Assembly (NCBI RefSeq): GCF_000165425.1
Contig: NW_001799344.1
Location: 412,980 to 476,979, forward strand
Reading direction: 5' to 3'
Source of the DNA: Paramecium tetraurelia
Taxonomy: Eukaryota; Ciliophora; Oligohymenophorea; Peniculida; Parameciidae
DNA: 64,000 nt
Shown: in pieces, positions 1 to 64,000 of the stretch
Numbering within the stretch: position 1 is the first letter of the stretch
How the letters are laid out: each line of letters begins with the position of its first letter
Notes under the pieces: generated by a model
Seen by the model: only the letters and a program-made list of their open reading frames with translations
Databases searched by the model: none
Told to the model about the DNA's origin: nothing
Program-made: the position numbers and the translations under genes

Positions 1-327
1 AAATAAATCGAATAAAGCAAATATGAATGTAAATATATTTTATAACATTATTATTGTATTATATAATTTGTATTTCATTTAATCTATTAATCAATCATAT
101 ACTTTATTATTGAATATTCTAATTGAATGAGTCTTAGTAATGATAATCTATTTCATATACTTGATATTTGTGTATATTAATTAGTAGATACGAGAATAGG
201 CATTCAAATATTGCTCAGATCACTTGTATAAGTACGAATATTTACTAGAGATGATTAGTTACTTAAGATATAATTATTTCTTGATTTGGTGTGTATAATT
301 AAATTATTAAGAAATATTCTCGAAAAA
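1..327. other. AT-rich flank, no gene seen
   Basis: The first 327 bases are very AT-rich and I see no convincing reading frame in them. They hold the upstream region of the RABL2 gene and perhaps the promoter or 3' end of a gene outside the window. Confidence 0.5.
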
Positions 328-991
328 ATGAAAAGAAAAGTTAGGGAATACGATGAAAATGAATTCTCAAAAGCTGATTTGAAAATCATTCTTCTTGGTG
401 ATTCAGCAGTTGGAAAATCGAAATTGGTAGAGAGATTTCTATTAGATGATTATGAGGAAAGATAGCAATCTACATATGCATTGACAATGTATCGACATAA
501 TGCAAAGTTTGAAGGGAAAACGTATAAAATTGGTATTGAATATAAGATAATCAAAATAGATTTATGGGATACAGCTGGATAGGAATGTTTCCAGACTCTG
601 CATGCCTCGTACTATTATGGTGCTCATGCTTGTATTTTGGTAATTTGTATATTTTCATAAGTGTTTTGATGTCACAAGGAAGATTACTTATACAAATCTA
701 AAGAAATGGTATGAAGAAATGAGATAGAATTGTCCCACAATTCCTTGTTTATTGGTTGCCAATAAAATTGATTGTATATATAAGATTATCAAACATTTAG
801 TGGATCCCAGTGTCACTGAGACTAAATTTAAGTTTGCAGAGAGTAACAATCTCCCCATTTATTACACATCTTCAGCGGATGGAACTAATGTAGTTAAAGT
901 ATTTTAGGAGGCTTTGAAAGCAGCAATTGAACACAAGCAAAAGCCTGGTGGATAGTTTATGGATGATTTGATGGATTATTTGTAGGGTTGA
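328..991 (+). CDS. RABL2: RABL2-type small GTPase
   Basis: Ras-superfamily GTPase of 204 residues. The spliced product has the P-loop GDSAVGKSK (about residues 24-32), switch II WDTAGQE, the guanine motif ANKID and a late SSADGTN corresponding to the SAK loop. The run HASYYYGAHACI and the C-terminal pattern ADGTNVVK..EA are characteristic of RABL2 rather than ordinary Rabs, and there is no prenylatable C-terminal cysteine, as in RABL2. In other organisms RABL2 binds the IFT-B complex and controls entry of intraflagellar trains into cilia. Two introns, 533-559 (27 nt) and 640-661 (22 nt), are needed to keep the WDTAGQE and ACILCFDV blocks in frame; the spliced length is exactly 205 codons. It ends 25 bp before the stop of a convergent gene. 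Confidence 0.93.
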
Positions 992-1016
992 AAGGGTATT
1001 TATGATATATAATGAA

Positions 1017-1641
1017 TCATTCATTATCAAATTCATCATCTGTTTCGCAATCATCGAAATCATCGCAATCATCGCAATCGCCGTACGGAATATCTAATTT
1101 ATTATCATAATTTAGTTAATGGTGGATCACGACAGTTTGAACATGCTATTAGATGAAGTCAGATTAATCCTCCATGTAATAACAACGCACATCTCCCTCC
1201 ACTATCATCTCTTCATAATGAAATTATTATTATTATTATTGCTGCTTGAATTCATCCTCTTCCTCCATATAGTCACTGCTGTCGATATTTTAATCCTTGC
1301 CTGACAAAATATCTGATCCCGTTTGTTGCTGTTGTTTACATTTTAAAAAACCTCTCAAATAACCCATCTTTTAATTCCCGACTTCATTCAAGTCGAGGAA
1401 TTACTCAGCTTTTCTTAAAGATAACTAATTATTATTACTTTAATAACTAATGATAATCTTCTAAAGTCTTTTTTGGTACACCAACCTTCTCAGCAGCCTA
1501 TTTAAGACTGTATTTAATCTTATTTCCATTTTGATCAGTTTCGCCATTCTTGAATAACTTTCGCCATTCATCAACACTTTATTTAGCATCCATTATAGAA
1601 CGCTCCTTTACTCTCTTGAAAACATGTCTTGGTTAGTCCAT
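1017..1641 (-). CDS. unknown protein with acidic tail
   Basis: Predicted 199-residue protein after removing one 25-nt intron (1414-1438). The N-terminal half contains a segment (KYSLKQAAEKVGVPKKTLED) that looks like a helix-turn-helix of the kind found in ciliate multigene families. The middle has MGYLRGFLKC followed by a Gln run, and the C terminus is strongly acidic (repeats of DDCDD and DDF). The intron is supported because without it the first frame stops and the conserved-looking second frame has no start. A further open stretch just upstream on the same strand (about 1647-1850) also looks like a helix-turn-helix and may be an extra 5' exon. I cannot join it with a clear intron. Function unknown. 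Confidence 0.6.
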
Positions 1642-1850
1642 AGTTTTTAAAATGAAAAATTATATATAATTAATAATTCATCATTTTTTTCTTTTACTAG
1701 CCAATTTAAGCCTATTTCAAATGTCGAATCATATAATCCTCTATTAAGATATTTCATCACCTTTCGTGCAATAGTGATTATATTGCCTTTAAAAATTTTG
1801 ATATTGGATTTCAGAAATATAGCCTTAATTCTATTTTTCAATTATGCCAT

Positions 1851-2931
1851 AGTGTTTATTTTAAACAAAAATATATACTGTTTATTTAGCGATTAAATAA
1901 GCCAGTCATTTTTTATTATAATACTTCAATCTTTGCGGCAATTTATTTCAATTAATTATAATAATATACAAATACTCTAAATTCAATCAGATATTCTACT
2001 CTATTAATCAAAAGAGTCCATAAATTTTTGTGTTAGTCACTACAATTTCGTTATCTTATGATATAGCCCCATGCTTTTTGTAATACAGGCCTTTATTTTA
2101 TTGATTCTTAAATTTGAATTTTTTTATTTGTAATAAACAATAGAATAAATTTTGAGGGAATAATTAATACATTATATTTCTAAAAGTCAATAAAAAGGTA
2201 GTAGAAATAGATTTCTATAACTATTTTATAAAGACAATATATATTATTGTTACTTTTAGCCATTTAAAACATACGTGAATTAAAATATTCTTGGTGATAT
2301 TAGTAAGAAGTTAGTTGAATTCAGTTCTTATCGGTATGTGAAAGTTAGTATTATTAAGTATAGAAGTCCAGATACATTATGATATATGAAAAAATCTGTA
2401 TAAATTTCTGATATTATGTAATTAGATTGATATTTAATAATGGGTCTATTATAGTAAAAGTTAAACAATATAATAACTAATACGTGAGAAATAATAAAAT
2501 TGTAACACTTATGATTCATAATAATAGTGGGAGATTATCAGATAAAATTTTTCTTGATATTATTGTTTTCAATTAAAATTATGATTGCTGTTATCTATCG
2601 AAGGGATTTGAAATACCTGTTTATATAAACCCTATATTTAAAAGAACATCTATATTTGATTATAGGATAGAGTTTTGTTATCAATAAATTTTATATTTTA
2701 TTCAGCACTCTGATAATCAAACTTATAAGTTTTGTAATTCATTTGAATAACAAATTTACATGTTTGCTTTTTTAACTTCACTTGGAGATTGGATTATTTG
2801 GAATAGTTTTAGTTATTTTCAGTACGTCTTAAGATAAAAGGTGAATGTATATTTCTTTTTAGGAATATTACGACTTGCTGTTTTATTTATGCTTTTGTTT
2901 CAGTGAATTTATATTAATATTGAATTTATTT
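1851..2931. other. 1.1 kb AT-rich spacer
   Basis: Long AT-rich stretch without a convincing gene. A minus-strand frame around 2328-2519 is open and hydrophobic, but its composition is what random AT-rich DNA gives when only TGA stops. Upstream sequence of the gene starting at 2932 is included. Confidence 0.45.
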
Positions 2932-3465
2932 ATGAAATTTAGTGTACCTTTATCCCATTCTCCTTCTAACTTCTCCAAACAACTTATTCAATAGCAAAAA
3001 TAATTGTGCTTGTTCAAAGTACGCAAGTAACTATAAAATTTGAATGATCCATTTGACTCTACTGAAATATCTCGTGCTCTCAGAAATCTAGAAACTTAGT
3101 AATAGAGGAAACAACTCTTAGATTCTATAATCAAAATGAGGGAAACAAAAAGAACACAAGAAGAGCAGATAAAATAGGAATAGTTACAAAGATTATGGGT
3201 TAAGGCTAATTAAACTAATAGCAAAAAATTAAATACAAATTATGTCTACCATCGTGATCTAGACGATTTTGAGTCAATCAAATAATCAAGATATCGTTTT
3301 GAATCTGAGAGGATTGAAAATTTCTATTTAAGGAACGAAGGCAAACATCATAATTTCCATCGAGTTAGTAGTTTGGTCTGTTTGACGACTGATCTCGAGA
3401 AAAAAAAGAGATTGGTTCCATTGATCACCCGGAAAGATAGAAAAAATTTTACGATAGTCAATTGA
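2932..3465 (+). CDS. unknown basic protein, 177 aa
   Basis: Single-exon frame of 177 residues ending at TGA, with no intron needed. The sequence is rich in Lys, Arg and Gln, with a charged helical middle (IIKMRETKRTQEEQIKQEQ) followed by a block ending in KKKRLVPLITRKDRKNF. There is no signal peptide or membrane segment and I recognise no domain. Its composition differs clearly from the surrounding spacers (balanced third positions, regular TAA/TAG glutamines), which supports it as a real gene. It is followed after 35 bp by a membrane-protein gene on the same strand. Confidence 0.65.
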
Positions 3466-3500
3466 TTGTTTATTTTATTTGATTTTGTGTTTAAATTAAA

Positions 3501-4578
3501 ATGGAAGTGCTGCAATAAGAGGACAATTAATTCAGATATAAACTCATGAATGTATTCTTCCAATACATAAAAAATGCCCTATTCATCCTATTAATTGGAT
3601 ACGAAGGAATTAAATTACTAAACATTGATCATGATTGTTAATTATCAGAGATTACTTATATCAGTACATTGTATCATGGAGGAATAATTATATTACTCTT
3701 TAACATTGTCTCTGCATGTTATATACTATATTAGAAGCACTTTGTGAGAATTGAATACTTTATTACTTACGGACTAAATATGTTGGTTTTTGTATGTATG
3801 CTGCTATTTTCCTTACAATAATTGATCTAGGGAAGTTGCAGCATCGGATAATTATCAGTCAAGTACTATATAATAATATCATTCATCACTCAGTTGGATG
3901 TATTATTAATTATGATGTTCAAACATGAATTTTCAAACAGACAAACCAATATATGTTCCAATACTGCTGTTGTGATACTGTTATTAATGACTAAGATTGA
4001 TAATGATTGTGCAGTCAACGCATTATCATTGGAGATTCAACTAATCTCTGCTAATATTTTGACATTACTCTTTTTCACTGTTCTCAACGTAGCAATTAAT
4101 CTATTTCCAAAACTCAGAGAACAACTAACAAATGCATTTAAGTTTGTTTGTGTCTTGGTTCTGTGTTTCCTTATCCTAAATTATCTATTAATAGTTTACT
4201 TTGTTCAATCAGTAATTTATTGATCTTATATATTAGGGTGATATCAAAGAGAATTAAGAGTGCATGCCTCTTGATTTTATTACTAGAACCTATTGTTTTC
4301 TGGCTCCTGTCAACTTGATTGGAATGATACCAATTTTAGCATCTTTCAAATTTGAAACTATCGATGAGGAAGAAGAGGATATTGTTGTCCCATAATAATA
4401 AGCAGAGATTATTTCTCCATCCAGAGGATTGCCAATATAGAATTCACCCTCCCCCTTTTAATAATCGAAGTTATCGTTAAACAATAACACAACTCCTTAT
4501 AAGATTATTGTAAATAATAATCAACTTTCCCCTGACGAGCAATTTTTGATGGGTAAACATCAACAACCACAATATTGA
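3501..4578 (+). CDS. multi-pass membrane protein
   Basis: 350-residue protein from two exons, with one intron at 4212-4236 (25 nt). The spliced length is 351 codons. The first 240 residues carry about six hydrophobic segments separated by short polar loops. They are followed by a short hydrophobic stretch near VNLIGMIPIL and then a cytosolic-looking tail with an acidic run (DEEEEDI) and Gln/Pro/Ser-rich sequence. No family motif is recognised. The start at 3501 is the first ATG of the frame, and an internal Met at residue 16 could also serve. Confidence 0.75.
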
Positions 4579-4988
4579 TTTAATACATACTGTAATATTA
4601 TTAATGAGATAAATAAGCAATATTATATTCACCTCCATTTCTATTTTATGTTTCATTTGAGATATTATATTTTGATTTATTCTTAACCATTATCTTTATT
4701 ATCAATTAAATAAATATGATATTAAATAAATAGTATAAAAAAATAATATACATGAAATCCTAAACAACAATTAATAAGTTCGTTTGTCTATCTTTCAATG
4801 TTCAATTATTAGATAATAAAGAAAATGGTCTTATCATAACTTTTTCTAGCTGATTGAAAGTAGAGCGAGTGATTATTAGAATATATAATAAATGATAAAT
4901 ATATTAATATAAAACATAAATGATGGTGACTTTTAATTTAAATCTTTTTTTTAGATAAAAATTAAATGAAGGTATTAGAATAACTTAT
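4579..4988. other. AT-rich spacer
   Basis: About 410 bases between two plus-strand genes. Nothing coding or structured is visible. It should contain the 3' end of the upstream membrane-protein gene and the promoter of the TCTP gene. Confidence 0.5.
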
Positions 4989-5564
4989 ATGAAGATCTAC
5001 GTTGATGCATTCAGTGGAGAAGAAATCGTTTCTGACAGTTTCAATATGGAAGAAAAATTCGAAGGAGTTATTGGTGAAGTGTAATCCCAAGATATTGTCA
5101 AAGGTGCTCTCAATGTAGATGTTGGTAAGATTTTGTAATAATCAATTCTTAGGTGCTGGAGGACATTTCGGTGGAAAGAACGAAGATGAAGAAGACGGAG
5201 GTGTAGAAGATCAAGCCTAAAAAGTTAATAACATCATTGATGCCTTTAAATATGCTGAAACTTAATTCACCAAAGCCGATTATGTTACTTACTTTAAAGC
5301 TTATGCCAAAAAGGTTAAGGCTTATTTAGAAGCAAACAAACCCAGACAGAGTTGCTTCATTCTAAAAGGGAGCTGGCGAATTCATTAAATGGGTGTCTGC
5401 AAACTTCAACGAGCTTTAATTGTAATCTCTACAATCTATTGTTTAGCTACTGTCCAGAATCATATGACATGGAAAATCACATAGTTCTTGGTTATTACAA
5501 AGAAGGACAAGCTGCCCCAGCTTTCATTTACATTTTAGACGGATTAAAAGAAGTCAAGATGTGA
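4989..5564 (+). CDS. TPT1: TCTP (translationally controlled tumour protein), frameshifted
   Basis: Clear homologue of the small conserved cytosolic TCTP, a protein linked to growth signalling, calcium and microtubule binding. Visible blocks are MKIYVDAFSGEEIVSDSF at the N terminus, an acidic loop before the helical hairpin, KKVKAYLEANKP in the hairpin and GYYKEGQAAPAFIYILDGLK at the C terminus. One intron lies at 5125-5152 (28 nt). The gene is not in a single frame: after KP the next block (DRVASF...) is in the +1 frame at the CCC at 5341-5343, and the C-terminal block (SYCPESYDMEN) is a further +1 along, somewhere in 5427-5450. Length minus intron is two bases over a whole number of codons. 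This is either two base insertions or assembly errors, or a decaying copy. Confidence 0.88.
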
Positions 5565-6068
5565 TATAAAATAAAATAATTGTATATTGATTTTCATTTA
5601 TTATGCTTATCTCATATTAGATTAAGGGCAGTATCATTTTTACTCCCATTGAAATTTATTTAATCATTTATCAACCATTAGTAAACTATTGTAGGAGGTG
5701 CTCAAATGTAAAAATACTTTATTATCTTCTTCTCATGGTTCTCCACTTTATTTAAGAATTTCAACATCTCTAAAGAGAAGAGTCATTTCAAATGAAATAA
5801 TGTAAAAATAATCAATAATTCTAATAGCTTATCAGGTTTCTAATTTATTCTTACAAAATATGTTAGGGCCACTCATATTAAATCTATATTAAATAACAAA
5901 TTTTAATGCTTCCCTTTAAGTAGAATTTAGTTAGAAATAGTCTTGATAAATTATTATTTGATCACATTAAATTAAATATAGAACAAAAACAGCCTAATAT
6001 TCTTAAATAAATTGATTATATTTTCATCTAATAATTAAATGATAAAGAATCTAAAACAAATTAATATA
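5565..6068. other. AT-rich spacer
   Basis: About 500 bases between the TCTP stop and the 3' end of a minus-strand gene. Stretches such as 5690-5780 are less AT-rich than the rest, but I find no start with a consistent frame, and no hairpin or repeat. Confidence 0.4.
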
Positions 6069-9000
6069 TCACAATTTGACCCATTTAGCTAAAATGAATA
6101 ACAAAGCATCAATCATTATAGGTTTTTACAAGCAATCATGAAATGGTAGCTTTTTTAGAGCTATTTTGCTCTCGTCATCCTAAAATCCAATCAATCCAAT
6201 TAGTCTTGTATCTTTTTAATATTCATTTAAAACAGCCTTAATTTTTGCACAATCTTGGCTGAATTATTCATTCACATACTCAACTCCAACAAATACAATA
6301 TGATATCCTTTACAACAAGTTTTGTATTGTGAAAATTGCTTCCTTAATTAATCTACAATATGCATTCTTTGCATAGTATAAATGTAAGGAATTTTGAGAT
6401 TGCTCAGTTGATGTGAGATAGCATATAAATCAAAGTCATTCTATTCACAAATTAAAATCTTAGGACACTAAAATTGAATTACTATAATATACTTGGCATT
6501 TGTAAATAAATTACTATTATTTAATTCTTTCCATCTTTTCAAAACAATCTAATAATTCATTTGGACCTAAATTAACTGAAGAAATTCTCATTGAAGAATA
6601 GACTGAGGATCGTCCTCCAAAGGTAAGAAGAGAATCTCTTTATTTAGATGTAAGCTATTATGCTATCTAAGGATGTAGTCTTGATTAGATAAAACTGACT
6701 GAAATTTTTCTCGCTTTTGGTTCTTTAACGCAAATGATAGTATCAAGAAATTAAGAATGTTGTAGTTTCTATTCCTTTTTCTGTATTTTATCATCTAATT
6801 AAAAACTTGATTTGCTAGATTATTCATCCCCATCAGGGTTATTCATTTCAGCTTTTGAGTCCGAGGATGATGAACTTTGTTATGAGTCGTCTTATTCTGA
6901 GATTTAAGAAACTGAGTAAGATTTGCCAGGTTATTGTTGATTATAAGAAAATTCAGATTATCCAAATTAGGGTATTTGAGGATCCTATTTGCCCGAAATA
7001 GTTTCTTCTTAGGATTCTCTTTTCATTTTTTTGAGTTTCTCTTAAATTTATATTCTGCTTATTTCTGTTAATCTTTATGATTAATGCCTTTTAAATTGGT
7101 CACTTTAACCATACACTTAATGAAATTGGGACTTGTTTGCAACCAATGCAGATTACCTTTTTTGTGTTAGCTGTTTATTGAAGTTTGGATTCTCATTCTT
7201 AATCAATAAGATAAAATAGAATTATGTGCCTTCTTCAGTCTTAATTGAATTGAATTCAAAAGGCATGATAGCAACAGCTAGGGATATATAGAAGGCTGTG
7301 AGAATAGAAAAAGAATATTATTTTGAAGTTGCAACTATGTCTGTCATTTATTTACTAACTAAAGTTTGTTATTTCAAGTGCTTGATGGTTTGTTCTACGC
7401 TTTCTAAGATTCCTTCGTTTACAGTTGTAGCCATGACCTTAATGATTATCTCTATGTGATCTGTCAATAATGGCGACTTTTAAGTGGAAATTTCGATGCT
7501 ACCATTAACAGTAACTTGAATGGATTTGACTATATTTTATGAATCTAAAAATTATTACTTAACAAACTTAACACAACTTGTCGAACTCTGTTTGGATCAG
7601 TTCTTAAGAACATTGGAACATTCTGTTTAATGTTAACTTGTATATTTAAGCCTCTAAATAAAGCTTGTGCTTTTATGATGTTTAAACAATCTGAAATGAA
7701 TTCTCTAGTGTGAATATCCATCAAGTTTCGGTCTAATTTATTCTTTTTATGCATAGTGACATAATCCTAAAAGTCATTTGCAGTGCTTATTAATAATTTG
7801 CAACCTGCCAATGCTGGATCAATATATTAGTTTTATAAATCCTGATTGACTTCTTTCTATTTTAGATTAATAGAAACAAATTACTTGGACCAGTTCTAAC
7901 ATTGACAATGTGCAATTCAAAGGTTCTTTGATTTTCTAGGAAATGGTTTGTATAATGTCATCACTATTTTTTAGATATTGTTAGAGTTAGAGAATGAATG
8001 GTTCTTCAGTTAAATCGTTGATGTAGATCAGAATTTGAGGTTTACTTTACATAATCACGGGATTCAAAATGACTTGAGTGTACAGTTTGTCTAGTTATAC
8101 TGATTGGAAAATACCTTTTTTGATATAAATCTTCAAGGAAAAGTCCAAGGCGAAATTTGTTAAATTATATTTGATGTGAGAAAAAGCAAGCAGATGTTCG
8201 ATTAAGGTTTGCATTTACATTTTCCTACAAAAGAACTGTATTTCTTTCTTTTCTTCAAATTGTACATTCTCAAACAATATGTTCTATGTTCAAATACATT
8301 AATATATTAGTACTCAAGGGTTTAAGTAAATTTGATGAAGTTACTGATGTCTTTACTTCTATGAAAGCTGGGCAATATGGTGCATGATTCTTCAGAAAGC
8401 AATCCAAAATCATACAATTCCAACTGAGTCAACTATGGATTTAACTAATCATTGGTCAAAACAATATGGGACATGAATGAATTTATTATTCTTATTGGTT
8501 GTTAGGCATTTTCAAAAATGTAGATTCCACATTGAAAATTCACCAATAAAAATTCATACTACTATTCTAATTGCTTCAAATTGTTTAGATTTTCAAGATC
8601 CTCATTTGTTATGTTTTGGATGTTATTTCTTTTATTTTATGGTTCTGTCATTTCTCTCTAGGTATTTGTATAAAGGGCTCTTTGAGTGTGTTATGGGCTG
8701 AAGTTCCTATATAACACGGTTTCGTTTGAATTTTAAGTTTGATATAAGTTATAAATCAACAAAGATTAGATCATAAGATGTCCAAAAATGATCCTTGTTG
8801 ATCCTATCACTTCTAAATTGTCAGTAAATGAAGGGAATCTATTATCAATGCGTTTATAATACCTAAATAAAGTGTAAAACAGCGAAAATAAAATTACAAG
8901 ACTCTTGCAAAGCTATGACTCAATTGCAATCAGAAACAATATCATGATTCCATAAATCTCAAATGCATAACTTCTTTGATCATATTCATTAGTATATATT

Positions 9001-9271
9001 AAGTCATAATTAGTTTCACACCATAAAATTATTAGACTGAAATATTTCAACATTGTGATTATATTTATTAAGAGAGCAGTTTCCTTCTTTAATTTACTCA
9101 TTGCAATATGAAAAGCAATTATCAAAAACACTTAGATCTAAAAATGTTCACTATTTTAATTACCATTATGCGATAGATGAAAACCAGTTTTTGTCCTTCT
9201 ATTTCGTAATTCAGAGCTTAAGCTATGGTTAAAACAATATCGAAGCACTAATAGGAGGATATGATAGTCAT
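6069..9271 (-). CDS. hybrid histidine-kinase-like protein 1 (degenerate catalytic sites)
   Basis: Large minus-strand gene with an N-terminal membrane region (hydrophobic segments encoded at about 8900-9140), a long middle part, a HisKA-like dimerisation helix (about 7900-7960), a HATPase-like region (about 7100-7650) and a C-terminal receiver domain (about 6069-6480). The H-box reads ISQKIKEPLN: Gln (TAG at 7936-7938) stands where kinases have the phosphorylated His. The N-box region (TDPNRVRQVVLSLL, then KSIQVTVNG after a 29-nt intron) lacks the usual second Asn. The receiver strand reads HIVFVGVEYV, with Gly where the phospho-accepting Asp should be, although a late QKP keeps the conserved Lys. 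Several short introns are needed (for example GTAATTAAAATAG..., 26 nt, near the N terminus); exact exon borders in the middle are not resolved. Probably a membrane-anchored pseudokinase scaffold. Its paralogue follows 106 bp away on the same strand. Confidence 0.75.
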
Positions 9272-9377
9272 GGTCGATTTCCACAAAATAAAATGCTCAT
9301 ATGTCTCTGGGTTTAACTTAAAATAATTTGATAGTATGTTCATTTATTAGTATATAAATTATTTATTAATTTAACAA

Positions 9378-12300
9378 TCACAATTTCACCCACTTAGCTA
9401 ATATAAACAATAACGCATCTATCATCAATGGTTTTGATAAGAAATCATGAAATGGCAACTTCTTTATAGCATTCCTATTGTCATCATCCTGAAACCCTAT
9501 TAATCCTATAATCCGAGCTTCCTTTTTAAATTGAGAGTTGATGTTTTTAATTAAGTTACACTGTTCCCCTAATTCTTCATCGACATACTCTACACTAATA
9601 AATATCAATTAGTATCCCTTGCAACAAGACTTTTCAACCTCATACGCAGTTTTTAATTTCTCGTGTATTTGAGTTCTCTACATGATGTAATCAAAATTCA
9701 TTCCAATATTACCAAGCTAATGAGAGACAGCATATAAATCAAAATCGTTTTACTCACAAATCAGAATTTTAGGACACTACAAATATAAGATTATAAGACT
9801 TACTTAGCATTTTTAGGTGTATTTTTATTGTTTAATTTTTTCCATCTTCTCAAAACAGTCTATTAAATCGTTTGGTTACATTATACTAGCCGAATATCTC
9901 ATGGATGAGAAGATACTTGATCTTCCCCCAAATGTTAGAACTGAGTCTCTTTTGTTGTTCGAAATATTGTTATTGTAAGTGTAATTTATTGATTATTACA
10001 TTATTACCAAAGGAGAATCATCTTCATTTATTTTCCCAGTCTTATTGTATAAAAATTAATCCAGTTGAACTCCTAAGTCTAAACTATTATGAGAACTCTC
10101 CTTTGCCCCTTTTGATTCCTTTGAATCCTACTCAGACACTATTGATATATCTGATTTCGAGTGAGAAATCACCTATTTAATCTTTCTGCTTTGATCCTAA
10201 GATTTTATTGTTTTAAAAGTGGGTAGAAAATCAATATCAATATCTCCTTGGGATGTTCTCGGTACAATGAAACGAGACTAATTTTATTATCCAAAGGATG
10301 TTGATAATTTCATTGCCTAATCTTTTTTTTAGGGTTGATTACCTAAACCTTGGGATTATGACTGCAATTTCTATTACTGTAACGGTTATTGTTTCAATTT
10401 CTATTTTTCCATTTACCCTTGAATTGTTATGCTGGGTTTATCATACAGACCTTATCCTGATGATTAATATCTTTTGAATCCTTGATCAATTTAATAAGAC
10501 TGTTTAAAGTTTAATTGTTGAATGCTGAGAGCAGATTATCGTTTGAAATTTAATTGTTAAGAGAAGGTTGGATTTTAGTTTTGAATTTAAATAATGAAAC
10601 AAATCTCTTCATGATCTATGTTTTTCTCATAATGATATTCGAATGGGATTGTAGAAATGCTAAGGGATAAACAAAATGCTATCAAAATAGATTGACTATA
10701 TTTTCGACCTGCATTTGCCAAATCGATCATTGTAGATGTCATCAAATTTTAGGATTTAAAAAATCTCACTGTTTTATCAATAGTTTTTAGCACCGATTAA
10801 TTCATTTCTGATGCATGTACTTTTATCATAAGTTCAATGTGATCCTGCATCAAAATTGATTTGTTTGCTGAAACTACAATTGTTCCATTTATTGTTGCCT
10901 GAATTGAACTTACTAGTAAATTTAATAGGATTTATCTCAATCTATTAGGATCTGTTCTAAAAAAAGCAGGGACATTATGCCGAATATTAACTTAGATCTA
11001 TAGTCCTCTGAATAATGCCTGTGATTTTATTATGTTTATTGAATCAGTTACGAATTCCCTAATTTAACTTTATATTATATGGATTACCTTATGTGAACAT
11101 CCATTTGACATAGTTCCAGTTTTCCCTTTTTTCTAATAGTGACATAGTCTAAAATATCGTTGGCTGTACTAATCAATAATTTACAACCTGCAAGGGCTGG
11201 ATTTAAAAACTTTTCCTGAATTTCAAACGGAACAGAATGCTACATATGGAAAGCTAATTAATACTATTGTTATTTCCAGCATTGAAATGGTGCAATTCAA
11301 AGGTTACTTAATTTTCTATGATATGTCTGAGACTAATATATCGCTATTTTAATTAAACTAATTCAATTGTGTCATGAATGGTTCTTCAGTAAGGTCTGAT
11401 ACAAATAAGACTAACTAAGGCTTGTGTCTTTACAATATTGGGGAGAGCACTACACTGGTATATAGATTATCTAAATTTGGATTAACTTAAATTACCTTAT
11501 TTCAGGTATATTTTAAGAGAGAAATCTATTAAGTTTTGACATTGATTGAATTTGAAATGTTAAAACGGAATCAGGTGTTCAATTAAAGTTTTAATTTTCA
11601 TGGATTTATGAAAAAATTACACTTCTTTTAGTCCAATGTTTCCATTTTCATAATTTATGCTCTAAGCACAATAATAATTATTCAAATACTTACTCAAGAG
11701 TTTGCATGAATTTGATAAAATTGGCTATGTCTTTGCTTCTGTGGAATTTAGGTAAAACCGTTAAATTGTCTTCAAAGGCAATTCCGAAATCAAATATCTC
11801 TGAATTCAGGAATTCGTCACTTAATTGATCATCCTTTAGTACTAGATGTGACATGTAAGGGTTGATTGACTTAACTGCACTTTATAAGTTGTCTAAAACA
11901 AATATTCCTATTTATATATTATTTAAGACATTTTCATAAAACTAGTCCAAGCTTTACCTTTCTGTGTCCAGTCTGTTATCTTCAGATATAACGACTTCGT
12001 TTTCTTTAAGTTGTTATGTATTTCTGTTCTTGATCTCGTAATCTTGTTGATTCAGGTATGTAGAAATCCGCCATTGTTAATTTGGTTGAGATTGTCTGTT
12101 GCTGTGTATGGGAAGATAGTTGTTGGACTGTTGACCCAACATTACAAGTTGATTGTTCAATTACTTCTTCTGTTATGGCAATTACAACAAATATATTTAA
12201 AATGCTATGTGTATTAATACTATCCTAATTGAAGAAAGAATATCGATTTTATTTTAGAATAGTTAGATTCTATCCTGTTATGATGTATATATACCGAAAA

Positions 12301-12667
12301 AGAGAGTATAATAGCGAAAATAATAGAGAAGTTGTTTAGCATATTTGAGATTCTTGCAATAGCACCAAACCAAGCATAAGAGTTTAGATTTCTGCTGTAT
12401 AACTAGCATAGGGTTTCTTCAATTCATAAAATAAATAATAGTCAGTTTCAGTCCAGCAAATAGAAAGTAAAATAAAATATGTAAAAGTAGCAACATTTAG
12501 AAATCCATTTCTAAATTTTCTTAAAAACTTAAAAATCAACCAAAATAAAACCAATAACCCTGCTTGAACCTATGAATATAATTCATTTATACAATAATTC
12601 TCACTATTAACATTATTCTTGCAACATCCACCTTTTAAGTGCTTACATCAATAGTTGAGATAATCAT
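9378..12667 (-). CDS. hybrid histidine-kinase-like protein 2 (degenerate catalytic sites)
   Basis: Tandem paralogue of the preceding gene with the same layout. After a start at 12667 and a 23-nt intron comes a region of several membrane segments (VQAGLLVLFWLIFKFLRKF and following), then a HisKA-like helix at about 11240-11330, a HATPase-like region and a receiver domain at 9378-9790. The H-box reads ISQKIKQPLN, again with Gln (TAG at 11316-11318) in place of His. The N-box region reads NLLVSSIQATING, without the usual Asn. The receiver strand reads YQLIFISVEYV, with Ser in place of Asp, while SKP keeps the conserved Lys. Interior exon borders are approximate. The two copies agree closely at the C terminus (both end DALLFILAKWVKL), so the loss of catalytic residues predates their duplication or was kept in both. 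Confidence 0.75.
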
Positions 12668-13437
12668 ATCGAAGAGTTAGTAAATGGATATAATATTTAT
12701 GACTTAGGTGTGCTGTTATATGTTCGTATAAGGCTATGAGTATATGGAAAAATAACCCTTAAGATTATTTATCATAAGATTAAGAGATTTATATAAATTA
12801 ATATAATAGATGTGAAATAAAGCATCAGAAGAAAATAATAATACTATTAGCATTCAATATTTTTGAGAATACAGAAAATCCTCTTAAATTATATTTAATT
12901 AAAAGAATCCTTTTTTAGTATTATATATGTTTAAGAATGGGATGTCGAACTGTAAGAATAAATCATCATAGCAATGAATTTTCATGTCTAAAAAAGTGAA
13001 AGTCAATCAGAAAAATTTAAATGATATTTCTTAAGTTATTATATCATAGCATCCTACTCAAAATTAATTTATTTGACTATTGAAGATGAGGATAACAAAA
13101 AGTGTTGACACTTGTGGTATCTTTATTCACTTTTTATAATTTATATTATAATTCAGTAGATTCAGAAATATTAAAGAAAATCGATGTAAATTGTACACTA
13201 TAAAAAATTATCTTTGACTTATTAGATAAAAGAGTAATTAACAATAATAGAAGTTTGAATTTGATGGAAAAATGCGTCACGAATAATTAATTAGAGCTTT
13301 AAGAGTGATGGTGTGACTAAATTTTTATGTGAATATCTGGACATTTATATTTGATCAATATTTTAATTATTTTGTCATCATGGATACTCAATTTTTTACA
13401 AGCAGCACAAGGTACGATTTGAATTTATAGAATTAGT
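12668..13437. other. 770-bp AT-rich spacer
   Basis: Divergent region between the histidine-kinase-like gene and a plus-strand gene. Short open frames exist around 12940-13110 (one begins ATGGGATGTCGA), but none extends beyond about 40 codons or shows family features, so I do not call a gene. Confidence 0.45.
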
Positions 13438-14328
13438 ATGAGTTCATCATCATCCTCAAGTTCGAGGAAAGGATCTCAAGAATGCTTTAGCGATTTTGGA
13501 ATTGAAAAAAAATCTAGGAAAAGCAAAAAGAGTGCAAATCGAAGTTGTTCCTTCGGTTTAGGTTCAGTGACTGAAGTGTCCGAGGACATTGAAGATTATT
13601 TAGTATGACATGTTTTAATTTGATTATAGATGAGTCGTTTGCCACACATCTAGATGCCAAATGATAATAATGAATTTAGAGAACGCATTCCACCAAGATT
13701 AAAAAGGACTGAAAAATATTAAAAAAGAAGGGCTTCTTTGAGTCCTCATGGAACAAACGGATTAGCTAAGGTTGAAGAGGTCATTGGAGAAGATGATGAA
13801 TTAAAAAACAAATGCATTTTTAAACTTGGTTTAATGTTAGACAAAGATGAATTCAATGATAAAAGAGGAAGATTCTTATAGTCAAAAGATAGAATTAATG
13901 TTGAAAAAGCGACGTCTTCAAATTTAACTATTTTAGAAGATGCTCAAGAGAATGTCAAAGAATTGCAACAACACGTCATGAGTCCCACTTATAAACTAAA
14001 GGTTGATGAAGTTGATTTTGAATAAGAAAAAAAACAATGGCAACCTTAAGAAATAATAGAAGTTATTGAAGAGGAAAAACCAGATAATGTAGTCAATATT
14101 AAGGAAAAAGAAATGTTTTAAAAAAGTATTAGCATTATAATTATAGTAGTAAAAAAGATTTTACATGAGGAAAGAGATTTCTTAAAAAGAATCTTAAAAG
14201 GGGAATTGATTCATTAAGAAGATATTATAAAAAAATAATAATTCCAATCTGAAGTAGGTGAAACTAATTGGAATTAATTAATTTAAGAAGCAGAGGAATA
14301 AGTCAACAGTGATGAAGATTTATAATGA
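13438..14328 (+). CDS. unknown charged protein, 287 aa
   Basis: Two exons with one intron (13603-13629, 27 nt); the spliced length is 288 codons. The protein begins with a Ser run, then basic patches (KKSRKSKKSANRS), a Pro/Arg-rich segment and a highly charged C-terminal half rich in Glu, Lys and Gln, with an Ile/Val run (SISIIIIVVKK) in a probable amphipathic or coiled helix. No catalytic motif or signal peptide is seen. Likely disordered or coiled-coil and cytosolic or nuclear. No recognised family. Confidence 0.72.
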
Positions 14329-14482
14329 TTTGTTAATTAGTTATATATTTCTAATTGAGTAATAGTTTTATATCAATCAAATTTGTACATTCTAACCTGG
14401 AAAACTATATATTAGTTGAAAGGAATTATTAATAACTAAAAGCAGGAGTTTTAAATTAGAAACTATCTCTTAATTATCAAAT

Positions 14483-14529
14483 ATTTGTTGGATAACATTA
14501 AAATATAATTTTAATATTATCCAACAAAT
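14483..14529. repeat. 47-nt near-perfect palindrome
   Basis: Arms ATTTGTTGGATAA and TTATCCAACAAAT enclose a second pair ATTAAAAT / ATTTTAAT around ATA, so the whole 47 bases fold into one hairpin with only one unpaired base on each side of the inner stem. It lies in the spacer between a plus-strand gene (stop 14328) and a minus-strand gene (stop 14609), where both transcripts end. A two-way transcription terminator or a mobile-element footprint are both possible. Confidence 0.8.
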
Positions 14530-14608
14530 AGATCTAAGATGATTTAAACAAAAATTCATAAGATATGAATATTTAGTTTATAATAGAATTATTATAAAGA
14601 AAAAAGGG

Positions 14609-15630
14609 TCAATATCCCTTTGGTTGTAAATCAATAAAACTTTGTGATATTGGAATTGCAATATCATACTCAATGTCATAATAATTATGCGTCATTCTTG
14701 GCCTCACAAAAATGCTGGATTATTATTAAATATGTAAAGGAAGACTAATATTATGAGAATTATTTACTTTTCAAAGATATCTTATGAATGATGTGGTTAT
14801 ATTAAGGCATCTTCTTCTCCGTGAATCAACGCTATAGGACATCTAATATGTTGGGATCTTTCTAAATTTGGGAAAATATTAGGTAAACAACATAAAAGGC
14901 TTAAAATGCAACCACATCCATAACAAAAGTCATTTAATATATATCTAATTGATTTATAAGCAGACATAGTTATTAATCCTTTGATGTTTCTTTAAGTTGC
15001 TAGATAAAATGAAGGTCCTGTGCCAATCGATCTTAATAGAAATTAGGAATACCTTCCAAAAATGTATATTTAATCATCATTTAATCTGAACTAATTCTTA
15101 ATTTCATCATATAAGACTAATGAATCTTATTCCACTAAATTTGAAGTTGGTTCAATATTCCTATATATACCATAACCAGGATATTCAATAACAAACATAT
15201 TTGCACTTATCATTTTGGATAATGATTCCATAAATTCTACAGCTGAATACCTACACCTTTATTTATAAATTTACATGTCTTCCGCGTTCCCATGAAAATA
15301 TATTATATATAAATTGGTTTTCCAATATCTATTTTTGATATAGACATAGGGAATGTTTCTGACTTTTTCAGGATTTCCTGGATAAACATTTGGGTTTCTA
15401 TGCACTATGTTTATTTTTGTTTTACCCATATTAACATCATAATCGTAAGTACTTGCATAATACAGATTGGCCTAAAAATTTATTTCTTGATACATAGGAG
15501 TAGGAGCAGGAAATATGATATCGTTTATCTTTCCAAAACAATGTAGTATAAACAAAACAAATAAATAGATCCCAATAAGGATAGTTGACAAAACAATAAG
15601 TGTGACATGAGAAGAGTCCTAATCACCCAT
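14609..15630 (-). CDS. alpha/beta hydrolase, ABHD17/ABHD13-like
   Basis: Serine hydrolase of 325 residues with an N-terminal membrane anchor (LIVLSTILIGIYLFVLFIL, about residues 10-29). The catalytic landmarks appear in order: oxyanion-side HGNAED (about 115), the nucleophile elbow GRSIGTG around the Ser, HGEEDALI carrying the acid, and MTHNYYD near the end carrying the His. ABHD17 members are depalmitoylases and ABHD13 is a related ER-type hydrolase. The extended pattern fits this group but does not choose between them. Two introns (21 nt, splitting the GRS elbow, and 23 nt, before the C-terminal His region) restore the frame; the spliced length is 326 codons. It probably acts at a membrane. 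Confidence 0.86.
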
Positions 15631-15834
15631 TTATTAGATAATTAAATAATTTAATATAATAAATAGAAAATACATACTCTATTGGATTTATACAAGAATA
15701 AATAAAATATAATATTTTGATATTCTAGTAAAATTTGATTTGATAATCAGATTGCAACTAATCAAATTAATCATATAAAGGAATAAATTAAATTAATTAT
15801 TTTCATTAAGCTTTCCTAAAATAACTACAACAAG

Positions 15835-16296
15835 TCAAAATTCAAAAGATCTTATAAGTGCCTTATTTTTATGTGTTGAGGGCCTCTGTCCTGTTAAATT
15901 ATAATAATATTGTTTAGTTTAGCTCCAATCTCTATCATATTATTATTTTGAATATTATGACTTTTTTGTAGTGATATTCCTAAATAGGATCAAATTATCC
16001 CTTCTAATTTACTCTAATTCATTCCTTTTTCTTGAATTTAAGCTACTTATTCTTTTTGGTTTATTAAAATTGATGTTTTTATTATTCATAATATTAGTAA
16101 TCTTCTGAAATAATAATCTATTATCCTTCTCTATTTGAGTGTACCTTTCTTCCAAAATATAGACTTTCTTCATGTTTGGTATCCTTTCAACAGTTCTTGG
16201 AATAGTAATATATGGTCCGATTTACTAAAGTCTACTATATCCATCGAGCATTTCCTTTTCTTGCATTACTCTTATATGAGGTTTAGGTCTGTGCAT
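15835..16296 (-). CDS. CFAP97/Hemingway-like small protein
   Basis: Single-exon protein of 153 residues. After HRPKPHIRVMQEKEM comes a segment with the pattern EERYTQIEKDNRLLFQKI, a charged helix ending in N-R-L-L..K-I. This resembles the short conserved region of CFAP97-type axonemal proteins, where a helix precedes a basic tail. The C-terminal part is basic and rich in Asn, Arg and Tyr. In animals such proteins sit in sperm tails and cilia. The assignment rests on this short pattern only and needs a profile search. Confidence 0.6.
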
Positions 16297-16370
16297 AGAC
16301 AATGAAGACACGATAGAAGTTATTGTTTATTTATATAATTTTATAAATATGAATAGCTTTACTATTATAC

Positions 16371-17659
16371 TCATTTTTTTTTTAATAATGCAACTTCTAA
16401 CTCCTCTGTCAATAATGATTATTCTTAAAATGAATCATAGAGTTTTGACTTTATGACTGGGTGGAACTTTTAATAATGCTTGATGATGAAATTAATAAAG
16501 AATTGTTGAACTTGCTTTGGGAATTGGGGGAAGATCTAAAATTATATTGATTCATATTGTTACTTTCTAACAATCGAAAATCAACATCTAGACTGCTGTA
16601 ATATTAACACTCTAAATGATCCCAACGATGTCTCTGAAAAAGAGTTTAAAAATGGCAGAAGATGGGTATCTAATCTTAGCAAAGCTTGAAAACATTTGCA
16701 ACTTCATTAGGCTGTTGAATTGGTCATATCTCTAAATGAATTCCTATTCAAAAAGTTTAAATATCTCTTGTGTTCCATGTCCAAATTGTTTATATAACAT
16801 AAATATGCTTGTAATATTTTAAGCCTCTGTTGTAGGAATATTCTTTATGGCTTGTTCTTCCAATAGCTTCCAAAATTCAGGTGATCCTCTACCAAATAAT
16901 GCAATTCCTGTGCCAACTCTATATTTAGAATACAGTGTATTTACCTAATTAAATCTTAAAATTCCATCTCTGTCACTAAGCTTTGTTTTTCTAATAAATC
17001 GAAGATATCCTTCCTTTGAATCCTAGCCAGTATCAAACCAAAGGCGAAATGCTTCAGATCATTCGACCTAAATGAATCGATACTTTATTTGAAATTCAAA
17101 AGTAAAGACTTTTCGACATCCTTATTTGTGGATTTAGTGTATTATGAAACTTGTCCATAGATAAACATGGATAATCCGATTTATGATGGGGTTAAATCAG
17201 GTGCCTGTGACACTGCAGCTACGAAATTGAATGATTATTAATAAAATTCTTTAGAGTACTTTCCTGAGACCAATACGGATAGAATGTCTAGGGTTTCTGT
17301 CAAGGAGGTTTATCTAGTTTATTATATTGTTATATTACTATTCTAGATACAATTGGGTTGTTCTATCAAATACTTTTTGTGCATAATTTTCATCACTTAT
17401 TTACTAAGCAAAGGTGATGGAGACCAATTCTCTAATTTCTTGATTTTCAAATTAAGGCAAATATGGCTTTAATTGCTAAATTAAGCTTGATATCTCTTTC
17501 AAATTAAATTAATCATTTACATTTATGATCTTATTATTTTCCTTTATGTAATTGGTTGAGTTAATTTAAAATTTCACTATATTCGTTTGTTTGAGTGGAT
17601 TGAGAAAACTAATAATGTGGAATTCTCATCTAGTGAATGAATTTCTAGGATGTGCCCAT
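16371..17659 (-). CDS. helical-repeat protein, function unknown
   Basis: 394-residue protein from five exons; four introns of 25, 25, 26 and 28 nt are required, and the spliced length is exactly 395 codons. The product is almost wholly alpha-helical, built of repeated units of about 35 residues such as LTPSQIGLSMFIYGQ and ITSIFMLYKQFGHG. This recalls FASTK/RAP-type or other heptatricopeptide RNA-binding helical repeats of organelles, but I see no RAP-domain motif and no clear targeting peptide. It ends in three Lys just before TGA. A 54-bp spacer separates it from a divergent RING gene. Confidence 0.72.
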
Positions 17660-17713
17660 AGTGAAAAAAAATCTAAGGTATTACCTTCTCATATTAAATT
17701 TATTAGAAAATAA

Positions 17714-19356
17714 ATGAATTAATTATAATTATCATAAGCATAGTCACCAAGAGAAAGTAATTTCGATTATGACGAATAACCTCAAACACAATCTATTTAA
17801 TTAATTGAGAATAGAGCTGCACTTTCATTTATCACTAATGTATTCAAACTCATATAAAGAATTTAGATATAAATTTTAGTTGCTATATTTTAAATATTGT
17901 TAATACTTTTTAATTCATATATCGCCTTTGATTTAAGCTATAAGATCTCCCTTCTATATGTGACAATTTTGCATTTCCTGTAAATCATTAGGATAGGAGT
18001 TAATAACAACAAGTAAAATTTTACAATTCATTTGTTTAGAAAAATATAAAATACTCAATATTGTTGCATTTAGATATTTTGGGGAGTCCTGTCCATTTCC
18101 TATTATGTACTTTATTCTTTTAGCTTTTAAGGGATGCTTGATTTATTTCTTAGAGAATAAAGATTTTCCGATTCAGTACCCAATATTAATGTATTTGATT
18201 TTCACTCTTACTTGGTTTGTTCTGACACTAAACAACTATTTAAAAAATAAAAATGAAAAACACTTTATTTTAATAGTAATATACACAGATTTACCTTTTA
18301 GTTGTAAGTTTTATTCAGATTTTTCTTCGTTCTCCAATTATTGATGATTAATCTGAAATAAATTTAATGGGTAGATTGGGATTGGATATATATATTTGCA
18401 ATACTTTGGATTTTCTTGTCAATTATTTGTATATTTCAACTCATTTTTTTGTTTGATTTCATCTGTAAGGCATCATCTTTCTTGCAAGAAAGAGATCCGA
18501 TCAACAGGGAAGCATTTAATCAGTAGAGTATACATATTGAGTAGGTTTAGTTATAGGATCATTATGGATTAACTTACTCATCTTATGCATATCTGGACTT
18601 CCAACTTTTAGTATGGTGTGCTATACAATTAAATTGTAGACTGGAACAAATAGTTATAATTAACTTTCAATTACATTATCAGTCATATATTCACTAGTAT
18701 TCATTGTCTTCACATTGTATTATCGAATATCTTTGAGGTTAAATTTCAATTCTTATTAAAGTCAATTCGTATCTCAAATTCAACAATCAAGAGTGATCGA
18801 AAACAACGTTGAAAGCAATGCTGATAATTAATAAAGATATCAATTAAATTCTCCAAGTTCTAAACATAGAAATCATTTAATCAAAAGTAAAGAATAGATC
18901 CTAACTCATCTACCCTAATATTTGGTATTTGTTTTATATGTAAGGCCAGATTAGATTATCACAAACCTACTTTATGCCAGCTAACGATAATGATAATGCC
19001 TCATAATAAAAAAAGCAACCTTAAAAATTCTAATTTGAATAATAGCATTTCAAAAGGAACAAAACAGATCAAGACCAACCAAAATTTAGTAATCGTAATT
19101 CTCTTACTGAAATTAATTCTGACAAAGATACATAATGCTTTAATTGCTATCAAAATGAAAGCTGTGCCGTATATATGCCATGTGGACATGGTGGATTATG
19201 TGTGAAATGTGCCACAGAATGGTTCAATGAGAAATAAGAATGTTTGATCTGCAGAAAAGTAATCATTCTTTATATTTTTAGCCTGTTGAATCTGTAATAC
19301 AAATTTCTTAGTCTGAACAAAATAAAGTATAAGTGATAGATGTGTTAGCATTCTGA
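17714..19356 (+). CDS. multi-span membrane RING-type E3 ligase
   Basis: 506-residue protein assembled from six exons (introns of 25, 26, 23, 25 and 23 nt; the spliced total is exactly 507 codons). The N terminus is Gln/Ser-rich and is followed by about seven hydrophobic segments, then a polar linker rich in Gln and Asn. A C-terminal RING finger of C3HC4 type begins CFNCYQNESCAVYMPCGHGG and ends CLICRK; the eight metal ligands are visible. It is probably a membrane-embedded ubiquitin ligase. The same arrangement (many membrane spans plus a terminal RING) is common in ciliates and plants; the substrate is unknown. Confidence 0.88.
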
Positions 19357-19407
19357 AAATTCTTTTATTATATTTATCAATAATTCAATTATTAATATCT
19401 TTTTATT

Positions 19408-19897
19408 ATGAAATCAAAAATATTGAACACTGGCTCTAATCCTGAAAAAAGGCCAACCGTTTATTTGAATGACGGACAAGGAAGAGACACCTATATTTCT
19501 TATAACAATGGCGGAAATTTTGCTTAAGAGTTCAGATTCTTAGTATCACCATAATAGCCCACTTCTTTAAGATTAAAATACAATAGCAGTATACAATAAT
19601 AATCTTCCACACCAAGGATTAATTATTAAGGTGATGGAACAGGTAGAGATACTTATATTTTGTAACATTTTATGTCTGAAACTAAATAGATAAAATATCA
19701 TGGATAAATGCAGCTCAGGATAATTAAATTACAAATCCATGCTCAGAAGTGAGACTAATTTTGGTTCATTTCAAAAGAATAGATATTAATTGCCACCAAT
19801 TGCAAAATAAAAATTGAACAGGATCCATTAATTATAGAAAGTCCAATCAAGTAGGTTGTCAATGCCAAAAAATAGACAATTATTTAATGAAGAGTGA
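19408..19897 (+). CDS. protein with repeated GxGRDTYI motif
   Basis: 153 residues from two exons (28-nt intron starting at the GTAAC near 19662); the spliced length is 154 codons. Two copies of a short motif are obvious, LNDGQGRDTYIS near residue 25 and GDGTGRDTYIL near residue 80, each in a basic Asn/Gln/Ser-rich context, and the C terminus is basic. No membrane segment. The repeated motif resembles what is seen in small axonemal microtubule-associated proteins, but that is only an impression and I do not assign a family. Confidence 0.68.
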
Positions 19898-20148
19898 TTA
19901 TCTCAATATTTTTATAGATATAAATTTATTAAGCAATAAGCATTCAAAATATTTTATTGATTGTCTGCAAAAATGACTTTTTTCATATATTGATAAGATG
20001 AAAAATCTCGAAAATCTGTCCTATTGTATATCATTCCAAAATTAGAAAAATATAGTTTACTAATGTGTTACCCAATTTTTTCATCATTTAATTTCATTTT
20101 AATGCGAAATTTGTATTAATATTATAATTAATAACATAATTCAAATAA

Positions 20149-21080
20149 ATGGCATACATAGTGAGGACATTTATCTACAGATATTTTAAAAATTACCTTT
20201 GCTCAGTTACTGGATTATTTTTTATATTCCTCTATGTTTTTGCATTAGTTTTTCCATTTTTATTCGCAATCAGCACTGGAGGTAATCATGTTTAATATCA
20301 AAGAATTTTGGCAGAAAGTTAAGATAGCGTCTGAGTAAACTTACATATCATTAAATGGTAATTATAGTATTTAATGCCATTCTGGGTTTTTAAATGAAAC
20401 ATCTTCCAATATCATTAGTGTTACAGATTAAGATTACATAGATTTTTAATATATGAATGAAGATCAAAATTTAGATGGCAAGACTGATTTTATCTCATTT
20501 TAAATTAATTTCATGCCTTCGTTCATTGCTGAACAGTGCACCTTAATTTTATTTTCAAATGTTGGAATCAGAGTAATATAATCAAAATAAGTAGAATACT
20601 TTGAAGCTGTAGATGATTACACCTTTAGTGTTTTCTTTTAATGAAGATTTTGAGAATTATGCCATCCATCTATTTGGCCAGCTCTAATTTTAGCAAAAGC
20701 AAACATTACCTCAATTAACTTCGACTAAATTAACCTATTATAATGAAGAAAGCACTTATGAATATCCTTTAAATTTATTTGATTTTAAATTATAATAGCT
20801 CTCTTAAAATGAAACAATCATACCTACATTTGAATCATTTAAATAGAGAAAACCTGCATCCAAATAAGTTTAAATTTCTGGTCAATTGAAAGTTTAGACT
20901 TTTCAGCAGTTGTATTATAAACCAACAGTACTGTAGAGTTTCAGAGAGGTCTGGATTCAATATATTTACATAGCAATACCGACATTTTATTTAATCTAAA
21001 AATTAGGATCTTTTGCTCTATAAAAGAAGATATTTTTTGCACATTAATAAGTTTATAATGATTAATATAATACGATATGA
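20149..21080 (+). CDS. TMEM231: TMEM231 homologue (ciliary transition zone)
   Basis: 291-residue protein with one membrane segment near each end, the TMEM231 topology. Diagnostic blocks are the N-terminal helix followed by EFWQKVKI...EQ, the central DQNLDGKTDFISFQINF (human proteins have a DGKTD block at the same place) and the C-terminal FREVWIQYIYIAIPTFYLI. TMEM231 is part of the MKS/B9 module that forms the diffusion barrier at the ciliary base. Two introns are needed, 22 nt after STGG and about 34 nt in the middle (GTAATATAATC... to ...TTTGAAG). The second is longer than typical but restores the conserved downstream frame; the spliced length is 292 codons. Confidence 0.87.
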
Positions 21081-21123
21081 CAATATTTAACTAAATTATA
21101 TTTAATAAATTATTGATTTTCAA

Positions 21124-23046
21124 TCAAATTAATTAATTATACATGTTTGTTGGTTTCCAATTAGTTTTATTGATTTATTAATAAGTAGTTTTCATATTAT
21201 TTTCTCTTTTAACCTCTCTTTTAACCTCTCTTTTAACCTCTCTTTTAACTTCTCTTTTATCTTCATATTCTGAAAATTCAATTTAAGTGAAATTATTAGT
21301 TTGAACAAATGGATTAAACGTAATTTTTCTAGATTTTTTTTTTTTATAATTTTTGTATTCTTTCTTATAATCATATGTATCTGATTCTCTATATTCCTCA
21401 TTACTTGTGTGACCTTCCGTATTATCTCTACTATCCATAGAATTATCTGTTTAATTACTAGATTAGCTCTATTCTGAATTGTCACTATAGCTCGAATCAT
21501 TAATATCTTCCTGAGTTCTATTATCCCTTTTTTATTTATTATCTCCGTTATTCCATCTTTTATTATTATATTGATAATCCTTATTCTTATTTTCTCTATT
21601 ATCTATATTATCCCTTCTATAATTTCTATCATCCCTGTTATCCCTTCTATTATCTCCATGATCCCTGTTGTAGTCTCTATTATTTCTGTTATCTCTATTA
21701 TCCCTATTTTAGTTTCTATTACCTCTAGTAGTAATCTCCTCCCTGTGATCCCATCTCTTATCTCTATTATTCTTATTAGATCTTTAATTGTCTTTATTAT
21801 TCCTGTTATCCCTATTATCCCTTCTACTGTCTCTATTGTCTTTATTATCCCTATATTCTCTATTATCCCTTTTATCTCTATTTTCCCTACTGTTGTCTCT
21901 AATATCTCTGTTATCTCTTTTATTGCCTCTATTATCCCGATTATCCATGTTATCCTAATTATCATTGTCATCGTCGCTTCTCAAACGATTCCAATCATTC
22001 CTATTATCTTAATGGTCGCTACTCAAACAACTCCAATTCTAAATACCTCTTTCATCTTAATTCTAAATATTGTCCTAATTATCGCTATTATCGCCACTCA
22101 AACGACCCCAATCATTCCTGTCATCCTAGTTATCCCTGTCATCCTTTTTATCCTTATTATCCCAATACAATTTACTTCTGTCATCCTTTTTATATATATT
22201 TTTCTCATATTTCTATTTCATTGTCTCACTTTCAAGTGAACCAGAATTGACAAAATCTTCTTATACAAACTAACTTAAGTTTTAAATAATTCCAGAAGTT
22301 TTCTCTGCTACAAAAGTTTAAACATTTTATTAGATTTAATTATCTTGAGAGTTGATAGTCTCCTTTTTTTCTGGGGGTTAACCATCCATGGGTAATTTGT
22401 TTTATAAATTACAAACAGGATTCTTATTAAAATCTGGCAGTTGTATTTCTTCAAAGCCATCTTCATCAGGTCGATTATAATTATTAAAGTTCTGAGAATA
22501 CTTATGATATTCATTATTTACAAATTCTTTATTATTGAAGAAACCCTTATTATGCTACTGAATTTACAAAAATTATAGATTATTCTGACCATCTCTTTAT
22601 TATTGAATGTATAATGGTATCTAAAGATTTATTTCCTATCCATAAATATCTTTATTTTATAATACAAATTCCTTTATTTAATTTCTAAAAACATCGACAA
22701 TGCTATATCTTCCATCACATTCTATCCTATCAACTAAATTATCATCTTGATAATAGCCCTAATCTGAATAATTTTCTTGTTTTTACGGGTTTTATTCAAT
22801 TTCATAGAAAGCCTGATAGAGTTCACTTAATGAAAAATTTTAATATTAAGTTCTCTAATCGAATACACAGGTTTAACATCCTGAATTAGTAATCTCTTCT
22901 TTTGTTGGATAGAAAGTAAGTTTTATTATGATTGATGAAACTTTCTTTCGAATATACAAGTCAACAAGTCCTTCTTCAAGCGGTTCATAATGATAATATT
23001 TCTCAATAGTTTTGATGCTAATAATCTAAAATTTAGCTTAAGACAT
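21124..23046 (-). CDS. Asp/Asn/Arg-repeat low-complexity protein
   Basis: Single-exon frame of 640 residues. The first 110 residues look globular (MSQAKFQIISIKTIEKYYHY...). They are followed by a Gln/Asn-rich linker and then about 200 residues dominated by DNR, DNRD and DNQD triplets, giving a charge-alternating low-complexity array (about 21600-22200). The C terminus has four copies of KREV from a 12-base tandem repeat (about 21202-21260) and ends with NNMKTTY...MYNQLI. Because the repeat is AT- and purine-biased, the opposite strand gives a long Ile-rich open frame, which is a shadow. Likely an intrinsically disordered, possibly RNA-binding or condensate-forming protein. No family recognised. 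Confidence 0.78.
21202..21260. repeat. 12-base tandem repeat
   Basis: About four to five copies of CTCTCTTTTAAC (plus strand) with small variations at the last copy. In frame on the minus strand it encodes repeats of K-R-E-V at the C terminus of the Asp/Asn/Arg-repeat protein. The unit length is a multiple of three, so copy number can vary without breaking the frame. Confidence 0.85.
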
Positions 23047-23298
23047 TTTATACTTCGTAAAGTTTTGGATATTTGTAATTGAGAATTTTAGATATCAATA
23101 AAGCATTTTCACTTTTTTTATGATAAGCAAATAAATATATGGAAGTAAATTCTAAATTTATTTTGATTTGATACTTTGTATTTCTAGCAAGTACACAGCT
23201 TAATCAATTAAATTACTTAGTTCTTTTAGTTCATGTAAGACGTTTTAGGCGAAGGGGATTTTAAAACTGTTTTTGTGATATTTTGACTTTGTTGCCAT
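23003..23298 (-). CDS. small helical protein, 90 aa
   Basis: With one 23-nt intron (GTATCAAATC...TTTAG) the frame yields 90 residues, MATKSKYHKNSFKIPFAQ then an amphipathic helical stretch with LHELKELSNLIDQAVYLLEIQ and SENALLISKILNY. Without the intron a 67-residue frame ends at 23095. The spliced version is favoured because its second exon looks more protein-like. It then overlaps by 44 bases the start of the downstream Asp/Asn/Arg-repeat gene on the same strand, which is unusual. If that is wrong, the shorter form or a downstream shift of the neighbour's start applies. Function unknown. Confidence 0.45.
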
Positions 23299-23519
23299 TA
23301 AGTGATTAAAATTATAATGAAAAATTATTAGATTTAGAATTCTAAAAAGAAGGATATTCATTGTTTATTTATATCATCATTATTATTTTCAAGTTCGCCC
23401 TCTTCTTAAATTGTACTTTAAGTTAGATTCACTGTTTGAGATGAAGTGATGAATTAAATTGCTATAAATTTATTTTTTTAGAGTTATTAAGTTGATAAAT
23501 TATAATATAATTTATTTTT

Positions 23520-24832
<1,313 letters not shown>

Positions 24833-25001
24833 TTAAATATCATTTTTTTAAAAGCATTTATTTTTTGTACTATAGTTAGTTAATTTAATCAAATATTGTT
24901 ATATATATTTATTAGAAATTGTAATGATAGATTAGTAAACAATAACACTTGATTAAATATATGGATGCCATTTCAAAAAGGTGCCATTTCTCTATGGGGA
25001 A

Positions 25002-25343
25002 ATGGAAGGAACAAATCCTGTCCCAATTAATGAATTGGATGAAGATTTGGATTCTGATAAATAATAACAAAACTAACATAAAATAATCTCCCCACTCTAA
25101 TTAAAGAGCTAATTAAAGCCTCTGATTTAAACTAGAAAAAGAAGGCAAACTGTTCATAAGTCACCTGCAAATAAATCTCAATTTGAAAACCATATTGGGT
25201 TTCGCAATTCATTTTATAAAAGCAATAATAAAGTGAATCTGGCATCAAGATAGCGGGTTGAGGAATTGAAGAATTAAGAGATTTTGATGTTTACAAAATA
25301 TGTGCAAAGATTCTAATTGTAAAAGCAAGCACTTTGGAATTGA
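25002..25343 (+). CDS. basic coiled-coil-like protein, 113 aa
   Basis: Frame from ATG at 25002 to TGA at 25341-25343. The protein is Gln/Lys-rich with a basic patch (QTRKRRQTVHKSP) and ends in a helix (VEELKNQEILMFTKYVQRF) that continues without loss of character past the TGA for about 14 codons (LDQADLQFEKTSNF). Either the stop is genuine, or the TGA replaces a sense codon and the gene is broken. Alternative splicing into other downstream frames could also be drawn. No family recognised. Confidence 0.5.
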
Positions 25344-25560
25344 CTTGATTAAGCTGATTTATAGTTTGAAAAGACATCTAATTTTTGTAATTTAATAATT
25401 ATTATTTATCATAAAATTATAGATAACAGCCCAAATTTATAAATTGAATTCTCTCTATTATACTGCTAATATTTATCCTGCATTTTATTTTGATAAATAA
25501 TTAGAATTATATAATGATGAATTATTGAAGAATCTTATAAAATAATATATAAAAATAATC

Positions 25561-26016
25561 ATGGATTAAGAAATATTTATCAAATAGCCATTGGATGACG
25601 ACAAAATAGATCAATCTGATTAGTAAGGAGATGTTTAAATTTTTATAGATAATCTTAATTAATGCAAAATGAAGAATCACTAGAACATTTGGTCAACTCA
25701 CTCATTCAAAATTAATAGCCAGATGCGGATGATTAATTTAAGTAATAAATTGGAAAGCGCAGAATTAACGACTAAAGGTATTTTATCAACAATATCAAAT
25801 AATGCCATCAGATTTACATTCCAAGAGGATAAGCGTATCTTGGAATTAGTTTAATAGGTTGGTCCCAATTTTAACAAAATAGTCAAATAGTTTCCAGGCA
25901 AAACAATGAATATGATAAAAAATAGGTATTATAAAAAGCTGCGATACATTAAAGAAGATCCTCAAAATGATCAAGAATAAGTGAAAAAGCATTCTAAATC
26001 GAAAAAAGCCAATTGA
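25561..26016 (+). CDS. Myb/SANT-domain protein
   Basis: Single-exon 151-residue protein. The C-terminal half carries one Myb-like repeat: FTFQEDKRILELVQQVG, PNFNKIVKQFPGKTMNMIKN and RYYKKLRYIKE, giving the three-helix pattern with spaced hydrophobics typical of a DNA- or chromatin-binding Myb/SANT fold. The N-terminal half is acidic and Gln-rich, the C-terminal tail is basic (KKHSKSKKAN). Probably a nuclear transcription-related protein. It starts 217 bp after the preceding gene. Confidence 0.82.
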
Positions 26017-26152
26017 TTTTTTGATTTATTTATAGACTAACTATGCCACTTTTGTTTTGTTTTGTAAAGGCCATGCTTTTAATAATATTTTATTCATATA
26101 CAATGTTTTATTATTTTTATTAATTAAATATTTATATTAACAATTTACTTCT

Positions 26153-26494
26153 ATGTAATCATAAAAGAGAGGATAACAACATAAACAAGGATATCAAGCG
26201 GATTTAAATAAATATTTTGGAAAGAGATTAAAAATTAAGTTGAATGCAAAACGAACAATTATTGGTACAGTAATTGGGTAAAATCAATTCTTATTAAAAT
26301 TAGATTTGACATTTTCATGAATTTAGTACTTGATCATTGCAAAGAATTGATTCCAGGACAAGGAGCAGAAAATAAAGATAATCTGTATCCAGGCTCTTTC
26401 AAATGTCACAGATCAACTAGTTGATATTGGTTAAGCAATTGTGAGAGGTAATTCAATAATCATGTGGGAATGTTTGGATAAGGTTAAAGACTGA
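26153..26494 (+). CDS. SNRPG: Sm G-like snRNP protein, probable frameshift
   Basis: Small Sm/LSm-fold protein, a ring subunit of spliceosomal snRNPs. Sm1 reads KYFGKRLKIKLNAKRTIIGTV then, after a 26-nt intron (26278-26303), FDIFMNLVLDHCKEL. Sm2 reads IGQAIVRGNSIIMWECLDKV. The Sm1-Sm2 linker differs from the human one. The linker is in one frame up to about 26382 (PGQGAENKDN) and the second motif in the +1 frame, and no GT..AG intron within this linker restores it. The intron-free length is one base over a whole number of codons. So a single-base insertion, assembly error or decaying duplicate is likely. Confidence 0.85.
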
Positions 26495-26653
26495 CTGAGT
26501 ATATAAACAATACAATGAATATGAATTAATCGATTGAATAATTTAATCATCTCTATGATTGTGGCCAAAGGATTTATAAAAAATTAAAATATTTCCAATC
26601 TTTCATTCTTCAAAAATTATTATTTCTGTTCTATTAGAAACACAGTTATTAAA

Positions 26654-26845
26654 ATGCAGAAAGTACTGAGATAAATTAAGCAGGATATTGATGAACAAAT
26701 TATTCTGTTTTTACAAACCCTTATTTATGATTATAAGTATTAATTTGAAATATATCTTAATAAAATATTTTGGTTTGATGTATCAATCAGTTTTCTCATT
26801 CCTAATTAAACAATTCAAGAAAATAATAAATTAAATTAGAAATGA
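26654..26845 (+). CDS. short hypothetical frame, 63 aa
   Basis: An open frame from ATG at 26654 to TGA at 26843-26845, encoding a helical, Ile/Gln/Lys-rich peptide (MQKVLRQIKQDIDEQ...). It overlaps by four bases the start of the next frame. It could be a small protein, or just chance in AT-rich DNA. Listed because its start region has a locally raised GC content. Confidence 0.25.
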
Positions 26846-27419
26846 TTTTTGTAATAATTAAGAATACCTTTTATTTCTATATTTTGATACACTCTATATT
26901 TTCTTTGTTGAGCTTGTTGATATGTATAGACAATGATATAGATCACTTTGAAATTTAATGCCCAAGAGTAATTATATATTTTATTTTAGATGAGTAATTC
27001 AATAAAAGAATTCATTGCAGGGATATTCAAACCATTTTTACCTGAAGTTATTGAATTTTTAGTTGGGAAAATATTAATGCAAGATTTACGAATAGTGAAT
27101 GCTCTTATATTTTCAGGAATTTTAGAAGTGGTCTTAGCACTATTAGGAGCATTGTAATATAGCATTTAATTTAAGTTACTATATTATGGTTGAAACACCA
27201 AAGTCTATCTAAAAGAGTTTGAGATTAATAGCAAAGTTGTTTTTCTTTATAGGAATAATATTATGGATAGCCGTCTATTGTAGTGGAATTGGATTAAGGA
27301 AATTACTTGAGATAGTGCACATAGTTTATTAAAATCCATAGAACGTAGAGAATTATACAAATGATTTCTCAAACTTTATACAAATGAGACAGGAAGAAAT
27401 TATGGAGTATTATTTCTGA
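26842..27419 (+). CDS. small membrane protein, about 177 aa
   Basis: Spliced frame with two 22-nt introns, one ending just before ATG at 26990 and one after LLGAL (near 27157); the total is exactly 178 codons. The first exon supplies a signal-anchor-like hydrophobic run (TFYFYILIHSIFSLLSLLI). The middle has a second hydrophobic region, then the segment AKLFFFIGIILWIAVYCSGIG forms a strong membrane span. The C terminus is polar. If the first intron is not real, the gene starts at 26990 instead. No family recognised. Confidence 0.52.
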
Positions 27420-27511
27420 TTGCATAATCATATTCTAAATTATATTACAAGCACAGTTAAATAAAGATATAAGGCTTCAAACCTTTTTAATATTGTTGTT
27501 ATTGTTTCTCA

Positions 27512-27919
27512 ATGAAATATGATAAGTCTATAATCTTAGATTAAATTACTTATTAAAATACCATTAAATAAACATTAAGAATGAAATAATTATAAAAGTA
27601 ATTAGATGATTTTTAATTTCTAAAGAATGCCTATAAGGTTGTTTTTTTGGTATTGAATCTTTTCTATTAATAATATAATTCTAAATATGTCTTTATAATA
27701 AAATAAGTTTTATTTATGAGAGGCTTCTATATTCAATAGTTATAAATTTTTGCACATAAAGATAGATGTTTGATATATTTTAAATAGTAGTTATATTTGC
27801 TAAATAAATCTTTAAAGAACAAAAAAATATCCAAATTATTTTCTTAATATTTGAGTGAGCTTTTCATGAATATATTAATTATCTATCTCATAAATAAGAT
27901 ATTGAATTAATTGCAATGA
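27512..27919 (+). CDS. hypothetical Gln/Leu-rich protein
   Basis: An uninterrupted 135-codon frame rich in Gln, Leu, Lys and Tyr with two hydrophobic stretches (KVVFLVLNLFY and MNILIIYLINKI). It is the longest frame in this otherwise AT-rich interval, but with only TGA as stop such lengths occur by chance, and no motif is recognised. Confidence 0.3.
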
Positions 27920-28176
27920 TATTTATATGGTAAAAACGATCTAAGTCGAAGATGCCTAGATAGTATAGTAATTTTATAATTTTTAAAAGCAATGCGATTG
28001 TTAGCAAACAAAACGATTTGCTTTAGAAAAATTGTAATTCCTTATATTCTATATAGAATCTAATTTATTGAGATATTTACGATATCAAATATTTAGAATT
28101 GTAAGTATAATTTACAATAACATGTATTTAGAAGCATAAGTTTAATTTTATATAATTTACATATATATGAATTAAT

Positions 28177-28578
28177 TCAATTTTGCCTAATTTATGTATA
28201 CTTGGTGTTTTGATATTATTTGCCCTCTCCTTCTAGATTAAATACGTTGCTTAAATTGATGCTTTCATTAACATCACCAGGGTTATAATTGTCATTATTA
28301 TCATTTTTTTTTTCAGGCTCCTCTTCAATTACAAAAAATTCCTTCTTTGTCATAGATGTATCCATTCTGTTTTACAATTTTTCATCATCCTAAATTTACT
28401 CAGATTTAGGAATGTCTTTGAAATTTTTGGAATTATTTTAATATTTAGGTTACTATTTCTGACTTCTCCTACATAATCTATATACTATAATCATTATTAT
28501 TAAAATTCCAAAGATTACTCCAAAAATGAGAATCCATTCAGTTGTAGAATCAAGTTCAACAAGTAATCTTGAAACCAT
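28177..28578 (-). CDS. single-pass membrane protein, 133 aa
   Basis: Single exon. After a short polar start (MVSRLLVELDSTTEW) comes one membrane segment (ILIFGVIFGILIIMIIVYRL) and a basic stop-transfer patch (CRRSQK). A cytosolic-looking tail rich in Asn, Glu and Asp follows. No cleavable signal is needed, so it probably inserts with the N terminus outside. No family recognised. It is followed on the same strand by the kinase gene upstream of it (stop 28794). Confidence 0.68.
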
Positions 28579-28793
28579 GTTACTATGAGTTTTTAATTTA
28601 AATAAACAATAAATATAAATCTATAATGACTAACAATGTCATAATTTTTACAATTATCTCCATTTGCTAGCTTATCCTATCCAAAATCTTTTTCCAATCG
28701 TCCTTTTATTATTTTTCAGCCAATATTTACTAAAATTCGATTTCTGTAATTTTAACAATATTTTTATGAATAATTTATTAATCTAATAACAAT

Positions 28794-30268
28794 TCAATTG
28801 CTATTAGTGAAGCATAACTACAAATTATGGAAAATATCATACTGATTATCCTCAGCAGCCTTCTTTTTTAAATCATCAAAACTATCACCAATAATTTTGA
28901 TAATTTTATTAGTTAAGTTTTCCTCTAATTTATTTCTTTCAACATCATTGATCTCTGTATCAAATTGAGTTGAATCTTTCATAAGACTCTCCTTGCAATT
29001 TGCAAAAAAGATCTTATAATATTCTTATTCATTTTTTGTATAATTCAATATATTCCATTTTGTCCCTTTAATCAACATATCCTCGCCAGAATCACATGTT
29101 TCTTCAATCAATTAAACCAAGAGGTAGCTATAAGCCACCACAAGTCTTGATAATTAGAAAACGCATTCCTCAATGGATTAATCTGACCTAAAAATTCTTT
29201 TTAATTGATCTAATTTTTGATATAATTCTAAATTCACAAAATGACGAAAGGCAATATCCGATTTCATTTATTATAAAAAGACCAATTATTTACACAATTA
29301 ATCTCCTGTCATCTTTTAAGATTATTTTTACATCCAACTAAGATTTTAATCATTGTACAATTTCTGTAAGGTTGGATTATTAGAAACCAAGCCTTTTTCC
29401 ATACTTTCAAACATTTGAAATACTTAATCCCATTAAATCCTTTCAGATTCTTCCACTATTAAGGCTTTGGTTAGGAATTCTCTAGTAAATTCTGTAATGC
29501 CATTATGCTTAAAGACTAGAGGCTTCATTAAAATGTTTTTTAAAAGATCTTGTTCATCTCTTCCTTTCCAAGGTACATCATGAAATACCATTTCATAAAA
29601 GATGACTCCTATAGACCAGATGTCACATTTTGTAGAATAGGTTTTCCTCTATAGAATTTAAGGAGCCATATATAAAGGAGATCCAACACAAGATCTAAGT
29701 AATTAAGATGTATAATTATCAACGTATTTCGCAAATCCAAAATCTGAAAATTCATCGAAATAAATTGATACCTGCTATTTTGACAATACCCTCATGGTTA
29801 AGGATATTGGCAGGTTTTAAATCCCTGTGAATCACTCCTTACTTAACTAGTTCTTTGAATCCATTTATTATTTATAACATAATTCCTTGAGTCTATTGAA
29901 ATAGTGGATAAATATTGTGATACTTCTTATTCAGATATTCTTTTTTTTTAGATGAACTCTTTTAAATCCCCGTCTTTGCATAGCTCGGTTATTATATATA
30001 AGGATCTTTGGGTCGTAATGAGATCAATAAATCGAACGATATTAGGATGATTGAATTTCTTGAGTATCTCGATTTCACTGACAATTTAATTCCTTAAATA
30101 AGTATCTCTTTCAAAAAGTGCTAAATCCATTTTCTTGATAGCAACAATTTCATTGGTTTTGATATCTTATCCTTAAAACACTTTGCCATAAGCTCCTTCT
30201 CCCAAGCAGTGTCTCTCATTGTACTAGTATTAACCGATCTATTTAACACTCCTATTCAATTGACTCAT
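28794..30268 (-). CDS. ULK/ATG1-like Ser/Thr kinase
   Basis: 471-residue kinase from three exons (introns of 31 nt and 28 nt; the spliced total is exactly 472 codons). Subdomains in order: glycine loop GEGAYGKV, VAIKKMD lysine, HPNIVRF, HRDLKPANIL catalytic loop, DFGFAKYV, GSPLYMAPQIL activation loop, DIWSIGVIFYEM. The GSPLYMAPQ block with a Gln-rich catalytic region is typical of ATG1/ULK-type kinases of autophagy and nutrient control, of which ciliates have many. The C-terminal half is a helical region (IEECVFQLSRL..., GTKWNILNYTKNEQ). Protein-like sequence continues in the same strand for about 190 bases after the TGA, so a further 3' exon is possible. Confidence 0.85.
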
Positions 30269-30544
30269 TAAAGGATATATTAAGTATATTATAATATATA
30301 ATTATATTATGCATATATTAAATTATATTAACATTTCATGTTTGTACGTGGAAAATACTTAATTTAATTTATTACATTTAAATGTAAATTTTCCATATAA
30401 TTATGATTATCTATATCAGTTTTCATAAAATAATACGCATAATTTGATTATAGAGTGACATCTGAGTTTATTTATGACGGATTACTTTTAATTTATAATC
30501 GAGAATTGAAAGTAAAGATAAGCATAAATATTTTTTAAAATATT

Positions 30545-31647
30545 ATGAACAATATCGATTAATTCTTCATTAACCATATATAATAGTTTGTTCCATCTTG
30601 GAGTCATCTCTAAAGTGATGATTTGAGAATTACTAAGACAATAGGAATAACAAATAAGACTTATATTATTGAAGCAGATGCTACTCCAAACAAAATAATC
30701 TTTCGTCATTTTGGTGAGGTTGGAGTTGGATTATTTTTGAACAGAGAATAAGAATTGCACATAGCAAAACAAGTAGCTAAATGTAAAATGGGTCCTCATT
30801 TTTATGGTCACACTTAACATGTAACAACTAATTTAATAATAAAAGGTTCGTTTGGAAGAATACATAGAGAATGAGGTCATGAGTCAGGAGTCAATGAAGG
30901 ATCCTGAAACTTACACCCAAGTGGCATAGACCTTGTGCAAGTTTCATCAGATAGACGTGTCTAATCAAATGAATGACAGAACCCCTTTGTTTGAAAAAAA
31001 CTTGGAAGAAAATTCAGATTTCTTATAGTAAGTAAGAGAGAAAGTTTGTTCCAATTTATTCTCTGAAGACGAGAAGTCTATTCTATCTAACATGGCTCAT
31101 TGGTTCTCGGAGGAGGAAGTTAAATTTTTGCAATCAATATTACCAAAAGATGACATTGTATTTTCCCACAACGATCTATTAGCAAATAACATCCTATTGA
31201 TCCCACCTGTAATATTACATTCTTATCATCAATTAGAACTTCGATAAGGTAATGTTCATCGATTTTGAGTATTCCTCCTATAACTTCAGAGGATTTGACA
31301 TAGCCAACTATTTCAATGAATCACAATTTAGTTATCTAAACCCAAATCCACCTTACTTTTATATAGAGGAAGGGATGATTGATGAGGAGATCTTGAAGGA
31401 CTTTGTTAAAGTCTACATTGAGAAGTCAGGATTGGATTTAGACTATCAAAATTTACTACACCAAGTATATATTGGGTAGTTATTCTCACATTTCTTTTGG
31501 GCGTAATGAATTAATTTTATAATTTGTAGAGCATGGGGAATCATCATGGCTAAATCAAATGATATTGTTTTTGATTATCTCTCTTTTGTCGAAGTTAGAT
31601 ATCACAAATATTACTAACTAAAGAAGCATCTTTTTGGAAAATAATGA
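30545..31647 (+). CDS. choline/ethanolamine kinase
   Basis: 340-residue enzyme of the choline kinase family, which phosphorylates choline or ethanolamine at the first step of the Kennedy phospholipid pathway in the cytosol. Visible landmarks: NKTYIIEADA at the nucleotide end, GHTQHVRLEEYIENEVM, the Brenner-type catalytic motif SHNDLLANNILL, FIDFEYSSYNFRGFDIANYFNE (metal-binding Asp and the characteristic GFDIANYF), and the C-terminal SHFFWAAWGIIMAKSNDIVFDYL. Three introns (25, 28 and 27 nt); the spliced length is 341 codons. I cannot separate choline from ethanolamine preference. A normal 280-bp spacer precedes it. Confidence 0.93.
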
Positions 31648-31844
31648 TCAAAATATTAATAAATGTTATTAGAATATATAAAGTTAATGGTCTATTTAAA
31701 CTTGTTCAATTATTACAATTGTTCAATTTTCCATAAATTTAATACTCAAAATTTACAAAGAACAAAATTAACGAATCACTTCAGATTAGATGGTCTAAAC
31801 CATCGTAAACTATGAAACTGACATTTTATATCATTAAATTAAAT

Positions 31845-33877
31845 ATGAGTAAAATTAAAGTGTTGAGTGTCATAGGCAATCCTGACTTAATACATTTCAG
31901 AACTCTTCAGAAGACTGAAAGAAAAAAGACATATGAGATTTAAGAAATGCATGAGGTATAGACTTTCTTGAATATACTATCAGTCAGAATATGATCACGA
32001 AATGAAAATTCTCAAACGAGATGCCTCCCTGAGAATCTAACTAAAAAGATTGCAACCATTATCTAACCAAGAGCCCTTTACAATTGATGATTCTTTTACC
32101 TCCAAAACTGTTAAAAGGTGGACATAATTTATAGTAACTTAGGCCATTGTTGTTAATTCAAAATGGTACTCCTATGGTGCATTCTAATAGACGTACCAAA
32201 TTTACTCAAAGTTTAATTAACTAAGCCTATGAATCCTAGCTATCTTTTTTTAATTCAAGAAAGAACAGTATATACTATGATATTTATATAGCCTACGTAT
32301 AAATGATACTATCAATTGATGAATAACTCTATCCAATAATAATTGAATTGTATACAGAATATGCCCCCAAAGCATGCGAAAACTTTGTAAAGTTTTGCGA
32401 AGGTGTCACGATAGATGGAGATTATTATACATATAAAAATACTAAGTTTTAGAAATTTAAACCAAATGGTATTTACAATTATAACTTAAGGATTCTTATA
32501 AGGTGGATAATTTGCAAAGAAAGTGTCTATATATGGAGATTACTTTGAAGATGAATCCTATGCCCTATAACATGATTGTGAAGGTATCATAGGATAAGTA
32601 AATGATGGATTTCAACATACAAATCACTCCTAATTTTACATTACACTATCCTCAATGAGTTACTTTAACTTTAAAAGAGTTGCATTTGGGAAAGTCATAA
32701 GAGGAATGAAATAGTTTTCAAAAATTTTAAAAAAAGATTAAATTTCTCCCAACATAATCATCCAGGAATGTGGACGATATGATCAATAAGCGTAAATACG
32801 AATGAAGTTAGAGAAATTTTCTGAAGATTTTGCAAGTGTGTTACCTTAAAATGCTGAATCATTCAATAAGTTTATTGATGCTGAACAGGATAAACACAGT
32901 GAAGCTTAAGGAGATTTTACCAAATTAATGAAGTTTTTGGTTGAATAAATGAAATAGATTTCGAAATTTGCATATTCGTTAACTGCAATAAAGAAAGCAA
33001 TATTATAATTGAATGAATAATTTCAAAACAATCAATTATGTTTGATGTTATACATATTAGACAATCAATAAGTCTTATTAGCTGATAACTAATAGGGAAA
33101 ATATCTTGTAGTATTTAGGGCAATAGAGGGTACTGATTCATTTAGAGCATCGGCATTTATTGTATTTAAGAAATAAACAACGATGTTCAAAAATGTGAAT
33201 TTGAATGATCTGAAATAGAGTGGAGAACAAGTGGTGGGAATATGTTATTGTGTTTATGGAACAACAACTCAATTGGTCTTTGGAACTGGTTATAATTTGA
33301 GTATGTTCACACTTTAGAACAGTGAATTCAAATTATAATAAAAAGAGTATGTAGATGATTTGATAATGATAGACTATAAATCCCCAAAACTGAAACATTT
33401 TATTGTTCAGATATCAACGATGATTTTATATAATAAAAAATCATTTCTAGTTTACCCACTAATAACATGAGGTACACAAATAGTATCTTTACAACTTTAC
33501 ATCGTGTAGTAAGACTTGGAGGTCTGGCTATGTATAAGGATGTGACCATTTTCGAGGCAATGATTTGTGCATTCACTTTAGCAAGATCATGGGGTTGGTC
33601 ATTTTGTGCAGGAACAAGTATATAATCTATCGCTAATTAGCTACATTCAATTAAATAAAGGTCAAAAATGTTAACCAATTAACTTATCTTTATTTAGGTT
33701 AATAGAAATGGGTCTAGAAAATAGAGAATCATTTTTTATCAATAGTGTGAGTAATTAAATAATTTGTGAAGAATGTGTAATTATAATAATTTAGTAAATG
33801 AATCATATTAAAACAAATTCGAGATCCCTGCAACATAAAGCTAGTCCCTCTTTATTTTTGAACTTGTTGGGATTTGA
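31845..33877 (+). CDS. cyclophilin fused to degenerate fructose-1,6-bisphosphatase domain
   Basis: One long spliced frame of 624 residues with six introns (28, 25, 22, 26, 37 and 20 nt); the spliced length is exactly 625 codons. The N-terminal third after a charged leader carries a cyclophilin domain: IIIELYTEYAPKACENFVKF, KFKPNGFLQGGQFAKK and FAKK..GMKQFSKIL..IIIQECG. It runs in frame into a fructose-bisphosphatase-like domain: GKYLVVFRAIEGTDSF aligns with the catalytic GKYVVCFDPLDGSS, CVYGTTTQL with the hydrophobic core, and RYTNSIFTTLHRVVRLGG with RYVGSMVADVHRTLVYGG. The metal-binding acidic residues of DPLDGS are replaced (R-A-I-E-G-T), so it is probably not active. The final intron is weaker; the 3' end overlaps a convergent gene by about 75 bp. 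Confidence 0.75.
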
Positions 33878-34759
33878 TTCTGAACTCCAAATATTCGTGT
33901 TATTCCAAACACCCCATCCCATATTTTTAGCTATATTGATCCCAAAGGAATAGAGTTCTACGGTAGTGCACAGATGATAACTAAAAGGGCATTATTTTGC
34001 CTATTCAAATTAGCAATTTTCACAATGTAATAACACCCAATCTCCATTTAATTAAAACAGTTACGATGATGCCAGGATCTCCCATTCCTCTATCTTTCTG
34101 TTAAATAGTTTCAATGTATCTAGGTTGAATGAGGGCAATTCATTTTCTAAACCGATTTTCAGTTTTTTAAAACTAATGGCTTTTCCTGATTGCAATTTTG
34201 CACATTCAATTCCATTCACAAATAATTTAATTGATTTATCTGATAACACCAAGAACAATTGATACCATAATTAAGGTTACAACCTCATATTGGAAGCAAC
34301 AATTTATGAATTTTCTTTAATGGCAAATGTGGGAATGGTGGTATCAACGACAATGGAAACTGAATTTTAATGATCTTCTATTTCATCGAAAAGAGCCAGG
34401 ATGTTTCCTACCTCTTTTATTTTTCTTCCAATTTCTTCAAACATTATCTAAAAACTGACAGTCCATTATGAACCTTCAAATGAGGGAACAAATTAGACTT
34501 CAAATTCAGAATCCTTTTTGAAATATACTCCAGTTCCCATCATTGAAGATGATCTCGATAGTTCGTTGATGTTAGTAATGTGATTGTGAGGACCTGAATC
34601 TACCAATTTATCTAGATCAAAATTCCAGAAGCCAAAATATGGCTAATACTTTTCCCTTATTTTCATTCCAGGAGCACACAAGGTTTGGACATTTAGACCA
34701 CAATCATATTCTTCAAGTGAATATATTGTCAATATGAATAAGTTTATAAATATAAACAT
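33803..34759 (-). CDS. secreted lectin/LamG-like protein
   Basis: Single exon of 318 residues with an N-terminal signal peptide (MFIFINLFILTIYS). The rest is a jelly-roll-like sequence: FGFWNFDLDKLVDSGP, GVYFKKDSEFEVQF, WTVSFQIMFEEIG, LWYQLFLVLSDKSIKLFVNG, and a Trp-rich end MGWGVWNNTNIW. The repeated Gly-Trp/Tyr/Phe spacing resembles concanavalin-A-like or laminin-G-type lectin folds found on ciliate surfaces. There is no GPI or TM signal, so it is probably soluble or lumenal. No family named with certainty. Confidence 0.66.
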
Positions 34760-34827
34760 TTCTGATGATTTTATTATTTAACATTTGAACTGAGTTGAAT
34801 TTTGTAATTAAGTTTAAAATAAAAAAA

Positions 34828-35394
34828 ATGGACTAAATATCAGATGAAGCAATCAATGCCATGCCAAAGAAACCACAAAATGCTTACATGTTATTCAGAG
34901 CAGATACATATGATGACCTTAAGAAAAAGAACCAAGATAAAAGTATGACTGAATTGACTACAATGATATCTGCCTTGTGGGGAGAGTTGGACGACAAGAA
35001 GAAGGAAGTATTTCATTTATTAAGAACTCTAAATTAGAAATACAACAAAGATTATGACAAGGCTACTGAGTAATACAAGACTGATTATGCTGGCTGGTTG
35101 AAGAAGTTCAAGTTGGATGAAGATAAAGTAAAGAAGTTTCTCAAGGACAATAAATAAGCTAAAAAGAGGAATAAGAAGGGTTCCAAGAAGGTTACCAAGG
35201 CTTCAAAGAATGAAGACGAAAGTGACGATGAAGATGAACAGAAAATTTAGTCATTAAAAAATAAGAACTAAAAGAAACAATAAGAATAGAAGGAGTAGAT
35301 TGTATAAAAGAACACTAAAGACAATAAGGAATAATAGAAACCTAAGGTTAATCCATAGTAATAGAAGGAGAAGAAAGAAAACAAGAAAAAGTGA
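34828..35394 (+). CDS. HMG-box protein
   Basis: 188-residue single-exon protein with one HMG-box near the N terminus: PKKPQNAYMLFRADTYDDL, a charged helix (ELTTMISALWGELDDKKKE) and YNKDYDKATEQYKTDYAGWL. The order of aromatic residues (F, W, Y) fits an L-shaped HMGB domain that bends DNA. The C-terminal half is a basic/acidic low-complexity tail rich in Lys, Gln and Glu. Probably a chromatin or rDNA-type HMG protein. Confidence 0.88.
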
Positions 35395-35433
35395 TTAATT
35401 TATAATAAATTATAATTAAAATTATTCCTTATA

Positions 35434-36348
35434 ATGAGTTAAATTGAATAACTTTGCCAAGACTCCAATTTATCATGCGGAAGGGGAATTTTCATAGGAA
35501 TTTATGCTGGATTAATTTTTGCAATTTCAATCTATTGTTTAATAAAGCTTTATGGATTTATGGGCAGAATATCCTACGAAATGATTCCTTTGACCACATG
35601 TGCCATTCAATCTTCTTTGCATTTCATCAATGACCTCTTTTTAGTTACAAACTCTTTATAAATCGTTATAATTTACTTTTGTTTACAAACATTCATATTG
35701 ATTTCGCAAAGCTTTTTTCATTTGTACTACAAAATGACGTATTCGAATGAAGAATTTTAAGGATATCGAAGGAAATAAAAGTATAGCTTGTTAATATTTT
35801 ATATTCTATTTACAACCATAATCCTAGTATACTTGATTTAAATAGATGATTAGAATTGTTTGGCCTATTTTAATGTAGGATTAGTTCTTTAATTCATAAT
35901 AATTTTATTTAGTGTGTTAATATCAATACTATATGGTTAGAAATTAAAATAAGTTATGAACAAACATGAATAAACAAACGTGACAAAAATAGCAAACTAT
36001 TAAACGACAGCTGTGTAGATAGTTTTGAGCACTACTGCAATTTTTGAATTTATTATGTCAATTTTATCACTTACCACATTTTAAGGATTGTTTTGTAATT
36101 TACCATTAAATAATTCTAACGATGATGGATTTACATCTGGAGAGAATGTATATTTGACTTTCTTCTCCATTATAGAAATGACTCCTTGTATTTTAGTACC
36201 TTTAATTTTTTTCTACCTCCCACAAATATCATAACAATAAGACAAAAAGCAAGAGATTAACTTGAATGACACATTTTTATTATAATCTGCAAGACCGTCT
36301 TTGGATTTCAGTGGATTAATAAATATTTCTATTGAATTAAAGTAATGA
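35434..36348 (+). CDS. seven-span membrane protein, TOM1/THH1-like
   Basis: 304-residue single-exon protein with about seven hydrophobic helices: FIGIYAGLIFAISIYCLI, FLVTNSLQIVIIYFCLQTFI, LLIFYILFTTIILVYL, LVLQFIIILFSVLISIL, AVQIVLSTTAIFEFIMSIL and YLTFFSIIEMTPCILVPLIF being the clearest, with a polar C-terminal tail. The layout resembles the THH1/TOM1/TOM3 family of vacuolar membrane proteins; I infer this from topology and the terminal EMTPCILVPL pattern only. Spacing to the HMG gene is 39 bp. Confidence 0.62.
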
Positions 36349-36437
36349 AATTATTCACACTTTATTTAAAAATATATTAAGAGATTTTGTGTATACAACA
36401 GAAATTGGCGCAATATAATTATATAATTAATTAAAAA

Positions 36438-38898
<2,461 letters not shown>

Positions 38899-38944
38899 TT
38901 TATATTATGTAATTTTATATAATATTATATTTTTTAATTAACAG

Positions 38945-40234
38945 ATGGACTCCCCTTTAAAAGATATGACTGGAACGATTGTCAATAAGTATTATTCACA
39001 TTAAATTAGGCAATATAAGCTCATTAAGAAATTAGGAGCTGGTGCTTTTGGCGAAATTTATTCTTCGTAATCAAATGGATTAGAATATGCTATTAAAATA
39101 GAGAAATCTGATTCAAAACATCCATAGTTAGAATTCGAATCAAAACTATATCACTATTTGAATAATCATAATGGATAAGGAATTCCTAAATATTATGGCT
39201 ATCATTAGCAAGATGGTTATAACTTTTTAGTTATGGAGTTACTTGGCCAATCACTTGAGGATGTTTTTTCTGAAAACAATCGTATATTTACGTTGCAAAC
39301 AGTTTGTGTCTTGGGAATTCAAATGTTGGAATGCATAGAGTTTCTACATAGCAAATAATTCATTCATAGAGACATTAAACCAGATAATTTTTTGATGGGC
39401 AAATCCTAAAAAGATAGAGTGTATCTGGTAGACTATGGATTAGCTAAGAGGTATATTTCAAAGGATCTTCACATTCCTTACAAAGATAATAAAGCCTTAA
39501 CTGGAACTGCCAGATATGCTTCTATCAATACACATCTTGGAATAGAGTAATCAAGAAGAGATGATTTAGAATCTTTAGCCTATGTGTTAATGTATTTTTT
39601 AAGAGGGTCACTCCCTTGGCAAAATTTAAGAGCAAATAATCAAAAAGAAAAATACGATAGAATCATGGAAAAAAAATTAGCTACATCTTCAGAAACATTA
39701 TGCAAGAATTACCCGTAATAATTATTATAATTCGTTGATTATACAAAGAATTTAAAATTTGATGAGAAACCAGATTATTAATTCATTAAAAATCTCTTTA
39801 TTTAAATTATGCAAGAAAATGAATTAAGAATGGAATACATTTATGACTGGGATGATGAAGATACATAAAGAGATAAAATTTAAATTAGAAATGAGGAGAA
39901 AACCAATTTACTAAAAATGAATAAATAAACCAGCAATACCTAATAACGAATAAATAAGCATTAAGAAAATAAAAATATCAATAGCAATAGTATTTATATG
40001 AGAAATTGTAGCAATGTGAATAATAAATACAGTATTGGTAGAACAAAAACCAATTCTATTGGATCAATTAATAAAATTGTTGTCACTAAAACGAAATAAA
40101 TTACTAATAATACAATTAATAGTTTGACTAATCAAAACACATTGCCAAATAATAATAATAATAATAATAATAAATTACATCAAAACTTAGCGAAATAGAT
40201 TATAAAGAAGCATTCTAGTTTGCATTACTAATGA
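38945..40234 (+). CDS. casein kinase 1
   Basis: 429-residue Ser/Thr kinase of the CK1 family, single exon. Landmarks: GAGAFGEI glycine loop, [16 protein letters not shown], catalytic loop [10 protein letters not shown] (about residue 141), VDYGLAK in place of DFG, and the CK1 signature [30 protein letters not shown] follows. The C-terminal tail (about residues 300-429) is Asn/Gln/Lys-rich with an Asn run at about 40150-40170 and no palmitoylation motif. Ciliates use CK1 widely; this one is a generalist-type kinase. Confidence 0.95.
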
Positions 40235-40592
40235 TTAAATTAATTATAATTATAATTGTTTTCTATAAACATTTGTTAAATTTTCTAATATGCTTTCAAC
40301 TTTTATAAATTTTCTTACTATTAACTACCAATTAAATTAAATTAAAAATATTTATTTCTAAATTATGAAATCAACATAAATGATTAAATTATTAAGATCT
40401 ATAATTTTTTTAGATATTTGTGAGAAACAATTATTCAAATAAACATAAAATTGACTTTAAGCTTAAATTATTATATATTTTTGGCCAATCTAGTAATGAC
40501 ATTATTCTAGATTAAAGCAATATACTAAATTCTTATTAGCCTAACATATTATTATAAATAAATAAACTTTCAAGAACAGCTCAAATAAAACT
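40235..40592. other. AT-rich spacer
   Basis: About 360 bases between two plus-strand genes, over 80 percent AT by eye, with many poly-A and poly-T stretches and no coding signal. Confidence 0.5.
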
Positions 40593-41734
40593 ATGCAAAA
40601 TTAACGAGAGCAACTAGAAATACCAAGAGGACAATCTTTCACATTTGATTCTAATCGGCCATTTATCTATTACTATTCTGTTGCCAAACCATTACCTGAT
40701 AATATAGTTGATGATTTAGTTGTTTGTTGTTAGATAAGAACCTGGTTAATAAAATAGTTGCCCAAAGTTTGGTTTTTAATGGCTAGTACAACAGCCCACA
40801 TTTTAATAGAGAAACAACAACCTAAGTTTGTAACTCAAAATTTTATTTTGGACATATTCATTTATAGTTGGTTATCAGATGGGCTGACAAACTTGAAAAA
40901 GGAGTTGACGAATAGATTAAGCAAATTGATAGTTGAAAATGAGAAATTAGAAAGGCTGATTGATATATTTACATAAGAAATTGTCTCAGTTTAAGAAGAG
41001 TTTTCAAAATTTCATAAGTCAGAATACCTTCTCAATTATAATGATAGTTGTGTACAACCTTTGATAGTATTTCGAGAAAAAGGAAAAAATGAGAACTAAT
41101 CACTAATAAAAAGAATTGATGATTTAAATGTTGATGACGATAGTAGAGATTCAACATTATCATCTTCCTAAATTTCTTAAACACTTACTAATAAAGACAT
41201 TGATAGAAGTAAATCTGATGTTAGAGAAGTCACAGCAGCACTTTAAAATAGTAAGATGAGAAAATTTACCAAGTAAATGGAAAAGATGACACAAAATGTT
41301 TTTTCAGAATTAATTAAATATAATGCGTAAGATCAATAATGGCAAATTGCTAGATAATTTGTTGTCATTATTTTAGAAACTAGCATTCAGTCTGATCACT
41401 ATTTAAAAACCTAAGAAAAAGTTAGGTTTTTATAGCCGGCTTTGCTTTTTTATAAGAAGGCATTATAGGTTTGGATTCTGGCAAAATTTTCATCTCAATA
41501 GTTTAACTAAGCAACTAGAAATTCGTAAGAAAATAAAGTAAGAATATAATAGTAATCTAGATGATATTCAGCTAATTCTTATGTAAAGCTAAAAACTTTA
41601 TGGGGAGATTTTGGAATGAAAAATTAGTTATCCCTCTGCATACAGTATTTTAAATTGCAGAGCAGACTTATCCTGAAGTATAATAAGAAAAAAATGTTAT
41701 CGAAGTATGTCAATTTTAATATTTTAGTAAATGA
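40593..41734 (+). CDS. unknown protein, about 373 aa
   Basis: After one 20-nt intron (around the GTAATCTAGATG near 41553) the frame gives 374 codons. The protein starts MQNQREQLEIPRGQSF; it has a hydrophilic N terminus, a Ser/Asp-rich acidic stretch (DDLNVDDDSRDSTL) in the middle and a helical end (KAKNFMGRFWNEKLVIPLH). A second intron of 19 nt (GTCAATTTTAATATTTTAG) could prolong the frame to 41960, which would then overlap the end of the minus-strand coiled-coil gene. I prefer the shorter stop. No domain recognised. Confidence 0.5.
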
Positions 41735-41890
41735 AAAAGTTTTCTATTTTATTAAAGGAAAAACTCGTAGCATTATGGGACCAAAATTTGGCTCAATGCA
41801 CAAAATAGCTTATTTAATAATAATGATTAATAATTAAAATTAATTGAAAATCTAAAATTAGAATTTTTCAAACGATATATATACTAGTTC

Positions 41891-44218
41891 TCAGTTTTTT
41901 TCTGTCACACTTGATTATATGTTAAGCATCCCCGAATTCATTAATGTCATAGATAAATGAGCTTTATCTTTTCTAACTTATTTTAATTAGGATTGTAAAT
42001 TTTCAATCTTTACTTTTTGAGAATTAGTTTCATCCTTTAATTGCATGATTTGACTTTCATATTCTTGAACCTATTTCTCATTCATAGCAATCCCACTCAT
42101 TTAAGATGACATTATTTGTTATTTCATTTCTTTACTATTTTTTTTTAAATCATTAATAGTCTTTTCATGAATGGATATTATTTAGTTTTTCTGTTTTATT
42201 TCTTCCTATAGACCCTATAATACATTTTCTAATTCAACAACTTATTGTTTATATTCATTTGTTTTTTGAATAAGATGTTTATTTAACTAATAAATAAGAA
42301 CATTTAAATACCTCTTTTTCTTTATCAATGTTATCTCCTTTACTTCCTAATTTCAAATTTCCTAATTACTCAATATTATTTTTAAGATCTTTGATCTGAT
42401 TATTCAGCTTGTATTCATTTTTTGCCTATTATTCAACTTTCTTTGTTAACTCGGCTATAGTTATTTTTTATTACTTTATTTAATTGAAGTAGGCTTCATT
42501 TTCTTTTTCATTATTATAACTAACGTTGGATAATTTTTCTTGAAATTCAGTAAGTTAAGTTTTATAAGTGAAATTTATTTCAATTACTTAATTTAGATTG
42601 TTAATAAGTTCATCTAATTTTTATTTTTTTTCTTCTAATTCAGTTCTAAGATCTAAGTTTTAAGATTTCAAATCATTATAATAATTATTTGTATTTTAAT
42701 TTTAAGGTTAGACGGAACTCATTTCCTTTAATTTTTGATTAAGAAAAGCAATCTAATTAATATTTTCTCTATTCAGATTTTTTGATTAAGTTTCTAATTA
42801 ATTTAATTAATCATTAAGCATTTAAATTTTATCTTATTACTTTTTAATTGTTTCTATTGCTGTTTTATATTCTTAAGTCAACACTTAAACCTTTTATTCT
42901 AAAAATAATTGTTATTAATCTTTGGCTTATTATAAACTATTTTTTTCATTTTTTAACTTATTAATAATTTCGTCATAATGATTTTGAATTTGTTGTTTTT
43001 CTTTGAGGTTTTTTTAAGATACTTCATCCAATTTATCATTTAGCTCTTTTAGATGATTCTTTTTTATGGATTCTAATTCTTTTGCGTTTTATGATTCAAT
43101 ATTAATGATTTATTGACTAAGAATGATGTTATGTTATTTTAATTCATCAATTACTTGTTCTAAAGACATCATGTCTTAAGTATGATTTTGAATCATATCT
43201 TTGATATTATGCTCATATTTTTCTAAGGCTTAGTGAAATTCATTCTACAATCGTTCTAAATCGAATTATTTTTCTGAAAGTAATTCTTCCTTCACACTCA
43301 AATCCTGCACTCTCTTTTCTAATTAATTTGAAAGCTCTTTAGTTTAAAATATTAGTGAATTTAACTATTCTTATTTATCATTGACATCCTTTTATAAAGA
43401 ATTAATTTTATTGTTGAGCAATTTTGTAGATTAGTTTAATTCATTAGCTTTTAAGTTGTACTTTTGCTACCATTAACTTTCTATTTTTTATTTTTATTCA
43501 TTTTCATAGTTCTTAATTTGTTGAAGCTCTCTTTAGTGTGATTATTGCATAGTTTAAATCTAATCATTATACTATTTTTATTGAATTATTTTATTTTATT
43601 CATTTGCAATTAGTTGTTATTTCTATTCATCGTTTTACTTAATAAGTTAGTCCAACTGTTTTTGTTGTTCTGCAATTTTTTTATTTGATTATGCTAGTGC
43701 TTTTTTTAACTAAGAATAAAGGGTTTATGTACTTCATTATTAGCTTGAATAAAGAATTCAAGTTGTTCAGCTTATCGTAAGACATTAGCATTTTATTCTT
43801 TCATCTTTTGAGGGTCCTATTGCTTCATAAATGGTGCACAACCACTTGAAGGAGAAGAAAGAGTGGGTTAAACTACAAAATCAGGTTAAGTTTGCGAAGG
43901 TGACACTTGACTTTAACCATTGATTGTTGGTAAGTTCCGTCGAGGACTATTTACATTTTGAATTTAATCTAATTTGGCAATCAATCCTGATACATCACTA
44001 GTATAATCAACAGTTTTTACTGCTAAAATTGTTTCTAATCATTTATTAAGGATTGAAGAACTTGAGGTGATTTGATTGATTAGGGTGTAGGTGAGGGAAT
44101 TGATATTACTTTTGAAGGGTCTAAAGTTAATTAACAAATTACTTTGAGGTGTAGGTTAGTATTGCTAAATCATAGAACTAATATTAGATAATTTTTATCC
44201 AAGTTATTGATTTTACAT
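41891..44218 (-). CDS. long coiled-coil protein, 750 aa
   Basis: Four exons (introns of 27, 23 and 25 nt), exactly 751 codons. The first 60 residues are Gln/Ser-rich. From about residue 130 to the end almost every heptad has Glu, Gln, Lys and Leu, with segments such as QLDQLIKQNDEQKQQLIANE and RVQDLSVKEELLSEKQFDLE, giving one of the longest coiled coils in the window. It ends GMLNIQSSVTEKN. Its function is unknown; coiled coils of this type in ciliates are often basal-body or cortical structural proteins. Confidence 0.82.
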
Positions 44219-44346
44219 TGAGGGTTAGCAGTTAATATAATTTTATAATAAATAATAATATTTAATAGGGAAGAACTAATGTAAATTAAAAGTGAATAAT
44301 ATCTAAATATTTTTAAGTAGATATTTTCAACATCAATTTTAAATGA

Positions 44347-45516
44347 TCAATTATTTGGAGATTCATCTATGTTTATCCATTTGACTCTTTTACCATTTTC
44401 CCACAATCCCTCTTTTTTCTCACTATTGGGTAAAGTAATCATTCCTTTTCCATGTTATTTGCCATTAATCCAATGTCCCTCATACTTTCTTCCATTTTCC
44501 CATTAGAAAATCCCGAAACCATGTTTTTTATCATCCTTGTAATCTCCATCATATCGTTTCCCGTCTGCCCATTGAGTGATACCCTTTCCATTCATCTTAC
44601 TATTATTCCATTAACCTTTGTATGACTTACCATCTTTCCAATAATATTCTCCATATCCAGTGATGTCATTCTCAACGAAATCTCCTTTGTAGTAGCTACC
44701 ATCAGCAAATGTGAGAGTGCCTTGACCATGTTTCTTTCCATTTTCATATCTACCCTAACAATATAGTACTCATAATCTATATACTTCATATTTAGCTCCA
44801 TCTGGCCAAACCTCCACTCCTTGGCCATGCTATAAATCGTTCTTCCAGTCTCCTTCATATCTGGCTCCGCCTAATTTATTATCCAATTTAATAACCACTA
44901 TGAATATAAACTCCACGACCGTTTGCCATGTCATCCAACCATTAACCTTCATATATATCGCCATCCACATGCACTTTAATTTTATAATTTTAATCTACCT
45001 AGCTTTCCAAATCCATTTGCTTTGTCTTCGACCCACTCTCCTTCATAAAAACTTCTATCGGGCCAAACGTATTTCCCTTAACCGTCTCTCAAACAATTTT
45101 TCCATTCCCCTTCATAAACTCCTCCATTTTTCATTTCTATTGCACTCAGCTTCATCCTAGTAAATTTTCCTTTCGTTGATTAAACTAATGACACATATTA
45201 TTCCTCTGGTTTGTTATCGTCTACGCTCTCATCATAATATTTTACCATTTTCCCTTTTCATTAATTTTGGAGAAGAACTGTCTTCTATTGAATTGTTTCT
45301 TGCTCCTGCCATTTAAGCAACGTCTTCATCCTTAAGATGCGCCCCGTTTTTTTCTTTTCCCTAATCATAATTTCTCTTTCGTACATCATTCTCCTAATGT
45401 TGACCCACATCTATTTTAGCATTAGGTTTTTATTAGCTTAATTGTTTTTGATTAGTATTGAGTTCCACTTCGTCCATCCCTTTGGTTTAGCACTGACAAG
45501 AACAAGCATTACCCAT
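44347..45516 (-). CDS. MORN-repeat protein with lipidation signal
   Basis: 354 residues from five exons (introns of 25, 25, 25 and 30 nt; the spliced length is 355 codons). The N terminus MGNACSCQC has a Gly2 and clustered Cys expected for N-myristoylation plus palmitoylation, so membrane association is likely. From about residue 140 there are about eight MORN repeats of the YEG.W..G...G.G type (YEGEWKNCLRDGQGKYVW, YEGEWVEDKANGFGKL and others). MORN proteins bridge membranes and cytoskeleton, for example at cortical or basal-body structures. A charged, Lys/Glu-rich N-terminal domain precedes the repeats. Confidence 0.86.
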
Positions 45517-45694
45517 TTAATCGAGTAGAAAAATTAATTATATTATATTTATAATTAATCAACTTAATCTTCTTTCGTTAAAGTTTACTTTAATCATCCG
45601 AGATTGTTTAAATAATATTAAGACTTCTCTGAAATACAACTTTGATTTGTTTTTTTATTAAATCGATTTTATAATTAAAATAAATAAAAGTATA

Positions 45695-46330
45695 ATGAAG
45701 TGCTCTTGCAACAATGATTTGATTATACAATTTTCAGATGACAAATTGTACATCTAAACTTGTATTTAAATTGTATCGATTATATGTAGATAATAATTCA
45801 CAAAATTTTATCCCAAAATATCAAGGTTAGCCTGAACCTATTAATGAAAGTAATGATGAAAATAATTAAATTTTACGCTTTATGCAATAATTTACCAATA
45901 AGAATCTTGATTAAAATTCTTTTAAATAGATTTTTGAGTTCAGTCCAAATAGTTAAAGTGTATAACATTATATAAATTGTAGCTTTTTAAAATGCCATTT
46001 GATAATGATAATAATTTTAGATTCATAAGTTCTCAATAGCCAATAATTAATCAAAGTGTTTACGAACAAGAATAAAAAAAACAGAAAAAATAAAAACAGA
46101 AAGCGAAACAACCACAGCCTAAACAAACTATTGAAAAAGCGCAAGAAAATTCAGATTCTAAAACATCTTAAAAATAATCGAAAGCTCATTCTTAAGTGAA
46201 TGAGGATATTCGCATTTTTGAAGATAAAATACGATCATACACATCTGACATAGATGAATCGAAAAAAAAAACATTAAATCTTCCATTAGAATGGATAAAA
46301 AGATTGGGAACTTAGAAGAAGAAGAAGTGA
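45695..46330 (+). CDS. unknown Gln/Lys-rich protein, 194 aa
   Basis: Three exons with introns of 28 nt and 23 nt; the spliced length is 195 codons. The N terminus is Cys/Asp-containing (MKCSCNND), the middle is Asn/Gln/Phe-rich (QILRFMQQFTNKNLDQ), and the C-terminal half is Lys/Gln-rich and ends in KKKK. No domain or membrane segment is visible. It lies between the MORN gene and a minus-strand coiled-coil gene. Confidence 0.62.
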
Positions 46331-46469
46331 CAATGATAACAATACACAATCTTTAAAACAAATCATTTTAAAATTTAAAATTAGTTAATTTTTGAATTAT
46401 GTATCAAATTCAATATATACAAATATTACATACAAGATATATATAGAATATAAAAGATCAGTATAGTTA

Positions 46470-47490
46470 TCAATTAAAGTTCTCCAATAATGCCAATCTA
46501 GCTTGTATCTGATTTACAAGCAAATCATTTAATTTCTCTTCTTTTTCAACATTTATTTTTGTATTTGTTTCCTCTTCTAACTTTTATGCTTCACTATTTA
46601 ACAGCTTTATTTAATGTAAAGTCTTTTACACCCTATCCTAAGAAGAAATTAGACTATCATCAAAAATGTTTCTCTAAATATTGTAATGTTGATACCCATT
46701 AAGCTGGTTACACTTCCTACACCTTTTTATGTATGTGAATACCTTCAGCCTAATCCTTCTTCTTGCATTAAGGTTATGTAATAGGTGACAATTTTTATAC
46801 TTATTGATGCCTGACTTTTATTTTGATTTCTGGCTATCTTTTTTCTTCGAGCTTGTCTTCTACCTATAATATTTTTTCTAGTTTTTTAATTAAATATTTA
46901 TCTATTTATTATAATTGACTAACATCAGAGCTGGTTTTGTTAGATTACTCATGCAAGGAAATAGGTTTGGATTTTGAGTTGAATAGAAAGGCATCTGAAG
47001 GATCTTCATGAAAAGTCTTTATAACTGGTCTTGAATAAATCTCTTTAACAATTTCTGAATACTTTGATTAGACCTATTTTCTTGCTTTTATTTGTTATCT
47101 CTTTGCTATCAATCTTATTTGCTCCTCTTGCTATTTGTGGAGTAATTTAATGTAAGTATTAGACCTCTAAAATTCTACTTATGGAGCCGACATTTTCTTA
47201 TTTTATCTTTCCATTTCCTTAACAATTTTATTACCATCATATTGTTATTAATGTAATAAAATTGAGCTGAAATTGATTGGTTAACAGAGATGTTTTTTAG
47301 ATGACATGATTTAATTATGAAGTTGCTCCTAAATTTATCTTAATTCATTATCCTTATTTTATATTGCAATCTGTTCTCTTCTAATCCTTTCTTTTATTAA
47401 GAGAATTTTCTTGTTTTCTTCTAGTAATTGTTCTTTTCGATTATTTTCTAATTCTTCCAGAATCGATGATTTGTTTAATCTCTGTTTCAT
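46470..47490 (-). CDS. coiled-coil protein, 332 aa
   Basis: Two exons with one 22-nt intron (GTATCAACATTACAATATTTAG); 333 codons in total. The N terminus is a long charged helix (SSILEELENNRKEQLLEENK), then Gln/Lys/Ser-rich sequence with helical ends (DRVQKTLHQIKLLNSEAQ and EEKLNDLLVNQIQARL). No catalytic motif; probably a structural or adaptor protein. The upstream gene on the same strand ends 42 bp away. Confidence 0.72.
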
Positions 47491-47532
47491 AAATATAAAT
47501 AATTTTATTATAAATTATCATGATTTCTATTT

Positions 47533-49276
47533 TCATTTCTTTATTAAAACACTTTGTATCATTCTTTTTTCGAGCATATATTTATAGATTAAGTCTTTTA
47601 AAATGGCTTTGTCGATGCATTTAAATAAATTTAAGTCCTTTACTTCAAAACCTTAAGCAGCAATCAAAACTCCTCTTGCACCCGACTTCCCTTTTTTATA
47701 AACGGACCTAAACTTTGAGATAAATTCAGCTTTCAAATATTTGTAATAATTCTAAACAATTACTAATTATAATTTTCTTTTAAGTATTAATAAATTTTTA
47801 CCCATCCAAATATGGGGATTTCTTAATCTCCTCATCAACTTAAAAATTTATTATAGTCTTATTCATCTACTTTTTAATTTCCTTGACCTCTAATAAATTA
47901 TATATAATTATGTATACTTTCAATATCCTCCTTTTGTATCTAATTGTACATAACCCCCCAATATTTATTCCATAACATGATTATTCTTTAAACATAAGCT
48001 CCAACTCTTTTTTTATAATTTCTATATGAATCAATTACTGTTCTAATTAATCGTCTAAATCTATAAGTTTTTTGTATTATTTCCCCAATCTGTCCATAAC
48101 TTTTCATAAAAGAAAAACAAATAAATTCAGCTCTTGTTTTTACTGTTTTTTGATAGATTTCAGCAAAAACACAAAGACTTTGTAAACTTTAAAATTTAGT
48201 CCTTTATTAAATAGTCTCGCCATGTTTAGTAAGGTACTTCTTCAAATTTAATCTTGTTCTGTGTTTTTTCCTTATTATTGTGGCTTCATTCATCATATGA
48301 TTTGCCATATACTATATCGAATGATTAAATTAGTTACTATATATTTGACTCGAATAAGCCTACAAATTAGAATCGAATAGAGATTAGTTAACCAACTTTT
48401 TTATTATTCCTTGATTGATTGGTCTATTTGATCTCGAACATTCAAGATATCTTTGATAATCTTTTTTTTTTAAGAATGTTCATATCTCTCTCTTATTAGA
48501 TCCTATTTATCTTAATCTATGATTTATTTATTAACTAAAGTTTCTTAAAATCGCTTAGCAGATTAAACTCTTCTAATTTATAACTACTTTTTTTGAGTTT
48601 GAGGTTCATATTGTCTTAAATTCATATTCATCAGAATTAAATCCTTTGATTATTTCCTTGTTAAAGCACTACTTATTCTACCTAACATAAATGAAGTCAT
48701 TGGTCTTTCTTTTTCTTCCTAATCTTGCTTTTATAGCTTCTGTATTTTCATTCCATATTAGATCTTGGCATGAATAATAGATTATTGTTAACTAAAAATA
48801 GCCATATACAAAAAAGGGGTAGTAAAAATGTTATCTTCTCCTGGCTCTGTATATCTTAATACCTATTTTCTTTGAAATGCTTCTTCAAAATTAAATCTAT
48901 TTGGAGTTAAAGTGTGTCTTGAAATATAAAATTTCATTTTTGCTTAATTGGTAAAAGTAAAATCTAGGATTTTATACAAATATGTACTTATGATTAAGGG
49001 TTTCTTATGACCAGCCAATGGGACTTCAAAGTAATGGAACGTACATAATTGCAGATGTATAATATTAACTAATTTAGCATCTAATTGGGCTCTTTATTCT
49101 GTAATCACATAACCTGATTATTTTTTTACAACTTCCGTTTAAAAATTGTGTTCAAAATCCTTTTTTGAAGGTACTATCTACTTAAGTTTCCTGGCTTCCA
49201 ATTAATTCAATAACTCATAATTTGTATGTATATTGTTTTGCTATACAATAGAATTTTTAAACTCCATAGTTTTCAT
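47533..49276 (-). CDS. unknown basic protein, 560 aa
   Basis: Three exons (introns of 29 and 32 nt, 561 codons). The protein is strongly basic and helical throughout (QLQIRRVQSAKRFQETLVN, QGNQKLMRRLRNPHIWMGKN, VYKKGKSGARGVLIAAQG). A Phe/Tyr-containing globular region (about residues 90-180: YFEVPLAGHKKPLIISTYLYK) stands out. Basic IQ-like helices appear in the second half (RFRRLIRTVIDSYRNYKKRV). The composition suggests a structural or calmodulin-binding protein, but no family is recognised. Confidence 0.68.
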
Positions 49277-49325
49277 ATTATTAAATACAGAATAAAAAAA
49301 ATAAATTAAAGAATATTTTTAAAGC

Positions 49326-49872
49326 ATGAATTGCACATTCAAAGATAATTGGCCTAATAATTACAAAAGTAGGTTACCCTGGAGGTATCAATAATCTTCC
49401 ATAATGTAAATTGATTTGTACAGGATAAATAAATTTCGTTGAATTTGTGTTACATTATGATGAATGGAACCTAAAATTAGAGGATTTGCTTTATTTATTG
49501 TTCAATTAATAAGTTCTATCTTAAATTGAATAGACAAGAGTATATCATTGTGATCAAGCACTTTTATAAGATTATAATAATTAGAAAGTAATCTAAATGG
49601 TTTTGGATAAGCTCAACCATTTTTATTACACTCAGCCCCCAAGACAGAGAAGAACCAAAAAGATGGAGAAATGCCATGAAATACTGAAAAACGATAGTTA
49701 ATAAGCTGAGAAAAGGTTGTGTGGATATAATTATGTATTAGAATTGATTAATAAAAATAATATTAATTATGAGAGCAAGTTTCTTCCTGATTACTATACT
49801 TAATTTAGTTTATGGCATCAACTATTCCATCAGAGGATAAAGTAATCTTCTGGATTTAGATACTAATAATGA
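49326..49872 (+). pseudogene. MsrA-like remnant (degenerate)
   Basis: The spliced or read-through frame (about 49330-49872, ending TGA 49870-49872) contains the peptide ITKVGYPGGINNLPQCKLI, which matches the region of methionine sulfoxide reductase A that follows the catalytic GCFW (its VGYAGG). Further downstream come HYDEWNLKLEDLLYLLFNQQ and VYHCDQALLQDYN. In this frame no start codon precedes it, because a TGA lies immediately upstream, and the reductase signature GCFW is absent. The only ATG nearby (49326) is in another frame and no intron joins them. The end overlaps the next gene in a different frame. So the sequence looks like a decayed copy. Confidence 0.55.
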
Positions 49873-50047
49873 TGACTTATAAATTAATGAAGGATTTAGA
49901 GAAGCTGCAGATCTCATTTTTGGAACTCTATTCTAATATTTACCCTATATAGTGTTAGCTCTTATATTTATTTATTATGCAAATAAATTCTTTCCAACCA
50001 GATAGCCAAAAAAGATTTTGAAAAAATTGCCGATCCAAAAACGATGA
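49769..50047 (+). CDS. small secreted/membrane protein, 92 aa
   Basis: Single exon. It begins MRASFFLITILNLVYGINY, a typical signal peptide. An Asp/Asn-rich stretch and one strong membrane segment (YLPYIVLALIFIYYANKFF) follow, then a basic tail (PKKILKKLPIQKR). It is a type I topology. It overlaps the tail of the MsrA-like remnant in another frame, an independent sign that the latter is not a working gene. No family recognised. Confidence 0.66.
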
Positions 50048-50249
50048 TTATCATTTTAATTGATATTAACAATTTCATACTATTTGGTTAAAAATTCATC
50101 ATTTTGAAAGAACTTCTAATGATTTTTCTTTCATTTAGAATCGTTAAACAGGTGTAACAATAAGGACAACAATTTCTTAAGTGTAAAGAATGTTAGAAGG
50201 AGAGCAAATTAAATTAAAATATTAAAGTTAATATTTCTTTTTATCATTT

Positions 50250-51728
50250 TCATTTATCTCTTTTTGATTTCCAATCCAATAATGCTTTTAAATTTTTATC
50301 ACTGTTTGCTACAAGTTTAATGTAATTATCTAAATTTATAGTGGAGTCTAATACCCATAAATGCATTCGCCTTGGCTATACCATAAGTAACTCTAGCTCT
50401 GTCAATTAATTTTCTACTCTTTTATTCAGGTTTCTCAGACTTAGCACAATCAAAGTGTTATTAAAAGTATTCTAAAGATTTAGCTGTGTTTCCTTTGCTC
50501 TAATATAACTTAGCCAAGTGTAGTGCAGCATCGGATTATGAATTGTATAATTTTTAATCTTTAGCCAAAGCATAATAACTTTCCAAATGCTTTTAGGCTT
50601 CATCTACATCACCTTTCTTTAGATAACATTATGCTAAAGAGGAATGTGCCTCCATTTCCTTTTATTTTGAGTCCTTAAATAGTAGTAAAAAACCATACTT
50701 CTTTGTGTAACTATTTTACAATTTCCAAGAATTTATGATGATATTGTATACTCTTTTAGATATTCTGCATTTTGAAATATAACCCACCAATTTTGTTGCA
50801 TATGACTCCTTCAGATTCTAAGTCTCCTGCTTTTTAGGCTGCTTCTCTGCATTTATCATAATATTTTAATGATTATGCTATTTAATCATTGTCCCCCTTC
50901 TCATATTCTTAGGCCATTCTGTTGTAGATTTTTATCAATTCGGTTGACATTTATTCAACTACCGAATCCAAATTCTATAATTATTCACACTATTTCATGC
51001 TCTCCTCTAAGATTTGTATTGCTTAATCTATCAACCCTACTTGGTAATGACACTTTGCATATCCTAGCTTGCCTTTGCCTTCGGCTTTAGCTTCCTAGCA
51101 TACATAATAGATTTTACGGTGTATTATCTTGATATTTGAATTACTCTTTTGTAAAAATAAGCTGCCACTATGTAATCTTGGTATTCAGTAAAAAAGAATT
51201 CTGCCAAATTCAAGTACTCGTTTAATGCCTAAGTTTTGTCTGGGTACTAGTATTTAGCGTTTTCTTCAGCATTCTATAATCTTTTTTTTAAATCCAACAA
51301 GAATTCTTCATCTTAATTAATATATTTTTGATGAACTAATTTCTATGGAGAAAATACTTCTATGATTTGAAAAATGCTCCTCTAATGAAATTCCAGAAGG
51401 TTAATAAAATAATTTTGGGACGGTTTCATTAGTCACATAAAAAAAATCAGCATACGATTAAACATATCCATTTTCTTATGGAATAAAAATTTGATTTACA
51501 TAATATTTCTGCAGCAATGGATTCCTTGTTTATTTTACCCTGAAATTCTATTCTCTCTTCCGATTAAGGATTTTATTATTGCTAATTATCTAACACAATC
51601 AATACTTTTTAAATTTTCTTTTGGGGATGCTTGTCAGTTGTGATTTGCTTTTAAACTTAAGCATCAGCCAGTCCTTTTGCCTTGATAGGCATTTTAATGG
51701 GTTCAAATTTTTTCTCTTTTTATTGCAT
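50250..51728 (-). CDS. TTC29: TTC29-like tetratricopeptide protein
   Basis: 452 residues, six exons with five introns (25, 22, 23, 25 and 25 nt; the spliced length is 453 codons). The product is a chain of TPR helices: PDKTQALNEYLNLAEFFF, YAKCHYQVGLIDQAIQILEE, LAQCYLKKGDVDEAQKHLES and others. The C terminus (VTYGIAKANAFMDNYIKLV... LLDWKSKRDK) matches the ending of vertebrate TTC29 (VHYGIAKA...NNYIE...LLSWKESRG). TTC29 is an axonemal dynein/IFT-associated protein needed for sperm and cilia motility, consistent with other ciliary genes in this window. Confidence is high because both the TPR run and the conserved C-terminal block match. Confidence 0.88.
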
Positions 51729-51743
51729 TAAATATAAAATTTA

Positions 51744-53202
<1,459 letters not shown>

Positions 53203-53415
53203 TCAGTTTTGGATTCAAAGTATATTAATACAAATGAAAATATTTTTATTATTGAACGTATACATTTCAATAATTTTATAATACTGCAAAGTATTTTCAT
53301 CTAAACAAAATTGTTCTTGCTTCGCATTCATTACACTAAGCCATTATAGATTTACTCGTAGGCTGTTTATTATTATTTTGATCTTTAATTTGAAGAGAGC
53401 ACTAAACATAGTGTT

Positions 53416-53974
53416 TCAGTAGCTGATCTAAGACTTTTTTCTCCTATTAATGATTAAATTTTCCTTAAAGTACTCAAGGTAGACTAGCAATAGAAATAAC
53501 AAAACCTCATCAGATTGATATGAGACATCATTAATGAGTCGAGAAATTAGTTCGAATAAAAATAATTCAACATCCTTATCATCATTGTTTTCTTTATTGT
53601 AAAAAGCCTTTTTGAGATTTAATGGAGCTATTCTAGCTTATTTTCTATCGTTTTGACCATGTGCGTAAGGACAATCAGTGCCATTTTTACAAAATCCTTA
53701 TTAATCATATTTGCATAGAACAGCTTGAATATTAAAGGAAGTTACTTTTATAGTTTGTTATTATGATATTGCTATCGAGTGTAGGTATCTGAAATGGTAT
53801 TGGATCTAAATAAATTTATAAATTACCATCAGGATTTCTTAGTTCATCTAAACCATGAGCAAATTAGCATTTCATCCCAAGGGAACAATTTCCATATTCA
53901 TAATGCCTACATATTGATGTCTTATATAGTCGACCATTTCCATGTTGAGGGATGGTAATAATCGAGTGGTTCAT
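53416..53974 (-). CDS. tandem CCCH zinc-finger protein
   Basis: 171 residues, three exons (introns of 21 and 22 nt, 172 codons). Two CCCH fingers are visible: CRHYEYGNCSLGMKCQFAHG and CKYDQQGFCKNGTDCPYAHG, with KTSI and YKTV preceding them as in tristetraprolin-type RNA-binding proteins. The finger spacings are C-x8-C-x5-C-x3-H in the first and C-x7-C-x5-C-x3-H in the second. The C-terminal half is helical and acidic with a leucine-rich stretch. The fingers suggest binding to AU-rich RNA and a role in mRNA turnover. Confidence 0.87.
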
Positions 53975-54178
53975 TAAATAAATTTATTATGGATTTAATT
54001 TAGTTATCATCGATGATATTAAATACACTCTTATATGCGACACTATATGTGATGAGCAAATATATCTATAGAATATAGAAATAGAGTATTAGATTAATAT
54101 TAACAAGAATTGTCGACAAATGATAAATAATTGGCTAAGGCATTCCGATATCAGAGAAGGAAAATAAAAATTATAATT

Positions 54179-54937
54179 ATGGGTTTGCCTACATTGCTGT
54201 GTTTCGCTTAAAACTATTACAATTTATGCCTGAGATACACATAGACAGAAAAATTGAATATTTTTGAGTGTTTAAAATAATTTGATACTGAAAAAATAGG
54301 GATGGGAATTTTGACATCCTTTTATATGACACTTTTATTATACATTGGCCCTGTGTATTAAGAATTTTGGGTAACAAAATTTAAATTATATTCAGAATGG
54401 GAATCTGAGGGAGAAATTCGGTAAAATTAAGTTCAACAAATTCAGATGGGATTATTTTACAAAGATTGTTATTGTATTATTTATTCATTATAATGTAAAG
54501 ACTCCTTTGATAGATGAAATTATTTTTAGAGAATTAGTAAATAATGCTGTGAATGTTAGATATTAAAATAACATTGAGTTTATCATTTATTCAACATTTT
54601 TATATAGCCTAAGTAATAAGAAATACTATTTTAATAGCGAAATCATTGTCTTATTAATTAAAGAACGGATAATTGTCACGTTATGAATTCCTTAAAACAT
54701 TTGTATTAGGATTGTATTTGTCTTTTGTCTTGGTGTAGACAAAAACAATAGCAACAGTTATCATCAATCATGGACTCATGAATTTTATGGGAAGACCGAA
54801 CTTTTTGGATCTAGTAAAAGGAAAGTACAGCAATGAATAAAGATAAAGTATAATGGAATTCACTATTTTAAGAAATGATACAGTTTTATGTCCTCGGTTT
54901 CGTCGCCTTTCTAATTTTTTGTGTTTTAGTTTTGTGA
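54179..54937 (+). CDS. RCE1-like CAAX prenyl protease
   Basis: 227 residues from four exons (three introns of 25 nt each; the spliced length is 228 codons). It resembles RCE1, the ER membrane protease that removes the AAX tripeptide from prenylated proteins. Visible parts are a membrane-rich body, the motif LIDEIIFRELVNNA (the RCE1 EExxxR helix), IATVIINHGLMNFMGRP (the HxxxN motif) and a C-terminal hydrophobic run. The middle His motif (FGLAHxHH in other RCE1) is replaced by YSLTKSLSY, so one of the catalytic residues appears lost. It ends 12 bp before the next gene, which is unusually tight. Confidence 0.72.
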
Positions 54938-54949
54938 TTTTATTTATTA

Positions 54950-56610
54950 ATGGATTAATATAAAATAGTGAAGAGATTGGGAGATGGAACGTACGGGTGT
55001 GTCTACAAAGCAACTAATATCAATACAGGCCAGACAGTTGCTATTAAGAAGTTCAAAAAAAAATATACGTCTTGGGATGAATGTGTTAACCTTCGAGAAG
55101 TAAAAGCATTATAAAAATTAAAACATCCTAATATCATAAAACTAGTTGAAGTATTCAAGGAGAAGGATGAGTTGAATTTGGTGTTCGAATACTTAGATAA
55201 GGATATTTATCAACAATATTTAGAAAATCAAAATAATGGAAAACATTTATCAGAAGATAAGATTAGGTCTGTAATAAAATAAGTAACTGAAGGTTTGGCC
55301 TATATGCATAAAGTAGGATATTTTCATAGGTAATTAAAACAAATATTGTAGAGATTTAAAACCAGAGAATCTACTAGTATCAGGGGAAACAGTTAAAATA
55401 TGTGATTTTGGATTAGCAAGAGAGATAAGATCTAAACCACCATATACCGATTATGTTGCTACAAGGTGATTAAAATTTCATTTTTTTAGATGGTACCGGG
55501 CACCAGAAATCCTGCTAAAATCTCCAAACTATAACTCCCCAGTTGATATATTTGCACTTGGGTGTATTATGGCTGAATTATACACTCTTAAGCCTTTATT
55601 TAACGGTAGTTCAGAGTTGGATCAGCTTTTTAAGCTTTGTTAGACCTTAGGTACACCAAATGTTAGAGATGTATTTTATTCAACTTGATTATTTATAGTG
55701 GCCCGAATCATAGAAATTAGCAAATGCTGCCAACATCACGTTCCCAACATATAATCCTGTATAGTTAGAAAAAGTTATTCCAAATGCGTCATCTGAAGCG
55801 CTTGATTTGATAAGAGACATGTTAAAGTATGATCCATAGAAAAGACCTTCTGCTAAATAGATATTGGAATATCCTTATTTTACTAACCATTGTTTCCCAA
55901 TGATCTAATAAATTGAGAATAAATAAGAATTTCCCAAAATAGACAGAGCAGAAAGACATGAAAAACAGGAAGATATATTTGAATTACCTAAAGTCAATAA
56001 CAAAGAAAATAGAAACAAAATGAATGAATCTAATTCAAACTTTCTAGACTTATTAGAATAAAAGATGGCTGAGTATGATAGACCTGTAAAAAAAGAACTT
56101 TCAATTCATAAGAGTAGTGTTAAGGAATCTAAAGAATTTTAACCATAAAAAGACTATAGGGATTCGAATTTACCAATGATACAAAATAATTTACCTAAAG
56201 ATTACTTAATTTCTAAAGACTATAATTAGAATGATTCTCTGGATCCTAGAATTGATTCTAGAAACAAGAAGGGTTAGGCCGGATTAAAATTTTTAAGGCA
56301 TAATGATCTAATTGGTGAATAACTAAGAAATTAATAACAATTAAGTATTCAACAATCTAGATCCTATGAACCAACCAAAAGAAATATTTACGAGTTTAAT
56401 TTCTTGTAAATGCCTAATGCTAAACCTACATTTCAACCTAAACTAGAAATGCCCAAATAGAATAAAAATTAGATGCTTGGATAAAATTATCCCAAATCGC
56501 TTCCAATTGCTCCAAATATGGGATATAAGTATCAACAACAATAATAATAATAACAGTATAAATTTGACGATATCTTATATGGTAAGCCTCCACTTAAATA
56601 GTATTATTGA
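54950..56610 (+). CDS. MAK/ICK/MOK-type (RCK) kinase
   Basis: 528 residues from four exons (22, 24 and 28-nt introns; 529 codons). The kinase domain starts at the N terminus: [24 protein letters not shown], then [11 protein letters not shown] split by the first intron, [19 protein letters not shown] and TRWYRAPE. The TDY activation loop plus [20 protein letters not shown] and ALGCIMAEL is specific for RCK kinases (MAK/ICK/MOK), which control cilium length and IFT turnaround. A long Lys/Asn/Gln/Ser-rich C-terminal tail, typical of this group, follows. Probably functional. Confidence 0.93.
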
Positions 56611-56656
56611 TACTTATAAAAATCTATATCTATATATATATATACAAAATAATTAT

Positions 56657-59600
56657 TCAAACGTGTATAAAATATCTTCCTATTGCTGTTAAAAACCTCT
56701 ATTTATAGTCATGTGGATTGATAATTGTGGGGACCTTATAATATGAGAGTTATTTTACCTTTCCACCTTTGAGTACAAATTTCAGGAGCCTTTCAGTTTC
56801 TTTATCCCATGTGTAGAATCTCAAATAATCTATGATGCCTAGCTTTATTTTTTTCTACTTGTTGTTAATGATCAATAAAAGTGAATAATCAACAATTTAC
56901 TTCCTTAACAAAAATTTACAATCACTCTTTTGATTAAATAAATATAAATACCTAAAATGCTTTGTCATTATAAATATAACATTCATTCTACACAAGAATC
57001 GGCTCTGCATTTCTATCAATGATAAAATTTGTATCCAATAACACTTTGTTTACTTTCTTTTCCCATCGATTTGTTTCGCTTCCCTTTAAATCATAAACTA
57101 GCAAATCTTTTTAGTTGCCTATACCATAATACAAATTCTCCATAATTAAATAAAACTCAGGACTACCTTTATCTCTAATCTCATACATTCCAAATATTTT
57201 ACAAAGTAATGAAGGTTTTTAAGATTCATAAAAATGTCGATGCATTTATCTAAAATAATCCAGTGCAAACTCTTCAAACATTCTAAATTCCTTTTCCTCA
57301 TCAAATTTCTTTACAACAAATAGTTCATTATCTGATTTGAAGAACTTGGATGATGACTTTCCGCCACTTGCATTCCAAGATCCTGTTACACTTAGTGAAT
57401 TTATAAATAAATCTAAAGTGATTCCAAATGAGGCCCTTAAAGCTTCAAATTAAGTAGGGAAGTAGATCAATATTTTTTACGTTTTTGACTTTTTAACAGA
57501 AAATTACTAATTCCCTAAACTATTTGCATTTGATTATTATGATAATATGGTTTTGTCGTCTTCTTGAATTTATTCTCTACTGGTTGATGGTTTCATACCC
57601 TTTACCTTATCATATTCCAAAGTAATTGTGATGTAGTTCTTTTCCTTTTTTTAAGGTATAGATTACTGTAAATTTAAATTTTAATTAGTATCGTTTGTTG
57701 CTAAGGATTCCGTTGGGAGACTCTAATCTTCTTAATCCCATTTTCCTGATTATTGACCAGATTTGATCAACATTAGCTTACTTAAAACAATTTTCTATTA
57801 TTCCTAGTCTGCCTTTTAAAAGTCTAGCTTAAATTATACTCATACTTTCATAATAATTTATTGCTTTTAGATAATTTGGATGATTTAGAGCAAATGCTAG
57901 GGAAGCTAATGGCTGACTTTCAAAAATAGCAACAAATGGAATTATTTTTCTATCCCATTATGCCACCTTCTTCTACTCCTCTATAAATTAGCACATAGGC
58001 CATTCTTTTAAAAAATTACTAAAAAGTTGTTGCTATTTATCGATTATAAACGAAGGATTGTCTAAATCTTTTACAGAATACTGAACGTTGAGAAGCTTAT
58101 TTGAAGAGGTTTTGATTGGTTTGCCTCCCATCGGCGATTTAATATCTCCTAATTATTCGCTCTAATGTTCTATATCATCTCCAACTACACTATCAGAATG
58201 AATGGTCTCACATTCTTATCCAGACAAGTAACCTTAATTTATTGGAATTTAAATATCTACATCTTTTTAACTTTTGTTCATGGAATTTTTATGTTGAAAT
58301 TTTTTCATATCTGCTTTTATTGAATCTCCTATCTCTTGAAATTAGATGCAATCATAAGTATAAATAAACTATTGTAAATCAGAAATTGAATTCATTCCTG
58401 AAAATTTCTCTTACCAACACTTTTCATCTGCATATTTTTCAATGTTCTCTGCATCAACTGCTTTGGATAGAGTCTTCTTTAATTGCGTTAATTAAAAAAC
58501 GATATTTAAGTATCTCTGAAAAAGATCCTTTTTTTAAGTTTATATATACTCCTTTTCCCATTTCCTTAAATTATCAAGTATTTCTTAACTTAGAGTGTTT
58601 TATATTATTGAAGAAAATACTTCAACTTCTCCAACCTATATTTTCACCATTGATTCATCATACATGAATATTCTCTGTATTTAATGATTACAACTATTTG
58701 ATAAGAAACTAGTTTATCTATCATTTATGTTTGATTGATTTATTAATATGGTTTACATAAATCTAAAAAAGGAAAAATCTAAATTTTAACTAGACAATTT
58801 AACAATATTTGAACTTAAATCACATTTGCTACATTAAATATATGTCTCTATTTTTATCTTTTTTTTTTCCCCCTTTTAATTTGAATGCGATTACTGGACA
58901 ATCTTGCTGATATCCTTTGCTGTATACACATTATCCCTTATTTCATCTTCATTTGACAATTAAGAAAATTACTATGAGACTTAATTTGATAATTAAGGAG
59001 GCTCATTTGTTGATATTATTCTTCCACTTCTGTTTTTTTAATCAACACTTATTTTTATATATTTATCTCCACAATAATAAAAGGAAACATGAGCTATTTT
59101 AGGTAAATGACAGAATTCACATTTATTGTCCTTATTTGCTATTTTCAAAATAATAAATTATCCTAAGCATACATCTTCTCCATGATAAAATACTGACTTT
59201 TTTTCTTGAGGCTTATTGCACATCCTGGCCATTGAAAACTCTTCTAATTTATCTCTTTGAGAAGGATGTTTAGATTTATAATCTTCCAAGCTAGAAAAAT
59301 CTTTTATGTCATTAAAATTGCTTACATCTGCTAAAACATAATTTATTTTAATATATTTTAATTCTATTATGAATAAATCTTTTAAAGGAACCTTTTCAAA
59401 TAAGAAGGTTGTGAAATTTCCCTAATTAGAAATTGTTTTTAATTGATTGTTTTTAAACATTGAACACTCAGTTGTTATAAAATGAGATTCCAGATCTTGA
59501 TGCTTGCCTAATCTCGCACATCCCATAAAACATTACTTTAATTTAGATAATAAATCTTCAGAGGGCCCACTTAAAGTAATTGTAGCAAATTTTTAGCATT

Positions 59601-60863
59601 ATGAAGTTTTTAAGAAACATAAAGTAGAATCTTTTTACATTTCCCCTTTTTCTTAAATAGACTTTGGAAATTATTTAAAAAAAACCTTCTCACATCGGCC
59701 TACAATTTATTCCTATCGCTCAATGCAAAGTTTTAGCGTAGACAAATTTATAAATTTAGCACCCGTACACAGTTTCACTCTTTTTAGGACTTTCTTTTTA
59801 ACATTAGTTAACACAGTAATTTTTTTCTTGAGGCATTCATCTAATGCAATTTTATTAGCTCCTTTTTCAACTAAAATCAAATTTGGTTCATAATTTTTAT
59901 AAATTTAATTTATTGATTCAACCAAGAGTTTTTTTTCATTTTGAATATAATCTTCTAATTAATTTTATGAACCCTCCATATCAAAATCACCTATTATAAT
60001 AATAATGACAGGTTTATTTATTTCAGATTACATTTACTTTAACGCCACATTTTTTCGAAAAATAACTCCAGGAAAAAAGCTCGTTAATTATTCATCATGA
60101 TAATCGATTATTTTTATTTTGATAAAATGATTAATATCCATAAGTTTTATGTTTAAAGAATGAAATTAAATTTCTTAAACACATTATGTAATCAATACTT
60201 TCATTTTCGATTTCCAAAATTCAATAACTTTTTCATAAGGCTTATTAGGCTAAAGTACATTTTGCAAAATGTATTCACATATTTTTTCTAAAAAATTACT
60301 ACTCTTTTCCTATAAAATAGTTAATTGATCTTTAGCAATATCAGAGTCTTCAAAAAATTCTGAAATGTCATCCTTCTCTTGATTAATTTCTAAAAGTGTT
60401 TCATCCTCCTCCTAAAATTATTAGCCTTCATTTCCTTTGACAATTATGCTTTTTGAAGAGGTAAAGGTAGCTGCAGTATCAAATTATTTTGAAGCATTTT
60501 TAGAATGAGAATATCCTTCCTTTATGATTGTACTTTTTAATGTTGAGTCTTCATTATCTACAAAGAATCCTTTGTCAGCTATCAATTGATTAATTTTATC
60601 ATAACAACGTCTGCAAAATCGAATTTTTTTCTCACCTTCATTAGGAGGTCCATCTATAAAGTGGTTTGAACAACTACATTGTATTAATCAATATACTCTT
60701 AACAAAAAATATATCCACATCTTCTGCAATGATGCTTACGTCTAAATAAAGCATTAAATTTATTATCGCACATTCCACATTAATTTATTTCTTAATCTTC
60801 CTTCCACTTTTTTTTAGGAATTAATTCATTCTTTATTATATCAAATCGTGAAGCTGATTTCAT
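56657..60863 (-). CDS. FAB1/PIKfyve phosphatidylinositol-3-phosphate 5-kinase
   Basis: Full-length 1370-residue lipid kinase from five exons (introns of 22, 25, 24 and 23 nt; 1371 codons exactly). Domain order is FYVE, CCT/TCP1-like, cysteine-rich CCR and PIP kinase. FYVE: CGMCDNKFNALFRRKHHC, RRCGYIFCQDC and RFCRRCYDKI (about residues 20-95). The CCT region spans about 220-480 (VEKGANKIALDECLKKKI). The CCR begins CSKCDLSSN at about 670. The kinase (about 1120-1370) has SLSVTGSWNASGGKSSSKF, LYDLKGSETNR, VDYSLL and GIIDYLRFYTWDKETE. It makes PI(3,5)P2 on endolysosomes. The FYVE finger strongly predicts PI3P recruitment. It is the longest gene in the window. Confidence 0.93.
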
Positions 60864-61002
60864 AATATTTTTATTAAAATTACAGAATATTTTATAAATT
60901 TGAAGCTAATTGCAAAACAGTCATTTATCAAAATAAGATTTGGTTGTTGATATGAATCATAAGTTATAACATCATAATAATTTTTTATTTTTATTCTATA
61001 AA

Positions 61003-62066
61003 TCAAATATGAATGGGTGCTTTACCAAACTTTTGATTAAAATATTCTAAATTCTCTTGTTGTAAGTCTTTAACTTATAATTTCAATCTCTTTATGTTCT
61101 GTAGCATCTCTTTTTCGGAAAGAGATTGCTAAGAATTAGCTCTTTGAATTTCTTAAATTCTTCTCTTGCAATGTTTTGCTAACAATTACAAATGATTTTT
61201 TTCTCGATCATGCCAAATTTTATTCAGTTCAAATAGAAGGATTTCTAGTAGTTCATCAATCTCTAATTCATTTTTAGTTTTCAAGTATTTATCTTTGAAT
61301 GCCTAAGCAAAATTGAATGCATCTCCAGGAACATACAATAATTTATCATCCAAATTGTATAATGGATTGCAACATGAGCGATATTAATAAAATTCTCTAT
61401 TGCAATTTTTGCAGAGATCAAAAGTTTTATTTTGAGGTTTTATAGGATATTTGATATTTTTAATTATTTTTAATTGGACAGAGTTGGGATTATATTAATA
61501 AACTCCTTAATTTTTTAAACTGGAGTAAATCCAAGGAGTTATGTATATATCTGGTTCTCTGCTCTCAAATGTTCTAATTCAACCCTAAATTGTGCCTCAG
61601 CTCCCAATGTTTATTAGAGTTCATCAACTCTATTTTACAATGTGTCTTTTCTTGATTTCTGTTTATCAATTTCGAATTCAATTTTTTATATTTTTTATTC
61701 TGTTCCACTGCATGCTAGATTAGAAATTGATATTGTAGCCTTTAATTTTGAAATTTCATAATTTTTTTTCTCTAATTCTTTATTAAGTTCTAAAATTTTT
61801 TTATCTTTTTCATATATTTAAAAGTTTTAAAATTGAGTTAATTAACCACTCATTTCAACTCCATCAAATGCCAAAATTTATTTATTCTATTCTTTATTGG
61901 TCATTTTTTATAAATTTAATTGATCAGTTAAAAATGTACATCTATGACTTATTGTTTCGATTTAATCATTTAGTGACTTATTTTTATATTCTAGTTTTTT
62001 ATTTTCCTTCATTACTTTTTTTTTTTCGATTAGAGTTTGTGCAAGTTTCTCTTCCAGTTATTTCAT
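61003..62066 (-). CDS. coiled-coil protein with Cys-rich centre, 347 aa
   Basis: Two exons with one 20-nt intron (GTTGAATTAG...TTTGAG); 348 codons. The N-terminal half is a long coiled coil (QIETISHRCTFLTDQLNLQ, KDKKILELNKELEKKNY). In the middle comes a short Cys-rich segment (DLCKNCNREFYQYRSCCNP), then more helix. The arrangement recalls membrane-trafficking adaptors placed next to FAB1, but no family is recognised. It is 139 bp upstream of the FAB1 start on the same strand. Confidence 0.72.
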
Positions 62067-62254
62067 TAATTTATAAATAAAAATAATAAAATTAATGTGA
62101 ACTAAAGTTTAATTATTCATTTGCTAATTATATTAATTTAATTGTATTATTTATATGTTTATTTATTATCATATGTCCTTTAGAGTTGGATTAAATAAAT
62201 TGAAACATAAACTCATCTTTTTTTCATACAGATTTTCGCTTAAATTATCTTTTT

Positions 62255-62304
62255 AAAGTTAGTTGTCTATATCTTTAAAATTTGATATATTCATATCTTT
62301 TCCA
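62255..62304. repeat. direct repeat copy 1 (50 bp)
   Basis: About 50 bases beginning AAAGTTAGTTGTCTATATCT, repeated with one mismatch at 62416-62465. The end of each copy lies within or next to the arms of the larger inverted repeat. Confidence 0.9.
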
Positions 62305-62317
62305 ATAATTTTTTCTT

Positions 62318-62534
62318 ATATTTATTGATAAATAAAATAACAAATATAGAATAGTTTCATAAAGCTGATGAATAATACAAAAAAATATGGAAAAGATATA
62401 AATATATCAAACCCTAAAGTTAGTTGTCTATATCTTTAAAATTTGATATATTTATATCTTTTCCATATTTTTTTGTATTATTCATCAGCTTTATGACACT
62501 ATTCTATATTTGTTTTTTATTTATCAATAAATAT
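62318..62534. repeat. long inverted repeat, arms about 93 bp
   Basis: The left arm (about 62318-62411) and right arm (about 62442-62534) are complementary over nearly their whole length, with a few mismatches (for example around 62366 and 62496) and a loop of about 30 bases that carries part of the direct repeat. The arms include AAAGCTGATGAATAATAC on the left and GTATTATTCATCAGCTTT on the right. A transcript from here would form long double-stranded RNA. It may be a MITE-like element or a rearrangement product. Confidence 0.88.
62416..62465. repeat. direct repeat copy 2 (50 bp)
   Basis: Second copy of the 62255-62304 unit. Its right half (from about 62442) is also the start of the right arm of the inverted repeat. 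Confidence 0.9.
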
Positions 62535-63197
62535 CAGAGATAATATGCGGACAATATTTGTAAGGTTATGAATCCTATATCTAAATTATTAGATAAATTC
62601 TCTTGAATTTTAATTAATATATTCTTAGAACTTATAGGTAATTAAGGGATCTCAAGTATATCATAACTTATAATAGAAAAACAATAATATTAATAATAGA
62701 CTTTAAAAAATCATTGAATTTAGAGATTAATGATTTTGTTAAAATACTAAATTTTACCTATTTCCCATACTTAGAAATAATCTTCCACAAAATTAACTAA
62801 ATAATAAATGTTCTATAAATTGTAAAAATTTGATTTGTTAAGATTTAATTTACCAGTATTATTAAAACTATATGATAACTGTTTTCCTTCTCAACCACTT
62901 AAGTGTGATAATATTTTAGAATTTCTAAAAAAAATCCATATTAGGGCTTTATTAAATTACAACAATTAAGCATTCTTGCTTTAAAAAAAAAATTATTTGC
63001 CTACAATCAAATTGAGAAGTGAGATCTACTTAAATGATTATTTGAAGCTTTCAAGATTACTCATTTCTTTTTCGAAAAAAAAAACAAAATACCAATTAAT
63101 TCAGTTGAGATAAACCTTTAGAAGTGATAAATTAACATTATCGATCATTTTTCATATTGTGTTATTTACATAATTTAATTTGTTGACATAAAAAAAA

Positions 63198-63537
63198 ATG
63201 AATAGATTTAAAACAGCGTCGGAACAAATTTTAGGTTTGATTTTTCAAATGTATATTAATAATTTTATGAATGTTGAATAGATTTTAAGAAGGATTAAAT
63301 TAATAAGATTGAGCCATTGAGAAAAGCCCTCAAGAATCTGAATATTATAATAAGAAAGGTATTATTATTTTTTTTTATTACAAAGCAGATAAATTATTAA
63401 AAGAGATGTTAATTTAAATGTATGGTATTTGTAACGATAGTACTATGGTTAGGGTCTTTAGAAAAAATGCAAAAAAGGAGATTGGAGTTGGCTTAGGTAG
63501 TGCCGTTGGCGAATTTACATAGGAAGTACTAATTTGA
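63198..63537 (+). CDS. possible small gene, broken or mis-spliced
   Basis: A start at 63198 (MNRFKTASEQIL) and a convincing last exon (ADKLLKEMLIQ, VFRKNAKKEIGVGLGSAVGEF, stop 63535-63537) frame a region with two 26-31-nt candidate introns. Joining them in the most protein-like way (via GTATATTAATAA... and GTATTATTATT...) brings in an in-frame TGA near 63310. The alternative joins lose the last exon's frame. It may be a pseudogene, a mis-assembled gene or a gene with an intron I did not find. No family recognised. Confidence 0.35.
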
Positions 63538-63605
63538 AAAACAAGAATATAACTCCCCCAACCACAGTATTATCATTATTTGGAGGGTTGCGTTAAGATA
63601 GTAAA

Positions 63606-63622
63606 AAGGGGTTGGGGTTGGT
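63606..63622. repeat. interstitial telomere-like tract
   Basis: GGGGTTGGGGTTGG, identical to the telomeric unit, lies about 230 bases inside the chromosome end, and a further GGTTGGGGTTGG occurs at about 63693-63704. They may reflect earlier telomere addition sites or chance retention of telomeric repeats. Confidence 0.8.
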
Positions 63623-63728
63623 AACCCCCCCTAAACTGAGAGAGTTATAACAATTCTCTCTATGTTATATCTCTCTCGTTTATACTAGGTACGGTTGGGG
63701 TTGGTATGAACGCGGCCCAAAAGTTGCG

Positions 63729-63800
63729 TCGGGTGAAAACCCGATTTTTCGCAACATGGTCCTATTAAAACGTAAGTTTTAAGAGGACCAGTTGCGAAAA
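63729..63800. other. double hairpin / cruciform candidate
   Basis: First a hairpin TCGGGT-GAAA-ACCCGA (63729-63744), with a stable GAAA loop. Next a long stem in three parts: TTTTCGCAAC/GTTGCGAAAA (63746-63755 with 63791-63800), GGTCCT/AGGACC (63758-63763 with 63784-63789) and TTAAAAC/GTTTTAA (63765-63771 with 63776-63782) around a GTAA loop. Such perfect nested complementarity in AT-rich DNA is unlikely by chance and suggests a folded RNA or a cruciform. Confidence 0.85.
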
Positions 63801-63847
63801 GAGGGTTTGAGATGAATTGAGAAATAGTTGAAAGGAAAAATCTTACC

Positions 63848-63994
63848 GGGTTTGGGTTTGGGTTTGGGTTTGGGGTCGGGGTTGGGGTTGGGTTTGGGTT
63901 TGGGTTTGGGTTTGGGGTTGGGTTTGGGTTTGGGGTTGGGGTTGGGGTTGGGCTTGGGTTTAAAATTGGGGTTGGGTTTGGGGTTGGGGTTGGG
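63848..63994 (+). repeat. telomeric repeat tract (right end)
   Basis: About 147 bases of mixed TTTGGG and TTGGGG hexamers in the G-rich orientation expected for the 3' strand at a right chromosome end. This mixture is the known signature of Paramecium telomerase. Irregular bases interrupt the tract (GGGGTCGGGG, GGCTTGGG, TTTAAAATTGGGG) and the last bases of the window (GATATCG) are not telomeric, so the true end may lie beyond the window or the tail may be assembly noise. Confidence 0.95.
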
Positions 63995-64000
63995 ATATCG

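Follow-up and report, generated by a model that had tools for sequence, protein, structure and literature searches.

A conserved family of apparently non-catalytic hybrid histidine kinase-like genes, including a tandem pair, in Paramecium tetraurelia

Two adjoining genes and their domains

We analyzed a window of 64,000 nucleotides of Paramecium tetraurelia DNA (contig NW_001799344.1, positions 412,980 to 476,979). Read with the ciliate code, its minus strand carries two adjoining genes, A (12667..9378) and B (9271..6069), which we describe as pseudo-hybrid histidine kinases. The spliced model of gene A encodes 1035 amino acids, ends with TGA and is free of internal stops; it removes seven GTA..TAG introns of 23-29 nt (12592-12570, 12294-12270, 11689-11662, 11495-11471, 11264-11240, 11087-11059 and 9803-9777). 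Probably, the better start is the in-frame upstream ATG at 12775, which would add 36 codons (12668..12775, minus strand, open frame MINNLKGYF...): the upstream sequence of the duplicate gene A2 resembles this extension, as compared by eye, and the alignment of other family members continues upstream of 12667. The spliced model of gene B encodes 1005 amino acids and removes six GTA..TAG introns (9163-9138, 8862-8839, 8114-8091, 7884-7857, 7558-7530 and 6492-6468); it further contains one uncertain junction near 8313-8253, for which the model uses 8297-8269.

The earlier note on this DNA spoke of a pair. The two genes are indeed adjacent paralogues, but belong to an eight-gene family (A, A2, B, B2, C164, C175, C160 and C191). 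A shares 88% amino acid identity with A2 over 1034 codons, and B 87% with its duplicate B2 over 1004 codons. Full-length gene A, its N-terminal module and the receiver were used as queries and the best candidates scored; among the matches listed, there was no further family member, intact or not, and the N-terminal module matched this family only. The intact paralogue of the same family that the earlier note proposed to look for was thus not recovered, while intact kinases of other families were many.

In both A and B, a hydrophobic N-terminus is followed by a middle region, a HisKA-type helix pair, a degenerate ATPase-like region and a degenerate receiver. The kinase/receiver order proposed previously was confirmed from the sequence, the receiver by profile-profile comparison. 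The hydrophobic region of gene A lies at approximately 12185..12610 (minus strand; window limits of a Kyte-Doolittle scan, converted by hand), with peaks at residues 20-38, 47-65 and 127-145; the same scan of A2 showed additional peaks near 78-106.

A full-length Pfam scan left HisKA below cut-off in both A and B; HATPase_c was sub-threshold in A and not listed for B, and Response_reg was listed in neither. Pfam found no HPt domain. When core segments were searched at E <= 1, HisKA was found in all eight members (best 1.2e-6; A scored 19.1 bits vs the 26.9 cut-off) and HATPase_c in three (best 1.9e-4). The family profile matched solved histidine kinases with a best value of 7.7e-20, including RetS constructs (1.3e-14) and the GacS core. 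Of the 242 columns, this match covers roughly the initial 146-160 and ends shortly past the N-box, so that the latter half of the ATPase-like region has no recognized match. On these matches, we assign a predicted HisKA (DHp) domain to the family.

The receiver exons lie on the minus strand at 9378..9776 in gene A (CPKILICEQ...LAKWVKL) and at 6069..6467 in gene B, the latter 60% identical to the former. Their assignment depends on profile-profile comparison: hhalign of the eight-member receiver alignment with nine active receivers from this genome gave 97.5% and E 5.8e-12. With Pfam at E <= 1, Response_reg was found in three of the eight receiver segments (best 0.023), and other Pfam families equaled or outscored it in single members (GldB_lipo, 3.5e-4). 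Matches to solved structures were weak (best 0.019) and intermingled with unrelated proteins. Structure models built from two- and three-row window-only alignments were of low confidence (mean pLDDT 46 and 50); when the receiver model was used in a fold search, nothing reached E <= 0.001, and Rossmann-like designs ranked above receivers. By its sequence, the family is nonetheless predicted to contain a receiver domain.

Catalytic residues of the kinase core and the receiver

The H-boxes of A and B read ISQKIK[Q/E]PLN. As had been claimed, Gln stands in place of the phospho-acceptor His: Gln417 in gene A (11316..11318) and Gln411 in gene B (7936..7938), both encoded by TAG on the minus strand. 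In the comparison of the family profile with solved kinases, this Gln aligned gap-free on the His in both printed alignments, and the same placement was obtained by alignment to 43 H-boxes from the same genome. A different frame or exon structure that restores His is ruled out by these gap-free alignments. All eight members carry Gln at this site, encoded by TAG (four), CAG (two), TAA (one) and CAA (one), whereas His was read in 45 of 46 H-boxes outside the family in this genome. The residue beside the His site, acidic in active kinases, where this acid takes part in phosphatase reactions, is Lys or Arg in the family.

The N-box was likewise said to lack its usual Asn. This is correct for the second Asn, replaced by Ser535 in gene A (10908..10910, minus strand) and Lys529 in gene B (7525..7527, minus strand) and missing in 8/8 members; the first is retained in A (position 531), lost in B (Ser525) and present in 6/8 members. 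No G1 (D.G.G) or G2 (G.G) motif was visible by eye in the aligned family stretches. Simple patterns applied to 40 active regions of the same genome recovered the N-box in 21, G1 in 30, the receiver Asp in 32 and G2 in only 6; since most active kinases escaped the G2 pattern as well, its absence alone is weak evidence.

The receiver Asp is replaced as the earlier note had described, by Ser964 in gene A (9594..9596, minus strand) and Gly934 in gene B (6285..6287, minus strand), and the site is Ser, Gly or Ala throughout the family. The acidic pair has become Glu with Gln or Ser (Glu and Gln in A and B), while the conserved Lys is retained in 8/8. From these lost residues A and B are apparently non-catalytic, and recurrence of the same losses in 8/8 members is more than chance.

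Conservation of the eight genes

In a tree with 21 active rows, the family formed one clade (support 100/100, stem 1.74). The tandem pairing of A and B is retained on both duplicated segments. Values of dN/dS were 0.059 for A/A2, 0.052 for B/B2 and 0.076 for C175/C160; within A/A2, they fell to 0.020 for the DHp and 0.012 for the receiver. Purifying selection on the proteins of the family is thus strong, and eight copies have been retained. At the Gln site, B/B2 and C175/C160 differ only synonymously. The codon varies there while the residue stays, which suggests selection for Gln itself at the phospho-acceptor position.

Low dN/dS, Gln in 8/8 members and His in nearly all H-boxes outside the family together indicate genes that are conserved, apparently non-catalytic and not decaying, in agreement with the claim that they are selected. 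We consider the family very probably conserved and catalytically dead. In kind, its members would be pseudo-histidine kinases comparable to DivL, having kept the core in sequence and lost the catalytic residue in a conserved gene.

Possible mode of action and known systems

A and B retain the domain order of hybrid histidine kinases and have lost the residues needed for binding of ATP, for autophosphorylation and for phosphotransfer. They may be scaffolds or decoys, as put forward in the earlier note. We tentatively favor membrane-anchored pseudo-hybrid histidine kinases which would work by binding and gate a catalytic partner; with a little more reserve, the family may act on other two-component proteins via docking. 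Homo- or heterodimers would form through the retained helix pair (DHp). The receiver-like domain, conserved along helix 1 and strand5-helix5, would dock onto the DHp of its own protein or of an active kinase. A signal sensed by the membrane or middle region would alter this docking and, in turn, raise or lower the activity of the partner. Possible partners are the 124 HisKA places found outside the family.

In known receiver complexes, the helix 1 / strand5-helix5 side contacts DHp or HPt domains. With these segments picked after inspection of the invariant list, 27 of their 37 columns are invariant in the family receivers vs 22 of 97 elsewhere; in the nine active receivers, whose rows are far less close to one another than the eight family rows, the counts are 5/37 and 7/88. 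Over 300 label shuffles, no window pair of those sizes reached 27 (maximum 26). This face could be kept for folding instead of docking. A bolder and rather improbable extension is that the family forms a dedicated control layer over the large eukaryotic set of active histidine kinases, its pseudo-receiver plugging into them and gating them on a membrane-module signal.

The receiver conservation, lying on that contact side, speaks against receptors outside the phosphorelay, which would signal to an unrelated kinase or channel and not to histidine kinases, in the manner of type II ethylene receptors. We hold this reading possible, if doubtful. The layout is similar (membrane helices, sensor region, degenerate kinase and receiver), and the receiver is degenerate as well. 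Among the matches listed, the N-terminal module is found in this family only, which leaves the docking reading with no active kinase of matching sensor as a candidate partner. Type II ethylene receptors also miss some or all essential kinase residues (PMC4579252). Ethylene receptors proper are rejected, as Pfam (E <= 1) listed neither an ethylene-binding membrane domain nor a GAF domain for A or B.

Alternatively, the membrane and middle part at the N-terminus might be one protein and the C-terminal pseudo-kinase another, because one junction, common to all eight genes, fails to close in frame. At this junction we modeled each of the eight genes with GT-AG introns of 18-36 nt, and afterwards tried removing one base less (TA..TAG). 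Full removal of the GTA..AG stretch breaks the frame in 8/8: in gene A (11662..11693, minus strand, 32 nt) the frame closes with 28 or, in a longer version of the stretch, 34 nt, and in gene B (8284..8313, minus strand) removal of the 30 nt loses the frame. Other closing cuts are of 29 nt ending GAG or 23 nt in B, 29 nt in C164 (GTT..AAG) and 21 nt ending GAG in C175 and C160; spliced alignments of A2, B2 and C191 with GT-AG introns required a frame shift, and C175, C160 and C191 carry an in-frame TGA at the junction. With the shorter TA..TAG cut, the models of A2, B2 and C164 stay in frame, as do, by arithmetic, A and B; C175, C160 and C191 require another length. From reading alone, we also weighed a retained germline element (TA-bounded, 26-28 bp), which we do not claim. 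Since the junction misfits the frame by ordinary splicing, the full-length proteins are predicted, not proven. Separate proteins are nevertheless unlikely: coding similarity extends right up to the junction on either side, leaving no space for a promoter, and the five genes with a Met just past it (A, A2, B, B2 and C164) stand beside three that lack this Met (C175, C160 and C191).

It is very unlikely that the core has taken up other chemistry, such as Ser/Thr kinase-like or phosphatase activity. Replacement of the second N-box Asn, with no G1 or G2 motif seen, makes an ATP pocket improbable, and the neighboring acid with its phosphatase role is changed to a basic residue. Such chemistry would fit the conservation of the family, and Ser/Thr kinase activity is claimed for higher-plant phytochromes, which have kinase-like domains (PMC6944256). 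Decaying pseudogenes, which the lost catalytic residues and one additional single-base frame break in C164 might suggest, are hardly credible given dN/dS of 0.052-0.076 in three pairs (which rules them out for A and B), eight copies kept, invariant columns shared, and frames open except at the common junction and that one base.

If the docking reading is true, doubly dead kinases (core and receiver, with a private membrane module) would gate two-component signaling in a eukaryote. How such a large set of ciliate kinases maintains specificity has, to our knowledge, received little study, and a family that kept the architecture and dropped the chemistry offers a handle on it. Ciliates are described as having a greatly expanded histidine kinase family (PMC3341644). 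Pseudo-histidine kinases in ciliates were absent from the titles and abstract openings matched in our literature search, a scope with most subscription papers outside it. The earlier note called such a pair little described. Non-catalytic histidine kinases are already known from bacteria, Gln for His included, and from plants (PMC5361649, PMC12632262 and PMC4579252), so this can apply only to the present combination and to this lineage. Kinases and receivers that are dead each have precedents of their own in DivL, the type II ethylene receptors and the pseudo-receivers.

The active hybrid histidine kinases encoded in this genome share with the family the order of DHp, ATPase and receiver and a PLNC-like H-box context, but nearly all keep the H-box His. 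RetS and GacS, whose kinase cores are matched by the family profile, are bacterial, and RetS retains the His that all eight genes lost. In Pseudomonas, RetS blocks GacS through a DHp-DHp heterodimer (PMC12148439). DivL of Caulobacter, a dead kinase with Tyr for His that controls CckA, and other bacterial pseudo-histidine kinases likewise combine a kinase fold with a replaced His and act on an active kinase as its sensor or allosteric partner (PMC5361649). The same paper puts kinases with a substituted His at about 1% of those sequenced and names Gln as one of the replacing residues. In contrast to these bacterial proteins, the family of A and B is eukaryotic, comprises eight genes and has N-box Asn and C-terminal receiver degenerate too. 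ShkA similarly holds a receiver without phosphorylation residues inside a hybrid kinase, and this pseudo-receiver binds its HisKA domain; the ShkA core autophosphorylates, whereas in our family both core and receiver are degenerate (PMC12632262). Finally, type II (ETR2-like) ethylene receptors resemble A and B in being membrane receptors of eukaryotes whose histidine kinase region is degenerate, and some also have a receiver. They differ in having ethylene-binding and GAF regions, and a conserved receiver Asp, lost in A and B, is mentioned for them (PMC4579252).

Two tandem genes within a family of eight

Genes A and B lie head to tail on the minus strand of the window and were read under the ciliate code. 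Gene A (12667..9378) carries seven GTA..TAG introns of 23-29 nt, encodes 1035 aa and ends with a TGA stop; its true start is probably the in-frame ATG at 12775. Gene B (9271..6069) encodes 1005 aa, with one junction uncertain. Introns are about 25 nt here and, together with the ciliate code and segmental duplicates, are consistent with the Paramecium aurelia group; the reported P. tetraurelia median is 25 nt (PMC12862383). Both genes encode three to four N-terminal hydrophobic segments and a middle region whose sole PAS match, in A, was sub-threshold (E 0.072, Pfam), followed by a HisKA-like helix pair, an ATPase-like region, a Gln/Ser-rich linker and a receiver-like domain.

Searching the genome (69,072,372 bases, 231 contigs) with A recovered a second tandem pair, A2 and B2, on contig C159 and single genes on C164, C175, C160 and C191, named here after their contigs. 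Spliced-alignment models of these relatives are near full-length (933-1039 aa). The earlier note had described two adjacent paralogues: A and B are indeed tandem, but belong to an eight-gene family. The MCM-like gene of the window (36345..38756) has a 91% copy on C159 whose order and orientation match, so both tandem pairs are segmental duplicates. At 36345-40231 (+), this MCM helicase-like gene is directly followed by a protein kinase gene.

No intact paralogue was listed: at E <= 1, genome searches with an N-terminal module and a receiver, which scored the best candidates of a loose first pass, listed no gene beyond these eight. In a tree with 21 active histidine kinases of the same genome, four of them flagged as long-branched and the midpoint root serving for drawing only, the family fell on one side of one branch (support 100/100, stem 1.74). 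A single dead ancestor would be the simplest history.

Loss of catalytic residues

The H-box of A and B reads ISQKIK[Q/E]PLN. Gln aligned gap-free on the His of 43 H-boxes from the same genome, and the acid beside His (Glu in 29, Asp in 14) is Lys in seven family members and Arg in the eighth. A profile of the eight cores matched solved histidine kinases, namely 7p8e (7.7e-20), RetS 6dk7 (1.3e-14) and 7z8n (1.8e-12), the last being GacS (PMC12148439). Both printed alignments again placed Gln on His, in agreement with the substitution first noticed, and a non-Asn residue on the second N-box Asn. These matches covered columns ~4-146 of 242 (to 160 for 7z8n), leaving the latter half of the ATPase region unrecognised. 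The second N-box Asn is replaced by Ser, Lys or Thr in 8/8, but the first is present in six (Ser in B, Asp in C191), so that the absence of Asn claimed for these regions holds fully for the second alone. Neither G1 nor G2 was visible by eye in the aligned family stretches; as a caution, the G2 pattern used matched just 6/40 active regions.

The receiver Asp is replaced in the alignment by Ser in A and Gly in B, as had been proposed, and across the family by Ser (also A2), Gly (also B2, C175, C191, C164) or Ala (C160). The acidic pair consists of Glu with Gln or Ser, Ile or Met occupies the Thr position, and Lys is present 8/8. Response_reg was absent from the Pfam listing of full-length A and B; single receiver segments matched it in 3/8 at E <= 1 (best 0.023), other families outscoring it in single members. 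Matches to solved structures were weak: the best was a histidine kinase receiver (0.019), with SLN1 and ETR1 receivers and unrelated proteins below. We assign the domain from its C-terminal position in a hybrid kinase and from profile-profile comparison with nine of twenty extracted active receivers (97.5%, E 5.8e-12).

Selection and a shared junction

Nei-Gojobori estimates under the ciliate code gave dN/dS of 0.059 for A/A2 (dN 0.063, dS 1.074), 0.052 for B/B2 (0.073, 1.390) and 0.076 for C175/C160 (0.078, 1.027), while dS was saturated across the whole gene in the five other pairs tried. The Gln site is written TAG (A, B, A2, C191), CAG (B2, C164), TAA (C175) or CAA (C160), the residue being constant in 8/8. 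We take this constancy despite codon changes as the most compelling sign that the dead state is maintained. At the sequence level, strong conservation accompanies loss of catalytic residues and retention of domain order, and the earlier view of genes selected, not decaying, is upheld.

In all eight genes, the same two bases of a Glu codon are immediately followed by a GTA..AG stretch 26-32 nt long, which lies at 11693-11662 (-) in A, 8313-8284 (-) in B and the like place in the relatives' loci L039 (C159), L043 (C164), L040 (C175), L041 (C160) and L042 (C191). Excising the entire stretch throws each of the eight genes out of frame; a longer 34-nt version in A fits. Other GT-AG cuts restore the frame in A (28 nt), B (29 or 23 nt), C164 (29 nt) and C175/C160 (21 nt), and no frame-closing GT-AG cut of 18-36 nt was found for A2, B2 or C191. 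Leaving one base of the TAG-ended stretch uncut brings A, A2, B, B2 and C164 into frame; an in-frame TGA lies at this place in C175, C160 and C191. Being common to duplicates, the junction is not random decay and may reflect splicing of a non-canonical kind or a frame irregularity that has been conserved; the full-length proteins are accordingly models.

Apart from this junction, the frame of the C164 member is broken by a single base at about base 2880 of L043 (G000:C164:406500-411500), through a mutation or an assembly error. In the window, one open frame at 32316-33467 (+) shows a match of cyclophilin type followed by one to fructose-1,6-bisphosphatase, and is either a gene fusion or a pair of genes lacking a stop between them.

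Genomic context and possible mode of action

Pfam HisKA matched 124 places genome-wide at E <= 0.001, none inside the eight genes. A profile from 40 active regions, those with the best Pfam scores of 112 chosen, found 46 H-boxes at E <= 1e-5, with His in 45 and Phe in one; because of this choice, the sample understates other dead kinases. The exception (SFELRTPLN, HisKA near C173:448610 in L083, G000:C173:442250-451000), whose frame also has a receiver motif with Asp (VIFMDIEMP), would be an independent pseudo-kinase. Despite the 124 HisKA places, HPt (PF01627) gave not even initial candidates in the genome, with 8/14 control genomes matched, although a divergent HPt could escape; the partners in a phosphorelay may have diverged strongly or be missing.

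Invariant receiver columns concentrate in helix 1 (11/16) and strand5-helix5 (16/21), together 27/37 vs 22/97 elsewhere (Fisher p 1.6e-7), in segments picked after viewing the invariant list, with limits we set. Nine active receivers, far more diverged than the family rows, had 5/37 vs 7/88. A scan of every window pair over 300 shuffles, which disregard natural clustering, reached a maximum of 26 (vs 27 observed). Known receiver complexes with the HisKA helix pair (DHp) or HPt make contact on the helix 1/strand5-helix5 side, and this match with the conserved side suggests docking on a bundle of helices. We infer that the family works by binding, in which the receiver-like domain would dock on its own helix bundle or that of an active kinase. 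Predicted structures were poor models.

Receptor signalling outside two-component chemistry explains the data nearly as well, type II ethylene receptors offering a parallel (PMC4579252). The N-terminal and C-terminal parts are possibly two proteins, in line with a frame-breaking junction common to eight genes. Another chemistry in the kinase core is unlikely, as is gene decay, given dN/dS of 0.052-0.076 and a Gln kept through synonymous codons. For a function in binding, precedents are reported for DivL (PMC5361649), RetS/GacS (PMC12148439) and the ShkA pseudo-receiver (PMC12632262).
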